DNA from: Tubulanus polymorphus
Taxonomy: Eukaryota > Nemertea > Palaeonemertea > Tubulaniformes > Tubulanidae
Assembly (NCBI RefSeq): GCF_964204645.1
Contig: NC_134031.1
Coordinates: forward strand, 62,001-126,000
Reading direction: 5' to 3'
DNA: 64,000 bases
In this document: piece by piece, positions 1 to 64,000 of the stretch
Layout of the letters: every line of letters begins with the position of its first letter
Position numbering within the stretch: position 1 is the first letter of the stretch
Translations under genes and position numbers: made by a program
Notes under the pieces: model-generated
The model's input: only the letters and a program-made list of their open reading frames with translations
Told to the model about the DNA's origin: nothing
Database searches by the model: none

Positions 1-678
1 TATTGATTACGGGTTATTAAGGAATATAGAGTTTGTTCTATATGCTGTGTTTATAGGTATATGTACGATGTCGTATATGTCGATTCCTACATTTATTCCT
101 GCTTTAGCCGTTCAGAAATCAATTGATTGGACACAAACCGCGTATTTCCTGTCCGCTTACGGAGTTACTAATATGATCGGTCGTTTGGTATCCGGATTTA
201 TTTTTGATTGTAGTAAAATTCGTCCGATTCGTCGGTATATTTATAATATTACTCCGTTTTTATTATTTATAACAATGATAATGTTTCCGTTAGCGACCGG
301 GTTTACCGGGTTTATCTTATGCTCGTTGTGTTACGGTTTAAGTAATGGTTTATTTGTTTCTCAGATCGCTAGTATTCTTGCGGATATCGTCGGGGCCGAC
401 CGGTTCTCCGGTTCTATCGGTATCGTAACGTTCTTCCGAGGGTTCGGAGTCATGGTCGCTCCAGTTGTCGGAGGTAAGTTATTCAAATTGCTCCGACGAC
501 GAATTTGTGCGAAATACTGGTTTTAATTGTTGTGTATTCTATATTTTCAGGACATATAAAAGATGTAACCGGTAGTTACGATTATCTGTTTTATATGAAC
601 GGAGGTTTAGCCGTTTTATCCGGGATTATATTCGTAATCGCGAATATCTATCATTATCGCCATCAATCATCGTCCTAA
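1..678 (+). CDS. Monocarboxylate transporter-like (SLC16) protein, C-terminal part (5' partial)
   Basis: Two exons, 1-473 and 551-678, join in phase 1 across a 77-base GTAAGT...TTTCAG intron. The translation is hydrophobic, with several membrane segments typical of the C-terminal half of a major facilitator protein. It contains YGVTNMIGRLVSGF, followed by a charged loop, and later VAPVVGG then HIKDVTGSYDYLFYMNG. This arrangement is characteristic of the last six helices of SLC16 monocarboxylate transporters, which move lactate, pyruvate or related monocarboxylates with protons across the plasma membrane. The frame is open to the left edge, so the N-terminal half lies outside the window. The protein ends in a short polar tail (YHYRHQSSS) at the stop at 676-678. 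The substrate cannot be told from this part. The SLC16 family call is fairly sure; the exact member is not. Confidence 0.82.
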
Positions 679-965
679 CTCCGCCCCCATTCTTCGAGGT
701 GACTCCGCCCCCATTCCTCGCGATAACTCCGCCCACTACCGACAAAAGAAGTATATTATACCATATTTTCCTAAAAATATATTTGACGAATATATTTTAT
801 ATTATTAATATACGATAAATTTATTATAAATTAATCCGAAAAATTGACATCGAATAAAATCTAAAATTTTATCAAGTTATGTATAAATTTCATACGAATA
901 TAAATAAATATATTTATAATAAATTATGAATGCGTTATTTTCGTAATTTTTTAAAGAGGAATTGA
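679..965. other. Intergenic spacer between convergent SLC16-like gene and SIGMAR1
   Basis: AT-rich DNA between two gene ends. It starts with three imperfect copies of a short unit resembling CTCCGCCCCCATTC (about 678-733), then runs of A/T. It probably holds both 3' untranslated regions. I see no further gene. Confidence 0.5.
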
Positions 966-2036
966 TTAAAATAAATGACTTAAATAGAAAGTAGTTTCCT
1001 GAATGATTGCATATGTATAAACACGTAATATATAGAACAATGTTAATACATCATGAGTACTGAATATTGTATCGGCTAAACCAAACGTTAGAGTGGAAGG
1101 GATGAATCCACGTCCGTATTCCAGCATCCACGTTCCACCGTGGAATGTAACCGATGTAGCATCTCCCCAAACATGTTTCACCGTATCACCTAGAAATATC
1201 AGACAAACAGCGCATCGATGGCATTACTTCGCAATTATTCCCACAAGGTGGCGCCTCAGAGGCGAGACAATTCTTACCAGCAACAAACGTGTGATTGGTC
1301 AACGTTCCTTCCTTCCATTGAGTCATAGCACCTGAGAGTAAAGTGTCCGATACATTCACCAGATATCTACCTGAAATCATCGAATCGATACTCATTGAGT
1401 AAAAGTAGAGTACTGGAGGGGTATAACTTACAACAGGAGGAGGGAGTTTACTAACCGGAATGTCCTGTAGTATATACAGCAGATCCAAAGAACAGTATAT
1501 ATTCAGTAAGAGATGCGTGTATTACATTAATACTTCCCATCCATCCACCACAGTTTATAAAAACCCACTGTAAATATTCATCTGATAAAATGTGTCCATC
1601 ATATCTTTCTCTCAAATCATTCAGTATTAATTTCATAGAGGTTTCAGCGTCCAGATGTTTATCTGTAAAATACAAGTTACATTAGTATCCTCCAGGACAG
1701 GAATAACGGAGGGTTCTTCTAGCAGAAAGTTGTAACTTGACGCGAGACTCAGAGGAAAGATCTTGACAATGATATCATCGTGGTTGGTGTTGTGAGGATG
1801 GTAAGTAGAAAGGGTTAGGGGAGTACGGTGCTCTACTTGGTTGGGGAACAAGGCCGGCTTATTTTAGACTATGTCACTAGGGATTGTGGATACTAACCAG
1901 TGATGATATGTCTCCTGGCAAGTGAATGTAACTCATCTTCATCTATTAAATACTGTTTGTTTTTAATCCACGAGTGAATGAGAAATATAGAAACGGCAAC
2001 AATAAATAGTTTAAACAAACAACTAATCGCAGTCAT
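966..2036 (-). CDS. SIGMAR1: Sigma non-opioid intracellular receptor 1 (ERG2/sigma-1 family)
   Basis: Four exons on the minus strand, 2036-1898, 1662-1456, 1370-1278 and 1189-966, all with GT-AG borders and matching phases, give 220 residues; human SIGMAR1 has 223. The ATG at 2036 starts a short hydrophobic segment ([17 protein letters not shown]), which fits the single N-terminal transmembrane helix of this ER chaperone. Family landmarks follow in order: [66 protein letters not shown] and [16 protein letters not shown]. The Asp of VSDT and the Glu of LEYGRG align with the two acidic ligand-pocket residues of human sigma-1 (Asp126 and Glu172 by my recollection). The protein resides in the ER membrane, modulates ion channels and calcium signalling, and is related to fungal sterol isomerase ERG2. 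The 5' untranslated part probably continues to about 2100. Confidence 0.93.
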
Positions 2037-2158
2037 CCTGCTGCTGGCCTGGCTCCTCTCTGTCCTCCTTCAATCCTTCTCTTCGCGGCTTCTCCTTCAA
2101 CTAAGGCTGTAAATTAAAACATTCTTATTAAGTTCCTCTCGTTATAATTCACTTTCAG

Positions 2159-2700
2159 AATCGGGGAATCTATTGTACTCACTTCACTTTTAACAATCAA
2201 ACACTGGAATCGTATGAAATCAAAGTTCAGAGAGGAGATTATTATCAAGTGGCGTTACAGGTTCACGGTTCAAGTGCTTACACGGGACCCGAGGTCTGTT
2301 ACGCCATGTGTTTATCGTAAAATACTGGAACGTTGAATCTTTAATAGAAGGACATAATGAAAAGAATATAAAAAATTCATGTACACAATTTGAAATAGTT
2401 CCCCAAGAAGTAAGATCTAGCAGGAGTAACCCAAACGCCAGTGAGTGACCTAAAAACCCTAACCCTAATTGAACTCGAAACGACAGCGATCCCAAAGTCC
2501 AAATCGTACGCCTTATCATCAATTTCTTAAAAGTAGTAGCGGCAGTATTAGAAGGGGTCCACCATACATAAGTATATCCAGACGATGTGGTTTCAGGACA
2601 GAGGGAACTGATCACTGGAGGCTACTGCGGCAATCGAGGATCCAGAATTCTTTCCTAAACTTGAATCAAGAAGAAACAAGAGAAATTTCGCATTATTCTA
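2159..2700 (+). other. Coding-like stretch of unknown identity (possible degenerate gene)
   Basis: On the plus strand, 2159-2322 reads as an open segment after a TTTCAG acceptor-like site (contains RGIYCTHFTFNNQ and VALQVHGSSAYTGPE). A second frame opens at about 2296-2440 (VFIVKYWNVESLIEG, ending near a GTAAGA). The same frame resumes at 2473-2568 (DPKVQIVRLIINFLKVV) and 2572-2665 (DDVVSGQRELITGGYCG), interrupted by stop codons. The amino acid composition looks protein-like, but the segments do not join cleanly by splicing and I recognise no family. It could be a pseudogene, an element fragment, or chance. A short CCCTAA tract lies inside it at about 2456-2470. Confidence 0.25.
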
Positions 2701-3887
2701 GATTTTTATTTTCACAGCTGTCGGAAGTTAAATTCTACAATAAAACAGATAGATTATAATCTACCAAAAACCTCACCACAGACAATATACAATTCATTTA
2801 TGAACTGATTGAGAGTTCAATAGATCAATAGCAGGGTTCATAGTGCACATTCCAGGAAGCCAGGAATGCTGAAATCTATATTTTCCAGGAATTCATATAA
2901 TCAGTATAGATTTTAAGAGCTGTAACAGTGAACTTGTATCTGCAGATGATAACTAATGACTGATGCCACTGCAGGAGTTTTAGAGCCCATTCCACAATAC
3001 CCGAGGCTTTAAATTGATCCATCCCCATTTCAAAACTTTTAAAGACCTTCAAGGACTGCTATGAACCCCGCTATTGATAGTTCAATAGTAAACCCATTGA
3101 CTGTACAACTGTTATTTCGCACATTGTATTTACATCATGGTATCTTTGATACCAAACTCCACCTTTTGTAAATATACACCGACGCACCCTGGTGGTAATT
3201 GAATCAACTACTATACACATTGTCCCAACCCGCTATCAGTTACGACAAAAACCTTATATCATTGTTCAAAATTCTTACAACAAAACAATTGATTAGACAG
3301 TAATTATAGTAATACACCAAATAATGATATACTGGGTATATATATATATATATACATACCTACAGTTAGTAGACACTGATATTGTACAATTTACAATTTA
3401 TATAAAAAATTTCCACTCGTTTTTTAATATTTTTAAACAACAAATATACATCACGTATTATTAGCACTATTTATGTTTTTTCATACAACACGATTTAAAA
3501 GAGTTATAAAATTTGTTTTCGTTTGTTTTTTTTTAGATCTGTCTAAAGTTCATGATTTAGATCATTATTTTATCATTTAATGACAAAAACAATCTGTTTT
3601 AATGTGAAATACGTTGTGGCCGCGACCTGGCGGGAGACACCGCTGAGGCCCACAGCGGGAGGGCCCGCCAAGGCCCGGGTTTTAAAACAGCTTAAAGCCT
3701 AAGATTTCAATCACGAATTAAGAGATTTGTTCAGGTTTTAACCATCAAACATTTCGAAAATTTAAAACATTTGAAGAAAAAGAATTCAAATTTAAATGGA
3801 GAAAAAATTGTTTAGTTTTAATGATTGTATCCTCTCCACTAGCACCAATAAACCCACTCTTAAACACACACAGTTTTGGTTGCGTAT
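2701..3887. other. Non-coding stretch downstream of RXR
   Basis: No gene is visible. It contains a TA run near 3339-3352 and a GC-rich island at about 3615-3685 (CCGCGACCTGGCGGGAG...) that stands out in an AT-rich setting. The part next to 3887 is expected to be the RXR 3' untranslated region, read on the minus strand. Confidence 0.4.
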
Positions 3888-6800
3888 TTAAGTGGCAGAT
3901 GGCGCTTCAAGCATCTCCATTAAGAATGTATCAATAGGCGTATTACCGATGAGTTTAAAGAAAAACAAATGTTCCAAACATTTTAAACCAATGCTTCGTA
4001 ATGCTGGTAAACGCAGTAATAATTTAGCGAAACGACCTGGTTCATCGGGATACTGAGTTTTACAATATTCCTCCAATGATGCGTAAACTTTCTCTCTCAA
4101 TGATTCCACTTCTTGAACTGACTGCAAATTTTTAGCATCTGAAAAATATCCAAAATAAATTCCATAAAAACGAGCTCCAAATCAGAGTAAAGTGTGAGAG
4201 CACCTGTCAACCGCACAACATGGGGAGTTGTCGTCCCCTAACACACCACAACCCTAACCATTGCCTGTTGGGAGTCAAACAACTTAATCAATTTCCATGA
4301 AATTTGATGTAAACCGGGGTTAGGGGTTACAGAGGTATGATGTAAACCGGGGTTAGGGGTTACAGAGGTATGATGTAAACCGGGATTAGGGGTTACAGAG
4401 GTATGATGTAAACCGGGATTAGGGGTTACAGAGGTATGATGTAAACCGGGATTAGGGGTTACAGAGGTATGACGTAAACCGGGATTAGGGGTTACAGAGG
4501 TAAGATGTAAACCGGGGTTAGGGGTTACAGAGGTATGATGTAAACCGGGATTAGGGGTGACAGAGGTATGATGTAAACCGGGGTAAGGGGTTACAGAGGT
4601 ATGATGTAAACTGGGGTTACAGAGGTATGATGTAAACCGGGGTTAGGGGTTACAGAGGTATGATGTAAACCGGGATTAGGGGTTACAGAGGTATGATGTA
4701 AACCGGGGTTCGGGGGTTACAGAGGTGAGTGAAACATTACTACAAAAATACTAAAAGCAACTAAAAACATTAGAGAATAATTAAGCAAGCAAAATAAAAC
4801 TACTTAATAGTGTGCGCACTACAGGGTGATCAAATCAATCACTAGACTGTGTGGGCACTACCAGGTGATCAAATCAATCACTAAACTGTGTGCGCACTAA
4901 CAGGTGATCAAATCAATCACTAAACTGTGTGCGCACTAACAGGTGATCAAATCAATCACTAAACTGTGTGCGCACTAACAGGTGATCAAATCAATCACTA
5001 AACTGTATGGGCACTACCAGGTGATCAAATCAATCACTAAACTGTGTGGGCACTAACAGGTGATCATATCAATCAGTAGATCGCGTGCGCACAAACAGGT
5101 GATCAAATCAATAAGTACGTGTGCGCACTAACAGGTGATCAAATCAATCAGTAGATCGTGTGCGCACTACTACTAATACACGTAGGTATTGTTGAAATAA
5201 GTGCCAATAATTTGTGTTGTATGAGAAACTGGGATCCAGGATTTTAATACAAGGCAATCAGTAATAATTGTTGTTAATTGATGTACCTTTATTTGATGGT
5301 TCTCTTGCCCTGGATTTCCCAGTATTCTGCAGTAGTGGCTCTTAAATTATAAAACGTACATATTTTACCATCAAAATTTAATAATCAATTCATTTCTATT
5401 GATGGGGAAAATAGATTAAAATTACGTTATCTATTTATTTTAACCACTAGGTGGTGCTTTTTGAAATTACGACGAAGGTATTATTCCTACATGATCCACT
5501 AGGTGGCGTTTTATAACCCTATCTGATTCTGGAATTTTAGTCGCTCAAATATATGCTATAGGTGGCGCTGCAGTATTCATACATGCATCTGACAATAGAT
5601 GGCGCTAGTGATGTCGTAGATTGTGAGCAACAGAAAAAAAGCCTGATGCAAATTATATAACGAAGCAATTACTGAAAGCAATAGCGATAGATACATAGCG
5701 AGTACCGGCACGCCCTCTATACGTGAATAGAGACACCGATTGACTGACCGCACTCACCTGGATTGAATAACACTATAGCACGTAAACAGCCCAGTTCTGT
5801 TTTATCCATCTTCATTTCACGCATTTTAGCGACGAGTTCAGTAAGAACGCGGTCGAATATTGTACCGACTCCGGCCTGATGAGCGCTGCTACGGTGAACG
5901 TGTAAACCTGTAGCTAGTAATATACCATCTTTAACATGAATAGATCTATGTGAGAACGCAGCAATCAGCAGTTCATTCCATCCTACAAATATATACACAA
6001 TTATATTACATTCACACGGCACACATAGAGAAAGGGCACACTGTGGCACACATAGAGAAAGGGCACACTGCGGCACACATAGAGAAAGGGCACACCGCGG
6101 CACACATAGAGAAAGGGCACACTGCGGCACACATAGAGAAAGGGCACACTGTGGCACACATAGAGAAAGGGCACACTGCGGCACACATAGAGAAAGGGCA
6201 CACTGCGGCACACACAGAGAAAGGGCACACTGTGGCACACATAGAGAAAGGGCACACCGCGGCACACATAGAGAAAGGGCACACCGCGGCACACATAGAG
6301 AAAGGGCACACTGTGGCACACATAGAGAAAGGGCACACTGTGGCACACATAGAGAAAGGGCACACTGCGGCACACATAGAGAAAGGGCACACCGCGGCAC
6401 ACATAGAGAAAGGGCACACTGTGGCACACATAGAGAAAGGGCACACTGTGGCACACATAGAGAAAGGGCACACTGCGGCACACATAGAGAAAGGGCACAC
6501 TGCGGTCCACACAGAGAAAGGGCACACTGTGGCACACATAGAGAAAGGGCACACCGCGGCACACATAGAGAAAGGGCACACTGTGGCACACATAGAGAAA
6601 GGGCACACTGCGGCACACACAGAGAAAGGGCACACTGTGGCACACATAGAGAAAGGGCACACCGCGGCACACATAGAGAAAGGGCACACCGCGGCACACA
6701 TAGAGAAAGGGCACACTGTGGCACACATAGAGAAAGGGCACACTGTGGCACACATAGAGAAAGGGCACACTGCGGCACACATAGAGAAAGGGCACACCGC

Positions 6801-9800
6801 GGCACACATAGAGAAAGGGCACACTGGCACACATAGAGAAAGGGCACACTGTGGCACACATAGAGAAAGGGCACACTGCGGCACACATAGAGAAAGGGCA
6901 CACTGCGGTCCACACAGAGAAAGGGCACACTGTGGCACACATAGAGAAAGGGCACACCGCGGCACACATAGAGAAAGGGCACACTGTGGCACACATAGAG
7001 AAAGGGCACACTGTGGCACACATAGAGAAAGGGCACACTGTGGCACACATAGAGAAAGGGCACACAGCGGCACACATAGAGAAAGGGCACACTGCGGCAC
7101 ACATAGAGAAAGGGCACACTGCGGCACACACAGAGAAAGGGCGGCACACATAGAGAAAGGGCACACCGCGGCACACATAGAGAAAGGGCACATTGCGGCA
7201 CACATAGAGAAAGGGCACACCGCGGCACACATAGAGAAAGGGCACACCGCGGCACACATAGAGAAAGGGCACATTGCGGCACACATAGAGAAAGGGCACA
7301 CCGCGGCACACATAGAGAAAGGGCACACTGCGGCACACATAGAGAAAGGGCACACCGCGGCACACATAGAGAAAGGGCACACCGCGGCACACATAGAGAA
7401 AGGGCACACTGTGGCACACATAGAGAAAGGGCACACTGTGGCACACATAGAGAAAGGGCACACTGCGGCACACATAGAGAAAGGGCACACCGCGGCACAC
7501 ATAGAGAAAGGGCACACTGTGGCACACATAGAGAAAGGGCACACTGTGGCACACATAGAGAAAGGGCACACTGCGGCACACATAGAGAAAGGGCACACTG
7601 CGGTCCACACAGAGAAAGGGCACACTGTGGCACACATAGAGAAAGGGCACACCGCGGCACACATAGAGAAAGGGCACACTGTGGCACACATAGAGAAAGG
7701 GCACACTGCGGCACACACAGAGAAAGGGCACACTGTGGCACACATAGAGAAAGGGCACACCGCGGCACACATAGAGAAAGGGCACACCGCGGCACACATA
7801 GAGAAAGGGCACACTGTGGCACACATAGAGAAAGGGCACACTGTGGCACACATAGAGAAAGGGCACACTGCGGCACACATAGAGAAAGGGCACACCGCGG
7901 CACACATAGAGAAAGGGCACACTGTGGCACACATAGAGAAAGGGCACACTGTGGCACACATAGAGAAAGGGCACACTGCGGCACACATAGAGAAAGGGCA
8001 CACTGCGGTCCACACAGAGAAAGGGCACACTGTGGCACACATAGAGAAAGGGCACACCGCGGCACACATAGAGAAAGGGCACACTGTGGCACACATAGAG
8101 AAAGGGCACACTGTGGCACACATAGAGAAAGGGCACACTGTGGCACACATAGAGAAAGGGCACACAGCGGCACACATAGAGAAAGGGCACACTGCGGCAC
8201 ACATAGAGAAAGGGCACACTGCGGCACACATAGAGAAAGGGCGGCACACATAGAGAAAGGGCACACCGCGGCACACATAGAGAAAGGGCACATTGCGGCA
8301 CACATAGAGAAAGGGCACACCGCGGCACACATAGAGAAAGGGCACACCGCGGCACACATAGAGAAAGGGCACATTGCGGCACACATAGAGAAAGGGCACA
8401 CCGCGGCACACATAGAGAAAGGGCACACTGCGGCACACATAGAGAAAGGGCACACCGCGGCACACATAGAGAAAGGGCACACCGCGGCACACATAGAGAA
8501 AGGGCACACCGCGGCACACATAGAGAAAGGGCACACCGCGGCACACATAGAGAAAGGGTACACTGCGGCACACATAGAGAAAGGGCACACTGCGGCACAC
8601 AGAGAAAGGGCACACAGCTGCACACATAGAGAAAGGGCACACTGCGGCACACATAGAGAAATGGCACACTGCGGCACACACAGAGAAAGGGCACACTGTG
8701 GCACACATAGAGAAAGGGCACACTGCGGCACACATAGAGAAAGGGCACACTGCGGCACACATAGAGAAAGGGCACACTGCGGCACACATAGAGAAAGGGC
8801 ACACAGCTGCACACATAGAGAAAGGGCACACTGCGGCACACATAGAGAAATGGCACACTGCGGCACACACAGAGAAAGGGCACACTGTGGCACACATAGA
8901 GAAAGGGCACACTGCGGCATACAGAGAAAGGGCACACAGCTGCACACATAGAGAAAGGGCACACTGCGGCACACATAGAGAAAGGGCACACCGCGGCACA
9001 CATAGAGGAAGGGCACACTGCGGCACACATAGAGAAAGGGCACACTGCGGCACACATAGAGAAAGGGCACACTGCGGCACACATCGAGAAAGGGCACACT
9101 GCGGCACACATAGAGAAAGGGCACACAGCTGCACACATAGAGAAAGGGCACACTGCGGCACACATAGAGAAATGGCACACTGCGGCACATATTGCATACT
9201 AATAAACTCACCTGCTCGTAATAGAATAACTTGATCATCAAGGGGTAAATCAGCGAAATGTGGAATACGTTTTGCCCATTCAACTAATGTAAATAACTGT
9301 TTATCTGCAGCTTGACAAATATTCGTTACTGGATCCCTCTACAATTAAATATATGTATTTATAAATGACTGCCTCACTGACTGGACTGGACTGAATGACT
9401 GGACTGACTGAACTGGACTGACTGACTGGGCTGGACTGGACTGGACTGAACTGGACTGACCTGTGCGTCAACGTATGTATCAGTTTTTGGTTCGACCGCT
9501 ATTTCTGCCTCTAGGATACGCTCGACAGGCATATCATTATTAGCACTACTTGTACTTTCTACTTCTCCTTCTCCTTTATCTTTAACTCTTTGTCTTTCTT
9601 CTTGAACGGCTATAAAACAATACGCACAATCAACTCACACATAATCATCACTCGTTTCAGACTAATGTTATAAATCTGTAAAGATACAAACCTTCTCTTT
9701 TCATTCCCATCGATAAACATTTCATATATCTACAATATTGACATCTATTTCTCTGACGTTTATCGATGACACAATTTCTTTCATCTCGACACGCGTACGT

Positions 9801-12800
9801 TAGATCCTTACGTACTGTACGTTTAAAAAACCCTTTACATCCTTCACAACTACAATTTAATAGACGACGATTTACTTATAAAACATTTAGAAAAACAGAG
9901 GGACAGTTTATATTCATGGGAGGGAGTGAAGGGTGGGTGTAGTGTAGGGAGGGGTGGAGGGAATGGGTTAGGGGAGGGGAGGAGGGAGTTTAGGTAGGAG
10001 GGAGTTAAGGGGGAGTAGGGAGGCAGAGGGAGTAGGTTAGGGAAGGGAGGGGTGTGGAGGAGGGAATGGGTGGAGAGTTAAGGGAGGGGTGTGGAGGAGG
10101 GAGTGGGTGGAGGTGAGTTAAGGGAGGGGTGTGGAGGGAGTGGGTTAGGGAGGGAGTGGGTGGAGAGTTTAGGGAGGGGTGTGGAGTAGGGAGTGGGAGG
10201 AGAGTTTAGGGAGGGGTGTGGAGGAGGGAGTGGGTGGAGGTGAGTTAAGGGAGGGGTGTGGAGTAGGGAGTGGGTGGAGGTGAGTTAAGGGAGGGGTGTG
10301 GAGGGAGTGGGTTAGGGAGGGAGTGGGTGGGTGGTGAGTTTAGGGAGGGGTGTGGAGGAGGGAGTGGGTGGTGAGTTTAGGGAGGGGTGTGGAGGGAGTG
10401 GGTTAGGGAGGGAGTGGGTGGGTGGTGAGTTTAGGGAGGGGTGTGGAGGAGGGAGTGGGTGGTGAGTTTAGGGAGGGGTGTGGAGTAGGGAGTGAAGGGG
10501 AATATATTTACCTGTAAACCCCGTAATGTTTACCAGAAGCTCGATCACCACAAATAGAACAGATATGTTTATTAGATAAACCTTGTTGCGAAGACATCGT
10601 TGAACCAACAGTAGATTCAGGAGATGTTAAACTGGTCGGTGATTGAAGAGATGACATCGAACCCGGAGACGTCATTGATAACATCGATCCCGGTGAAGCC
10701 ATCGATGTAGGTGAATTTAAAGGCATCATCGAAGATGGTGACGTTACTAAAAATAGAAATCATCCGTTTAAAATCTATAAATAATATCAGATTCAGTTTC
10801 TATAGTGACTAATGGATAATGTGATTATAAAGCAGCAGCAGCAGCAGCAGTAGCAGTGAGGGGAGAGAGACTGGAGACTGAGAGGGGGGATTAAATACTA
10901 GCCTGATTCATTATCTTCCGACCAGTAAGACGCAGCAATAGGTCTACATACTAAAAACAATATATACATGCAAAGCATTATCAACTATTCCCTTAAGGCA
11001 TTTACTCCTAGTAGTAAAACTAGTTTTACTCCTAGTAGTAAAACTAGTTTTACTCCTAGTAGTAAAACTAGTTTTACTCCTAGTAGTAAAACTAGTCTAT
11101 CAATATGAAGTGAATTTACTCCAATGTCAAACATTGCGTAAGCGTAAATAATAAAACAAGTGATAAACTGAGCTGAGAGAAGCATTGTATTGAAGCAATA
11201 AGCAGTGAGGGGATTGAAGGAGTGGAGTTTAATACCTTGATGTGGCATGCCTGATGAATTAGACATCGCAGTCATCGCAGGAGACATCTGAGACGGTTGA
11301 GGAATTCCATGGGCTGCTCCGATACCAAAAAACGAACTGGCTGCAGATGAATTAATGGAACCTTGATTTAATGTATTTATATCTGGTTTGATATCGGGAG
11401 GTGACGATAGTGGAATCGACATCTGACTGTCCATATTAGTTAAACTGGTTGAATCAATTGAGTCTGGAAAATATAGAAATAACAACATGAAATGACAGCA
11501 GCTTCAATCATAGACAGCATACTGGCTGTCCCATACTAACAGACAGCTCATAGACAGCATACTGGCTGTCCAATACTAACAGACAGCTCATAGACAGCAT
11601 ACTGGCTGTCCCATACTAACAGACAGCTCATAGACAGCATACTGGCTGTCCAATACTAACAGACAGCTCATAGACAGCATACTGGCTGTCCCATACTAAC
11701 AGACAGCTCATAGGCAGCATACTGGCTGTCCAATACCAACAGACAGCTCATAGACAGCATACTGGCTGTCCCATACTAACAGACAGCTCATAGACAGCAT
11801 ACTGGCTGTCCAATACTAACAGACAGCTCATAGGCAGCATACTGGCTGTCCAACTAATGTCTGGAAATAAGTCTATTCAGGGTGCCTGTAATGACTGGTA
11901 GCATGCGTTTGTTGCCAGTCAATAAAATATTAATACCTGTTAGAAGTGTTGAAGCTGTAGGAATAAAGTGTAATATGTAAATCCCTCAGTTTTATCACAA
12001 AAATTGAAGTCACAGAATATATGAATTCATAATGCGATACTGACAAGTCTACTGAGGGAAGTGAGGATTCAGTGATGATCCACCAGGATCGCTAGTGGTA
12101 CTGGGTTACTGCGCTTCAATTTCCACATAGACAGCATACTGGCTGTCCAATACTAACAGACAGCTCATAGGCAGCATGGTCCATAGTCAGTAACCTGTCT
12201 GTGGTTTAGTTTCACGATCGGATATTTTCACAAACCACAGTCAGGAATGGGAAGGTCATTTTTGTATGAAATCTTCGTCAGCCAATTTGACTGACGAGTA
12301 ATTTGCCTGGCATTTCATTGTCTCTTAAGATATCCGTCTAATTTTTGTTGTAATCGACGCACAACAGATTCGTAGTTTGTCTGATACCTATAACACCTCA
12401 CCTGACGATCTTAATCCATGTGCAAATCGGCCGTAAAGTGAGAGTAAATTTCCGTAGAGTCAACAGCTGCCATTTTGAAAATTACTGGAGGTGCTGGCAC
12501 CTGTGGACTGAGGCCAGGACAACAGCACAAACTAACAAAGCGAAACGACGAAATTGAAAAATATTAAGAAATCAACACTTATTCACATTTTTCTTTTACC
12601 AGAATTTATTATTTAAATATTAATTAAGGAAAACACGAAGATTTGAAATATAGGTTGGAAAACCATCAAAAATAAAAATTGTCGTTTCGTCTTGGAAGTT
12701 TTATATAAATCCTTGTAGGTCCCCTTGTCTTATCATGCCACATGTGCAATACAGAGAAATGGCGGCCAATGGCGAAATTTGTGGAGAAATTAATTAATTT

Positions 12801-14205
12801 CTCAAAATAATGTTGATTAATCACTCGAAACATGCATAAAATTGGATTATTTCGAAAGGTACCTGTGTAAGTTTGTGAAATAAGCCATTAATTGTGGACT
12901 GAAGTGGATAGAAAGTATATTTTTGAAGTGTTACTTTTTTCAACCGTGTTTTGGCCCTTGTCATCCCTAACGTTGGTATAAGCCCATCCGATTATAAAAG
13001 CTTACCACCAACGATTAGGTAACTAACTACATGGTCCAATACTAACAACAGACAGCTCATAGGCAGCATACTGGCTGTCCAATACTCACAGACAGCACAC
13101 TGGCTGTCCAATACTAACAGACAGCTCATAGGCAGCATACTGGCTGTCCAATACTAACAGACAGCTCATAGGCAGCATACTGGCTGTCCAATCTAACAAA
13201 CAGCTCATAGACAGCATATTGGCTGTCCAATACTAAAGCCTAGCGCACATCGACACTGCGATTGGAGACAACTAGTTGCAAGGCAGTTTTCGGCGCATGA
13301 GAGGAACTGGCTGGATACGATCAGTTGCTCGAATGTGTCGATGTGAGCGAGCTTATGATTGGTAAGCGTCGATCTATCTCCAGTTCCAGCCAGTTGCCCA
13401 TGTTCTACTTTTGAGCAACTGGTTGTACTCAATCGCAGTCATATCCGTCGATGTGCGCGCTCTGGATTTCGACGATCGACACGCGCCATGCAGTTGCTGC
13501 AACTGACCGGTTGTCACTAGATTTAGATGTGCGCGGGGTAATCGTTCGGTAGCAACTAGTCTCCGATCGCAGTGTCGATGTGCGCTAGGTTTAACAGACA
13601 GCTCACAGACACCACACTGGCTGTCCAATACTAACAGACAGCTCACAGACACCACACTGGCTGTCCAATACTAACAGACAGCTCACGACACCACACTGGC
13701 TGTCCAATACTAACAGACAGCTCATAGACAGCATACCGGCTGTCCAATACTAACAGACAACTCATAGACAGCATACCGGCTGTCCAATACTAACAGACAA
13801 CTCACAGACAGCATACCGGCTGTCCAATACTAACAGACAGCTCACAGACACCACACTGGCTGTCCCATACTAACAGACAGCTCATAGACAGCATACCGGC
13901 TGTCCAATACTAACAGACAGCTCATAGACAGCATAACGGCTGTCCAATACTAACAGACAGCTCATAGACAGCATACTGGCTGTCCAATACTAACAGACAG
14001 CTCATAGACAGCACACCGGCTGTCCAATACTAACAGACAGCTCATAGACAGCATACCGGCTGTCCAATACTAACAGACAGCTCATAGACAGCATACCGGC
14101 TGTCCAATACTAATAGAGTTAGTGTATCCATATGGTATAGAGTATCGTACAGCACTTACCCCTACTGTGTTTCATGTAATATTTCAATGGATATTTCAGT
14201 GACAG

Positions 14206-14236
<31 letters not shown>

Positions 14237-16069
14237 AGGTGTGGATGATGATAGGGACTGTATCGGCTGTAATCATCCTCTTTAGTATTATCCATATTTC
14301 AAATATTAAAATTGACACACACCTGCAGCTTGCAGTATTAAACACTGTGTGCTGTATACTGAACTGCTCAATGCTTGCGTATATATATGTCTGGTCAGAT
14401 TTGACTATCTGCCAACTCTCTCTCTCTCTCTCTCACACACAGTCAGAGCTAATCAGAACCAGCAGTGAGCTAGTGAGGCCATTCTCAGTTCACTTGGTCA
14501 GCTATAATGGACACGTCCTCTGTTTGACCCCTGTCTGTCGGCGTGGTAGCAGCCATTGTTATTGTTGTTGTTGTCTAGCGATGGTTGTTTACAATTGATT
14601 TTTGATAATCAATGAAATGATGTTAAATGTGACCTAGTGGAGACATGGCTGCTAGACTTGAGCTGGTTGTAAGGACAGGTGTTTGTAGAATAATTGAGAT
14701 TACAGACACTGCTACTACTGTGGCGAGTGAGTGATAATCGGTATTTCATGCTTCAACCTTGACCTTTCTCATTACCATAAACAGTCACCCGTGGAAAACT
14801 CATTTCATAACATTCTGATCCTGGAACCTCAAAATCAAGTTCAATTTTTTTGACTTCATGTAACACTGTCAAGCGCTTAACCACTGAGTGCATAGTTGCG
14901 CCATCTGGTGTGTGTCAGTGGTATCTTGAAATTGGATCATTATTAACAATCAGCCAGGTCTGCCGTCTACAGACTGCCAGATCCTCAATCACAGGGATTT
15001 GAACCTGATGACATCATGACACTCAGTCACAGTACAAACCCCTGTCCTAGTAGACACATCCTCCCTCAGCAGGAATTTGAACCTGATGACATCATGAGAC
15101 TCAGTCACAGTACAAACCCCTGTCCTAGTAGACACATCCTCCCTCAGCAGGAATTTGAACCTGATGACATCACGAGACTCAGTCACAGTACAAACCCCTG
15201 TCCTAGTAGACACATCCTCCCTCAGCAGGAATTTGAACCTGATGACATCACGAGACTCAGTCACAGTACAAACCCCTGTCCTAGTAGACACATCCTCCCT
15301 CAGCAGGGATTTGAACCTGATGACTTCATGAGACTCTGTCACATTCCTCACTAACAGGGATTTGAACCTGATGACATCATGAGACTCTGTCACATTCCTC
15401 ACTCATAGGGATTTGAACCTGATGACTTCATGAGACTCGGCCACATTCCTCACTAACAGGGATTACACACTCACTACATTCATCATTTACATTAGATGAT
15501 TCTAGTAATGAATGCAGTTCATCTATTCCTATTTTTCTGGGGTATTCTGGTTAATTATTTGGGTAAATACCTCCTGAAAAGTAAGCAACATTCCCCACAA
15601 AAATAGGTTTCTTCCACTGGACGTAAACAGAGAACTATAATCAATACTCCACTGGTCGGTCTGAGTCGGTCTGAGTAGATCTGAGTTCACTGCAATCCAA
15701 GTATCAGTCAAAATATTTACCAAGAACCTTAGTGTCTGATGATGTTTGTTACACACTGTCACTGATCGCACCGGAGATCACTGTGGAGACAGCCACACTA
15801 CACTGCACTGGACTGGGTGAATCAAAATAGAATGAACAAAAAATATTAGAGACATACCTGCATCCATGTGCTGACGTCCATGACCCCAGTGATCTAAAAA
15901 CAAATAAATACAATCACATCATAAACGTCAAACTGATTCGCACACTGTAGTATAGGGGGCGCCACTAGACACAAGAAAAAACTGAATTCACAGCAAAAAT
16001 CCGACGAGAAAGGTTGAAATAACGGAGCGTAAAGATAGCGATTGACTTACCTAAATCAGATCGGTCCAT
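3888..16069 (-). CDS. RXR: Retinoid X receptor (nuclear receptor NR2B)
   Basis: Nine coding exons on the minus strand: 16069-16051, 15893-15858, 11463-11236, 10746-10512, 9849-9692, 9609-9461, 9338-9212, 5982-5758 and 4138-3888. They sum to 1428 bases, 475 residues. The start [19 protein letters not shown] is on two tiny exons. A Ser/Pro/Met-rich A/B region follows. The DNA-binding domain starts at [20 protein letters not shown], with P-box [10 protein letters not shown], and ends at [10 protein letters not shown]. The hinge starts at AVQEERQR. The ligand-binding domain includes [59 protein letters not shown] and [19 protein letters not shown], and ends with the AF-2 helix [12 protein letters not shown] binds DNA as a homodimer or as partner of other receptors in the nucleus. 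The introns are swollen by minisatellites and two mobile elements. A 48-base optional exon is noted separately. Confidence 0.96.
4297..4725. repeat. 33-bp minisatellite in RXR intron
   Basis: About 13 tandem copies of a unit like TGATGTAAACCGGGRTTAGG plus GGTTACAGAGGTA, in the intron before the last RXR exon. Copies differ by single bases, and one is truncated (about 4606-4625). Confidence 0.9.
4812..5170. repeat. 39-bp minisatellite in RXR intron
   Basis: About nine tandem copies of a unit with GTGTGCGCACTAACAGGTGA followed by TCAAATCAATCACTAAACT. They sit about 90 bp after the 33-bp array in the same intron. The last copies are more diverged and shortened. Confidence 0.9.
6010..9190. repeat. 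Large 27-bp minisatellite (about 118 copies) in RXR intron
   Basis: Tandem 27-bp units resembling CACACATAGAGAAAGGGCAC plus ACTGCGG fill almost the whole intron between RXR exons 9338-9212 and 5982-5758, ending about 20 bp from one exon and about 28 bp from the other. The unit is a multiple of three, so every frame stays open for long stretches and long false proteins appear on both strands. Variant units (GCGGTCCACACAGAG, ACAGCTGCAC, truncated GGGCGGCACAC) recur at spaced positions, showing higher-order duplication. Confidence 0.96.
9368..9460. repeat. ACTGG/ACTGA short-unit array touching an RXR splice donor
   Basis: An irregular tandem run of GACTG, GGACT and AACTGG words. On the minus strand it reads GTCAGTCCAGTTCAGTCCAG directly from the donor of exon 9609-9461, so the splice donor itself is part of the array. 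Confidence 0.8.
9900..10500. repeat. G-rich minisatellite in RXR intron
   Basis: A tandem array of G-rich units (GGGAGGGGTGTGGAGGAGGG, AGTGGGTGGAGGTGAGTTAA) with strong strand asymmetry, in the intron between the DNA-binding-domain exons. The unit length varies, roughly 40-60 bp. Confidence 0.85.
10833..10856. repeat. AGC microsatellite
   Basis: A short run of AGC trinucleotides with one interruption, in an RXR intron. Confidence 0.85.
10903..10950 (-). other. Possible 48-base optional RXR exon (GC-AG)
   Basis: On the minus strand a TTTTTAG acceptor is followed by 48 bases open in the RXR frame (encoding roughly [15 protein letters not shown]), ending at CAG followed by GCTAGT. Both ends are in phase 1, like the flanking exons 11463-11236 and 10746-10512, so inclusion would add 16 residues to the A/B region without a shift. 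The donor would be the rarer GC type and departs from the usual GCAAGT, so this is a candidate only. Confidence 0.35.
11004..11096. repeat. 24-bp tandem repeat, four copies
   Basis: Four near-identical copies of CTCCTAGTAGTAAAACTAGT plus TTTA. Each unit contains a short palindrome (ACTAGT). Located in an RXR intron. Confidence 0.9.
11502..11855. repeat. 40-bp minisatellite, block 1, RXR intron
   Basis: About nine copies of a 40-bp unit (CAGACAGCTCATAGACAGCA then TACTGGCTGTCCAATACTAA). An alternation of CCCATAC and CCAATAC variants suggests 80-bp dimers were amplified. Related blocks continue at 12127-12176, 13030-13232 and 13595-14112. Confidence 0.92.
12176..13036. mobile_element. Non-autonomous DNA element (long copy) inserted in the 40-bp array
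   Basis: Interrupts the 40-bp minisatellite. The left end (AGTCAGTAACCTGTCTGTGG, then an ATCGGATATTTTCA motif) and the right end (ATCCGATTATAAAAGCTTAC then CACCAACG) are imperfect inverted repeats of each other. Both ends match a short copy at 20962-21090. No transposase is seen. Inside, around 12458, a minus-strand ATG opens only 16 codons. Confidence 0.6.
13030..13232. repeat. 40-bp minisatellite, block 2
   Basis: About five copies of the same 40-bp unit as at 11502-11855, some shortened, between two inserted elements. Confidence 0.88.
13237..13591. mobile_element. 355-bp MITE with terminal inverted repeats and TAA target duplication
   Basis: Begins AGCCTAGCGCACATCGACAC and ends with its near-perfect reverse complement (GTGTCGATGTGCGCTAGGTT); the match extends about 30 bases with one mismatch. 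TAA lies directly outside both ends (13234-13236 and 13592-13594), inside the 40-bp array, giving a 3-bp target duplication. TAA/TTA duplications are typical of PIF/Harbinger elements, but I cannot confirm the family without a transposase. The interior is GC-richer than its surroundings. Confidence 0.75.
13595..14112. repeat. 40-bp minisatellite, block 3
   Basis: About 13 copies of the 40-bp unit, with CACACTGGCTGTCC and CATACCGGCTGTCC variants. It continues the array on the right side of the MITE. Confidence 0.9.
14206..14238. repeat. CTG/GCA microsatellite
   Basis: About ten perfect GCT trinucleotides in an RXR intron. Confidence 0.9.
14980..15465. repeat. 78-bp minisatellite in RXR intron
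   Basis: Four full 78-bp copies (AGTACAAACCCCTGTCCTAG ... ATTTGAACCTGATGACATCA) followed by shorter, diverged copies. The unit is a multiple of three, so open frames on both strands here are by-products. Confidence 0.9.
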
Positions 16070-17317
16070 ATTAACACTGAATTATAGTAAAACACCGGTT
16101 ATTTTAGCCTAGATTTAATTAAAACGGTTTCATCTACAAAACATCGATACAAGCACCAGTTACCCTGATACCTGTAATACGGCAAAACTGCTACTGAAAT
16201 TTACTAGATTTCATCTTTAAATATTTCACAATTATCGTTAAATATAACACGTAAAATAAAGTGTAATCATTCATAATTTGTTATCTATGAACTTTGAGTA
16301 AGTTGAATGTGTCTATCGGGACTAGTGATACTGTGGTAACAACCGTCTGGCCCTCGCCTACCGCAGTATGCAACCGGCACACACGCTTGCCGCAGTATGC
16401 ATTTAGGGCACTCGCTTACCGCAGTACGACTCTCCTATCTGAGAATCTTTATAAGTACACACAGATCCAAATGTTGTCCGCATTATAACTTTACATTTGG
16501 CTTAACTAGATTGATACTCTTCCCATGTAAAATGTCACACTGAAGATTTGATTTCTCTAGACCTTTCAGTTTGTCATCGGGTCCTCTGCCGAAGACTCAA
16601 GTTACTCTACATCTACTTGCCCAATTTTGGACTATTTCTCATGTTCCATCCTCTGCTTTAAGTTTGGCGATTCTGTAGCCAATTAAACCCTGGTAACACC
16701 ATGTCTCCCCCAGGGGTGACTCACTTGCCGCAGCAATACCGTGTAGATTCATCAGAAATTGAAGTGAACACAATTTGATATCGATAAAGATTTTATTGGA
16801 AAATATTCAATGATCATTATGACACTATATTGAGAGCTTCCTGAGCCGCCTAATACCAGAGTACCCACGAGGGACGCACTAGAGCCAGCCCATACAGGAC
16901 GGACTAGAGCCAGCCCACACAAGGGATGGACTAGAGCCAGCCCACACACGGGATGGACTAGAGCCAGCCCATACACGGGATGGACTAGAGCCAGCCCACA
17001 CACGGGATGAACTAGAGCCAGCCCACACACGGGATGGACTAGAGCCAGCCCATACACACGGCCCAAAGGCCACATTATTCCACCTGAATTCTCACAAGTT
17101 TATCACAGTTTACCTCGTGCTGTGATTAACAGCTATTATTAAAATATTTCAAATCTAAAATCTAAGAATTTTGTCGACTTTGTGCGAATCAATGAAAAGC
17201 GCTCAGACTTGTTTTAAAGTAGTGCGCGATATATAAATGTATAAATTATTATCATCATCATTAGATTAAAATATTTGTCATCAATAATAATAAAAGATAA
17301 TTTGATTGTGGAATGTT
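16070..17317. other. Spacer between RXR start and FPGS 3' end
   Basis: Expected to hold the RXR promoter and 5' untranslated region (minus strand, upstream of 16069). Around 16340-16430 there are three spaced copies of a short unit containing ACCGCAGTAYG. A 27-bp array is listed separately. I see no other gene. Confidence 0.45.
16872..17062. repeat. 27-bp minisatellite
   Basis: About seven copies of GACTAGAGCCAGCCCACACA plus CGGGATG, between RXR and FPGS. Confidence 0.9.
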
Positions 17318-20300
17318 TTACCAGATTCTATCATTCATTTCTGGATCAATAAGAAGTAAAGAACATCCGACTAGATGTAAACTTCCCGTAATCAGTATCT
17401 GAATATGATCACACGATCTCAGTGCATTATCACCGCTGGAGCTAACTTCAGTAATCCACTTTAACGCATCGCTTACACTAGGTTTAATCTCAGTTAAAAT
17501 CGGGTTTAAACCGGGATCAGTTTTCTGTTCGTTTAAACCGACCCAAGCATTTCTATTTTTAGAACAGCGAGCCTCTTGACTTTCTGCTGATGTATTATAG
17601 TTAGTTTGATCTGAAAAATATGATAATCTCGTAATAATCAATAATGAAGAGAGATAAAATCAATATCTACAGTTGGAATTGAATACATTAGTGAGGTTAT
17701 TATAATGATACATGCAATTAACAGCAGTGTAATTATTGGTTGCACAGGAGCCTCACGTACACCAACACCAGACACTCTTGTGAAATAGGTTATAATAATT
17801 ACATAGAGCCAGTACCTGTCCGGCCTCTCGATCTTTACTCAATAGGAAATCAATAAATGTTATATGTAAATAAGGTGCAGCTGATACAACTAAAATTATC
17901 CAGATTCAGTTCCACAGTTGTGCAGCAGAGACACAGGAGAAAGGAGGAAAGAGAGGAGATAACAGAGAGAAGAGAGGAGAGAGAGAGAGGAGGAGAGAGA
18001 GGAGAGACACAGGAGAGGGGAGGAAAGAGAGGAGGAGACAGAGGAGAGAGAGAGAGGAGAGAGGGTGCTAGGAGTAACAGTTACTTACACCATGTATTAT
18101 CGCTACCAATACCTACAAAACACACACACACAGACACATACAAGCTATTAGTGTACGCTTACAATAACAGATGGCAGCACTATACTGATACAACTGTAGA
18201 ACTGGATCTTGTGATTAGTTATAGACACCGTGCACCAGTATTTACTGTACGTACCAGCGCAATCAGATGCTAAAGTAGCTACATTCGGACAAAACACAGC
18301 TGCATCAAAATCACAATTCTGTAAAACGATAAAAAATAATCAGTTTCTGAAATCAAGAAATTAAATGAAATGAATGATGAATTCTAACTTACGACTAAAT
18401 GATCGAGAAACAATTCAGGTTTTCGACCACCTGTTAAATTGAACAGTAGAACTCTACACACCTTCCCTCTACAATAGTAAACAACTCAGTTCATTAGTTA
18501 CAGAACTACCCAGCAGGGGGAGCCACTAGTAGATCTTACCGTACCCTAATGATTGTTTCTCTTTATCTGCCACAAGTTGAAACCATTTAGCACATTGCTG
18601 TAAATAAATACAATAGAATATGAGTAAACCAACCCCCCCTGGTGGACGACCATAGAACTGATCCCTGTACTTACAGACATACTCCTATCGGTATGAGCAC
18701 CATCTAAACCAACCCCCCCTGGTGGACGACCATAAAACTGATCCCCCTGTACTTACAGACATACTCCTATCGGTATGAGCACTATCTAAAACAACCCCCC
18801 CCTGGTGGACGACCATAAAACTGATCCCCCTGTACTTACAGATATACTCCTATCGGTATGAGCACCATCTAAAACAACCCCCCCTGGTGGACGACCATAA
18901 AACTGATCCCCCTGTACTTACAGACATACTCCTATCGGTATGAGCACCATCTAAAACAACCCCCCCTGGTGGACGACCATAAAACTGATCCCCCTGTACT
19001 TACAGATATACTCCTATCGGTATGAGCACCATCTAAAACAACCCCCCCTGGTGGACGACCATAAAACTGATCCCCCTGTACTTACAGACATACTCCTATC
19101 GGTATGAGCACCATCTAAAACAACCCCCCCTGGTGGACGACCATAAAACTGATCCCCCTGTACTTACAGACATACTCCTATCGGTATGAGCACCATCTAA
19201 AACAACCCCCCCTGGTGGACGACCATAAAACTGATCCCCCTGTACTTACAGACATACTCCTATCGGTATGAGCACCATCTAAAACAACCCCCCCTGGTGG
19301 ACGACCATAAAACTGATCCCCCTGTACTTACAGACATACTCCTATCGGTGTGAGCACCATCTAAATAATACGTTATTTTGTCATGTTTTAGAATCTGATT
19401 TCTACCCGGCCATCGACAATTCTTTAAACCTAAAATATTGAACAATTCAAATCAGTCACAGACATACAATTATATCGACAACAATGAGAGCCGTTGATAT
19501 ATCGTACCGTTATAAATATTATCAGTTATCTCCATAGTGTCAGCAGTAACAATATCAGCACCTCTTATTGCATCGTAATCAGAATAATCAATAAACTCTT
19601 TCCTTTCATCGGAACCTAAACAAACAACTCATTATTCAACTCATTATTACACAGTTTCAACTCTGAGCAGCAGTTTAAAATAGTTACCTAAATGATGTCG
19701 ATTTAACCATGTTTTACTCAGTTGAATGGCTAACGAAGCGTTCCAATGTTGCATATCCCCCTCTAGGCCTAATTCAGGTTCTCGTCCATTCCAGTTATAA
19801 TCACTGAGATGAGGAACTAGTTTAATGGAACTGGATTTCTCTAAAGCTCGTTCCGCAATAACGTCTAATCCATTCTCAGGCTGCGGTACGGTCAATGCTG
19901 GATATCCACTCTATCAATAACAAGTACCAGGAAACAATTTTAACAACATCATTTCACTTCAAACTCGTCCAGTGTTTGTCTCATACCTTAATGATTCCAG
20001 CTTTTTGCCAGGCGATCTTTTCGATTGTATCTCCTAATATGGGCACGTGATCGATACCTAACGACGTGATTCCACAAACAACGGGAGTCCTAGAATTAAA
20101 CCATCGTTTGAAACAGAGTAAAACCCGGTGTAAAACGGGATTAAACCCGGATTAACTTACCGTATAACATTGGTATAATCGTACTCTCCACCTACTCCTA
20201 CTTCAATGATAGCTACATCTACCTAGAATTACGATAAACCATAGATTTAAACCGGGTTTTACCGCGACAACAGTTTTTAAGCGGTCGCGAAAACGAACCT

Positions 20301-21418
20301 TTTCTTGTGAAAATACGTGAAAAGCCATAACGGTTAAAAACCTGAAATAGGACGGCATTTTCTCATCTTCGGGGAGTTTGGAATCGATGAGTTTATTATA
20401 GCAATCCCAGAAATAACGACTGAATGATTCTTTAGAGAGCGGTCGACCGTTTATACGTATCCTCTCTCGAACTTCTATCAGATGAGGTGAACTACAAATA
20501 AACAAATAAACAAACATCATTCTAACCGCAATCTCTTCAACTGACAACTCAACAATGACATACCTGTAGAATCCAGTAGTGTATCCGTGGTTACGTAGTA
20601 TACTTTCGCTGAACGCACAAGTCGATCCTTTACCTTTCGTTCCACTGACGTGAATTATTGATAACTGATCGATATCGTTCAACTGTTAAATATTCAAAAT
20701 TCAAACTCCTCAACAGTTTAACGGATGAAACTGTTAATCAGATATCGAGATGTTATTAACTTACAGTAACTCCGGCTCGGTTACAAAACTCTATTGTTTC
20801 CGGAATATTTTTATGTCTTTCTCGATCTTTTCCGAGGCGAGTTTTTTCTAAAACGGCGAAGTTTGATTGTAGAGTGTTGAGAGTTCGAACAGCTTCCTGC
20901 AAATAGACATAACCATCCAGTGACCATACATGTTGGAAGAAGGGTAAATGAATACCAGTCAACCGTCGTTGTTACAACAGTCATGCTGGGGAATAAGGTA
21001 GTCAGTAACCTGTCTGTGGTTTAGTTTCACAATCGGATATTTTCAATGATAAGCCAATCCGATTATAAAAGCTTACCACCACGACGGTCCATGTCCATCC
21101 AACTGTCACTTGTTGAAGTGATGGGTAGGTCTGCTGACTGAGACTGTGTGTGGACTGTATTCAAAGGCCTAAATAATGACTTCTATATCAACACATTTCA
21201 CCTGTCTGTACTTTATTGTTTTTACTCTAATGTTTTTCTTTATTGTAAAAGTTTATAGAGTTCAATAAAGTCCTATCGATTGTATTGTATTTGTTATCAA
21301 TAATGTAGGGTTATTATGCGAGTAAAAATTGTTTTACCTCATAATTTTTCGCCATATCTATCTTTTTATAAACCTGTGTACTGATGTACCGAACCGTTTC
21401 CATCATATATTTAGACAT
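17318..21418 (-). CDS. FPGS: Folylpolyglutamate synthase
   Basis: Fourteen coding exons on the minus strand: 21418-21338, 20896-20765, 20682-20564, 20491-20299, 20222-20161, 20089-19987, 19910-19688, 19615-19508, 19429-19332, 18597-18540, 18466-18393, 18318-18255, 18112-18089 (24 bases) and 17610-17318. They give 543 residues; human FPGS has 587. Landmarks in order: [15 protein letters not shown], the P-loop [131 protein letters not shown] and [11 protein letters not shown]. The enzyme adds glutamates to folates using ATP, in cytosol and mitochondria. A second in-frame Met (MAKNYEEAV) near residue 22 fits the usual mitochondrial/cytosolic dual start; a stop lies upstream of 21418. The intron after exon 19429-19332 carries copies of that exon's end. 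Confidence 0.95.
17930..18065. repeat. GAGA-rich purine tract in FPGS intron
   Basis: Low-complexity purine run (AGAGAGGAGAGA words) on the plus strand, pyrimidine on the coding strand. It lies just downstream of the 24-base FPGS exon. Confidence 0.8.
18628..19355. repeat. 82-bp array carrying copies of an FPGS exon end and its splice donor
   Basis: Eight or nine tandem units of about 82 bp. Read on the minus strand, each holds TTTTAG, then ATGGTGCTCATACCGATAGG, then AGTATGTCT, then the donor GTAAGTACAG. The first unit in gene order is the real end of exon 19429-19332 (encoding [10 protein letters not shown]); the rest lie in the intron. The copies are nearly identical, so amplification is recent. 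Confidence 0.93.
20962..21090. mobile_element. Short non-autonomous element related to 12176-13036
   Basis: Ends are inverted (ACCGTCGT at the left, ACGACGGT at the right). The core AGTCAGTAACCTGTCTGTGG, then AATCGGATATTTTCA, then AATCCGATTATAAAAGCTTA matches both ends of the long element in the RXR intron, with the middle deleted. Sits in the first FPGS intron. Confidence 0.6.
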
Positions 21419-22070
21419 AACATACACTGACAATAGTTAGGCATCTAGAATTAGGACCCAAAACAAATGCGCCGTCAGAGCGTGACGGAAACCGGTTTGG
21501 AAAACAACGACCGTGCCGCCGTCTAGCGGGAAATATAAGAACTAGTTGGTGGAAATTGCGGGGTATTCTTCCATCTTACTCGATCTATAAATCATTTCAA
21601 TAACTTTTATCAAAGAAAATATGCAGTAATTTTGTCTACAAAATCAGAATTGTATCTGATCTGGCGAACTATTTTTATGTGCGTTTGTAAATGTTATAGC
21701 GACTAAGTGGCTGGCGTAGAAATACCTAGCATGCCGCAGTAAGAATAATCGATCAAGTCGGTTCGAATCCCGAGTTGCCAAAATACTTGGCATTATCATG
21801 ATTGCGGCCACAGTTTTACATCTATCGGATTCGCCGCAAAAAAATCCATTAATAAGCAACAAAACTCCATTTGAAACATTTTATTTTGAGTTCTAAGCAG
21901 CCACTCCCCAGGCTGCAAGAATCTGCAACTATCACAGATATACAAACAATATTAAAAGCATACAGCATATATTTATCATGAAGCATTTAGCAAAACATTC
22001 TGAAATGTACACGTAATATCTGAATAGAATAACAGTGAAAGCATCAAACTGCTACAAGATCAGTAGTTCA
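21419..22070. other. FPGS upstream region with a tRNA-like B box
   Basis: Contains the presumed FPGS promoter. At about 21696-21780 a box-A-like TAGCGACTAAGTGG and a box-B GGTTCGAATCC lie about 60 bases apart on the plus strand, as in tRNA-derived SINEs. The ends do not fold into a tRNA acceptor stem, so this is likely an old SINE fragment rather than a tRNA gene. Confidence 0.4.
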
Positions 22071-22073
22071 ACC

Positions 22074-22620
22074 CCTCCACGGGGAGGGGTTCACTCCCTC
22101 AACCCCTCGAGGGAAGGGGTTCACTCCCTTAACCCCTCCATGGGGAGGGGGTTCACTCCCTCAACCCCTCCATGGGGGGGTGGTTCACTCCCTCAACCCC
22201 TCGAGGGAAGGGGTTCACTCCCTCAACCCCTCCATGGGGGGGTGGTTCACTCCCTCAACCCCTCCATGGGGAGGGGTTCACTCCCTCAACCCCTCGAGGG
22301 AAGGGGTTCACTCCCTCAACCCCTCCACGGGGAGGGGTTCACTCCCTCAACCCCTCGAGGGAAGGGGTTCACTCCCTCAACCCCTCCATGGGGGGGTGGT
22401 TCACTCCCTCAACCCCTCCATGGGGAGGGGGTTCACTCCCTCAACCCCTCGAGTGAAGGGGTTCACTCCCTCAACCCCTCCATGGGGAGGGGGTTCACTC
22501 CCTCAACCCCCGAGGGAAGGGGTTCACTCCCTCAACCCCTCAAGGGAAGGGGGTTCACTCCCTCAACCCCCTCCATGGGGAGGGGGTTCACTCCCTCAAC
22601 CCCTCGAGGGAAGGGGGTTA
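22074..22620. repeat. 30-32-bp minisatellite with palindromic centre
   Basis: About 18 copies of CTCAACCCCTCGAGGGAAGG plus GGTTCACTCC, with CCATGGGG and CCACGGGG variants replacing CTCGAGGG. Each unit can fold on itself (CCCCTCGAGGG). It sits downstream of the fumarase gene end. Confidence 0.92.
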
Positions 22621-22711
22621 ACTTAAGTCCACGATATATAAATGTTTGTAAACTACATAAACAGTAGTAAAAGATAATATCTAACAGAACGATCTCCGCG
22701 GAGAACTTGAT

Positions 22712-25600
22712 TTATTCTGCCTGCCAGCGTTTGAAAAAATCATTGCCTTTATCATCAACTACAATAAACGCAGGAAAATTCTCTACTTCCACTTTCCAGA
22801 TGGCTTCCATACCTATAAATATAAACACACACAACACGTTATAGACAAACTAACAGGAGGAGGGGATCTAGGGAGAGAGGTTTCAGAGGAGGGGCTCAGG
22901 AGGTTCTAGGTTATGGGTGTTTTACCTAATTCAGGGTATTCGAGAGCTTCCACTTTTTTGATGGAGTTTTTAGCGAGTATAGCAGCTGGACCTCCGATAG
23001 AACCGAGATAGAATCCACCGTGTTTCTTACAAGCTTGAGCCACCTAGAAATATATACAAAACAAATCTATTACATACTGCGTTATAACAAACCACTGATA
23101 CTGATAGTTCATCATAAGCCTGTTTACCGATCACAGGGGCCTATATTATATAGTATCTAGGATACTGGGGTCTTTTTGTGTCAGGCCCCTGTGATACTGA
23201 TAGTTCATCACTAACCTGTTTACTTCTGTTGCCTTTAGCTAACATAATCATACTACCACCAGCAGCTTGAAACTGATCTACGTAAGAATCCATTCTACCA
23301 GCTGTAGTCGGTCCGAATGATCCACTAGCGTAACCCTGTATTAATCAACCCCTCTATTAGTGTCTGGGCCCAGTTTCACAAAAACGATTAAGGCCTAAAT
23401 CGATTTAAGATAAACTGAATTAATGAAGAAATTAAATCGATTTGAGATATAAACCTTTTTGTGAAACTCGCTCCTGCAGTCTGATGAGAATTGAATAATG
23501 CAGTGATTTATAATTTACCTCAGGAGTTTTTGCTGGTCCAGCGTAGTAAACCGGGTGATCTTTGATGTATTGAGGTAAACCTTCACCAGATTGAACTCGT
23601 TCTAATAGTTTAGCGTGAGCGATATCACGAGCGACGACGAGAGTTCCCGTTAAACTCAAACGAGTTTTAATCGGGTATCCCGACAACTGTTTTAACACTT
23701 CTCCCATTGGTCGATTCAAATCTACCTACGATAATAATCATAGTTACCATTAGCAACAAGCCAGATGAACATCTGTCGTAACTAATAGCAACTAGTAGTA
23801 TTGTTACCTGGACGACTTCTCCGCCCAAACTGTCAGTCGTTATTTCTGGTAAATATTTTGAAGGATCAGTTTCAAGTTGTTCGAGGAAAACTCCATCTTT
23901 ATTGATTTTACCCATAGCCTGAAATATTCAAATTAATCACTGAATTATACGGAGAGGTTGAGGGAGGTGAGGAGGGGAGGGAGAGATGAGGGGGAGGGGA
24001 GGTGAGAGGTGAGGGAGAGGTGAGGGGGAGGGGAGGGGGAGGGGAGGTGAGAGGTAATGTGTTACTGACCTGTCTATCAGCCGAACAGGAAACACCGATG
24101 CCGACCGGACACGACGCTCCGTGTCGCGGTAATCGAATCACTCGAACGTCGTGACAGAAATATTTACCACCGAATTGAGCTCCGATTCCTAAATTCCTCG
24201 TTAACTCGTGAACTTTCTCTTCCATCTCAAGGTCGCGGAATCCTCGTCCGTGATCGTTACCTGGAAAATATCTCATTGATTTCTATCGAATTCGAAGTGT
24301 TTACAATTTCGACTCAACAATTCATACCTGAAATATTGATGTTGTCTAGGTAATGAGCAGATGCGAGTTTAACGGTTTTTAGATTCATTTCGGCAGACGT
24401 TCCACCGACGACTACAGCGAGATGATACGGAGGACAAGCTGCTGTACCAAGTGTCTATTTATACAATTACATCAAACATTATTTCATAACCAGAAATATC
24501 TTACTGTTAAAACATTGAAATCTTACTTTAATTTTTTCCTCCAAGAATGACATGAGTTTATCTGGATTCAGAACTGCTTTAGTTTGTTGATATAAGAACG
24601 TTTTATTGGCCGAACCGCCACCTTTTGCCATAAACAGGAACTTATATTCATCTCCATTAGTCGAAAATAAATCGATCTGAGCCGGTAAATTAGTACCAGT
24701 ATTCTTTTCAGTAAACATATCAACAGGCGCCACCTATATGTAAACCATACAATCATCAATACAGCGCCGCCTAGTGGCAAATAATAGAATCATCACAAAA
24801 ATGGAACTGACCTGTGAGTAGCGTAAATTAGTACCGGTATATGTGTTATACACACCACGTGATAAATGAGATGCATCATTGCCATCAGTCCAAACATACT
24901 GACCTTTCTTACCTGTAAATCATATCAATATTTTAGCATCAATCTCACCCCTCCCAAAACATCTCACCCCCTCCAAAAACATCTAACCCCCTAAAACACC
25001 GTGAACTTACCCATAATAATAGCAGTTCCTGTATCCTGGCAACCAGGTAACACCATATTAGCGGCAATGCTGGCGTTTTTTAATAATTCTAACGCGACAA
25101 ATTTATCATTCTGCGAAGCCTCGGAATCTTTTAAAATATTCGACAACGACTGAAATAAATTATAAACCGTCTGAGAACTTTAATCTAGGATTAATAAATG
25201 TATTGTTAAAGATTTGAATACGAACCTGAAGATGACCAGGTCTGAGTAAATGTGCAATATCAACCATCGCTTGTTGTGATAACTGAGTTAATGCTTCGGG
25301 TTCAACTTTTAATATCTTTTTACCACAGGCTTCAACAGTCGACACAAAATCACCTGAAATACAATCACAATCAGTCTATTATACTACGACAAGCCTTCAA
25401 TATGGATAAGAGTTCAGTTGAGTAATACCTGTCAGTTTCTTCCAAGGAGTTTCTAGATCTCCATTAGTTTCAAACATATCCTGATAGTGAAATGGTTTAA
25501 TGCCACTAGCTGCGGCAGTTGAGTACGCTCTGCTGCTGATTGGTTGAAACTGATGATGTTTGACCAGTGCAGTGGTCACTACTCTTCTGAATGAATGCAT
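22712..25600 (-). CDS. Fumarate hydratase class I (iron-sulfur fumarase), mitochondrial type
   Basis: Twelve exons on the minus strand: 25600-25429, 25353-25226, 25149-25011, 24912-24812, 24733-24527, 24454-24328, 24260-24070, 23918-23808, 23725-23519, 23335-23216, 23043-22926 and 22812-22712. They give 573 residues. The start [20 protein letters not shown] is Arg/Ser-rich and lacks acidic residues, like a mitochondrial presequence. The core matches class I fumarases of protists and bacteria: [98 protein letters not shown] and [13 protein letters not shown]. The three Cys of GCQDTG, ACPPY and SCPVG are where the 4Fe-4S ligands lie in this family. It interconverts fumarate and malate. Most studied animals rely on the unrelated class II enzyme, so this gene is notable. 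Divergent from FBXO47. Confidence 0.93.
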
Positions 25601-26714
25601 TGTGTCTGTGTCACCAGAGCTGTAGAGGGAGAGAGAGAGATCAGGGGATCTGAAATAACAGAAAGAAGTTTTTTTATATTATTATCAAGACTAAAAAAAA
25701 GAAGACATAATAGACTAGATAAGCGTTCTTCAAGAGGGGGTTAGAGTAAGTTGGGTCGGGTTTAAAGAGGTTAAAGGAGCCTCATCTCCACTCATACTGT
25801 GTCAGTGTGTTATACATATTTCAATGCTTTTTAGATTAAAGGCATAAAGGGTTGATAAGACTAACAAACCTGATTTAGCATTTATTTAGTTTTTATCTGG
25901 GTCACCTCCATGACCTTGAATCAGCTGTAAGCCGCTATTAGATCACAGTCGCCATAGCAGAAAGATTGAGATGCATCCACAGGTTAAACGACGAATAATT
26001 ATCATCAGATTAATAAGATTTTTTGTATTAAATGTTTCAATTTTTCAAGATAAATATATATTTCCCTCAATATCTTTATTTCATTTTTATTATGTGCAGG
26101 TTTTTTCCATCGCTTTATTTCTACAACATTTCAGGTAATTTTTGGTGAGTTATTAGTGACCGGAAGTGATTGTCTGCTACTGAGCGTCTGCTACAAGAGA
26201 AAAGCTACTGATTAAATCCGTTTACATCAGCTTTATTAGTTAAGGTAAGGTGTAAAGTTTGTACTGGTGGATTGAGAGAGGTTCAGGAGAGCTTTTTTTA
26301 GGGGAGACAATGGAAGGAGAAAGTACCCTACAGGAAGGGCGAAGGAAATAGTTATTCGATTGATTCCGATACTTTCTCTCATTTGACACAGGACCCTGAG
26401 ATTCTGATTCTGATTATTACCAAAACAAATAAATCTCGTTTGCTTCCCTCCTACAGACTCGGCTGTGATTGTGGTTACATCAGACAATCTCTCGGTGAAA
26501 GTAATGTCTGGTTGGTTGTGATGAGGAGAGGTCTCTCCCTCTGCAAATATTCGAAATATCTGTTTTTTGAATAAACTATAGTTTGATAAAAAGCCATGAC
26601 TCTCTGTGATTGGTTTTCTGTGGTCAGTTGTCAGGTGACTGCCATATGTCAATCAGATATTAATTTTCCACCCAAAATGAGGCATCTCTCAATTTCTTTC
26701 TGATTTTAGTAAAG
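25601..26714. promoter_or_regulatory. Intergenic region between divergent fumarase and FBXO47
   Basis: About 1.1 kb between two divergent starts, so it should carry both promoters. A GAGAGAGAG run lies at 25628-25640 next to the fumarase start. Open frames here show no family similarity. I recognise no defined promoter element. Confidence 0.4.
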
Positions 26715-28908
26715 ATGAGTTTTGGAGAATTATTTCATTGTAAGAAATTACGTCGTTCTGCGAGATTAGAAATAAAAGGAATGAATGAAATAAAGAATCG
26801 ACACATTGAACAAGCTGGAGATTTAGGTTCATTTACAGTTTTACCTTTAGAATTGAAATTCATCACTTTCTCATTTCTATCCAGTAAGTATCAGAAACCC
26901 AAACCCCCTTCCCCTCCTCCCCCGCCGCCCGATCAGTAATTACATGTAAGAGTTGAAACTGTTTGAATTGTTTGTTTTTTATCCTCAGTTGAAGAACTCA
27001 GTATTTTAGCTTTAACTTCGAAACAAATGAGGAATATAGTCGAGGTTTATAGATGTTCAAAATCATCCAATCAGATTCAACCTCCAGTAACTATACACGA
27101 TATACTACTATCACATGAGACAGCTTTCATCGGGTTACAACACTTCCAACAATTAGGTATTTATTCGTTTTATTCTGTTAACATTAGTAACAAGAATTGA
27201 CATTTCAAATTGTAAGGTTGCTGATTATTTCAGGATTATTAGTGAAACGAACCACGTGTTTATATGCCACTAAAGAGAGACTGAAAATTATTGAACGAAT
27301 AATGATGCAGGTAAACAATCCCCCCTTCCCCTCCCCGAACCCCCTTCAACTCCCCGAACCCCCTCCCCCTCCCCGAACCCCCTTCCTCCCCGAACCCCCT
27401 TCCTCCCCGAACCCCCTTCCTCCCAGGAAAACCCGATAGTCCCTAAATCCATTTTCAACTGATTCACAATTCAGTCCATCGCAATTCCCCAGATTTTAGA
27501 TTTCAGAATTTTAGTAATATTTTGTATTATTTTGTAGCACATGTGTTTGTACAGTAAATCGTGTGTGAATGCTTCAATGTGTTTTAGTTTGGTTTATTTC
27601 GGTAAACTATTAAACACAATTATTGCTGGTTGGGACGACGCTGAATGTAACAGGACTTTAATTACTTTATCAAACAGTCCTTTCTCAAACATGTGGAAAT
27701 GTCTACAGTTAATCGTCAATTCTAAACCAGGTATTAATTAAATCACATCTCTTACTCCGTTACAAACAGACAAACTCTAACCTCAGTTATATCGTACATT
27801 GCCAGGGACGCATTCGGAATTAGAATCTCACGTGAGATATTTTTTCCGGCGAGTTTTTCTCGATCCGGCGAATAAACTGGAGGAACGAGGTTTGTGGTTG
27901 AGGAAGATTTTGGAAGGTTGGCCGATGGTTCATCAAGCTAGAATACTCTATATTCTATACGGTCCACTTGTTGGAGGTAATAATCCACTTCCAATCACAG
28001 GAACCCTCTAGTCAGTGGAATTGTGGAAATGTGGAAGAAGACTACATGATTACTGTTCGGTTATATTGTATATTTGTAGGTTTAATACAATGGAATGATT
28101 TAAGTGAGAATACAATCGCCAACAGGAATCAATTGTTTGTTTATTTCTCAGAATTAGGATCAGCTTTACAGTTACTCACTAATTACTGGTCCGATGATGA
28201 CGTCATCAGTGTACTAGATGAACTTACAAGTGAGTTTATATACTTTTGATCAATTATAAAAATTCTGTTTTCTAGCGGATGATTTCAGTGATAAATTTCA
28301 GTTTAAATATTTCAGACTTGCCCGAGGAATGGTTGGCTGAGAATATTTCCGCTCTACTTTTCATAACCGGGAATTCAATATCGATGAAATATTTAGGGAG
28401 TAAAGCAATAAATGGAAGAATTCAGGATATATCAGCTCTTATTACATCGTCCTGCCTGGTAAGCAGAACACCCTCCACCCCGGGGTTACACCGGCCTGCC
28501 ACCCCCGGGGTTACTTACCGGCCTGCCACCCCTTACCGACGGTAGACTAATAAGGCTTTGTCTATTTTAGGTTCACGTGAAAGCTGATAGAAGTTTATCT
28601 AATGTAATCACTTTAATTCAACAGTTGTGTAAAGTGATTGAAAACCCTGCGGAAAAAACGCGATTTTTGAACGAAGTCGTTTTGTCTTTTAAAGAGATTT
28701 TGTTGGATATTTATGAGTTTGATGAAGTTGGATCATGTAAGTTGTTTGTGGCTATGAGACCCGAGGGGCCCGGCGGGACGGGCACTCATTACAATGGTTT
28801 AATGTTTTAATTATTTCAGATGATGACAGATTCACAGATATGTCTCACATTGTTGACGCACAAACTCAATTTATGACTGAAATTATACATTTAGCATTTA
28901 AACATTGA
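26715..28908 (+). CDS. FBXO47: F-box only protein 47
   Basis: Nine exons, 26715-26883, 26989-27156, 27234-27310, 27538-27730, 27806-27976, 28080-28229, 28316-28458, 28571-28736 and 28820-28908, give 441 residues; human FBXO47 has 452. The N-terminus has KKLRRSARLE, followed by an F-box-like segment (FTVLPLELKFITFSFLSIEE, then LSILALTSKQMRNIV). Family landmarks: LLVKRTTCLYATKERLKII, AGWDDAECNR, WPMVHQARILYILYGPLVGG, YWSDDDVISVLDELT, PEEWLAENISALLF and GSKAINGR. F-box proteins bring substrates to SCF ubiquitin ligases. FBXO47 in vertebrates acts in germ cells during meiosis. A 30-bp satellite begins about 30 bases after the stop codon. Confidence 0.93.
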
Positions 28909-28937
28909 GGAGTTCTCAGCACTGAGACGACGAACAG

Positions 28938-29555
28938 GGAGGTGAAACAGAACTCGACCTCCCTGAGAGGTGTTAAACAGAACTCGACCTCCCTTAGAAG
29001 TGTGAAACAGAACTCGACCTCCCTGAGAGGTGTGAAACAGAACTCGACCTCCCTGAGAGGTGTGAAACAGAACTCGACCTCCCTGAGAGGTGTGAAACAG
29101 AACTCGACCTCCCTGAGAGGTGTTAAACAGAACTCGACCTCCCTGAGAGGTGTGAAACAGAACTCGACCTCCCTGAGAGGTGTTAAACAGAACTCGACCT
29201 CCCTGAGAGGTGTGAAACAGAACTCGACCTCCCTGAGAGGTGTTAAACAGAACTCGACCTCCCTGAGAGGTGTGAAACAGAACTCGACCTCCCTGAGAGG
29301 TGTGAAACAGAACTCGACCTCCCTGAGAGGTGTGAAACAGAACTCGACCTCCCTGAGAGGTGTGAAACAGAACTCGACCTCCCTGAGAGGTGTGAAACAG
29401 AACTCGACCTCCCTGAGAGGTGTGAAACAGAACTCGACCTCCCTTAGAGGTGTGAAACAGAACTCGACCTCCCTGAGAGGTGTGAAACAGAACTCGACCT
29501 CCCTGAGAGGTGTGAAACAGAACTCGACCTCCCTGAGAGGTGTGAAACAGCTACA
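28938..29555. repeat. 30-bp minisatellite right after the FBXO47 stop codon
   Basis: About 20 highly uniform copies of AACTCGACCTCCCTGAGAGG plus TGTGAAACAG. The multiple-of-three unit keeps a frame open, but it is separated from FBXO47 by the stop at 28906-28908. It is probably within the 3' untranslated region. Confidence 0.92.
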
Positions 29556-30781
29556 GCCTGACTCTATACAGTTTTAGTGATACACTGTAAATAAGATTTC
29601 TGTGATAAATGGAGTGCAATAAGATTAGCTTTCTGTTTATAATATCAATTCATTGGTGAGGGGGAGGGAGGGGGGAGGGAGGGGGAGGGGGAGGGATGAG
29701 TGGTTAAATGAATAAACATTATTTATAACGCTGCAAACTGCTATTTTCTATTGGTTTTTCTAGTGTTTGACAATAAATTATTGTTGAAATAAATTATTTA
29801 TTTGTTCATTTAAAAACACGTGTTGGTTTATTCTCCCTTTTAACAAAAATTTGACCAATCAGCTCCTTCCCCTTCAACCTACATCTCAGACTCAGAGGAT
29901 TCGCAAAGACTCCATAATCGAACAGGCAGAATTAATTAATCTATTATATAATTATTAATTACCGCATTGCTGATGTAACATAAGCTGACACGATGCACCA
30001 ATGCGCCATCTAACGTTTTTGGGATGAATTGGACTCCGGAGCATCGCGGGAACTATTTTCAACGAGTAAGTGAGATGAAATCTAAGATCTATCAAATTCT
30101 ATATCATTATCTAAACCAAACTATTTATAATCGAGAAATAGGTAATTCGCACTTCATTGGTTTCATCATTTTTGTCTCTATTGAGTATTTTAGGTAGATT
30201 AGTGAACTATTTGCTGCTGGCGATCGCACCTTTTGGCACGGATGTAAAGCGGCCTGCGTAGGGATATATTTATATTCACTTGCCACAGCAGAAAACCAGG
30301 TCCCCCTAACCTGCAACAAATCGCTACTCCCGGAAGTTAAAATATTTACTAAAATAGCAAACTAAAACCAGTGTGGAGCCAGTGTGAAATAGTGTATTTT
30401 TTAATTAAACAGTTATATTTCAGTAATTGATGGTTTCACGTTTATCCAGGTATTCGTAATTTAGTGTTTTTCATGTAATTTTGTATCTGAGAAAGATTCA
30501 TCCATGTTGCTCTCCGATGAGACTGAGTATTTAAAATTCCTAAGTGTGTGTCTCTGTAACCGCACGTACTAAATATCGACTGCTACCCGATGAAACTATA
30601 CATTATATTCAAACATCCAAATAACCTATAATTTGATGAGTGTTTATTACTCTGTCACAATGGGTATTTCTGGTTTTTGATTTGTAGAGTTAACCCACTG
30701 GGCAAGTAGGTTGAAAAAGGAATTAAAAACTAATTGGATGACGAATGATATTGAATTGTTTATTCTCCATTCAGGTCGAGT
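29556..30781. other. Spacer between FBXO47 and QTRT1
   Basis: Holds a G-rich run (29660-29695), AT-rich DNA, and the presumed QTRT1 promoter. I see no gene; open frames here lack recognisable features. Confidence 0.45.
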
Positions 30782-33700
30782 ATGTCCGTAGTAAACAGTA
30801 GTGGAGCTCTTTCATTGAATATAATAGCAGAATGTTCTACAACTAAAGCGAGAGTTTGCGAAATGAAATTACCGCATCAGACAGTAGATACCCCGGTGTT
30901 TATGCCAGTCGGAACTCAAGGAACTTTAAAAGGTTTAATTCCTGAACAACTCGAGAAATTAAACTGTCAAATAATTCTGGGTAATACTTACCACCTCGGC
31001 CATAGACCGGTAAGTCATTCATCAAATCACGTAAATTTTACTGTTATCAATTATCAAGTTATTTTCTGTTGTATTTTTCAGGGTCCTGAATTATTAGATA
31101 AAGCCGGTGGGCTTCATAATTTTATGAATTGGAAGCACGCATTGTTAACTGTAAGTTTAAATGTCCATAGTTTTCTGTGGGTCTTAATCAGGTTTCTGAG
31201 TTTGCTCATGTGTGAATCAGGTTTCTCAGTTTGATTTGTTTGTGTTTGATGTATTTCAGGATAGCGGAGGTTTTCAAATGGTTTCATTATTGAAATTAGC
31301 AGAAATAACGGAAGAAGGAGTTAAATTTCAATCACCTCACGATGATTCAATGATGTTATTGACTCCAGAACATTCAATGTCTATTCAAAATTCTATAGGT
31401 CAGTAGTAGTTTTAATGAGTTTGATTGTCACGTTGTAGGAGCTGATATAATGAGTTTGATTGTCACGTTGTAGGAGCTGATATAATGAGTTTGATTGTCA
31501 CGTTGTAGGAGCTGATATAATGAGTTTGATTGTCACGTTGTAGGAGCTGATATAATGAGTTTGATTGTCACGTTGTAGGAGCTGATATAATGAGTTTGAT
31601 TGTCACATTGTAGGAGCTGATATAATGGGATTGATTGTCACGTTGTAGGAGCTGATATAATGAGTTTGATTGTCACGTTGTAGGAGCTGATATAATGAGT
31701 TTGATTGTCACGTTGTAGGAGCTGATATAATGAGTTTGATTGTCACGTTGTAGGAGCTGATATAATGAGTTTGATTGTCACGTTGTAGGAGCTGATATAA
31801 TGAGTTTGATTGTCATGTTGTAGGAGCTGATATAATGAGTTTGATTGTCACGTTGTAGGAGCTGATATAATGAGTTTGATTGTCATGTTGTAGGAGCTGA
31901 TATAATGAGTTTGATTGTCACGTTGTAGGAGCTGATATAATGAGATTGATTGTCACGTTGTAGGAGCTGATATAATGAGTTTGATTGTCATGTTGTAGGA
32001 GCTGATATAATGAGTTTGATTGTCACGTTGTAGGAGCTGATATAATGAGTTTGATTGTCACGTTGTAGGAGCTGATATAATGATGCAGTTAGACGATGTA
32101 GTCCATAGTTCAACTCAAGGTGTTCGAGTTGAGGAGGCGATGAACAGGTAACACCTACACCCCCTTCCTCTCTCCCCTCAAATAATGTGTTAATTGATGA
32201 TTCTGTGTGATTGTAGATCAATTCGATGGTTGGACCGTTGTATCAAAGCTCATAAAGATACACATAAACAGAATCTATTCGCGATCATTCAAGGAGGTTT
32301 AGATGCAGAACTCAGGAAAAAATGTGCCAAAGGTAAAAACTGAGTTGAGAAATAACTGTAGATTACAGTCAGTGAAGTAAATAGTGAGATGAGTAATAGT
32401 TCTAGTCGTTGAGGTCAAACTGTGTTTAATCTATAAATAGAAATGATAAAGAGAGATGTACCGGGATTCGCTATTGGTGGATTAAGCGGCGGTGAAGAGA
32501 AAAGTCAATTTTGGAAGATGGTAACTTTATCAACAGATATACTACCTAAATGTAAACCTCGATATTTAATGGGTGTAGGGTAAGTACCTCCCTCTCCTAC
32601 CAGCAGCAGCTTACCTCTCTCGCCCTCTACTCTACTGATTGTATAGTGAATGATTCAATGTCATGTATTTTACAGATTTGCGGTTGATTTAGTCGTTTGT
32701 TGTGCTCTTGGATGTGATATGTTTGACTGTGTTTATCCAACAAGAACTGCTGTAAGTTTTTCTAGTCCCTCTCCTCTCTCTCTCTCTCTGTCTCTCCTTC
32801 CTTCTCCTTTCTCTCTATCTCTCTCCATCCCTCTCCTCCTCTTTCCCTCTCCTCTCTCTCCCTCCCTCTCCTCCCCCTCTCCCTCTGTCCCTCCCTCTCC
32901 TCTCTTCTCTCTGTCTCTCCTTCCCCTCCCCCTCTCTCTCTCCTGTCTCCCTCTGTCCCTCCCTCTCCTCCCCATCTCCCTATCGTTCTCTCTCCCTCTC
33001 CTTCCCCTCTCCCTCTGTCTATCCCTCTCTTCTCTCTGGCTCTCCTCCCCCTCCCCTCTCTCTCTCTCCTGTCTCCCTCTGTCCATCCCTCTCCTCCCCT
33101 CTCCCTATCCCTCTCCTCCCCCTCTCCCTATCCCTCTCCTCTCCCAATCCTCCCCCTCTCCCTCTGTCACTCTCCTCTCTTCTGCCCTCCATCGAACAAT
33201 GATTTTAATGTTTATATTGTAGAGATTCGGAACTGCTTTGACTCCGTCTGGAAACATGTGTTTGAAAGTGAAACAGTTTGAGAAAGATTTCCGTGCTATA
33301 GATGAGGATTGTTTGTGTAGTACATGTCGTCATTATACACGAGCTTATCTTCATTCTATAGTAACACATGAAACAGTAGCAGCACCTTTACTTACCGTGC
33401 ATAATGTCTCATATCAGGTAACACTAATAATACTTCAATCACTAACATCTAACGACCCACAGTTTTACAGTTCTGAGTTTAGATTTGACTCTGAGTTGAA
33501 AATGAATTACGTTAAAACTCAGTGTAACTCACAACTGTGCAACTAAATTCAGTAGTTCTAAATTGTAGTTCTATTGTAGTTCTATTGTAGTTTTACTGTA
33601 GTTCTATTGTTTGTGTGATTGTTTATAATTTCAGTTGAATCTAATGAAACAAGTTCGTCAGAGTATCATCGAAGATCGCTTCCCTCAATTCATTCAACAA

Positions 33701-33787
33701 TTTTTAGATAAATTATTCCCGAAAAAAGATTATCCCGATTGGGTTAGAAATGCATTGGCTTCGGTGAATGTCAAACTGGAAAGTTGA
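30782..33787 (+). CDS. QTRT1: Queuine tRNA-ribosyltransferase catalytic subunit
   Basis: Nine exons, 30782-31009, 31082-31150, 31260-31398, 32069-32147, 32217-32332, 32441-32579, 32676-32751, 33223-33417 and 33635-33787, give 397 residues; human QTRT1 has 403. Landmarks: [32 protein letters not shown], the catalytic [54 protein letters not shown], the nucleophile region [16 protein letters not shown], and a z zinc site [16 protein letters not shown]. With QTRT2 it swaps guanine 34 for queuine in tRNAs with GUN anticodons. Intron 3 is an array of copies of the exon 4 acceptor and exon start (see repeat at 31400); intron 7 is almost pure CT. A polyadenylation signal AATAAA follows the stop within ten bases. 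Confidence 0.96.
31400..32083. repeat. 35-bp array carrying copies of a QTRT1 splice acceptor and exon start
   Basis: About 19 units of TTTGATTGTCACGTTGTAG followed by GAGCTGATATAATGAG. The last copy is the true 3' splice site of exon 32069-32147, where the exon reads GAGCTGATATAATGATGCAG (encoding GADIIMQ). All earlier units repeat the acceptor TTGTAG and the first 14 bases of the exon. Confidence 0.94.
32755..33190. repeat. CT-rich intron 7 of QTRT1
   Basis: Low-complexity pyrimidine DNA (CTCTCCCTCT words, about 430 bp) with a weak period. It fills the intron between exons 32676-32751 and 33223-33417. Confidence 0.88.
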
Positions 33788-33947
33788 TGAAAATAAATCT
33801 TTTATTTCTATTCAATATTTATTTGTTTGTCGTCTCAGCTGTTGATGTTGCGGGTTCAGGAGACAGGAGCAACACGAAGGTGTCTCGACTGTAATTTAGT
33901 TTATTCAGTGATCGCAGTTTTAACTGAAGAGAAATGGTTGCACAGAT

Positions 33948-33952
<5 letters not shown>

Positions 33953-33982
<30 letters not shown>
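33953..33982. repeat. GA microsatellite
   Basis: About 15 GA dinucleotides downstream of QTRT1. Confidence 0.9.
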
Positions 33983-33987
<5 letters not shown>

Positions 33988-34283
33988 AATGTGTGGAACA
34001 ACTGTGGATAATGTGTCTCTTTCTTCCACCTGTGCACGATGTCTATAGACAATTGCATACGTATCAAACAGTTTCCCAATCTGTGAAACTCTGAATAATC
34101 GTCTCCCACGGATGTACAGCTGTATCAACCCAATAGTTACCGGTCAGATTTACATAAACCTTGTTACAGTAACTCCAGGGATTTGGTCATCTGCAGTTCC
34201 CTTCAGTGGATCCTGGGAAACTGGAATTAGTTGTGGGCACACAGTGGTTTGTCTCTGGGTACTGGTGTTAGATGGGGGGGGGG

Positions 34284-34625
34284 GGATCCAACACAGTGAA
34301 CTGTCTCAGATGTGGGCACACAGTGAAATGTCTCAGATGTTTGGGCACACAGTGAACTGTCTCAGATGTGGGTACTGTAGGTAGCCTGCACAGTGAACTG
34401 TCTCAGATGTGGGCACACAGTGAACTGTCTCAGATGTGGGCACACAGTGAACTGTCTCAGATGTGGGTACACAGTGAACTGTCTCAGATGTGGGCACACA
34501 GTGAACTGTCTCAGATGTGGGCATACAGTGAACTGTCTCAGATGTGGGTACTGATGGTAGCCTGCACAGTGAACTGTCTCAGATGTGGGTACTGATGGTA
34601 GCCTGCACAGTGAACTGTCTCAGTG
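34284..34625. repeat. 26-bp minisatellite
   Basis: About 13 copies of CACAGTGAACTGTCTCAGAT plus GTGGGCA, with longer variants containing CTGATGGTAGCCTG. It is preceded by a G run at about 34273. Confidence 0.9.
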
Positions 34626-34639
34626 GTTGATGAACAGAT

Positions 34640-35430
34640 GTTTAAGGTTTACGTGGCGCAGAATGTAATCAAACATCTGTGACTGTAATTAAGTATAAAC
34701 CTAACAATAACTGATTCATATTCATACAGCCCTTAATTCCTCCTGAACTTTGAATACCGCCAGACACACACACACGTGTGCAGCATTTAAAACTCATCCG
34801 TAATTTTACCCCAACCCTCCAATTTTAGTTATGGACACCAAACTTATTTTGTCCACCGGCATCAAGCATCCGGTTAGGCTTGGTCTTCAAACGGAGCTGG
34901 GTACAGATAAAAGTTTGGATCTCGATCTGGGCCCCTTTTTATAGTTTCCAACTAAAAGGCCAACATTGATCTTCTCTTTTTGGAACAAAATGTCGGCGTT
35001 TCATAACCCTAACCACTGACCCGTAACCCTAACCCTAGGTCGGCCATAACACGTAACCCTAACCCTAATTCCTGCTGTAACCCTAACCCTAGCTAGACCG
35101 TAACCCTAACCCTAGCAGGACCCGAACCTGCGACCTCCAGCATGCCAGCCGAGCATCCTAACCACTAGGCCATAGACCTGTGGTGACTGAGGTAGTTCGT
35201 AAGTTTGTCTGGTCAATGCGGCGGGTGACCTGATGACCAGTCAGGTGTGAAGAGCCGGATAATACCCACCGACAGTAAAGCAACCTAGTCAAAATCGAAC
35301 TGATTTTAAAGACATCGGATCCTTTTATCTTGCAATAGACCCCGAAAACTCCATCATCCTCTGAACGACAACTTCTAGGAATATAATAAAGTACAGTCCA
35401 ATAGTCCCAGATCATCTCAGTTCCTCGTCC
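34640..35430. mobile_element. Repeat-rich stretch with tRNA-like SINE head and CCCTAA tail
   Basis: Read on the minus strand, 35180-35113 is a tRNA-like head: box A GGCCTAGTGGTTAGGATG, box B GGTTCGGGTCC. It is followed by three spaced blocks of (TTAGGG)-like sequence between 35112 and 35000 (CCCTAACCCTAA on the plus strand). The ends do not pair as a tRNA acceptor stem, so this is a tRNA-derived element, not a tRNA gene. I cannot define its outer limits, and no other gene is visible in the stretch. Confidence 0.5.
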
Positions 35431-37372
35431 TCTGATAAACTCCTGTCTATCTCTCGTGCTAAACTCCTGTCTACCTCTCAGTTCCTGATAAACTCCTGTC
35501 TACCTCTCAGTTCCTGATAAACTCCTGTCTACCTCTCAGTTCCTGATAAACTCCTGTCTACCTCTCAGTTCCTCATCCTCTGAGTGATAAACTCCTGTCT
35601 ACCTCTCAGTTCCTGATAAACTCCTGTCTACCTCTCGGTTCCTGATAAACTCCTGTCTACCTCTCAGTTCCTGATAAACTCCTGTCTACCTCTCAGTTCC
35701 TGATAAACTCCTGTCTACCTCTCAGTTCCTGATAAACTCCTGTCTACCTCTCGGTTCCTGATAAACTCCTGTCTACCTCTCAGTTCCTGATAAACTCCTG
35801 TCTACCTCTCAGTTCCTCATCCTCTGAGTGATCAACTCCTGTCTACCTCTCAGTTCCTGATAAACTCCTGTCTACCTCTCAGTTCCTGATAAACTCCTGT
35901 CTACCTCTCAGTTCCTGATAAACTCCTGTCTACCTCTCGGTTCCTGATAAACTCCTGTCTACCTCTCAGTTCCTGATAAACTCCTGTCTACCTCTCAGTT
36001 CCTCATCCTCTGAGTGATCAACTCCTGTCTACCTCTCGGTTCCTGATAAACTCCTGTCTACCTCTCAGTTCCTGATAAACTCCTGTCTACCTCTCGGTTC
36101 CTGATAAACTCCTGTCTACCTCTCAGTTCCTGATAAACTCCTGTCTACCTCTCAGTTCCTGATAAACTCCTGTCTACCTCTCAGTTCCTGATAAACTCCT
36201 GTCTACCTCTCAGTTCCTGATAAACTTCTGTCTACCTCTCAGTTCCTGATAAACTCCTGTCTACCTCTCAGTTCCTGATAAACTCCTGTCTACCTCTCAG
36301 TTCCTGATAAACTCCTGTCTACCTCTCAGTTCCTGATAAACTCCTGTCTACCTCTCGGTTCCTGATAAACTCCTGTCTACCTCTCAGTTCCTGATAAACT
36401 CCTGTCTACCTCTCAGTTCCTGATAAACTCCTGTCTACCTCTCAGTTCCTCATCCTCTGAGTGATCAACTCCTGTCTACCTCTCAGTTCCTGATAAACTC
36501 CTGTCTACCTCTCAGTTCCTGATAAACTTCTGTCTACCTCTTAGTTCCTCATCCTCTGAGTGATAAACTCCTGTCTACCTCTCAGTTCCTGATAAACTTC
36601 TGTCTACCTCTCAGTTCCTGATAAACTCCTGTCTACCTCTCGGTTCCTGATAAACTCCTGTCTACCTCTCAGTTCCTGATAAACTCCTGTCTACCTCTCA
36701 GTTCCTGATAAACTCCTGTCTACCTCTCAGTTCCTGATAAACTCCTGTCTACCTCTCAGTTCCTGATAAACTTCTGTCTACCTCTCAGTTCCTGATAAAC
36801 TCCTGTCTACCTCTCAGTTCCTGATAAACTCCTGTCTACCTCTCAGTTCCTGATAAACTTCTGTCTACCTCTCAGTTCCTGATAAACTCCTGTCTACCTC
36901 TCAGTTCCTCATCCTCTGAGTGATAAACTCCTGTCTACCTCTCAGTTCCTGATAAACTCCTGTCTACCTCTCAGTTCCTCATCCTCTGAGTGATAAACTC
37001 CTGTCTACCTCTCAGTTCCTGATAAACTCCTGTCTACCTCTCAGTTCCTCATCCTCTGAGTGATAAACTCCTGTCTACCTCTCAGTTCCTGATAAACTTC
37101 TGTCTACCTCTCAGTTCCTCATCCTCTGAGTGATCAACTCCTGTCTACCTCTCAGTTCCTGATAAACTCCTGTCTACCTCTCAGTTCCTGATAAACTCCT
37201 GTCTACCTCTCAGTTCCTGATAAACTCCTGTCTACCTCTCAGTTCCTGATAAACTCCTGTCTACCTCTCAGTTCCTGATAAACTCCTGTCTACCTCTCAG
37301 TTCCTGATAAACTCCTGTCTACCTCTCAGTTCCTCATCCTCTGAGTGATCAACTCCTGTCTACCTATTATTA
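35430..37372. repeat. 29-bp satellite array, about 65 copies
   Basis: Unit CTGTCTACCTCTCAGTTCCT plus GATAAACTC, with a longer variant (CTCATCCTCTGAGTGATAAA) inserted every several units. The spacing of the long variant points to higher-order duplications. No coding potential. Confidence 0.95.
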
Positions 37373-38182
37373 TTATTACCTCTTAGTTCCTCGTCCTCTG
37401 ATAAATGAAACTATAGTTAAACAAACAAACACAATGAATTTATAAATTTATATACAAAACATTTTATTCCCAATAGAATAAATTATCATATCTTTTTTTT
37501 TATACAGTTTTTCCAGGTTTTTTATGTGCGATTCCCCAAATATTTTACCCCATCACGAAAAAAATCTTTCTCTTTTGATTCGTCAAACATTAATTTACTT
37601 TTTTAACAAAATATATCTAAACAATATTCGACAAATACTTAAGAAAAAAAAGCCAAAAAATTACATGAAACTGGAATAAAGTGAACTCGAATTAAAGTTT
37701 CTGGTTGAGAGAAGTTTCTGGAAATAATCACAACAGACAAAACTAAATACACGAAGAATTTACATGAAATAAAACTCTCAGAAATAGGAAGAATTCTGTT
37801 TGTGTTTTAAGTAGTTTTCTGATGAGTTTATAGAATGATCAGATGCCAGCGCACGGTACCAGTATCGGTTAGAACAGGTGCAGCTACACGTTAACTCTTA
37901 AATCACTGTTTAAATCTCGAGGAAAATCTAGAAACATTTCTTTTTTTAAATTTTGAATAACAATAAAATGGCAGTTGAAACGATAGTGAAACTAACTCTG
38001 ATTTTATAAACTTTCCGCTAATATTTGGTCGAAATTTTTCAGTCGAGATCAAAGAAAATTCAAAAGTGCCGATACATAGTTTCACCGTTTACGGCTAGAG
38101 GGCGCTCACACGTTTAATGAACAATGATGATATCAGATGAAATGATGCTTCATGAAAATATGAAATCCTAAAAGTCAATTTA
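37373..38182. other. HSPA5 3' flank
   Basis: AT-rich stretch downstream of the HSPA5 stop on the minus strand, expected to include its 3' untranslated region. It has an ATT trinucleotide run near 37366. No gene seen. Confidence 0.4.
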
Positions 38183-41162
<2,980 letters not shown>

Positions 41163-41506
41163 CTCTTATTGTTGTCGTTTTACCTGCAAATTATCAACAA
41201 ATAACTATTAACTATTTGACAGTTGAAAAATCATGAATCAGGTAGGAAGGGGAGTGTGTGACTGAATGTCAAAGTCACACCGCACACCCGGTCACAGAAC
41301 CGACCGGCTGCAGCACTTTCAATCACTCTTTTCTCTCAATCCCAACCACTGCAAAAATAAAGACGATTTAAAAGTTTTAAAGATGAAACTCACCTGATAT
41401 CAGAGCGGTTTATTAATCACTTTAGACGACAGAAATGTTTAAAACACTGGTGTGAAACTGCGTGGCTGTGTTATACTGATTGAGTTGTGAGAATGAAGGG
41501 GTTTCC

Positions 41507-41520
41507 TCATTATATTTTAC
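41507..41520 (-). promoter_or_regulatory. Possible TATA box of HSPA5
   Basis: The minus strand reads TAAAATATAATG about 30 bases upstream of the presumed start of the HSPA5 5' untranslated exon (about 41394-41485). Position and sequence fit a TATA box, but the start site is inferred. Confidence 0.4.
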
Positions 41521-41536
41521 TACGTCGCCTTCAAGT

Positions 41537-41555
41537 CGTGTCCTTCGCTGATTGG
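41537..41555 (-). promoter_or_regulatory. ER-stress response element (ERSE), proximal
   Basis: The minus strand reads CCAAT, nine bases, ACACG; the consensus is CCAAT-N9-CCACG, so four of five bases of the second half match. It is correctly oriented upstream of HSPA5. In vertebrates this element binds NF-Y and ATF6/XBP1. Confidence 0.7.
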
Positions 41556-41568
41556 ATGAAATACCGGC

Positions 41569-41587
41569 GCTGGCGATAGTTGATTGG
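41569..41587 (-). promoter_or_regulatory. ER-stress response element (ERSE)-like, distal
   Basis: The minus strand reads CCAAT, nine bases, CCAGC. The spacing is exact and the second half is a weaker match to CCACG. It lies 32 bases from the proximal element, giving the repeated arrangement seen in GRP78 promoters. A UPRE-like TTACGTGG (minus strand, 41619-41612) lies further upstream. Confidence 0.55.
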
Positions 41588-42159
41588 TGCAAGTGTTTCG
41601 TCAAGGAATTTCCACGTAAGTTTCCGGGATTCATGGCGTAAATTACCGAACAAAGTGCGTAATTACAATTCAAATGTAAACTTCAATTCGTATGTACACG
41701 TATAGTTTTAAGACGATAAGATAAAGATTCGATCGTCAGTGACTGACGAAATACTCGGTCACTCGATCGTAATCAGTCGTAATGACGTCATCACTGGAGA
41801 TCTGGGTCAGCTGGAGGTCAGAAACCATCATTTCCGTCTTCTCAGAATGGCCGTCAGCGGGTGTGGATGATGAATTCGTTTGCTCCGTGAATCTTTCCGC
41901 ATCCTCGCACACTGTAGGTATCTACTATTAAATTATTTCTTATATCTCATATTTATCGAGTTTACACCTAAATATCTAACGATATTGTTTTGTATCCACG
42001 AATTAACGATGTTTAAGATGTAAATTTCTTCGCGGTAATCTGTTAAGAGTTTCTGAATCGTTATGATCTATAAAACATCCTTCCAATTATCACAAATCAT
42101 GAAGTAGAATTCTGTGTAACCTCTCTGTTGTCTCTGTTCGATTGAGGGTCGTATTTTTT

Positions 42160-42239
42160 GGTACCGATGATGAATAAATTTTGCCAGATGAAACGCAATG
42201 AAATCAAAACTTAACGTTCCATATAATTACTGAGGTACC
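42160..42239 (+). ncRNA. C/D box snoRNA candidate
   Basis: Terminal stem GGTACC/GGTACC, C box ATGATGA (42167), D box CTGA (42230). The segment before the D box contains CGTTCCATATAATTA, faintly like the SNORD47 guide as I recall it. Target not established. Confidence 0.72.
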
Positions 42240-42505
42240 TTAAACAATATCGAGGGTGTTAATCGCGAAGTAGGCTTTTTAATGGGATGTTCGGGGACTA
42301 GGGGAGGGATCTGGTGGGGTTGAAAAAGGATAGGTTTGCCAGGGTGGGTTGGTACATTGGCCGGGGTTCCTCTACAACGGTGTACAATGAGAAAAAACCA
42401 AACCGCGTCCGCACTTTCATCCTGCCTGTAATGAACAGAAAGATCTCAGGATGATAAAAAGGAAGGAAAGATGCTGCCTGGGAGTTGAAGGCTGGGGCCG
42501 GATGT

Positions 42506-42573
42506 GAGAACAAATGATGATTAACTTGCCCTCTCATATTCATACATGATGCTCTTTTTATTCTGATGTTCTC
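42506..42573 (+). ncRNA. C/D box snoRNA candidate
   Basis: Perfect 7-bp terminal stem GAGAACA/TGTTCTC, C box ATGATGA (42514), D box CTGA (42563). An internal ATGATG may act as C'. Target unknown. Confidence 0.78.
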
Positions 42574-42624
42574 AATTTATCTCTAAAATCAACTCATTTC
42601 AATCTCATCAGTAGTTTCAGTAAC

Positions 42625-42715
42625 AGTGTGTTTGTAATGATGACAATAAGATGGGAATCTCTCTGTATTTCAAAAAAATGAAGATAAATTCATTGATTCT
42701 GATTCTAAACACACT
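42625..42715 (+). ncRNA. C/D box snoRNA, SNORD79-like
   Basis: Nine-bp terminal stem AGTGTGTTT/AAACACACT, C box ATGATGA (42637), D box CTGA (42699). It contains AGATGGGAATCTCTCTG, which I recognise as the guide of vertebrate SNORD79 (a GAS5 snoRNA), complementary to the GAGATTCCCA part of large-subunit rRNA. It would direct 2'-O-methylation there. Confidence 0.82.
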
Positions 42716-42875
42716 GAATCACAGTCTGAACTAGACACCCCAATCTATAAACACCTCAACTTGAAAACATGTCTATTCTCTATATTTTAGGGTCTGATCT
42801 GAAGGTTTCACTTTGATTTCAACGCTATGTGAGGTGAGAGTCTAAATGATTAGATTAGTTAGTAAAAAATCATGA

Positions 42876-42943
42876 AAAGTCAATGATGATATTAGAATAG
42901 GGACATATGAAATCTAATGACTATTTATTGTTTCTGAGACTTT
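42876..42943 (+). ncRNA. C/D box snoRNA, SNORD74-like, copy 1
   Basis: Terminal stem AAAGTC/GACTTT, C box ATGATGA (42883), D box CTGA (42934). The D' guide AGAATAGGGACATATGA resembles TAGGGACATCTGA of vertebrate SNORD74. A close paralogue lies at 44666-44729. Confidence 0.8.
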
Positions 42944-43118
42944 ACTTTATTTCACTTTTGATGATTTCTGAGTTATTTGAGTTGAATCTGATTTGTGTAA
43001 ATGGTTTTAATTGTAGGCGGGTGTGGAACTCACTCTGGTGGATGATGTGGAACTCGACATGAATCAGGATGTGGAACTCTCCTCTAAGTGGTAAGAAAGA
43101 GTGATCTCAATGAGAAAT

Positions 43119-43248
43119 ATCCTCCTTAAAAAAATCACAAAGACTCGAAGTGCTGGAACTGATTTTATGTCGGGAGGAGAAATAAACAGCCCATATAAAA
43201 CCCTGAATTGTCGAATACAGTTTCTGGATCTGTCGTGAGGCTACAAAT
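43119..43248 (+). ncRNA. H/ACA snoRNA candidate, copy 1
   Basis: Two hairpin arms: 5' arm closed by TCCTCC/GGAGGA, H box AAATAA (about 43180), 3' arm closed by AGCC/GGCT, then ACA three bases from the end (ACAAAT at 43243). The 5' arm contains GACTCGAAGTGCTGGAACTG, shared with the copy at 43464-43599. Such RNAs guide pseudouridylation. Confidence 0.65.
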
Positions 43249-43463
43249 AAATATTATAAAATTAATAATTATTCAGATAACGAGTAGCAGAGTTACCGGG
43301 TAAATCTGTTACTATAGTAACCCGGCGCTAAACAGCTCGTATATAAAATAATTGTCTAATGCACTGGTCTACCTGCTTCTGTGCTAGTTCCAGTCACCTC
43401 TGACATTTAAACATTACTTCTATTTGTATTTACCTCTATAACTTATTGATCCATCTTAAATTC

Positions 43464-43599
43464 GTTCCCCTTTAATATAATGAGTTTGGACTCGAAGCGC
43501 TGAACTGATTAATGTCGGGGGAGTAAAATAAAACGCCCATCTTAAACCCAGTTTTACAACTATTATTGTATTACTGGACCTGTCTCTCGGGTGACATTT
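43464..43599 (+). ncRNA. H/ACA snoRNA candidate, copy 2
   Basis: Paralogue of 43119-43248: shares GACTCGAAGCGCTGAACTG and ATGTCGGG. 5' arm closed by CCCC/GGGG, H box AAAATA (about 43524), 3' arm closed by CGCCC/GGGTG, ending GACATTT with ACA at 43594. Compensating changes keep the stems. Confidence 0.65.
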
Positions 43600-43653
43600 T
43601 TATATCATACTTATAGGTTATTAACTGGTCAGGTTATTAGGGAAGTTTGGGGT

Positions 43654-43759
43654 TCTGCGATGATGTTGTAATTTGCGCCTGATAAGAACTGCGAGATGAC
43701 GGTTGCCGCTGTCACTATATCTCCATTTCCAACTTGATGACAAACTATTTCTGAGCAGA
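43654..43759 (+). ncRNA. C/D box snoRNA candidate (weak)
   Basis: Terminal stem TCTGC/GCAGA, C-like box ATGATGT, D' CTGA (about 43679), C'-like GATGACG, D box CTGA (43751). It is longer than usual and the C box ends in T, so it is less certain than its neighbours. Confidence 0.42.
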
Positions 43760-43924
43760 TCTCTCTCGACCAGCGCCCTCATCAAACCCTCTTCATATTC
43801 CTTATCGTTTTATAATTGATTGATCTATTGTTTTCAGGGGAGGATCGACACCTGTCTGTGAGTGACTTCGTAACCAGTAACGATAAGGTAACTACTGTTT
43901 ATTCTGTTGAACTGTTTATTTCTA

Positions 43925-44004
43925 GAAACTGAATGATGAATATCAATGAAGTCGTTAATTCTATTGCCGACCAACTCATCACCCATCTTACTGATATCAG
44001 TTTC
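43925..44004 (+). ncRNA. C/D box snoRNA candidate
   Basis: Eight-bp terminal stem GAAACTGA/TCAGTTTC, C box ATGATGA (43933), D box CTGA (43991), in the intron after exon 43838-43887. Guide before the D box: CTCATCACCCATCTTA; target not identified. Confidence 0.76.
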
Positions 44005-44108
44005 AACTCTGAATTGTATTCTCAATTAAAAAATTTTAATGATGCCATTTTCCATTGAGTTCATTTCAAATGAATGTTTCTCCTTCCATGTTTGGCTAAA
44101 TTGATTCG

Positions 44109-44164
44109 CCGTGAAATTAATCAGATTCTTGTTTGATTTAAACATTCAAGAGTTAATTTCACGG
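44109..44164 (+). other. Perfect 12-bp hairpin in snoRNA host intron
   Basis: CCGTGAAATTAA and TTAATTTCACGG pair across a 32-base loop, followed by TTACAGTA. It could be the 3' arm and ACA box of an H/ACA RNA, but no convincing H box or 5' arm was found. Confidence 0.45.
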
Positions 44165-44341
44165 TTACAGTAGCAGCGTCTGATATTCTGATCTGAAGTA
44201 TGAACTTATTTAATTGCTCTTTACAGGTGGCAACTAGTCTGGAACTGAGTGAGTTGCTGTAACCAAGGGAAACCCGCTGTTACCCGGGATGCTGTTGTTG
44301 AGGTGATTATTGATTAGTTTTATATTAAATAGATGAATGAA

Positions 44342-44399
44342 GTCTATCAATGATGAGGAAAGAATATTTGCTATCAGAGACGCCTCGTTCGCTGAAGAC
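44342..44399 (+). ncRNA. C/D box snoRNA, SNORD24-like
   Basis: C box ATGATGA (44350), D box CTGA (44392), short stem GTCT/AGAC. The stretch AAAGAATATTTGCTATC matches vertebrate SNORD24 as I recall it; in vertebrates that snoRNA sits in RPL7A, while here it is in the neighbouring host gene. Confidence 0.7.
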
Positions 44400-44532
44400 C
44401 GATATTTATCACCAAGATCTCTGAGCTAAACTTCATTCAACCTCGTTATTTTGTAAGAGAAATATTTCTAGAATTAAACAATGCGTGAATGTTAAAACTG
44501 TTTGACTGAATGATACAAACGGTTAACACTAT

Positions 44533-44628
44533 TTAACGGTCAGCGCTAGATCACATCAGCTAGGATTCGCTAACGCCAATAAGGGTTAATCCTAATGATT
44601 GGAGTTTGATAGTACCCTTGCTACAAAG
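44533..44628 (+). ncRNA. H/ACA snoRNA candidate
   Basis: The 3' arm is closed by a perfect AAGGGT/ACCCTT stem and followed by GCTACAAAG, with ACA three bases from the end. The 5' arm is closed by AGCG/CGCT; the hinge CCAATAA is a loose H box. No target proposed. Confidence 0.5.
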
Positions 44629-44665
44629 CAATTTTAAATTTTGTTAAGTAAGTGTCTGTTGCTGA

Positions 44666-44729
44666 AGTCAGTGATGATATAAGAATAGGGACATATGAAA
44701 TATAATGACTATTTATTGTTTCTGAGACT
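44666..44729 (+). ncRNA. C/D box snoRNA, SNORD74-like, copy 2
   Basis: Nearly the same as 42876-42943 (shared AGAATAGGGACATATGAAAT and GACTATTTATTGTTTCTGAG). C box GTGATGA (44671), D box CTGA (44722), stem AGTC/GACT. Confidence 0.78.
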
Positions 44730-44768
44730 AAACTTTACCTGATGAAATAGTAAGTTTTAAATTGTACG

Positions 44769-44853
44769 AATGTTTGCTATGATGATTATTTAGATCTGTC
44801 AATCCACTGAAATATAAATCTGTGTTGACAACTTTGTCCACTGAGCAAACATT
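44769..44853 (+). ncRNA. C/D box snoRNA with 18S rRNA guide (SNORD110-like)
   Basis: Nine-bp terminal stem AATGTTTGC/GCAAACATT, C box ATGATGA (44779), D' CTGA and D box CTGA (44841). The D' guide ATCTGTCAATCC is perfectly complementary to the conserved 18S rRNA motif GGATTGACAGAT. The predicted methylated base is the first U of that motif, the site I associate with SNORD110. Confidence 0.8.
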
Positions 44854-45205
44854 AAACATTACTTGAATTAGATTAAATAAACGTGTAGCACATGATTAGA
44901 GCTGAGTTCTCAGTTCAGTAAGAATCTCGGTGTCAAATTGTGCAATATTAGATTCATACAGTGAGGTTTGCGTCTAATGTATTTAATTCTCCTGTAGTTT
45001 AATACAAGACTAATCTCTCTATAAACTCCAATTCTCAACCCTTTATTCTTGAAAATTCTATTACGAAATTTTGTATTTAATTGTTGTATTTTTGTTATTT
45101 CAGGTAAGATTATTTTCTGGTGTTGATAGAAGAATTTCCGAATCAAATTTTAAGATGAATTTTAGATATATTTGATTGAGATGAATAAAAGAAATGATAT
45201 ATTTG

Positions 45206-45779
45206 AATTTATTTGTCAATTTGATTATTTCTCAAATTGCAAGGATTTAAATGTTTGATGCAGCTCATTAGAGAATCAACTGGAATAGTGATCCCCAGTG
45301 TAAGGAGAATTCTTCAACCTGCTCAATGGGCCCCATTCTACACATCACCACATTCTGGTTTTAGAAGCTGCTTTTAACTAATTACTGGAGTGTAGGTTGA
45401 CATCTTCATTCATGCACTTGGACATGGTTATTGCCCAACAGTGATGTGTGTGTTTGGCTAATGATTATTTATAAGTATATCGTTTCTCAAAAAGCAGGTT
45501 TTAGCACTAACTGATTTGTGTAAGGTAAGCGCAAATAATTGGGGCCTTCAATTATTTTCCAGAAAGTAGAACTGCACAGTTGACTTAATGATGGAAACCA
45601 TGCTGGTCTAACTGAACACAATTTATAACCATCAGAACAATCCACATCAGAAAACTGAACAAAAACGATCATTTATTTACAAATGTCATTTATTGGGAGA
45701 CAATACGGATTAAACATCACACTTTCTAAGCTGCCCCTGTGACTGTATTTCAATTCCAATCAAGTCTTAAAAAGGGATT
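45206..45779. other. Spacer between snoRNA host and MED22
   Basis: Convergent gene ends. It contains the presumed MED22 3' untranslated region on the minus strand. No gene or repeat seen. Confidence 0.4.
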
Positions 45780-46354
45780 TCATTTATAAACAGATGAATA
45801 ATATTCCTCTTCCATTTCAAATAAATCTGAAGCGATGTCGTCTCTAAGAGTCATTAATTTACTGTCACATTCATTCTGCATGTGTTTAAATAAACGGGTA
45901 TTCTGTAAAATTGCTTCGTTTATCGACACAAAATCATTCAATATTAAAAACTGTTTTAGATCGGAGACGAGTTTCATCAAAGATTCACCGGCTCGTACCT
46001 ACAATAAACAACATATATCAGTAACTGTGCAGGCACACGCGTTTCATTGTTTAGAGGGGGGAGAGATAGTTACCATATTTGCAGCTCGAACTTGCATTTC
46101 ATAATTATCTTGTTCTATTTGATTCGTTCTTGATATTTGTGGATCATCGTCAATCTAAAAGGACAACAATAATTGTATCTCGGAAACAGTCGACACTGTC
46201 AACCTTTATCGATTAGAACGTAGTTATTCACCTTTGACAATTTAAGGATTTCTGTGAAATTATCAACCATTGCTTTAGTGTCATCTTTTAAACGTTTATG
46301 GTAAGATTTTAACAACGCTTCTCGACTCTGAGGTAAACTCCGTTGACCAGACAT
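45780..46354 (-). CDS. MED22: Mediator complex subunit 22 (Surf5)
   Basis: Three coding exons on the minus strand, 46354-46232, 46154-46074 and 45998-45780, give 140 residues, the length of the short human isoform (Surf5A). The sequence follows the family closely: [65 protein letters not shown] and [19 protein letters not shown], ending [11 protein letters not shown]. It is a helical subunit of the Mediator head module that links transcription factors to RNA polymerase II. A 5' untranslated exon ends at 46571 (donor GTAAGT). It is divergent from RPL7A across about 200 bases, as in the vertebrate surfeit locus. Confidence 0.96.
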
Positions 46355-46589
46355 GACTCCTATCTGAAATAATTAACGTTTTATTGCGGTAATTAGTTCG
46401 ATTTCAAAAGACATTTTTAGTGCGACTGTTTCACTCGGTAATTAAGACGACTGTCGACTGTGTCCAGTAAAATAGTTTAAGAGAGTGCAGAAAAATTAAA
46501 ATCTATTAAAAATTCATTTGCTTTACTTAGAAAATCGGAGTATTTAAGAAAAAACAAATTATAAACTTACCGGAAGTACCCACACTATT

Positions 46590-46800
46590 TATAGTTATTG
46601 TTAATTGAATTGATTTCTGTGTCTTAAGTACCGAATAATTAACAAAATCAATTTAACTGACATTGATACTTTTCTACGACAATAGAATATTTTTTTTTCT
46701 GTTGATTTCCTGCTCATCAATCATTTTCAAAATGTAAATGATTAATGAACAATAAATACAATTTGTATTTAGATTTGATTTCCCACAATCCACCGTACTT
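46590..46800. promoter_or_regulatory. Bidirectional promoter MED22/RPL7A
   Basis: The short AT-rich interval between the MED22 untranslated exon (minus) and the RPL7A start (plus) must hold both promoters. The RPL7A side ends in a pyrimidine run (CTTCCTTTTCCTGC, about 46799-46812), a 5' TOP-like start expected for a ribosomal protein gene. Confidence 0.6.
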
Positions 46801-46825
46801 CCTTTTCCTGCACAAGTAGAGAATC

Positions 46826-49800
46826 ATGGTGGGTGAAAAATAGCGAAAATACTTTTAAAATCCATCGATTACTTTTATTACACAAATCATCACATTCTGA
46901 AATTTATATATTTTACAAATTTAACATTTTTGCAATTCGTTAATATCGATCAATTTAAGTCAGAATTTGTAAATCGACCTGAAATGAACTGTTGAAATGT
47001 TCACTTCCGTATTCTATGTTTGATATTTTACACGCTTTTAAAACCGGTTTCTTCAACTATTGCTTTTCTATTTTCAGCCGAAGCCAAAGAAGGGAAAGAA
47101 GAAGGTTGCAGCAGCGCCTCTTGTGGCTAAAAAGGTCGAACCTAAGAAGGTTGTCAATCCGCTTTTTGAGAAACGTCCCAAGAATTTTGGCATCGGTAAG
47201 TTATCAATTCAATCCTAGAGATTATCTGAATATTGATGTTGCAGTTGAAATGTCAAGTTTTATCTGATGAAATTTTCCAGGTCAGGACATCCAACCTAAG
47301 CGTGATTTATCAAGATTTGTGAAATGGCCGAAATATGTGCGCCTTCAAAGACAGAAGGCTTCATTATTGCAGAGATTGAAGGTGCCGCCACCTGTGAATC
47401 AATTTAGAAACGCTCTCGACAGACAAACAGGTTCGCATTCATTCATTCAACTCAGAAATGTTTTAATTTTGGCGATGATGAAGATTTGAATACTGAATTT
47501 TCCTGTTGTAATTCATTGAGCTTTTTAACCCTGAGCCAAAAAAACTTGTTGCACAAAATAGAAATTGAATCAACAATGTTTGATTTGATAATGATTTATT
47601 CGTTTGTTTATATTTGTAGCGATTCAGTTGTTTAAATTGATGGATAAATATCGTCCAGAAACGAAACAACAGAAGAAAGTTCGATTAGTCGCTCGAGCTA
47701 AAGAGAGAGTGAAGGGTAAAGATGACGTTCCGACTAAACGTGCTTTAGCCGTCAGATCAGGAGTGAATGTAGTCACTAGATTGATAGAACAGAAGAAAGC
47801 ACAACTTGTGGTTATCGCTCATGATGTTGATCCTATTGAGGTAATCATTGTCTAAAACTTCAGTCTCAGTCTAAGGGTTCACCCTACACTGTACTGTCTC
47901 TGTGCAAGGGTTCACCTGATCTATGGGTTCACCCAGACTCTTGTCTAAGGGTTCACCCTACAGGCTGTACTGTCTCTGTGCTAGGGTTCACCTGATCTAT
48001 GGGTTCACCCAGTCTCTTGTCTAAGGGTTCACCCTACACACTGTACTGTCTCTGTGCTAGGGTTCACCTGATCTATGAGTTCACCCAGTCTCTTGTCTAT
48101 GGGTTCACCTGGTCTCTGGGTTCTTTGTGTAAGGGTTCACCCTACACACTGTACTGTCTCTGTGTTAGGGTTCACCTGATCTATGGGTTCACCTGATTTA
48201 TGGGTTCACCCAGTCTCTTGTCTAAGGGTTCACCTGGTCTCTGGGTTCTTTGTGTAAGGGTTCACCCTACACACTGTACTGTCTCTGTGCTAGGGTTCAC
48301 CTGATCTATGGGTTCACCCAGTCTCTTGTCTAAGGGTTCACCTGGTCTCTGGGTTCTTTGTGTAAGGGTTCACCCTACACACTGTACTGTCTCTGTGTTA
48401 GGGTTCACCTGATCTATGGGTTCACCTGATCTATGGGTTCACCCAGTCTCTTGTCTAAGGGTTCACCTGGTCTCTGGGTTCTTTGTGTAAGGGTTCACCC
48501 TACACGCTGTACTGTCTCTGTGCTAGGGTTCACCTGATCTATGGGTTCACCCAGTCTCTTGTCTAAGGGTTCACCCTACACACTGTACTGTCTCTGTGCT
48601 AGGGTTCACCTGATCTATGAGTTCACCCAGTCTCTTGTCTAAGGGTTCACCTGGTCTCTGGGTTCTTTGTGTAAGGGTTCACCCTACACACTGTACTGTC
48701 TCTGTGTTAGGGTTCACCTGATCTATGGGTTCACCCAGTCTCTTGTCTAAGGGTTCACCTGGTCTCTGGGTTCTTTGTGTAAGGGTTCACCCTACACACT
48801 GTACTGTCTCTGTGTTAGGGTTCACCTGATCTATGGGTTCACCTGATTTATGGGTTCACCCAGTCTCTTGTCTAAGGGTTCACCTGGTCTCTGGGTTCTT
48901 TGTCTAAGGGTTCACCCTACACACTGTACTGTCTCTGTGTTAGGGTTCACCTGATCTATGGGTTCACCTGATTTATGGGTTCACCCAGTCTCTTGTCTAA
49001 GGGTTCACCTGGTCTCTGGGTTCTTTGTCTAAGGGTTCACCCTACACACTGTACTGTCTCTGCTAGGGTTTACCTGATTTATGGGTTCACCTGATTTATG
49101 GGTTCACCCAGTCTCTGGGTTCTTTCTGTTAGGGTTCCCTCCAGTCTCTTGTGTAAGGGTTCACTCAAGTCATTGGGTTCTCTTAAGGGTTCCCTCCAGT
49201 CCGTTGTGTAAGGGTTCTTTCTGTACGGGTTCACCTGATATCAGGGTTCCTGTCTTCGTGATCCGATGTATAATTTGTTAGTGTTTTTCAGATCGTATTA
49301 TTTTTACCAGCTCTGTGTCGTAAGATGGGCGTCCCGTATTGTATTGTGAAAGGTAAAGCTCGAGTTGGACGAGTTGTACACCGTAAAACAGCTACGTGTT
49401 TGGCTATTACATCAGTTCATCCGTAAGTACACCCCTTACACCCCCTGCTCCCCCCCGACCATCTGTATCTCGGGAGACTATGATGTTTGAAATGAATTTC
49501 TTCACCTGATTCCGTGTGAAGACGACATAATTTTTCTGAGCTCCTGAGAAACTGATTTCAATGTTGTAAATGTGTTGATGATGTAATGTTTTAAGATGAG
49601 ATGTTTGTTTGTTTTCAGCGAGGATCGAGCTCAATTAAATAAAGTTGTGGAAGCCGTAAAAACGAACTTCAACGATCGATTCGACGAGGTACGTTTTATT
49701 AATTCATTTACTGTTTCTATAGCGATGATGATTTTATTGAATTTCTTCACCTGAATTATTTCAATTGTTGAAATCGTAGACAATCCTGAGCTATATAAAT

Positions 49801-49980
49801 ATATAAATCCGTGATGAATCCAGTTTTTGTTGCTAATGCGCCGGGTTTAAATGATGTATTGTGTTATATTTACAGATCCGTAAACACTGGGGCGGAGGTG
49901 TGATGGGTTCTAAATCACAGGCTAAACAAGCAAAATTAGAACGACTGAAGGCTAAAGAACTCGCTCAGAAAATGGGTTAG
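46826..49980 (+). CDS. RPL7A: 60S ribosomal protein L7a (eL8, Surf3)
   Basis: Seven coding exons: 46826-46828 (only the ATG), 47078-47195, 47281-47430, 47620-47840, 49292-49422, 49619-49688 and 49876-49980. They give 265 residues; human RPL7A has 266. Landmarks: a Lys-rich start ([10 protein letters not shown]), [85 protein letters not shown] and [14 protein letters not shown]. Having the ATG alone on exon 1 is also the human arrangement. eL8 belongs to the large ribosomal subunit and binds kink-turn RNA. Introns 3, 5 and 6 contain C/D snoRNAs; intron 4 is swollen by a 1.25 kb satellite. Confidence 0.97.
47467..47541 (+). ncRNA. C/D box snoRNA, SNORD36A-like, in RPL7A intron 3
   Basis: Seven-bp terminal stem TTTTGGC/GCCAAAA, C box ATGATGA (47475), D' CTGA, D box CTGA (47531). 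The guide GAGCTTTTTAAC before the D box is perfectly complementary to the universal 18S motif GTTAAAAAGCTC. Counting five bases from the D box gives the first A after GTT, the site modified by SNORD36A in vertebrates, where it is also an RPL7A intronic snoRNA. Confidence 0.88.
47865..49215. repeat. Composite satellite in RPL7A intron 4
   Basis: Tandem blocks built from GGGTTCACCTGATCTATGGG, TTCACCCAGTCTCTTGTCTA and AGGGTTCACCCTACACACTG, then TACTGTCTCTGTG. Larger blocks of about 125-140 bp repeat about ten times, so this is a higher-order array of short GGGTTCAC words. Confidence 0.9.
49472..49545 (+). ncRNA. C/D box snoRNA in RPL7A intron 5
   Basis: C-like box ATGATGT (49480), D' CTGA after AATTTCTTCAC, D box CTGA (49536), stem GGAG/CTCC. 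The D' guide TGAATTTCTTCAC is complementary to the conserved large-subunit rRNA motif GTGAAGAAATTCA, the region targeted by SNORD36C by my recollection. Confidence 0.72.
49718..49795 (+). ncRNA. C/D box snoRNA in RPL7A intron 6
   Basis: Perfect terminal stem TATAGC/GCTATA, C box ATGATGA (49725), D' CTGA, D box CTGA (49786). It shares the D' guide TTGAATTTCTTCACCTGA with the snoRNA in intron 5, so the two are paralogues aimed at the same large-subunit rRNA site. Confidence 0.85.
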
Positions 49981-50114
49981 AAACAATTCATCTGTTCATG
50001 TGTAGAATGAAAATAAATACATTTAAATCCGTGGAAATGAAGTTTAGTTTTCAATTTGATTCAATTCACAATTATCAGAATAAAGGATGATAAATACAAC
50101 AGCATCTTAGGATA

Positions 50115-50478
50115 TTGACTTCATAATGACTCCTAGGATATAGAGGACTCCCTCCTACACCGACTTCATAATGACTCCTAGGATATAGAGGACTCCCTCC
50201 TACACTGACTTCATAATGACTCCGAGGATATAGAGGACTCCCTCCTACACTCACTTCATAATGACTCCTAGGATATAGAGGACTCCCTCCTACACTGACT
50301 TCATAATGACTCCTAGGATATAGAGGACTCCCTCCTACACTGACTTCACAATGACTCCTAGGATATAAAGGACTCCCTCCTACACTGACTTCTTAATGAC
50401 TCCGAGGATATAGAGGACTCCCTCCTACACTGACTTCATAATGACTCCTAGGATATAAAGGACTCCCTCCTACACACT
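50115..50478. repeat. 45-bp minisatellite downstream of RPL7A
   Basis: Eight copies of GACTTCATAATGACTCCTAG plus GATATAGAGGACTCCCTCCT plus ACACT. Confidence 0.92.
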
Positions 50479-50479
50479 T

Positions 50480-51460
50480 CAGAGTAGTACTGAAGCTGAA
50501 TAGAGGATGTACAGGGGTGTCCCGGGTTCAAACCTGATTCAGAGTGGTACTGAAGCTGAATGGAGGATGTACAGGGGTGTCTCGGGTTCGAATCCAGTAA
50601 TTACTGATACTGATTCAGAATGGTCGTGAAGCTGAATAGAGGATGTACAGGGGTGTCCCGGGTTTGAATCCATTAATTACTGATACTGATGAGGATGCTC
50701 TGAATAGAGGATGTAAAAGGGTATCCAACCGTACGGTGCTGCTGCTATGCTCATCGTTAGCGGAATTTTCATACACTAACGCAACTCAACTCTGGCAATC
50801 GAGTTGCTGCCATTAAACCTTGCTTGCCAGAGTTTACTTTCATTAGTGTATGAAAATCCCGCTAACGATGAGCATAGAGGCAGCACCGTACGGTCAAATA
50901 TTGATATCATAACAAAAGTAATTAATTACTCTGATACTGATTCAGAGTGGTACTGAGGCTGAATAGAGGATGTACAGGGATGTCCCGGGTTCGAACCCAG
51001 TGATAACTGATACTGGTTCAGAGTGGTCCGGATGCTGAACAGAGGATGTACAGGGGTGTCCAGGGTTCGAAACCAGTAATTACTGATACTGGTTCAGAGT
51101 GGTACTGATGCTGAATAGAGGATGTACAGGGATGTCCCAGGTTCGAACCCAGTAATTACTGATACTGATTCAGAGTGGTCCGGATGCTGAATAGAGGATG
51201 TGCGGGGGTGTCCAGGGTTCGAAACCAGTAATTACTGATACTGGTTCAGAGTGGTACTGATGCTGAATAGAGGATGTACAGGGGTGTCCCGGGTTCGAAC
51301 CCAGTAATTACTGATACTGATTCAGAGTGGTCCGGATGCTGAATAGAGGATGTACGGGGGTGTCCCGGGTTCGAAACCAGTAATTACTGATACTGATTCA
51401 GAGTGGTACTGATGCTGAATAGAGGATGTACAGGGGTGTCACGGGTTCAAACCCAGTATT
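50480..51460. repeat. 76-bp minisatellite with a tRNA B-box-like motif in each unit
   Basis: About ten units of GATTCAGAGTGGTACTGATG, CTGAATAGAGGATGTACAGG, GGTGTCCCGGGTTCGAACCC and AGTAATTACTGATACT. Each unit contains GGTTCGAAACC or GGTTCGAACCC, the internal promoter box B of tRNA genes. The array is interrupted by an inverted-repeat element at 50728-50894. Confidence 0.9.
50728..50894. mobile_element. 167-bp foldback MITE-like element
   Basis: Inverted repeats of over 50 bases form most of the element: left ACCGTACGGTGCTGC, then ATGCTCATCGTTAGCGG and TTTTCATACACTAA; the right arm is the near-perfect reverse complement. The extreme ends CCGTACGG are themselves palindromic. Inserted in the 76-bp array. 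No transposase. Confidence 0.75.
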
Positions 51461-51599
51461 ACAGAATGATCCAATATTCTAACTCCACACAAACCAAGAC
51501 AGCACAGAAATGAATAAATATAGATGATATGAATTTTATTCACATGATAATAACATAACAATATTAGACACAGATATCACTGATTACAGAGGAGTTAAT

Positions 51600-52150
51600 T
51601 TATAACTAGTTACAGATGACTTCATTAATTACTTGTCACAGACGAGTTCACTAATTATGTGTTACAGAGGAGTTCATTAATTACTTGTTACAGAGGAGTT
51701 CATTAATTACTTGTTACAGAGGAGTTCATTAATTACTTGTTACAGATGAGTTCATTAATTACTTGTCACAGACGAGTTCACTAATTATGTGTTACAGACG
51801 AGTTCACTAATTATGTGTTACAGAGGAGTTCATTAATTACTTGTTACAGAGGAGTTCATTAATTACTTGTTACAGATGAGTTCATTAATTACTTGTCACA
51901 GACGAGTTCACTAATTATGTGTTACAGAGGAGTTCATTAATTACTTGTTACAGAGGAGTTCATTAATTACTTGTTACAGAGGAGCTCGCTAATTACTTGT
52001 TACAGAGGAGTTCGCTAATTACTTGTCACAGATGAGTTTGCTAATTACTTGTTACAGAGGAGTTCGCTAATTACTTGTCACAGATGAGTTCGCTAATTAC
52101 TTGTTACAGAGGAGTTCGCTAATTACGTGTTACAGAGGAGTTCATTAATT
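51600..52150. repeat. 26-bp minisatellite overlapping the VHL stop codon
   Basis: About 20 copies of GTTACAGAGGAGTTCATTAA plus TTACTT, with ACGAGTTCACTAATTATGTG and TTCGCTAATT variants. The rightmost unit contains the last codons and stop of VHL (minus strand), so the array continues from the VHL 3' end into its presumed 3' untranslated region. Confidence 0.92.
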
Positions 52151-52691
52151 AATGATTGTGGAAGTTCTAAAGATGGAATAGAGTTTTGTGGAGTTAAACA
52201 GCGTATAATCTGTAAACAGCGTTCCTTTAATGAATACACTGAAAATATATAAAACAATAATCAATACCACATTTCAACACTAGGGGGCGTGAGTATAAAT
52301 AGTTTAACCAGTAGGTGGCGTGTGAGTATGAATACTAACCGGGTATTGTAATATAAACACGTTTTCGTTGCGGGGGCCAGCCGTCTGAAGGAAGCCATCC
52401 GATTGGTTGATACAATTTCTGATGTTGTACGACTAGTTTATCACCGCTTTCAGTATCTTTAAATATCCACGGATGACCGACATAAGTGTTCATATCTAAA
52501 AACTGTTCAGGATTTAACGACGCATAATTCATTTGATCACCCGCGTAATTTAACCAGATTACATCCACTTTACGCTGAGTTTTATTTATAAATCGTACAA
52601 ACGAATAAACGGTCGGTCGTCCGGATTTGGGAGGAGCAGCGATAGCTCCTACTGCTCCTACTCCTACTGCTCCTCCTACTCCTCCTGACAT
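52123..52691 (-). CDS. VHL: von Hippel-Lindau protein (E3 ligase substrate receptor)
   Basis: Two exons on the minus strand, 52691-52340 and 52238-52123, give 155 residues. After a Gly/Val/Ala-rich start comes the beta domain: VRFINKTQRKVDVIWLNYAG, NPEQFLDMNTYVGHPWIFKD and PQRKRVYITIP. The Tyr of NYASL and the His and Trp of GHPW align with hydroxyproline-pocket residues of human VHL (Tyr98, His115, Trp117); human Ser111 is Thr here. Exon 2 encodes the elongin C-binding BC box VYSLKERCLQIIRCL. The C-terminus (LPQSLINELLCNT) is shorter than human and lacks the last alpha helix. VHL recognises hydroxylated HIF-alpha for ubiquitylation. The last codons and stop lie in a 26-bp minisatellite unit. 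Confidence 0.93.
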
Positions 52692-53613
52692 TTCATTCAG
52701 TCACACACAGTGCACTACAAAAACAACAATTAACTCAGTCACGACAGATGAAAAAGAAAGTCAAAGAACAGGAAGATAAAAAAAGCACAAACAGAGAATT
52801 TATAAATAGCAGATTCAGATTTAGGTCGAGAAGTTTAGAGATTTGTTGAATGAAGAAGGGCCGTTAGTTCAGCACGATGCTATACCTTGTCTTAAAACAC
52901 TTTCATAACTTTGAATCAGCCACAAATTTGTTAAATAAAATATTGATTTGATTGAATATTGAAGGCGCATGGGGGATGTGTGATGCCCTGTAGAGACAGG
53001 TTATTGACTAAAGCGAGGGTTGACCTTCGACGCGCCATATTCCGATTGAAACGACGACTTTTCATAAAGAATTATTACGAGTTTTTGAAGAAATTGACAA
53101 TGTGTGATTTTATTTGGAGTTTCATGAGCTGAAATTCAAACATGTGTGTGTCCGTTCGAGTAAGCTCTGGCAGGCGAGTACTCTACTAGTTCACTGATTC
53201 GCCGCTATCGTTATTCATAGAGGCAGCACCTAACGGATGAGATGTGGAACGTACAGTGGCATGCGGGGATTGCTACACATTAGTTTCTCCAGAAGTGTTC
53301 TATCACAGCTCAAGCTTTTTTTATTTAGAATAAACTCAAAGTCAATCTCCTCTCTGATGACTTGATAAAACACATGCAAATCCAGTAAAACAATTTAAAT
53401 CAATAAAATATATAAATATCACATTAGGAAATATTTCTATTCACAACAAAAATTCCATTCATTCAAATCGATCAACAATCGAAGCAGTTACAACTAAAAT
53501 CTGGGATTTGAAAAAAATTTTCCTTCAGATTTCGACTAAATTCTATTTTAACAAGTTATAATTAGATCACTCAAATTGTCTCTTATCATTTACTAAGCAC
53601 ATTATAGCATATT
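52692..53613. other. Spacer between VHL start and MIC10 end
   Basis: Expected to hold the VHL promoter and the MIC10 3' untranslated region. Around 53215-53245 a short piece (CATAGAGGCAGCACC) resembles the right arm of the MITE at 50728-50894. No gene seen. Confidence 0.4.
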
Positions 53614-54318
53614 TCATTTGCTTCCTTCACAACATGGTTTCTCCACGGTAACTACAGTAGGCTTCTCCATGGCAACCACATCAGCAGCTTTCTCTGTCTT
53701 CTTCTTACACTTAAAATAAATTAACGGTTGTTTCTAATTTGAACCAGTTGAGATCTGAGATTATATTCCTGTTCTATCCTGGAAATAAATAACTTACCTT
53801 TGATTTTGAGTTGCATTTATCAGATTTTTTATTTTTGCAGTATTGTTTTTTAAGTTCGTTCTGACAGTTTGAATATCCCATTCCTAATCCCACTGCAGCC
53901 CCGAATGCAAGAGGCCATGGTCGTCCTGCGGAGGAGAATGAGAGATTTTACATCATTGAATTAAACTCAGATAAAATGGAGCTGTATAAACCAGAAGGTC
54001 GACTTACTTTTAAAGAGAACAGCTGATGAAACAATACCGATTCCAATTCCAGAAACTACAAACAACACAGTAGTTCAAATAAATTTACACAGATCCGAGT
54101 CAGGCCAGCGGGAACTGTGGCATGCGAGTATGTGGTGTTTAAATTAAGACATTTACACCATTTATGAAGCACTTATAAGTGATTAAAATATCTAATGACC
54201 TCAGTTACTAATGAATTGATTATTTACCTATTTTAATAGCGGTATCAGCGATACACCTGTCCCAAGTTTCTCCTAAAACATCCTCAGATCGCGACCGGTT
54301 TTCGCTTTTCTCCGCCAT
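53614..54318 (-). CDS. MICOS10: MICOS complex subunit MIC10 (MINOS1)
   Basis: Four exons on the minus strand, 54318-54228, 54055-54008, 53925-53798 and 53709-53614, give 120 residues. The conserved part matches the family: LGETWDRCIADTAIKIG..., the first hydrophobic segment with GIGIGIVSSAVLFKRR, then PWPLAFGAAVGLGMGYSNCQ, with glycine zippers in both membrane segments. MIC10 is a hairpin protein of the inner mitochondrial membrane that oligomerises to bend the membrane at crista junctions. Unlike the 78-residue human protein, this one has a long Lys/Cys-rich tail (KKQYCKNKKSDKCNS... ending CCEGSK), largely on a separate last exon whose acceptor is TTTAAG. Confidence 0.9.
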
Positions 54319-54551
54319 ATTGCTTCAAAGGAACTCCTTCAGATGGCAGCACTTGGTGGCATAAGGCTGTTAATAGCGGGATGAAACGCCGGGCTAGGGT
54401 TATCTTATCTTATCTAAGTTTGTGATCCAGGGTTGATCCAGACTGCACCTCCTCATCTCGAAGACTATATCCTTAATAAAATGATTTGAAAAAAAATATT
54501 GAAAAAATACATGAATCTTTATTCTATCTAAATTCTCTATCAGGTTTGGAA

Positions 54552-56615
54552 TCATTGTATTTCGTTGTCTGGGCACTCACCCGCTGCGGATGGTGATGCA
54601 TTGTTTGGGCTGCCGGAGCCCTCGCCCGCTGCGGATGGTGATGCATTGTTTGGGCTGCCGGTGCCCTCGCACGCTGCGGATGGTGATGCATTGTTTGGGC
54701 TGCCGGTGCCCTCGCCCGCTGTGGATGGTGATGCATTGTTTGGGCTTCCGGTGCCCTTGCCCGCTGCGGATGGTGATGCATTGTTTGGGCTGCCGGACCC
54801 CTCGCCTATTTCGGATGGTGATGCATTGTTTGGGCTGCCGGTGCCCTCGCACACTGCGGATGGTGATGCATTGTTTGGGCTGCCGGAGCCCTCGCGCGCT
54901 GCTGGATGATGACTGTTTATATGTTTCCTTAGTTCGGTATCCGATGGTAACCGAGCACCGCACAAATCACAACAATTCACCAAATCAATCACCACAGCTG
55001 CGTCGCTATGGTGACGGGTAAAATGATCAGTCAGTTGTCGTCTGCGACAGAACGTAGCCGGGCAGACGGAACAGACATGAGGTCTGTAGTTTGTATGTTG
55101 CATCATATGAACGTAAAGACTGGATGTTTGGATGAATGTTTTATCACATAAATCACATTTATACGGCCGGATATTTAAATGGCTTCTTCGATGAGATAAC
55201 AGATGATCGGCTCTGTTAAAACCTTTATCACAAATCTCACATTTATGTCTGGACGCCTCCTGATGGGTTAAACGATGTCTCGTCAAACAACCAGTTTTCT
55301 TAAACCCTTTACCGCAGATTTCACAAATGCAGTTTCTAGTTTCTGAATGCGACACTAGGTGGATACGATGTCCCTCGATGGTAGCAGATGCACGTTGACA
55401 GACGGGACAGATGAACGGTTTCTCACCGGAATGAGACCGATAATGACCGCGATATTTAGACATCGACGGGAAACATTTCTTACATTTCGGACATGAGAAA
55501 TATTTATTATGCGACATTAAATGACGGCTGAGAGTGTTTCGGTTGAGGATTAATTTCTGACAGACGGCGCACGTGAATTCAGTTTCTGCCGATGTGTGAA
55601 GTAATTTATGAGTTTCTAAAATTTTCTCCGTCAAGAAACATTTCTTACAATCTTCACATTTAAAATTCATCTCCTTCAAGTCGACCGGAGGATCGTTTTC
55701 AGTAGGTCGATGTCGTTTCCTTGACGACGCAACGGCAACACCTAAAACAACAATTGACCGTTTTCATTAGAATCAAATCAAACACAGAAAATCATTACAA
55801 TCGTTTTATTTACCTGATTTTTTCCTCTTCTGTTTTTTATTATTCTTTCTTGATTTTGACCACTCTTCATCCTCACTTTCCTCCTCGTCAGACGCAATAA
55901 ATTCTTCCTCATCAGTTTCCTCGTCAGTAGTCCCATTATAATCATCGTCATCATCATCATAATTCCTAGTTTCCTCCTCATCAGACTCCAAATTTTCTTT
56001 CTCATTATCCTTCTCAGTTTCTTTCTCTCTTGCATCATCAGTTTCCTCCTCATGAACCACCACACTTTCCTTTTCATTATCCTTCTCAGTTTCTATGCCT
56101 CTTGCATCTTCAGTTTCCTCTTCATCAGCCACCACACTTTCCTTTTCATTATCCTTCAAAGTTTCTCTTTCCTCTTCAGTTTCCTCTTCATCAGCCACCA
56201 CACTTTCATTTTCTTTATCCTTCTCTTCAGTCTCCATATCATCATGAGTTATAGGATTATCTATTATCATGATTTCATCGTCATCAGTGACCACACTTTC
56301 CTTCTCATTATCCTTCTCCTCAGTCTCTATCTCTCTTTCTATTATCATGATTTCATCATCATCATCAGAAACAACTCTTTCCTTCTCATCATTTTTCTCA
56401 TCCTTTATCTCACTTTCCTCTTCAATTTTCTCATCAGCCACCACACTTTCCTTCTCAGTCTCCATCTCTTTTTCTATTATCATAATTTCATTGTCAGTTT
56501 CCTCATCAGTAGTCTCAACAACAGACCAAATATCCTCCACATCAGAATCACACAGATCATGCCTTACTGCGGCTGATGCCATTATCTCAATCCCTATAAA
56601 TTCATCTTCCATCAT
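54552..56615 (-). CDS. C2H2 zinc finger protein with acidic N-terminus and repeat tail
   Basis: Two coding exons on the minus strand, 56615-55814 and 55741-54552, give 663 residues from the tandem ATGs at 56615/56612; a TTTCAG acceptor lies just upstream, so the 5' untranslated region is spliced. Residues about 1-265 are very Asp/Glu-rich with many EKESVV and DNEKE repeats, ending in a Lys-rich patch. Nine C2H2 fingers follow, starting FKCEDCKKCFLTEKILETH and including FICPVCQRASATIEGH, YKCDLCDKTFIQTSS and CCDLCGARLPSDTEL. The C-terminus is a seven-fold repeat of about 15 residues (GSPNNASPS core). It is probably a nuclear DNA-binding regulator. I cannot assign an orthologue. Confidence 0.85.
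54590..54905. repeat. 45-bp coding minisatellite in zinc finger gene
   Basis: Seven units of about 45 bp (GCTGCGGATGGTGATGCATT plus GTTTGGGCTGCCGGTGCCCT plus CGCCC), each adding 15 residues to the C-terminus of the zinc finger protein. Confidence 0.92.
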
Positions 56616-57765
56616 GATTTCACTGAAATGAGAAATCAATCAATCAATTATTATTAAAACTGCCGACGGTTCAAACTCTTATCAATTGCATCTGAAACTA
56701 CAGATCAGTAAGGCAACGGCGTTGCAAGTGCAATGATTTCAGCGGCAATTTTATTGAATGACACCGTTTGGCTTTTTCTTTAAATACAAATGTTTTTGAA
56801 GAAATTGAGCTTAACGAAGTCGCCAGTTTCGCCAGCAATATATAAGTAGAACCGTTCAAAAATTGATAATTGGCCGCGGCAATCAAAAATTGCTTCCAAT
56901 GCGCCTGAGCAGGCAGGTCGGTGGCCCTTAGGCGGCACTATTATTCATTTGCCTTTTTGGACACAATTTGACGATGATGGATCTGGCCGGATGGATGAAC
57001 AGGAATGGTTGGTATTAGGACAGGTGTCATTAAGTCCCTGTGGTTGGATTGAAGTTGGATTTTCAATTTATACGATCTAACAAGTTAAAATGATTATTAC
57101 CATCAGATTTCACGTGTCTAGAATCATTAAACAGCTCAAATACTTCAAAAACCTCCGACCGACATTAATTATGAAAATATTTTCTTCGACGACCTTGAGA
57201 TGAGGATGGATCTCGCTCAGATATTTTCTATGCTCTCATCATTTTCTTTCAGTGTTTCCTTTAACATTTTCGTGTTATTTATAATTAGTCGGTGTTAAAA
57301 ATTTCATGTATTTATTTTCTAGAATTTGAGCAATAAAAACATATTTATATTCAATTGATATTTCAATTCAAGTCAATTTATATTTTATTGAAATGAACAC
57401 AGGTGGCAGCAGCGGCCGGTGGATAATTAAATGACGCATCCATTAATACTGTGGCACTGCCCTCCTTCAAGTTTACTGATTAAATTCCTGACATTTCTAA
57501 CGCGTTATTTGTAATGATCGCTTTTGTTTTAAGGTAAGGAATTTTTGATTTATAGAGTAGTAGGGTGTAGGGGGTTCTAGGGGGGTGTGGGGAGCTCGAG
57601 GGGTATATTGAATTGTCAGTGTTTCACTTTTACTTATTTTTTTGTGGACGTTCAAAGGCTGTCAATTTGATTTCTATTATCTCTACACTCCCTGATGTAT
57701 TGTACACATACACAAGAGCAGTGTGTATTGTATCACTGCTGGTAATATGAAGTTTAAATGAGTTT
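56616..57765. other. Region between divergent zinc finger gene and PALS1
   Basis: Expected to hold the zinc finger gene promoter and the upstream part of PALS1, including an untranslated first exon that I could not place. No coding similarity seen. Confidence 0.4.
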
Positions 57766-57769
57766 GGTT

Positions 57770-58150
57770 TAATAAACCCCGACCTGTCCTCCTAGCTGGA
57801 GGAGGAGATAAACCCCGACCTGTCCTCCCAGCTGGAGGAGGAGATAAACCCCGACCTGTCCTCCCAGCTGGAGGAGGAGATAAACCCCGACCTGTCCTCC
57901 TACTAGAGTAGCTGGAGGAGGAGATAAACCCCGACCTGTCCTCCCAGCTGGAGGAGGAGATAAACCCCGACCTGTCCTCCTAGCTGGAGGAGGAGATAAA
58001 CCCCGACCTGTCCTCCCAGCTGGAGGAGGAGATAAACCCCGACCTGTCCTCCTACTAGAGTAGCTGGAGGAGGAGAAACCCACGACCTGTCCTCCCAGCT
58101 GGAGGAGGAGATAAACCCCGACCTGTCCTCCCAGCTGGAGGAGGAGTTTG
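57770..58150. repeat. 35-bp minisatellite upstream of PALS1
   Basis: About eleven copies of ATAAACCCCGACCTGTCCTC plus CCAGCTGGAGGAGGAG, two with a TACTAGAGTAG insertion. CAGCTGGAGG and CCTCCCAGCTGG overlap as a short palindrome. In the presumed PALS1 5' untranslated intron. Confidence 0.92.
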
Positions 58151-58297
58151 TTGTAGTATTGATGAGGAAGTGAGCCCCCTCACCCCCTCTCTCAGACTCC
58201 ACTCCCCCTCACCCCCTCTCTCAGACTCCACTCAGATAAATGGTGGTATTTTTGTAATAGATATTCTATCGATGTTTTTCAGGTTCCGGAGAGAAAT

Positions 58298-60562
58298 ATG
58301 ACGTCAACTCCGCGTTACTATGACGACAATAAGAACACTGTATTATCATCGAGTTTTACGAACCCGATTTACAACAATAAACACCACGGCAACGGCAGAA
58401 CGGAAGACGAAGAAATGATCGTCATCGACGATAACAATAGACAATACAACGGGTTTATAAATAATCCCGGATTAGACTCGGGTGAATCTCATAGAGAAAT
58501 GGCGATCGATTGCCCGGAAAATTTTACCGGCCGTAAAAAACAACCTCCTCGGTTTCCATCGGCAACAGGAGCCGGAGGAGCGGGTAAAACGGTGGATCAG
58601 GTGGAAAGAATTCGATTCCACCAGGAGGAACTGAGGAAACGAAAAGAGGAGGAAACTAGAATCGCGACGGAACAAGAATTCCTGCGAACGTCTCTACGTG
58701 GCTCGAAAAAACTACAAGCGTTAGAGCATAATAAACCATCGGTACCACCAGAGGGCGTTGATAATACAGGGTTTATAGAAGAGGAGGTAGACAGCGGTAG
58801 ACCCCCGTCGGGACGCGAGGGAGCCTCGGGACGAGTCGAGAAACCTGTCAGTTTAAACTCACTGTTTAAATCTATACAGAACTTACACGTTTCGACTAAA
58901 CACGAAAACGATTCTAAACTGACGGATGATATCTCGAAATTATATCAGATATTTCAAACCGATCGATTCCGAAACGCGATTAAAATCCGTGAGAAAATCC
59001 TCGAGATATCCGAGATACGTCCTTTAGTGATACCGGTGAATCACGACTCGGTGAATGCTTGCGTCGAGGCTTTTAATGAACTCCCGCAACAATCGCGAGA
59101 TCCGAGAATATTCGAACTGGCTTCCATTTTACAACGTCCCGAATTTCAATCGGTTCTCGTAACTCACGATAAGGTGGCGCCGCCGTACGAGGTGAGCGAA
59201 CCTCTCGAGGGCGAGGTTTACCCGTCGCGAGGTACGGAGAACTTTCAGTTTTTAGATAACGATGTTCCGATTAGAATCGTTACTCTGTTTAAATCCGGAG
59301 ATCCGTTAGGAGCGACAGTTCGTAACCACGACGACGCGATTATAATCGGTCGTATCGTTAAAGGCGGCGTCGCCGAGAAGAGCGGTTTACTTCACGAGGG
59401 AGATGAAATATTAGAGGTTAATAACGTTCCGTTACGAGGTAAAACAGTTACCGAGGTTTCTGATTTATTAGCGGAGATGAACGGAACGTTAACATTCCTG
59501 GTCGTCCCCGGCGATGAATCGAATGAATTCAACAATCAACACAACGATCAAACCGTCCACGTTAAAGCGTATTTTAATTACGATCCGGTCGATGATTTAT
59601 ATATTCCCTGTAAAGAGTTGGGAATCTCGTTTCAATGCGGAGATATTTTACACGTGATCAATCAGACGGATGGGTCGTGGTGGCAGGCGTACCGGGACGG
59701 CGAGGATACTAATACACTCGCCGGGTTAATACCCTCAAAAACATTCCAACAACACCGCGACGCCGCTAAACAAGTCATCGTCGACGACGACCAGTCAACA
59801 ATAGACAATCAAAGAAAGAAAAACAAAAAACTTTGTTTCAAGAAATCGACGAAAAAAAATAAGAAGAAAGTTTTGTACAATGCGTCGACGAACGAGGATC
59901 ACGAGGCCGAGGAGGTCCTCACGTACGAGGAGGTCGATTTATACTACCCTCAACCTAACAGGAAGCGCCCTCTAGTGTTAATCGGTCCTCCTAACGTCGG
60001 GCGTCATGATTTACGTCAGCGGTTGATGGAGAGTGATTTCGACCGGTTCGCCGCGGCGATACCTCATACGAGTCGATTGAGACGAGATGGAGAGGTCGAC
60101 GGTCGAGATTATCATTTCATTCCTCGTCCTGTATTCGAATCCGATATAAACACCGGTAAATTTGTAGAACACGGTGAATTCGAGAAGAATCTTTACGGAA
60201 CTTCGATCGCCGCGATCCGTGAAGTTATCAATTCCGGTAAAATCTGCGTTTTAAATTTACATCCGCAATCGCTGAAAATATTAAAAGCATCCGATTTGAA
60301 GCCGTACGTTATTTTCATTGCGGCTCCGAATATCGAGAATTTAAAATCAAATTGTTTAAAAGCTGGAAAACGTTTAACGGAAGAAGAATTACGAGATATT
60401 ATCAATCGAGGTCGTGAGATTGAAGAGACTTTCGGACATTATTTCGATCTCGCTATCGTTAATTACGATATCAATAAAACTTACGATGATTTAATTGCAG
60501 AAATTTATCGCTTAGAAATTGAACCTCAGTGGGTCCCGGCCCAATGGGTGCGGGCCACATGA
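58298..60562 (+). CDS. PALS1: PALS1 / MPP5 (stardust) MAGUK scaffold, intronless coding region
   Basis: A single open frame of 754 residues; human PALS1 has 675. The ATG follows a TTTTTCAG acceptor at 58280, so the 5' untranslated region is spliced. Conserved parts in order: HREMAIDCPENF (about residues 66-77), VERIRFHQEELRKRKEEE, an L27 region (about 185-300), a PDZ domain (PLGATVRNHDDAIIIGRIVK ... EKSGLLHEGDEILEVN, about 325-405), an SH3 domain (VKAYFNYDPVDDLYIPCKEL ... WWQAYRDG), a Lys-rich hook, and a guanylate-kinase-like domain (RKRPLVLIGPPNVGRHDL ... GRDYHFIPR ... EFEKNLYGTSIAAIREV), ending EPQWVPAQWVRAT. PALS1 links Crumbs and PATJ at the apical junction of epithelial cells. The kinase-like P-loop is degenerate, as usual for MAGUKs. 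All other complete coding regions here are split by introns. Confidence 0.97.
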   Translation: MTSTPRYYDDNKNTVLSSSFTNPIYNNKHHGNGRTEDEEMIVIDDNNRQYNGFINNPGLDSGESHREMAIDCPENFTGRKKQPPRFPSATGAGGAGKTVDQVERIRFHQEELRKRKEEETRIATEQEFLRTSLRGSKKLQALEHNKPSVPPEGVDNTGFIEEEVDSGRPPSGREGASGRVEKPVSLNSLFKSIQNLHVSTKHENDSKLTDDISKLYQIFQTDRFRNAIKIREKILEISEIRPLVIPVNHDSVNACVEAFNELPQQSRDPRIFELASILQRPEFQSVLVTHDKVAPPYEVSEPLEGEVYPSRGTENFQFLDNDVPIRIVTLFKSGDPLGATVRNHDDAIIIGRIVKGGVAEKSGLLHEGDEILEVNNVPLRGKTVTEVSDLLAEMNGTLTFLVVPGDESNEFNNQHNDQTVHVKAYFNYDPVDDLYIPCKELGISFQCGDILHVINQTDGSWWQAYRDGEDTNTLAGLIPSKTFQQHRDAAKQVIVDDDQSTIDNQRKKNKKLCFKKSTKKNKKKVLYNASTNEDHEAEEVLTYEEVDLYYPQPNRKRPLVLIGPPNVGRHDLRQRLMESDFDRFAAAIPHTSRLRRDGEVDGRDYHFIPRPVFESDINTGKFVEHGEFEKNLYGTSIAAIREVINSGKICVLNLHPQSLKILKASDLKPYVIFIAAPNIENLKSNCLKAGKRLTEEELRDIINRGREIEETFGHYFDLAIVNYDINKTYDDLIAEIYRLEIEPQWVPAQWVRAT

Positions 60563-60610
60563 GCCCTCAGTGGGTGCGGGCCCACTGGGTGAGGGCTACA
60601 TGAGCCTCCA
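60525..60610. repeat. Short tandem repeat over the PALS1 stop codon
   Basis: CAGTGGGTCCCGGCCCAATG, then GGTGCGGGCCACATGAGCC recur two or three times. The first copy encodes the normal C-terminus (QWVPAQWVRA); later copies are untranslated. Confidence 0.7.
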
Positions 60611-62100
60611 TTGTTAAGGTAGCCCATAGGTGAATTTAGATCATCAATTATAATGGTTTAATCATTGTTCAGTTTAGCAGAAGTTGTTGAAGTATTTTTC
60701 CTATGAAACCTAGTCTTCATTCATACAACAATAGTATTGTTTGTAACTAGTTTAAAAACCATTTTAATTTATCATCACAGAAGGGCAGAGAAGGGAAGAG
60801 CTAAAAGTGCTATTTATTTTAAACTGCTGAGGAGAATCTGTTGTTAAGCTGTTTTACTGGCTGTAGATGCAAGACGGAGGGAGTTGTATAGAATGGAGGT
60901 AGTTGTATATAGAGGAGGGAGGTAGGGAGGGAGGTGGATCAGGTATAGACTCCTCTAATCTTACTGCAATATAATAAATAATGAAATCACAGAACTCTCT
61001 GATTGAAACTTGTATCAATTCATTTTATTGTTTATTTAGCTCTTTTTTATTTATACATATTTTACTCTGCTGTATATAAACTGTAACTAATGATGTAACT
61101 AGTTACATTAATTACTGTAAATACTGTAAATTGCTGACTGAAAAAATTAGTTTCATATTCATCATTAAATTGATCCTGAATTTGTCGATAAAGAACACAC
61201 ATTCCTTTCCCTCTCACTGCCCCTCGCTGCCCCTTTCCCCTCACATCTCTACCCCTCACATCTTTCCCTCACAGTCCCCTCGCTGCCCCTCACATCTCTA
61301 CCCCTCACCACCCCTCACAGTCCCCTCTAGGTTTCCCTGTTTCCTTATTTCTCATATTTCCCCTCACAGTTTATAGAGTTCTATAGAATGAAAGGTTCTG
61401 CTGTATTCAATACTTGATTCACATTTTTGGTGTTGGTTTTTAAATCCAAAATTCAAGTATTACATTATTTATCAACTTGTAAATGATTTTATATTAATAA
61501 TTATGAATATATTTATATCTTAATCGGCTGGTACGAAACATATCTAATAATAGCCACGCTGGAGTCCTGATTGTATAGAGTTGTCACACATGTGTTTTGT
61601 CTCATGAGGTTTTAGTAATTTGATCCTATAGTTGATTTTCTCTCTGAGGTATTCTAGCAGTATTTATTACACTAATTAACTAAACCTCACTCTCTACAGT
61701 CAAACAGTCAAATCAGATACCAATCTTACCACAAATCAGCTACAAATATTATGTTAGATTTTTTATAATTTGATTGGTTTTAAAACCTAGAATATTAATC
61801 AATAATTTAGTTTGTTGCGTCTGCTGCTAGTCATGTGACTAGTTCGACTGCTCTGAGTAATGTGGGGTAGGGAAGGGCAGCCCTCGGCCGGAGAGGGTCA
61901 TCATCCCAGGCGATTGTTCTCCGTGAATGGCTTGACTTTTATACTGCATTATAAAATGTATTGTTAGCGTCCAAAAATATAAACAAAATATTTGTAAAGA
62001 TATTATTGAAATCTGCAGTTATTGACATATCTTACAATATACAACATAATCAATCAGTATGATATACATTACCTTATATTCATAATAATATCATTGGCAA
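60611..62100. other. PALS1 3' flank
   Basis: AT-rich DNA with a CCCCTCAC-rich tract at about 61200-61370 and several AATAAA-like words near 60970. No gene found. Confidence 0.4.
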
Positions 62101-62114
62101 GCAATATTCAAACA

Positions 62115-62305
62115 GATTCAGGGGATACCTGGATTCAAGGGATTCCTGCAATCAGGGATACCTGCAATCATGGATCCCTGGATTCCTGCAATCAGGGATA
62201 CCCAGATTCGAGGAAACCTAGATTCAGGGATACCTGCGATCAGGGAAACCATGGATTCAGGAATACCTGGATTCAGGGTTACCTAGATTCAGGGATACCC
62301 GGTAT
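62115..62305. repeat. Degenerate GGATTCAGGGATACCTG repeat
   Basis: About a dozen imperfect 16-26-bp units of GATTCAGGGATACCTG and ATTCCTGCAATCAGGG. No coding role apparent. Confidence 0.75.
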
Positions 62306-62679
62306 TAGATTTCGTCTCCAAACTTGTGTTTAAAACAAGCCTTCTTTTGGTTGAATTTGAGGAAAAACTGGTGAAAACTAATTTTGTTATATTTACATCA
62401 TTTATATTGAATAATTACATATCATCATTTATTGTAAACAATTATTTTGTTTATGAGAATTAAATATATATCTGTATATCTATATAAATCATTATTTATG
62501 GGTTTTTATACATTCTGCAGACAGGATTTCGAGAGGAACAGCTACGTCAGGTCGACTTAGCCCCGATTTAGGTCTGTAATTTTTAATTCTATATTGAAAA
62601 AAAATCTACGTTTATATCTAGGACAAAAAACTATTTGGCAAAATAGCCCCAACCTCAGGTCATTGCTAACCCTAACCCT

Positions 62680-62796
62680 AGCATGTCCACAGCAGGATTT
62701 GAACTAACCCTAACCCTAGCAAGCCCACAGCAGGATTTGAACCTGGGTCTCCAGCTTCGAAGTCGACTGTCCTAACCACTAGACCAACAGGACATG
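62680..62796 (-). mobile_element. tRNA-derived SINE-like fragment with CCCTAA tail
   Basis: Read on the minus strand: GTCCTGTTGGTCTAGTGGTT then AGGACA (box A and D arm), an anticodon-like CTTCGAA, box B GGTTCAAATCC, then TTAGGG-like repeats. The D-arm region resembles tRNA-Glu. The 3' end does not pair with the 5' GTCCTGT, so it is not a functional tRNA. Confidence 0.6.
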
Positions 62797-62994
62797 GTGA
62801 TTGAAATAGTTCAGATGTTTGCTTTGAATAAGACCAGTGATCAATAAGGTAAGGTTAAGTTCAAAATTACACTCTGTACTACGATAATCTTTAATTGAAA
62901 GGCTTTGCATTGTAGAAGACACCATTTTCTTGGGATAAATCAAGTTCAACAGTATGTCTCTACGCCTGCTCACTGGAGTTTTTCAAATTATCAA

Positions 62995-63196
62995 CAATTA
63001 TGGGTGCGATTCAAGAATAGGGGACTATAGCAATATATATGTAGTGATAGTAATCAATTAAGTAATAATATTAGTAATTGATAATGATGATATATAATGA
63101 TAGTAATGTATATAGTAATTAATGATGATTAGGGAACTAAACCTAACCCTAACCCTAACCACTAGTCCCCTATTCTTGAATCTTACCCAATTATGG
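62995..63196. mobile_element. MITE-like element with TTAGGG-like internal repeat
   Basis: Inverted repeats: GATTCAAGAATAGGGGACTA at the left (63008) and its perfect reverse complement at the right (ending 63182). The sequence CAATTATGG occurs directly at both outer edges (62995-63003 and 63188-63196), suggesting a target duplication of about 8 bp. Inside the right arm is CCTAACCCTAACCCTAACC. The interior is AT-rich with TGATAATGATG words. Confidence 0.65.
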
Positions 63197-63534
63197 TATT
63201 TAGGCATGGAAACACTTAGTCAAACATTAAAATTATTGAGTCACTTTTATAGTTAACCCTGAGACTTTGAATCCTTCAATACACAGTGAAATAGATGAAA
63301 AACAAATGTTTTATAGTTTAGTGATCAGGGTTAACAGCTGCTGTATCAGGTATGTATCATCATATGTATGTATGCAGACATCCTTTCAAGTTGAAATACT
63401 AGAGACATTCAATTAACACGAAACTTTATATCAATAAAATATATTTCATGATGTTTAATTTAGCAAAAAACATTGATAAACTTTTATGACATAAACAGAT
63501 AAATCGTAACCGATAGTAACCGCAGATGACAAAT
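63197..63534. other. 3' flank of the right-edge gene
   Basis: AT-rich; expected 3' untranslated region of the minus-strand gene ending at 63535. No other feature seen. Confidence 0.35.
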
Positions 63535-64000
63535 TTATGTCGTCGTGGTAACAGTTTGTATAACGTCGTTAAACCGGTGTCCGTTGATCTCAAATCCTGA
63601 TTGGATAAGAACGCTACCATCTGATTGGATAATGTCTACAGGTTCTTCTATGACCATTAACTGTTCATGCTGTAAATAACGAAATACAGTTTTAAGTCAA
63701 TATTGGAATCAATCTTTGAAGTGTCAGTTTCTGACATCAGTCTAAATATTTTCTGTTGTGCATCTTTTATACAGCATAACTCGGACAAACTGACATCTAG
63801 TACCACTAGTTCGGCTACAAACTACACACCTGTTGATCCAGCTGCACCTGCACCTGTTGCTGACTGAATACATCTGGGGTAGCTGCGTGCGTTTCAACTG
63901 AAAGTATTCAAATCACACATTAGAATTTAAATATCGACTAGGTGAATGTGTGTAAACCCGGTTTAAATAAACGGTACCTGAATTTATCAGGTACGATTCA
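63535..64000 (-). CDS. Q-rich protein of unknown family, C-terminal part (5' partial)
   Basis: Three exons on the minus strand, 64000-63978 (cut by the window edge), 63897-63830 and 63669-63535, join in phase. The 74 visible residues run ESYLINSVETHAATPD, then VFSQQQVQVQLDQQHEQL, then MVIEEPVDIIQSDGSV and INGHRFNDVIQTVTTTT at the stop (63535-63537). The Gln/Val-rich alternation and acidic hydrophobic stretches resemble activation regions of some transcription factors, but there is no domain to identify it. Confidence 0.6.

Follow-up and report, generated by a model that had tools for sequence, protein, structure and literature searches.

The plus strand of the DNA analysed here (the window, a 64-kb stretch corresponding to C7 62001-126000 of a genome of about 268 Mb) very probably carries, judging from its sequence, a compact, intron-encoded and non-coding snoRNA host gene of the known UHG/GAS5 type. 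The candidate gene occupies about 3.4 kb (∼41.84–45.2 kb) and combines several boxed and stemmed snoRNAs in one unit with exons that contain no long open reading frame. A sequence-only reading had described a compact non-coding host divergent from HSPA5, and this description is well supported by sequence. HSPA5 is encoded on the minus strand, its start codon being near 41.16 kb. Upstream there is a queuine tRNA-ribosyltransferase gene, and MED22 (minus strand) and RPL7A (plus strand) follow downstream of the host gene at 45.7–50 kb. The gene set points to an animal genome, probably that of an invertebrate to judge by its size. The predicted exons and snoRNAs are collected in Table 1.

Table 1. 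Predicted exons and candidate snoRNAs of the host gene, in window coordinates.
Feature	Coordinates	Strand	Evidence
Predicted exon 1	41836..41917	+	Sequence, splice scores
SNORD47, intron 1	42162..42237	+	Rfam RF00281, 57.8 bits (gathering 50)
SNORD103-type guide C/D, intron 1	42506..42573	+	Best Rfam match SNORD81, 31.6 bits, E 0.0069; guide ACUUGCCCUC
SNORD79-like, intron 1	42626..42714	+	Rfam 38.3 bits, E 0.0013, below gathering (47); duplex GAGATTCCCA
Predicted exon 2	42791..42833	+	Top-scoring internal exon
SNORD74-like copy a, intron 2	42877..42942	+	Guide
Predicted exon 3	43017..43090	+	Splice scoring; score 5.3
H/ACA candidate A, intron 3	43120..43248	+	H box AAATAA, ACA
H/ACA candidate C, intron 3	43278..43416	+	H box ATAAAA, ACA; weak Rfam ceN100 match, E 0.011; fold z −2.6
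H/ACA candidate B, intron 3	43467..43600	+	Paralogue of A
SNORD16, intron 3	43656..43757	+	Rfam 48.1 bits (gathering 45)
Predicted exon 4	43838..43887	+	Splice scoring
Orphan C/D candidate, intron 4	43925..44002	+	8 bp terminal stem, exact C and D boxes
Predicted exon 5	44227..44302	+	Splice scoring
SNORD24, intron 5	44345..44428	+	Rfam 41.8 bits (gathering 41); two guides
SNORA62-like H/ACA, intron 5	44480..44628	+	Rfam 49.3 bits, E 4e-7, below gathering (80)
SNORD74-like copy b, intron 5	44665..44730	+	Guide; 93% identity with copy a across 73 nt
SNORD110-like, intron 5	44774..44848	+	Rfam 41.8 bits, E 3.6e-6, below gathering (64)
Predicted terminal exon	45104..45205	+	AATAAA near 45186; sequence, splice scoring

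We found nine box C/D candidates, all on the plus strand; eight had been claimed from the sequence, so that the class was correctly recognised but the count was one short. A strict C/D scan returned six candidates on the plus strand and none on the minus strand, against a mean of 0.025 and a maximum of 2 in 1000 shuffles. A looser scan gave nine plus-strand entries in the region, one of which is an alternative start inside SNORD16; SNORD24 is not among these entries and was supplied by Rfam. By Rfam covariance model, SNORD47, SNORD16 and SNORD24 exceed their curated gathering thresholds, and SNORD110, SNORA62 and SNORD79 fall below theirs but have small E-values. When the genome was searched for SNORD47, SNORD16, SNORD24 and SNORD110, the only match in each case was the host locus, in a search that scores only the best candidates and so does not prove absence elsewhere. 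The corresponding searches for SNORD79 and SNORD44 were empty, and since the same search missed the known local SNORD79 this result does not demonstrate absence. A plasmid search with SNORD47 gave no match.

Two assignments depend on the guide rather than on a family model. The RNA at 42506 has SNORD81 as its best Rfam match, an identity that we rejected because its guide is exactly that of the SNORD103 model and differs by two changes from the SNORD81 guide; by its guide, we assign this candidate to SNORD103. Both SNORD74-like copies carry the SNORD74-type guide TAGGGACA, and the SNORD74 Rfam model matched neither copy, so that they are SNORD74-like by guide only.

Our search of the assembly for the animal's own 18S and 28S rRNA recovered neither; it gave only a 5.8S-like copy, and the 18S motif was not found. 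This sequence (L004:3338-3476) is isolated, with no adjoining 18S or 28S, and is probably a dispersed copy. Guide targets were scored instead on surrogate eukaryotic rRNA from public contigs, namely fragments of 28S (L008) and 18S (L006). Escarpia contigs were rejected as an rRNA source, as they matched at one end only and had no rRNA model match. On the surrogate rRNA, guide duplexes fall at conserved sites in the correct N+5 register. The two SNORD24 guides pair over 15 and 13 bp with 28S sites 14 nt apart, the equivalents of human C2338 and C2352, which have the same spacing. The SNORD79-like and SNORD74-like guides address 28S sites separated by 11 nt, the distance between A3809 and C3820 in human; the SNORD79-like site is equivalent to A3809. 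The SNORD74-like site is equivalent to human C3820 (numbering from PMC6856654). The SNORD110-like guide pairs with GGATTGACAGATT, its target being the 18S motif GGATTGACAGAT, the 18S SNORD110 site. Compared with 60 shuffled guides, SNORD24 and SNORD110 were never equalled, SNORD79 was equalled once and SNORD74 three times. The guides that had been named from sequence (those for SNORD79, SNORD74, SNORD24 and the 18S motif) find their targets in eukaryotic rRNA. On the same surrogate rRNA the canonical site was not picked for the SNORD47 guide, and a target search with the orphan C/D candidate found none. At the sequence level, the predicted C/D boxes, terminal stems, family-model matches, guide complementarity and register are established.

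Four H/ACA candidates with H and ACA boxes are present on the plus strand. Three had been claimed; the presence of the class stands but the number does not, and strong model support is confined to SNORA62. H/ACA shape by itself is not above background and also occurs elsewhere in the window. Candidates A and B have a common H-box context and pocket sequence, and by eye the pairing of the basal stem of hairpin 1 is kept through two double changes; an automatic consensus fold of the pair did not recover this stem, and as structural support the covariation is suggestive only. A pocket search for candidates A, B and C found no target above shuffles. The SNORA62-like pocket fits the known 28S segment (SNORA62 pseudouridine site, U2718 of surrogate L008), with a duplex score not clearly above shuffles. 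A second SNORA62 copy at C7:2510291 (L013:1398-1575; 56 bits, E 4e-9) has a strongly conserved 3′ hairpin and adjoins exons resembling a FUBP-type gene. Two further intervals were considered and rejected as H/ACA RNAs. The first, at 44105-44172 in intron 4, is a very stable hairpin (z −5.7) with an ACA just downstream and no convincing Rfam match, in which the stem is too long to leave space for a guide pocket. The second, 44878-45008 (H box ATATTA), has a plausible hairpin 1 but not a plausible hairpin 2.

The best-scoring plus-strand internal exon candidates alternate with the snoRNA blocks, in line with the splice borders noted in the sequence-only reading. Predicted internal exons 2–5 are among the best on the plus strand and all beat the top minus-strand candidate (5.0), exon 3 narrowly; these scores are moderate and come from splice matrices drawn from general knowledge and untrained on the species. 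The donor of exon 1, G|GTATCT, is weak by the same scoring. Exon 3 contains TGTGGAACTC repeats. In the spliced model no open reading frame rises above chance: the longest ATG-initiated frame is 35 aa, against a shuffle mean of 35.4, in agreement with the earlier statement that no usable reading frame exists. The snoRNA candidates fall into five predicted introns, bounded by short exons without coding capacity; introns 1, 3 and 5 have three or four each. Within these three introns the gaps between snoRNAs are mostly 30–60 nt, too short for exons, the exception being the interval between SNORD47 and the RNA at 42506 in intron 1. From the coordinates, the snoRNA closest to the 3′ splice site in introns 1–3 ends 74–80 nt upstream of that site, which agrees with a distance of about 50 nt to the branch point (PMC8162545). 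The packed introns depart from the rule of one snoRNA per intron quoted for animals (PMC1821038).

Transcription by polymerase II would start near 41.83 kb, divergent from HSPA5, within a pyrimidine-rich, TOP-like start (TTTCCGTCTTCTC) whose tract is broken by one G. Between HSPA5 and the host gene, in what would be a shared divergent promoter, lie an ERSE-like CCAAT-N9-ACACG with one mismatch at 41555, a second, weaker ERSE-like element at 41587 (both on the HSPA5 strand, the ERSE-like elements spanning 41537-41587) and a TGACGTCA element at 41783, all of them candidates by sequence match. Splicing of the transcript may join about six short exons, with a poly(A) site near 45.2 kb. The introns would be the product, releasing nine C/D and about four H/ACA RNAs that are predicted to direct, respectively, 2′-O-methylation of 18S and 28S rRNA and pseudouridylation of rRNA. 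Since each of introns 1, 3 and 5 contains several snoRNAs, at spacings mostly too short for exons, release probably requires endonucleolytic cuts or independent snoRNP protection in addition to the trimming of debranched introns.

Downstream, MED22 (45780-46372, minus strand) and RPL7A (47042-47855, plus strand) are divergent and adjoining, as are SURF5 and SURF3 in the vertebrate surfeit locus. Human RPL7A hosts both SNORD24 and SNORD36. Here three SNORD36 matches lie around the RPL7A exons (47470-47539, 49474-49544 and 49720-49794; two above gathering and one below), whereas the sole SNORD24 match of the genome search is in the neighbouring non-coding host.

Non-coding hosts of this general kind are known. 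Human SNHG12 likewise mixes H/ACA RNAs (SNORA66, 61 and 16A) with a C/D RNA (SNORD99) (PMC6759952), so that the earlier remark that such mixing is unusual was overstated; its snoRNAs are different ones, and it holds four against about thirteen here. The Drosophila UHG-type hosts and mfl/Nop60b are invertebrate intronic clusters with internal duplications (PMC1821038), but mfl is protein-coding and discussed under the one-per-intron rule, whereas the present locus has packed introns and no protein. The predicted gene would resemble vertebrate GAS5 in being a non-coding host with short exons, intronic C/D RNAs and a TOP-like start, and has SNORD47, SNORD79 and a SNORD74-type guide in common with it; the present locus differs in its H/ACA RNAs, several snoRNAs per intron, other families and other neighbours.

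How the set arose can be read in several ways, and the overlap with GAS5 is compatible both with common ancestry and with piecemeal assembly. We think it probable that the assembly was convergent or piecemeal, with snoRNAs moving singly into a strongly expressed non-coding host, SNORD24 among them from nearby RPL7A. Local duplications (the SNORD74-like copies and H/ACA candidates A and B) point this way, as does SNORD24 having its sole match in the host gene while the SNORD36 matches stay near RPL7A. We also count in its favour that human SNORD16, SNORD24, SNORD110, SNORD103 and SNORA62 reside in other genes. Against it, one genome cannot give the direction or timing of moves. Mobility of snoRNAs between hosts has been described as ongoing (PMC3511168), which also tells against the second reading, that the gene is truly orthologous to vertebrate GAS5, going back to a bilaterian ancestor and having gained and lost snoRNAs since. 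We regard this as unlikely. It draws on the models for SNORD47 and SNORD79, the SNORD74-like guide in two copies, the TOP-like start with no reading frame, and gas5-like hosts being a hotspot of snoRNA duplication (PMC2653536). Human GAS5 has ten C/D RNAs (SNORD74, 75, 76, 77, 44, 78, 79, 80, 47 and 81; PMC6856654), and only three of these ten families recur here, among seven identified C/D families: SNORD47 and SNORD79 by model and SNORD74 by guide only. With about 100 families drawn at random in a simple urn model, three in common have a chance of about 0.02. The suggestion of an invertebrate GAS5 counterpart is supported in part: it keeps its shared families but is weakened by the SNORD103 guide of the SNORD81 match, by the H/ACA RNAs and packed introns (where GAS5 has C/D RNAs only, one per intron), and by a different snoRNA order. 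Nor is there synteny: the neighbours of vertebrate GAS5 are absent, and HSPA5 and MED22/RPL7A stand in their place.

A more speculative reading, which we hold to be quite improbable, is that a GAS5-like core (SNORD47, 79 and 74) older than vertebrates sits in a mixed C/D and H/ACA host whose guides cluster on one short stretch of 28S rRNA (the counterparts of human positions 3809, 3820, about 3832 and 3866) under a promoter shared with HSPA5. If true, sharing a promoter with this ER-stress gene could couple the modification of rRNA to the unfolded protein response. That the locus is a snoRNA graveyard or a chance array without expression is scarcely credible, for although one of the candidates is an orphan C/D RNA, the boxes, stems and guides are intact and the genome search, which scores the best candidates, gave the host locus alone for four families.

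The host gene belongs to a kind already known, of which it is a good new instance: a dense, probably invertebrate snoRNA host that is the sole genome-search match for at least four guide families and overlaps GAS5 in part. Its packed introns raise a question of processing, since animals usually have one snoRNA per intron, and with this locus, comparison of related genomes could test how old GAS5 is and how snoRNAs move between hosts.
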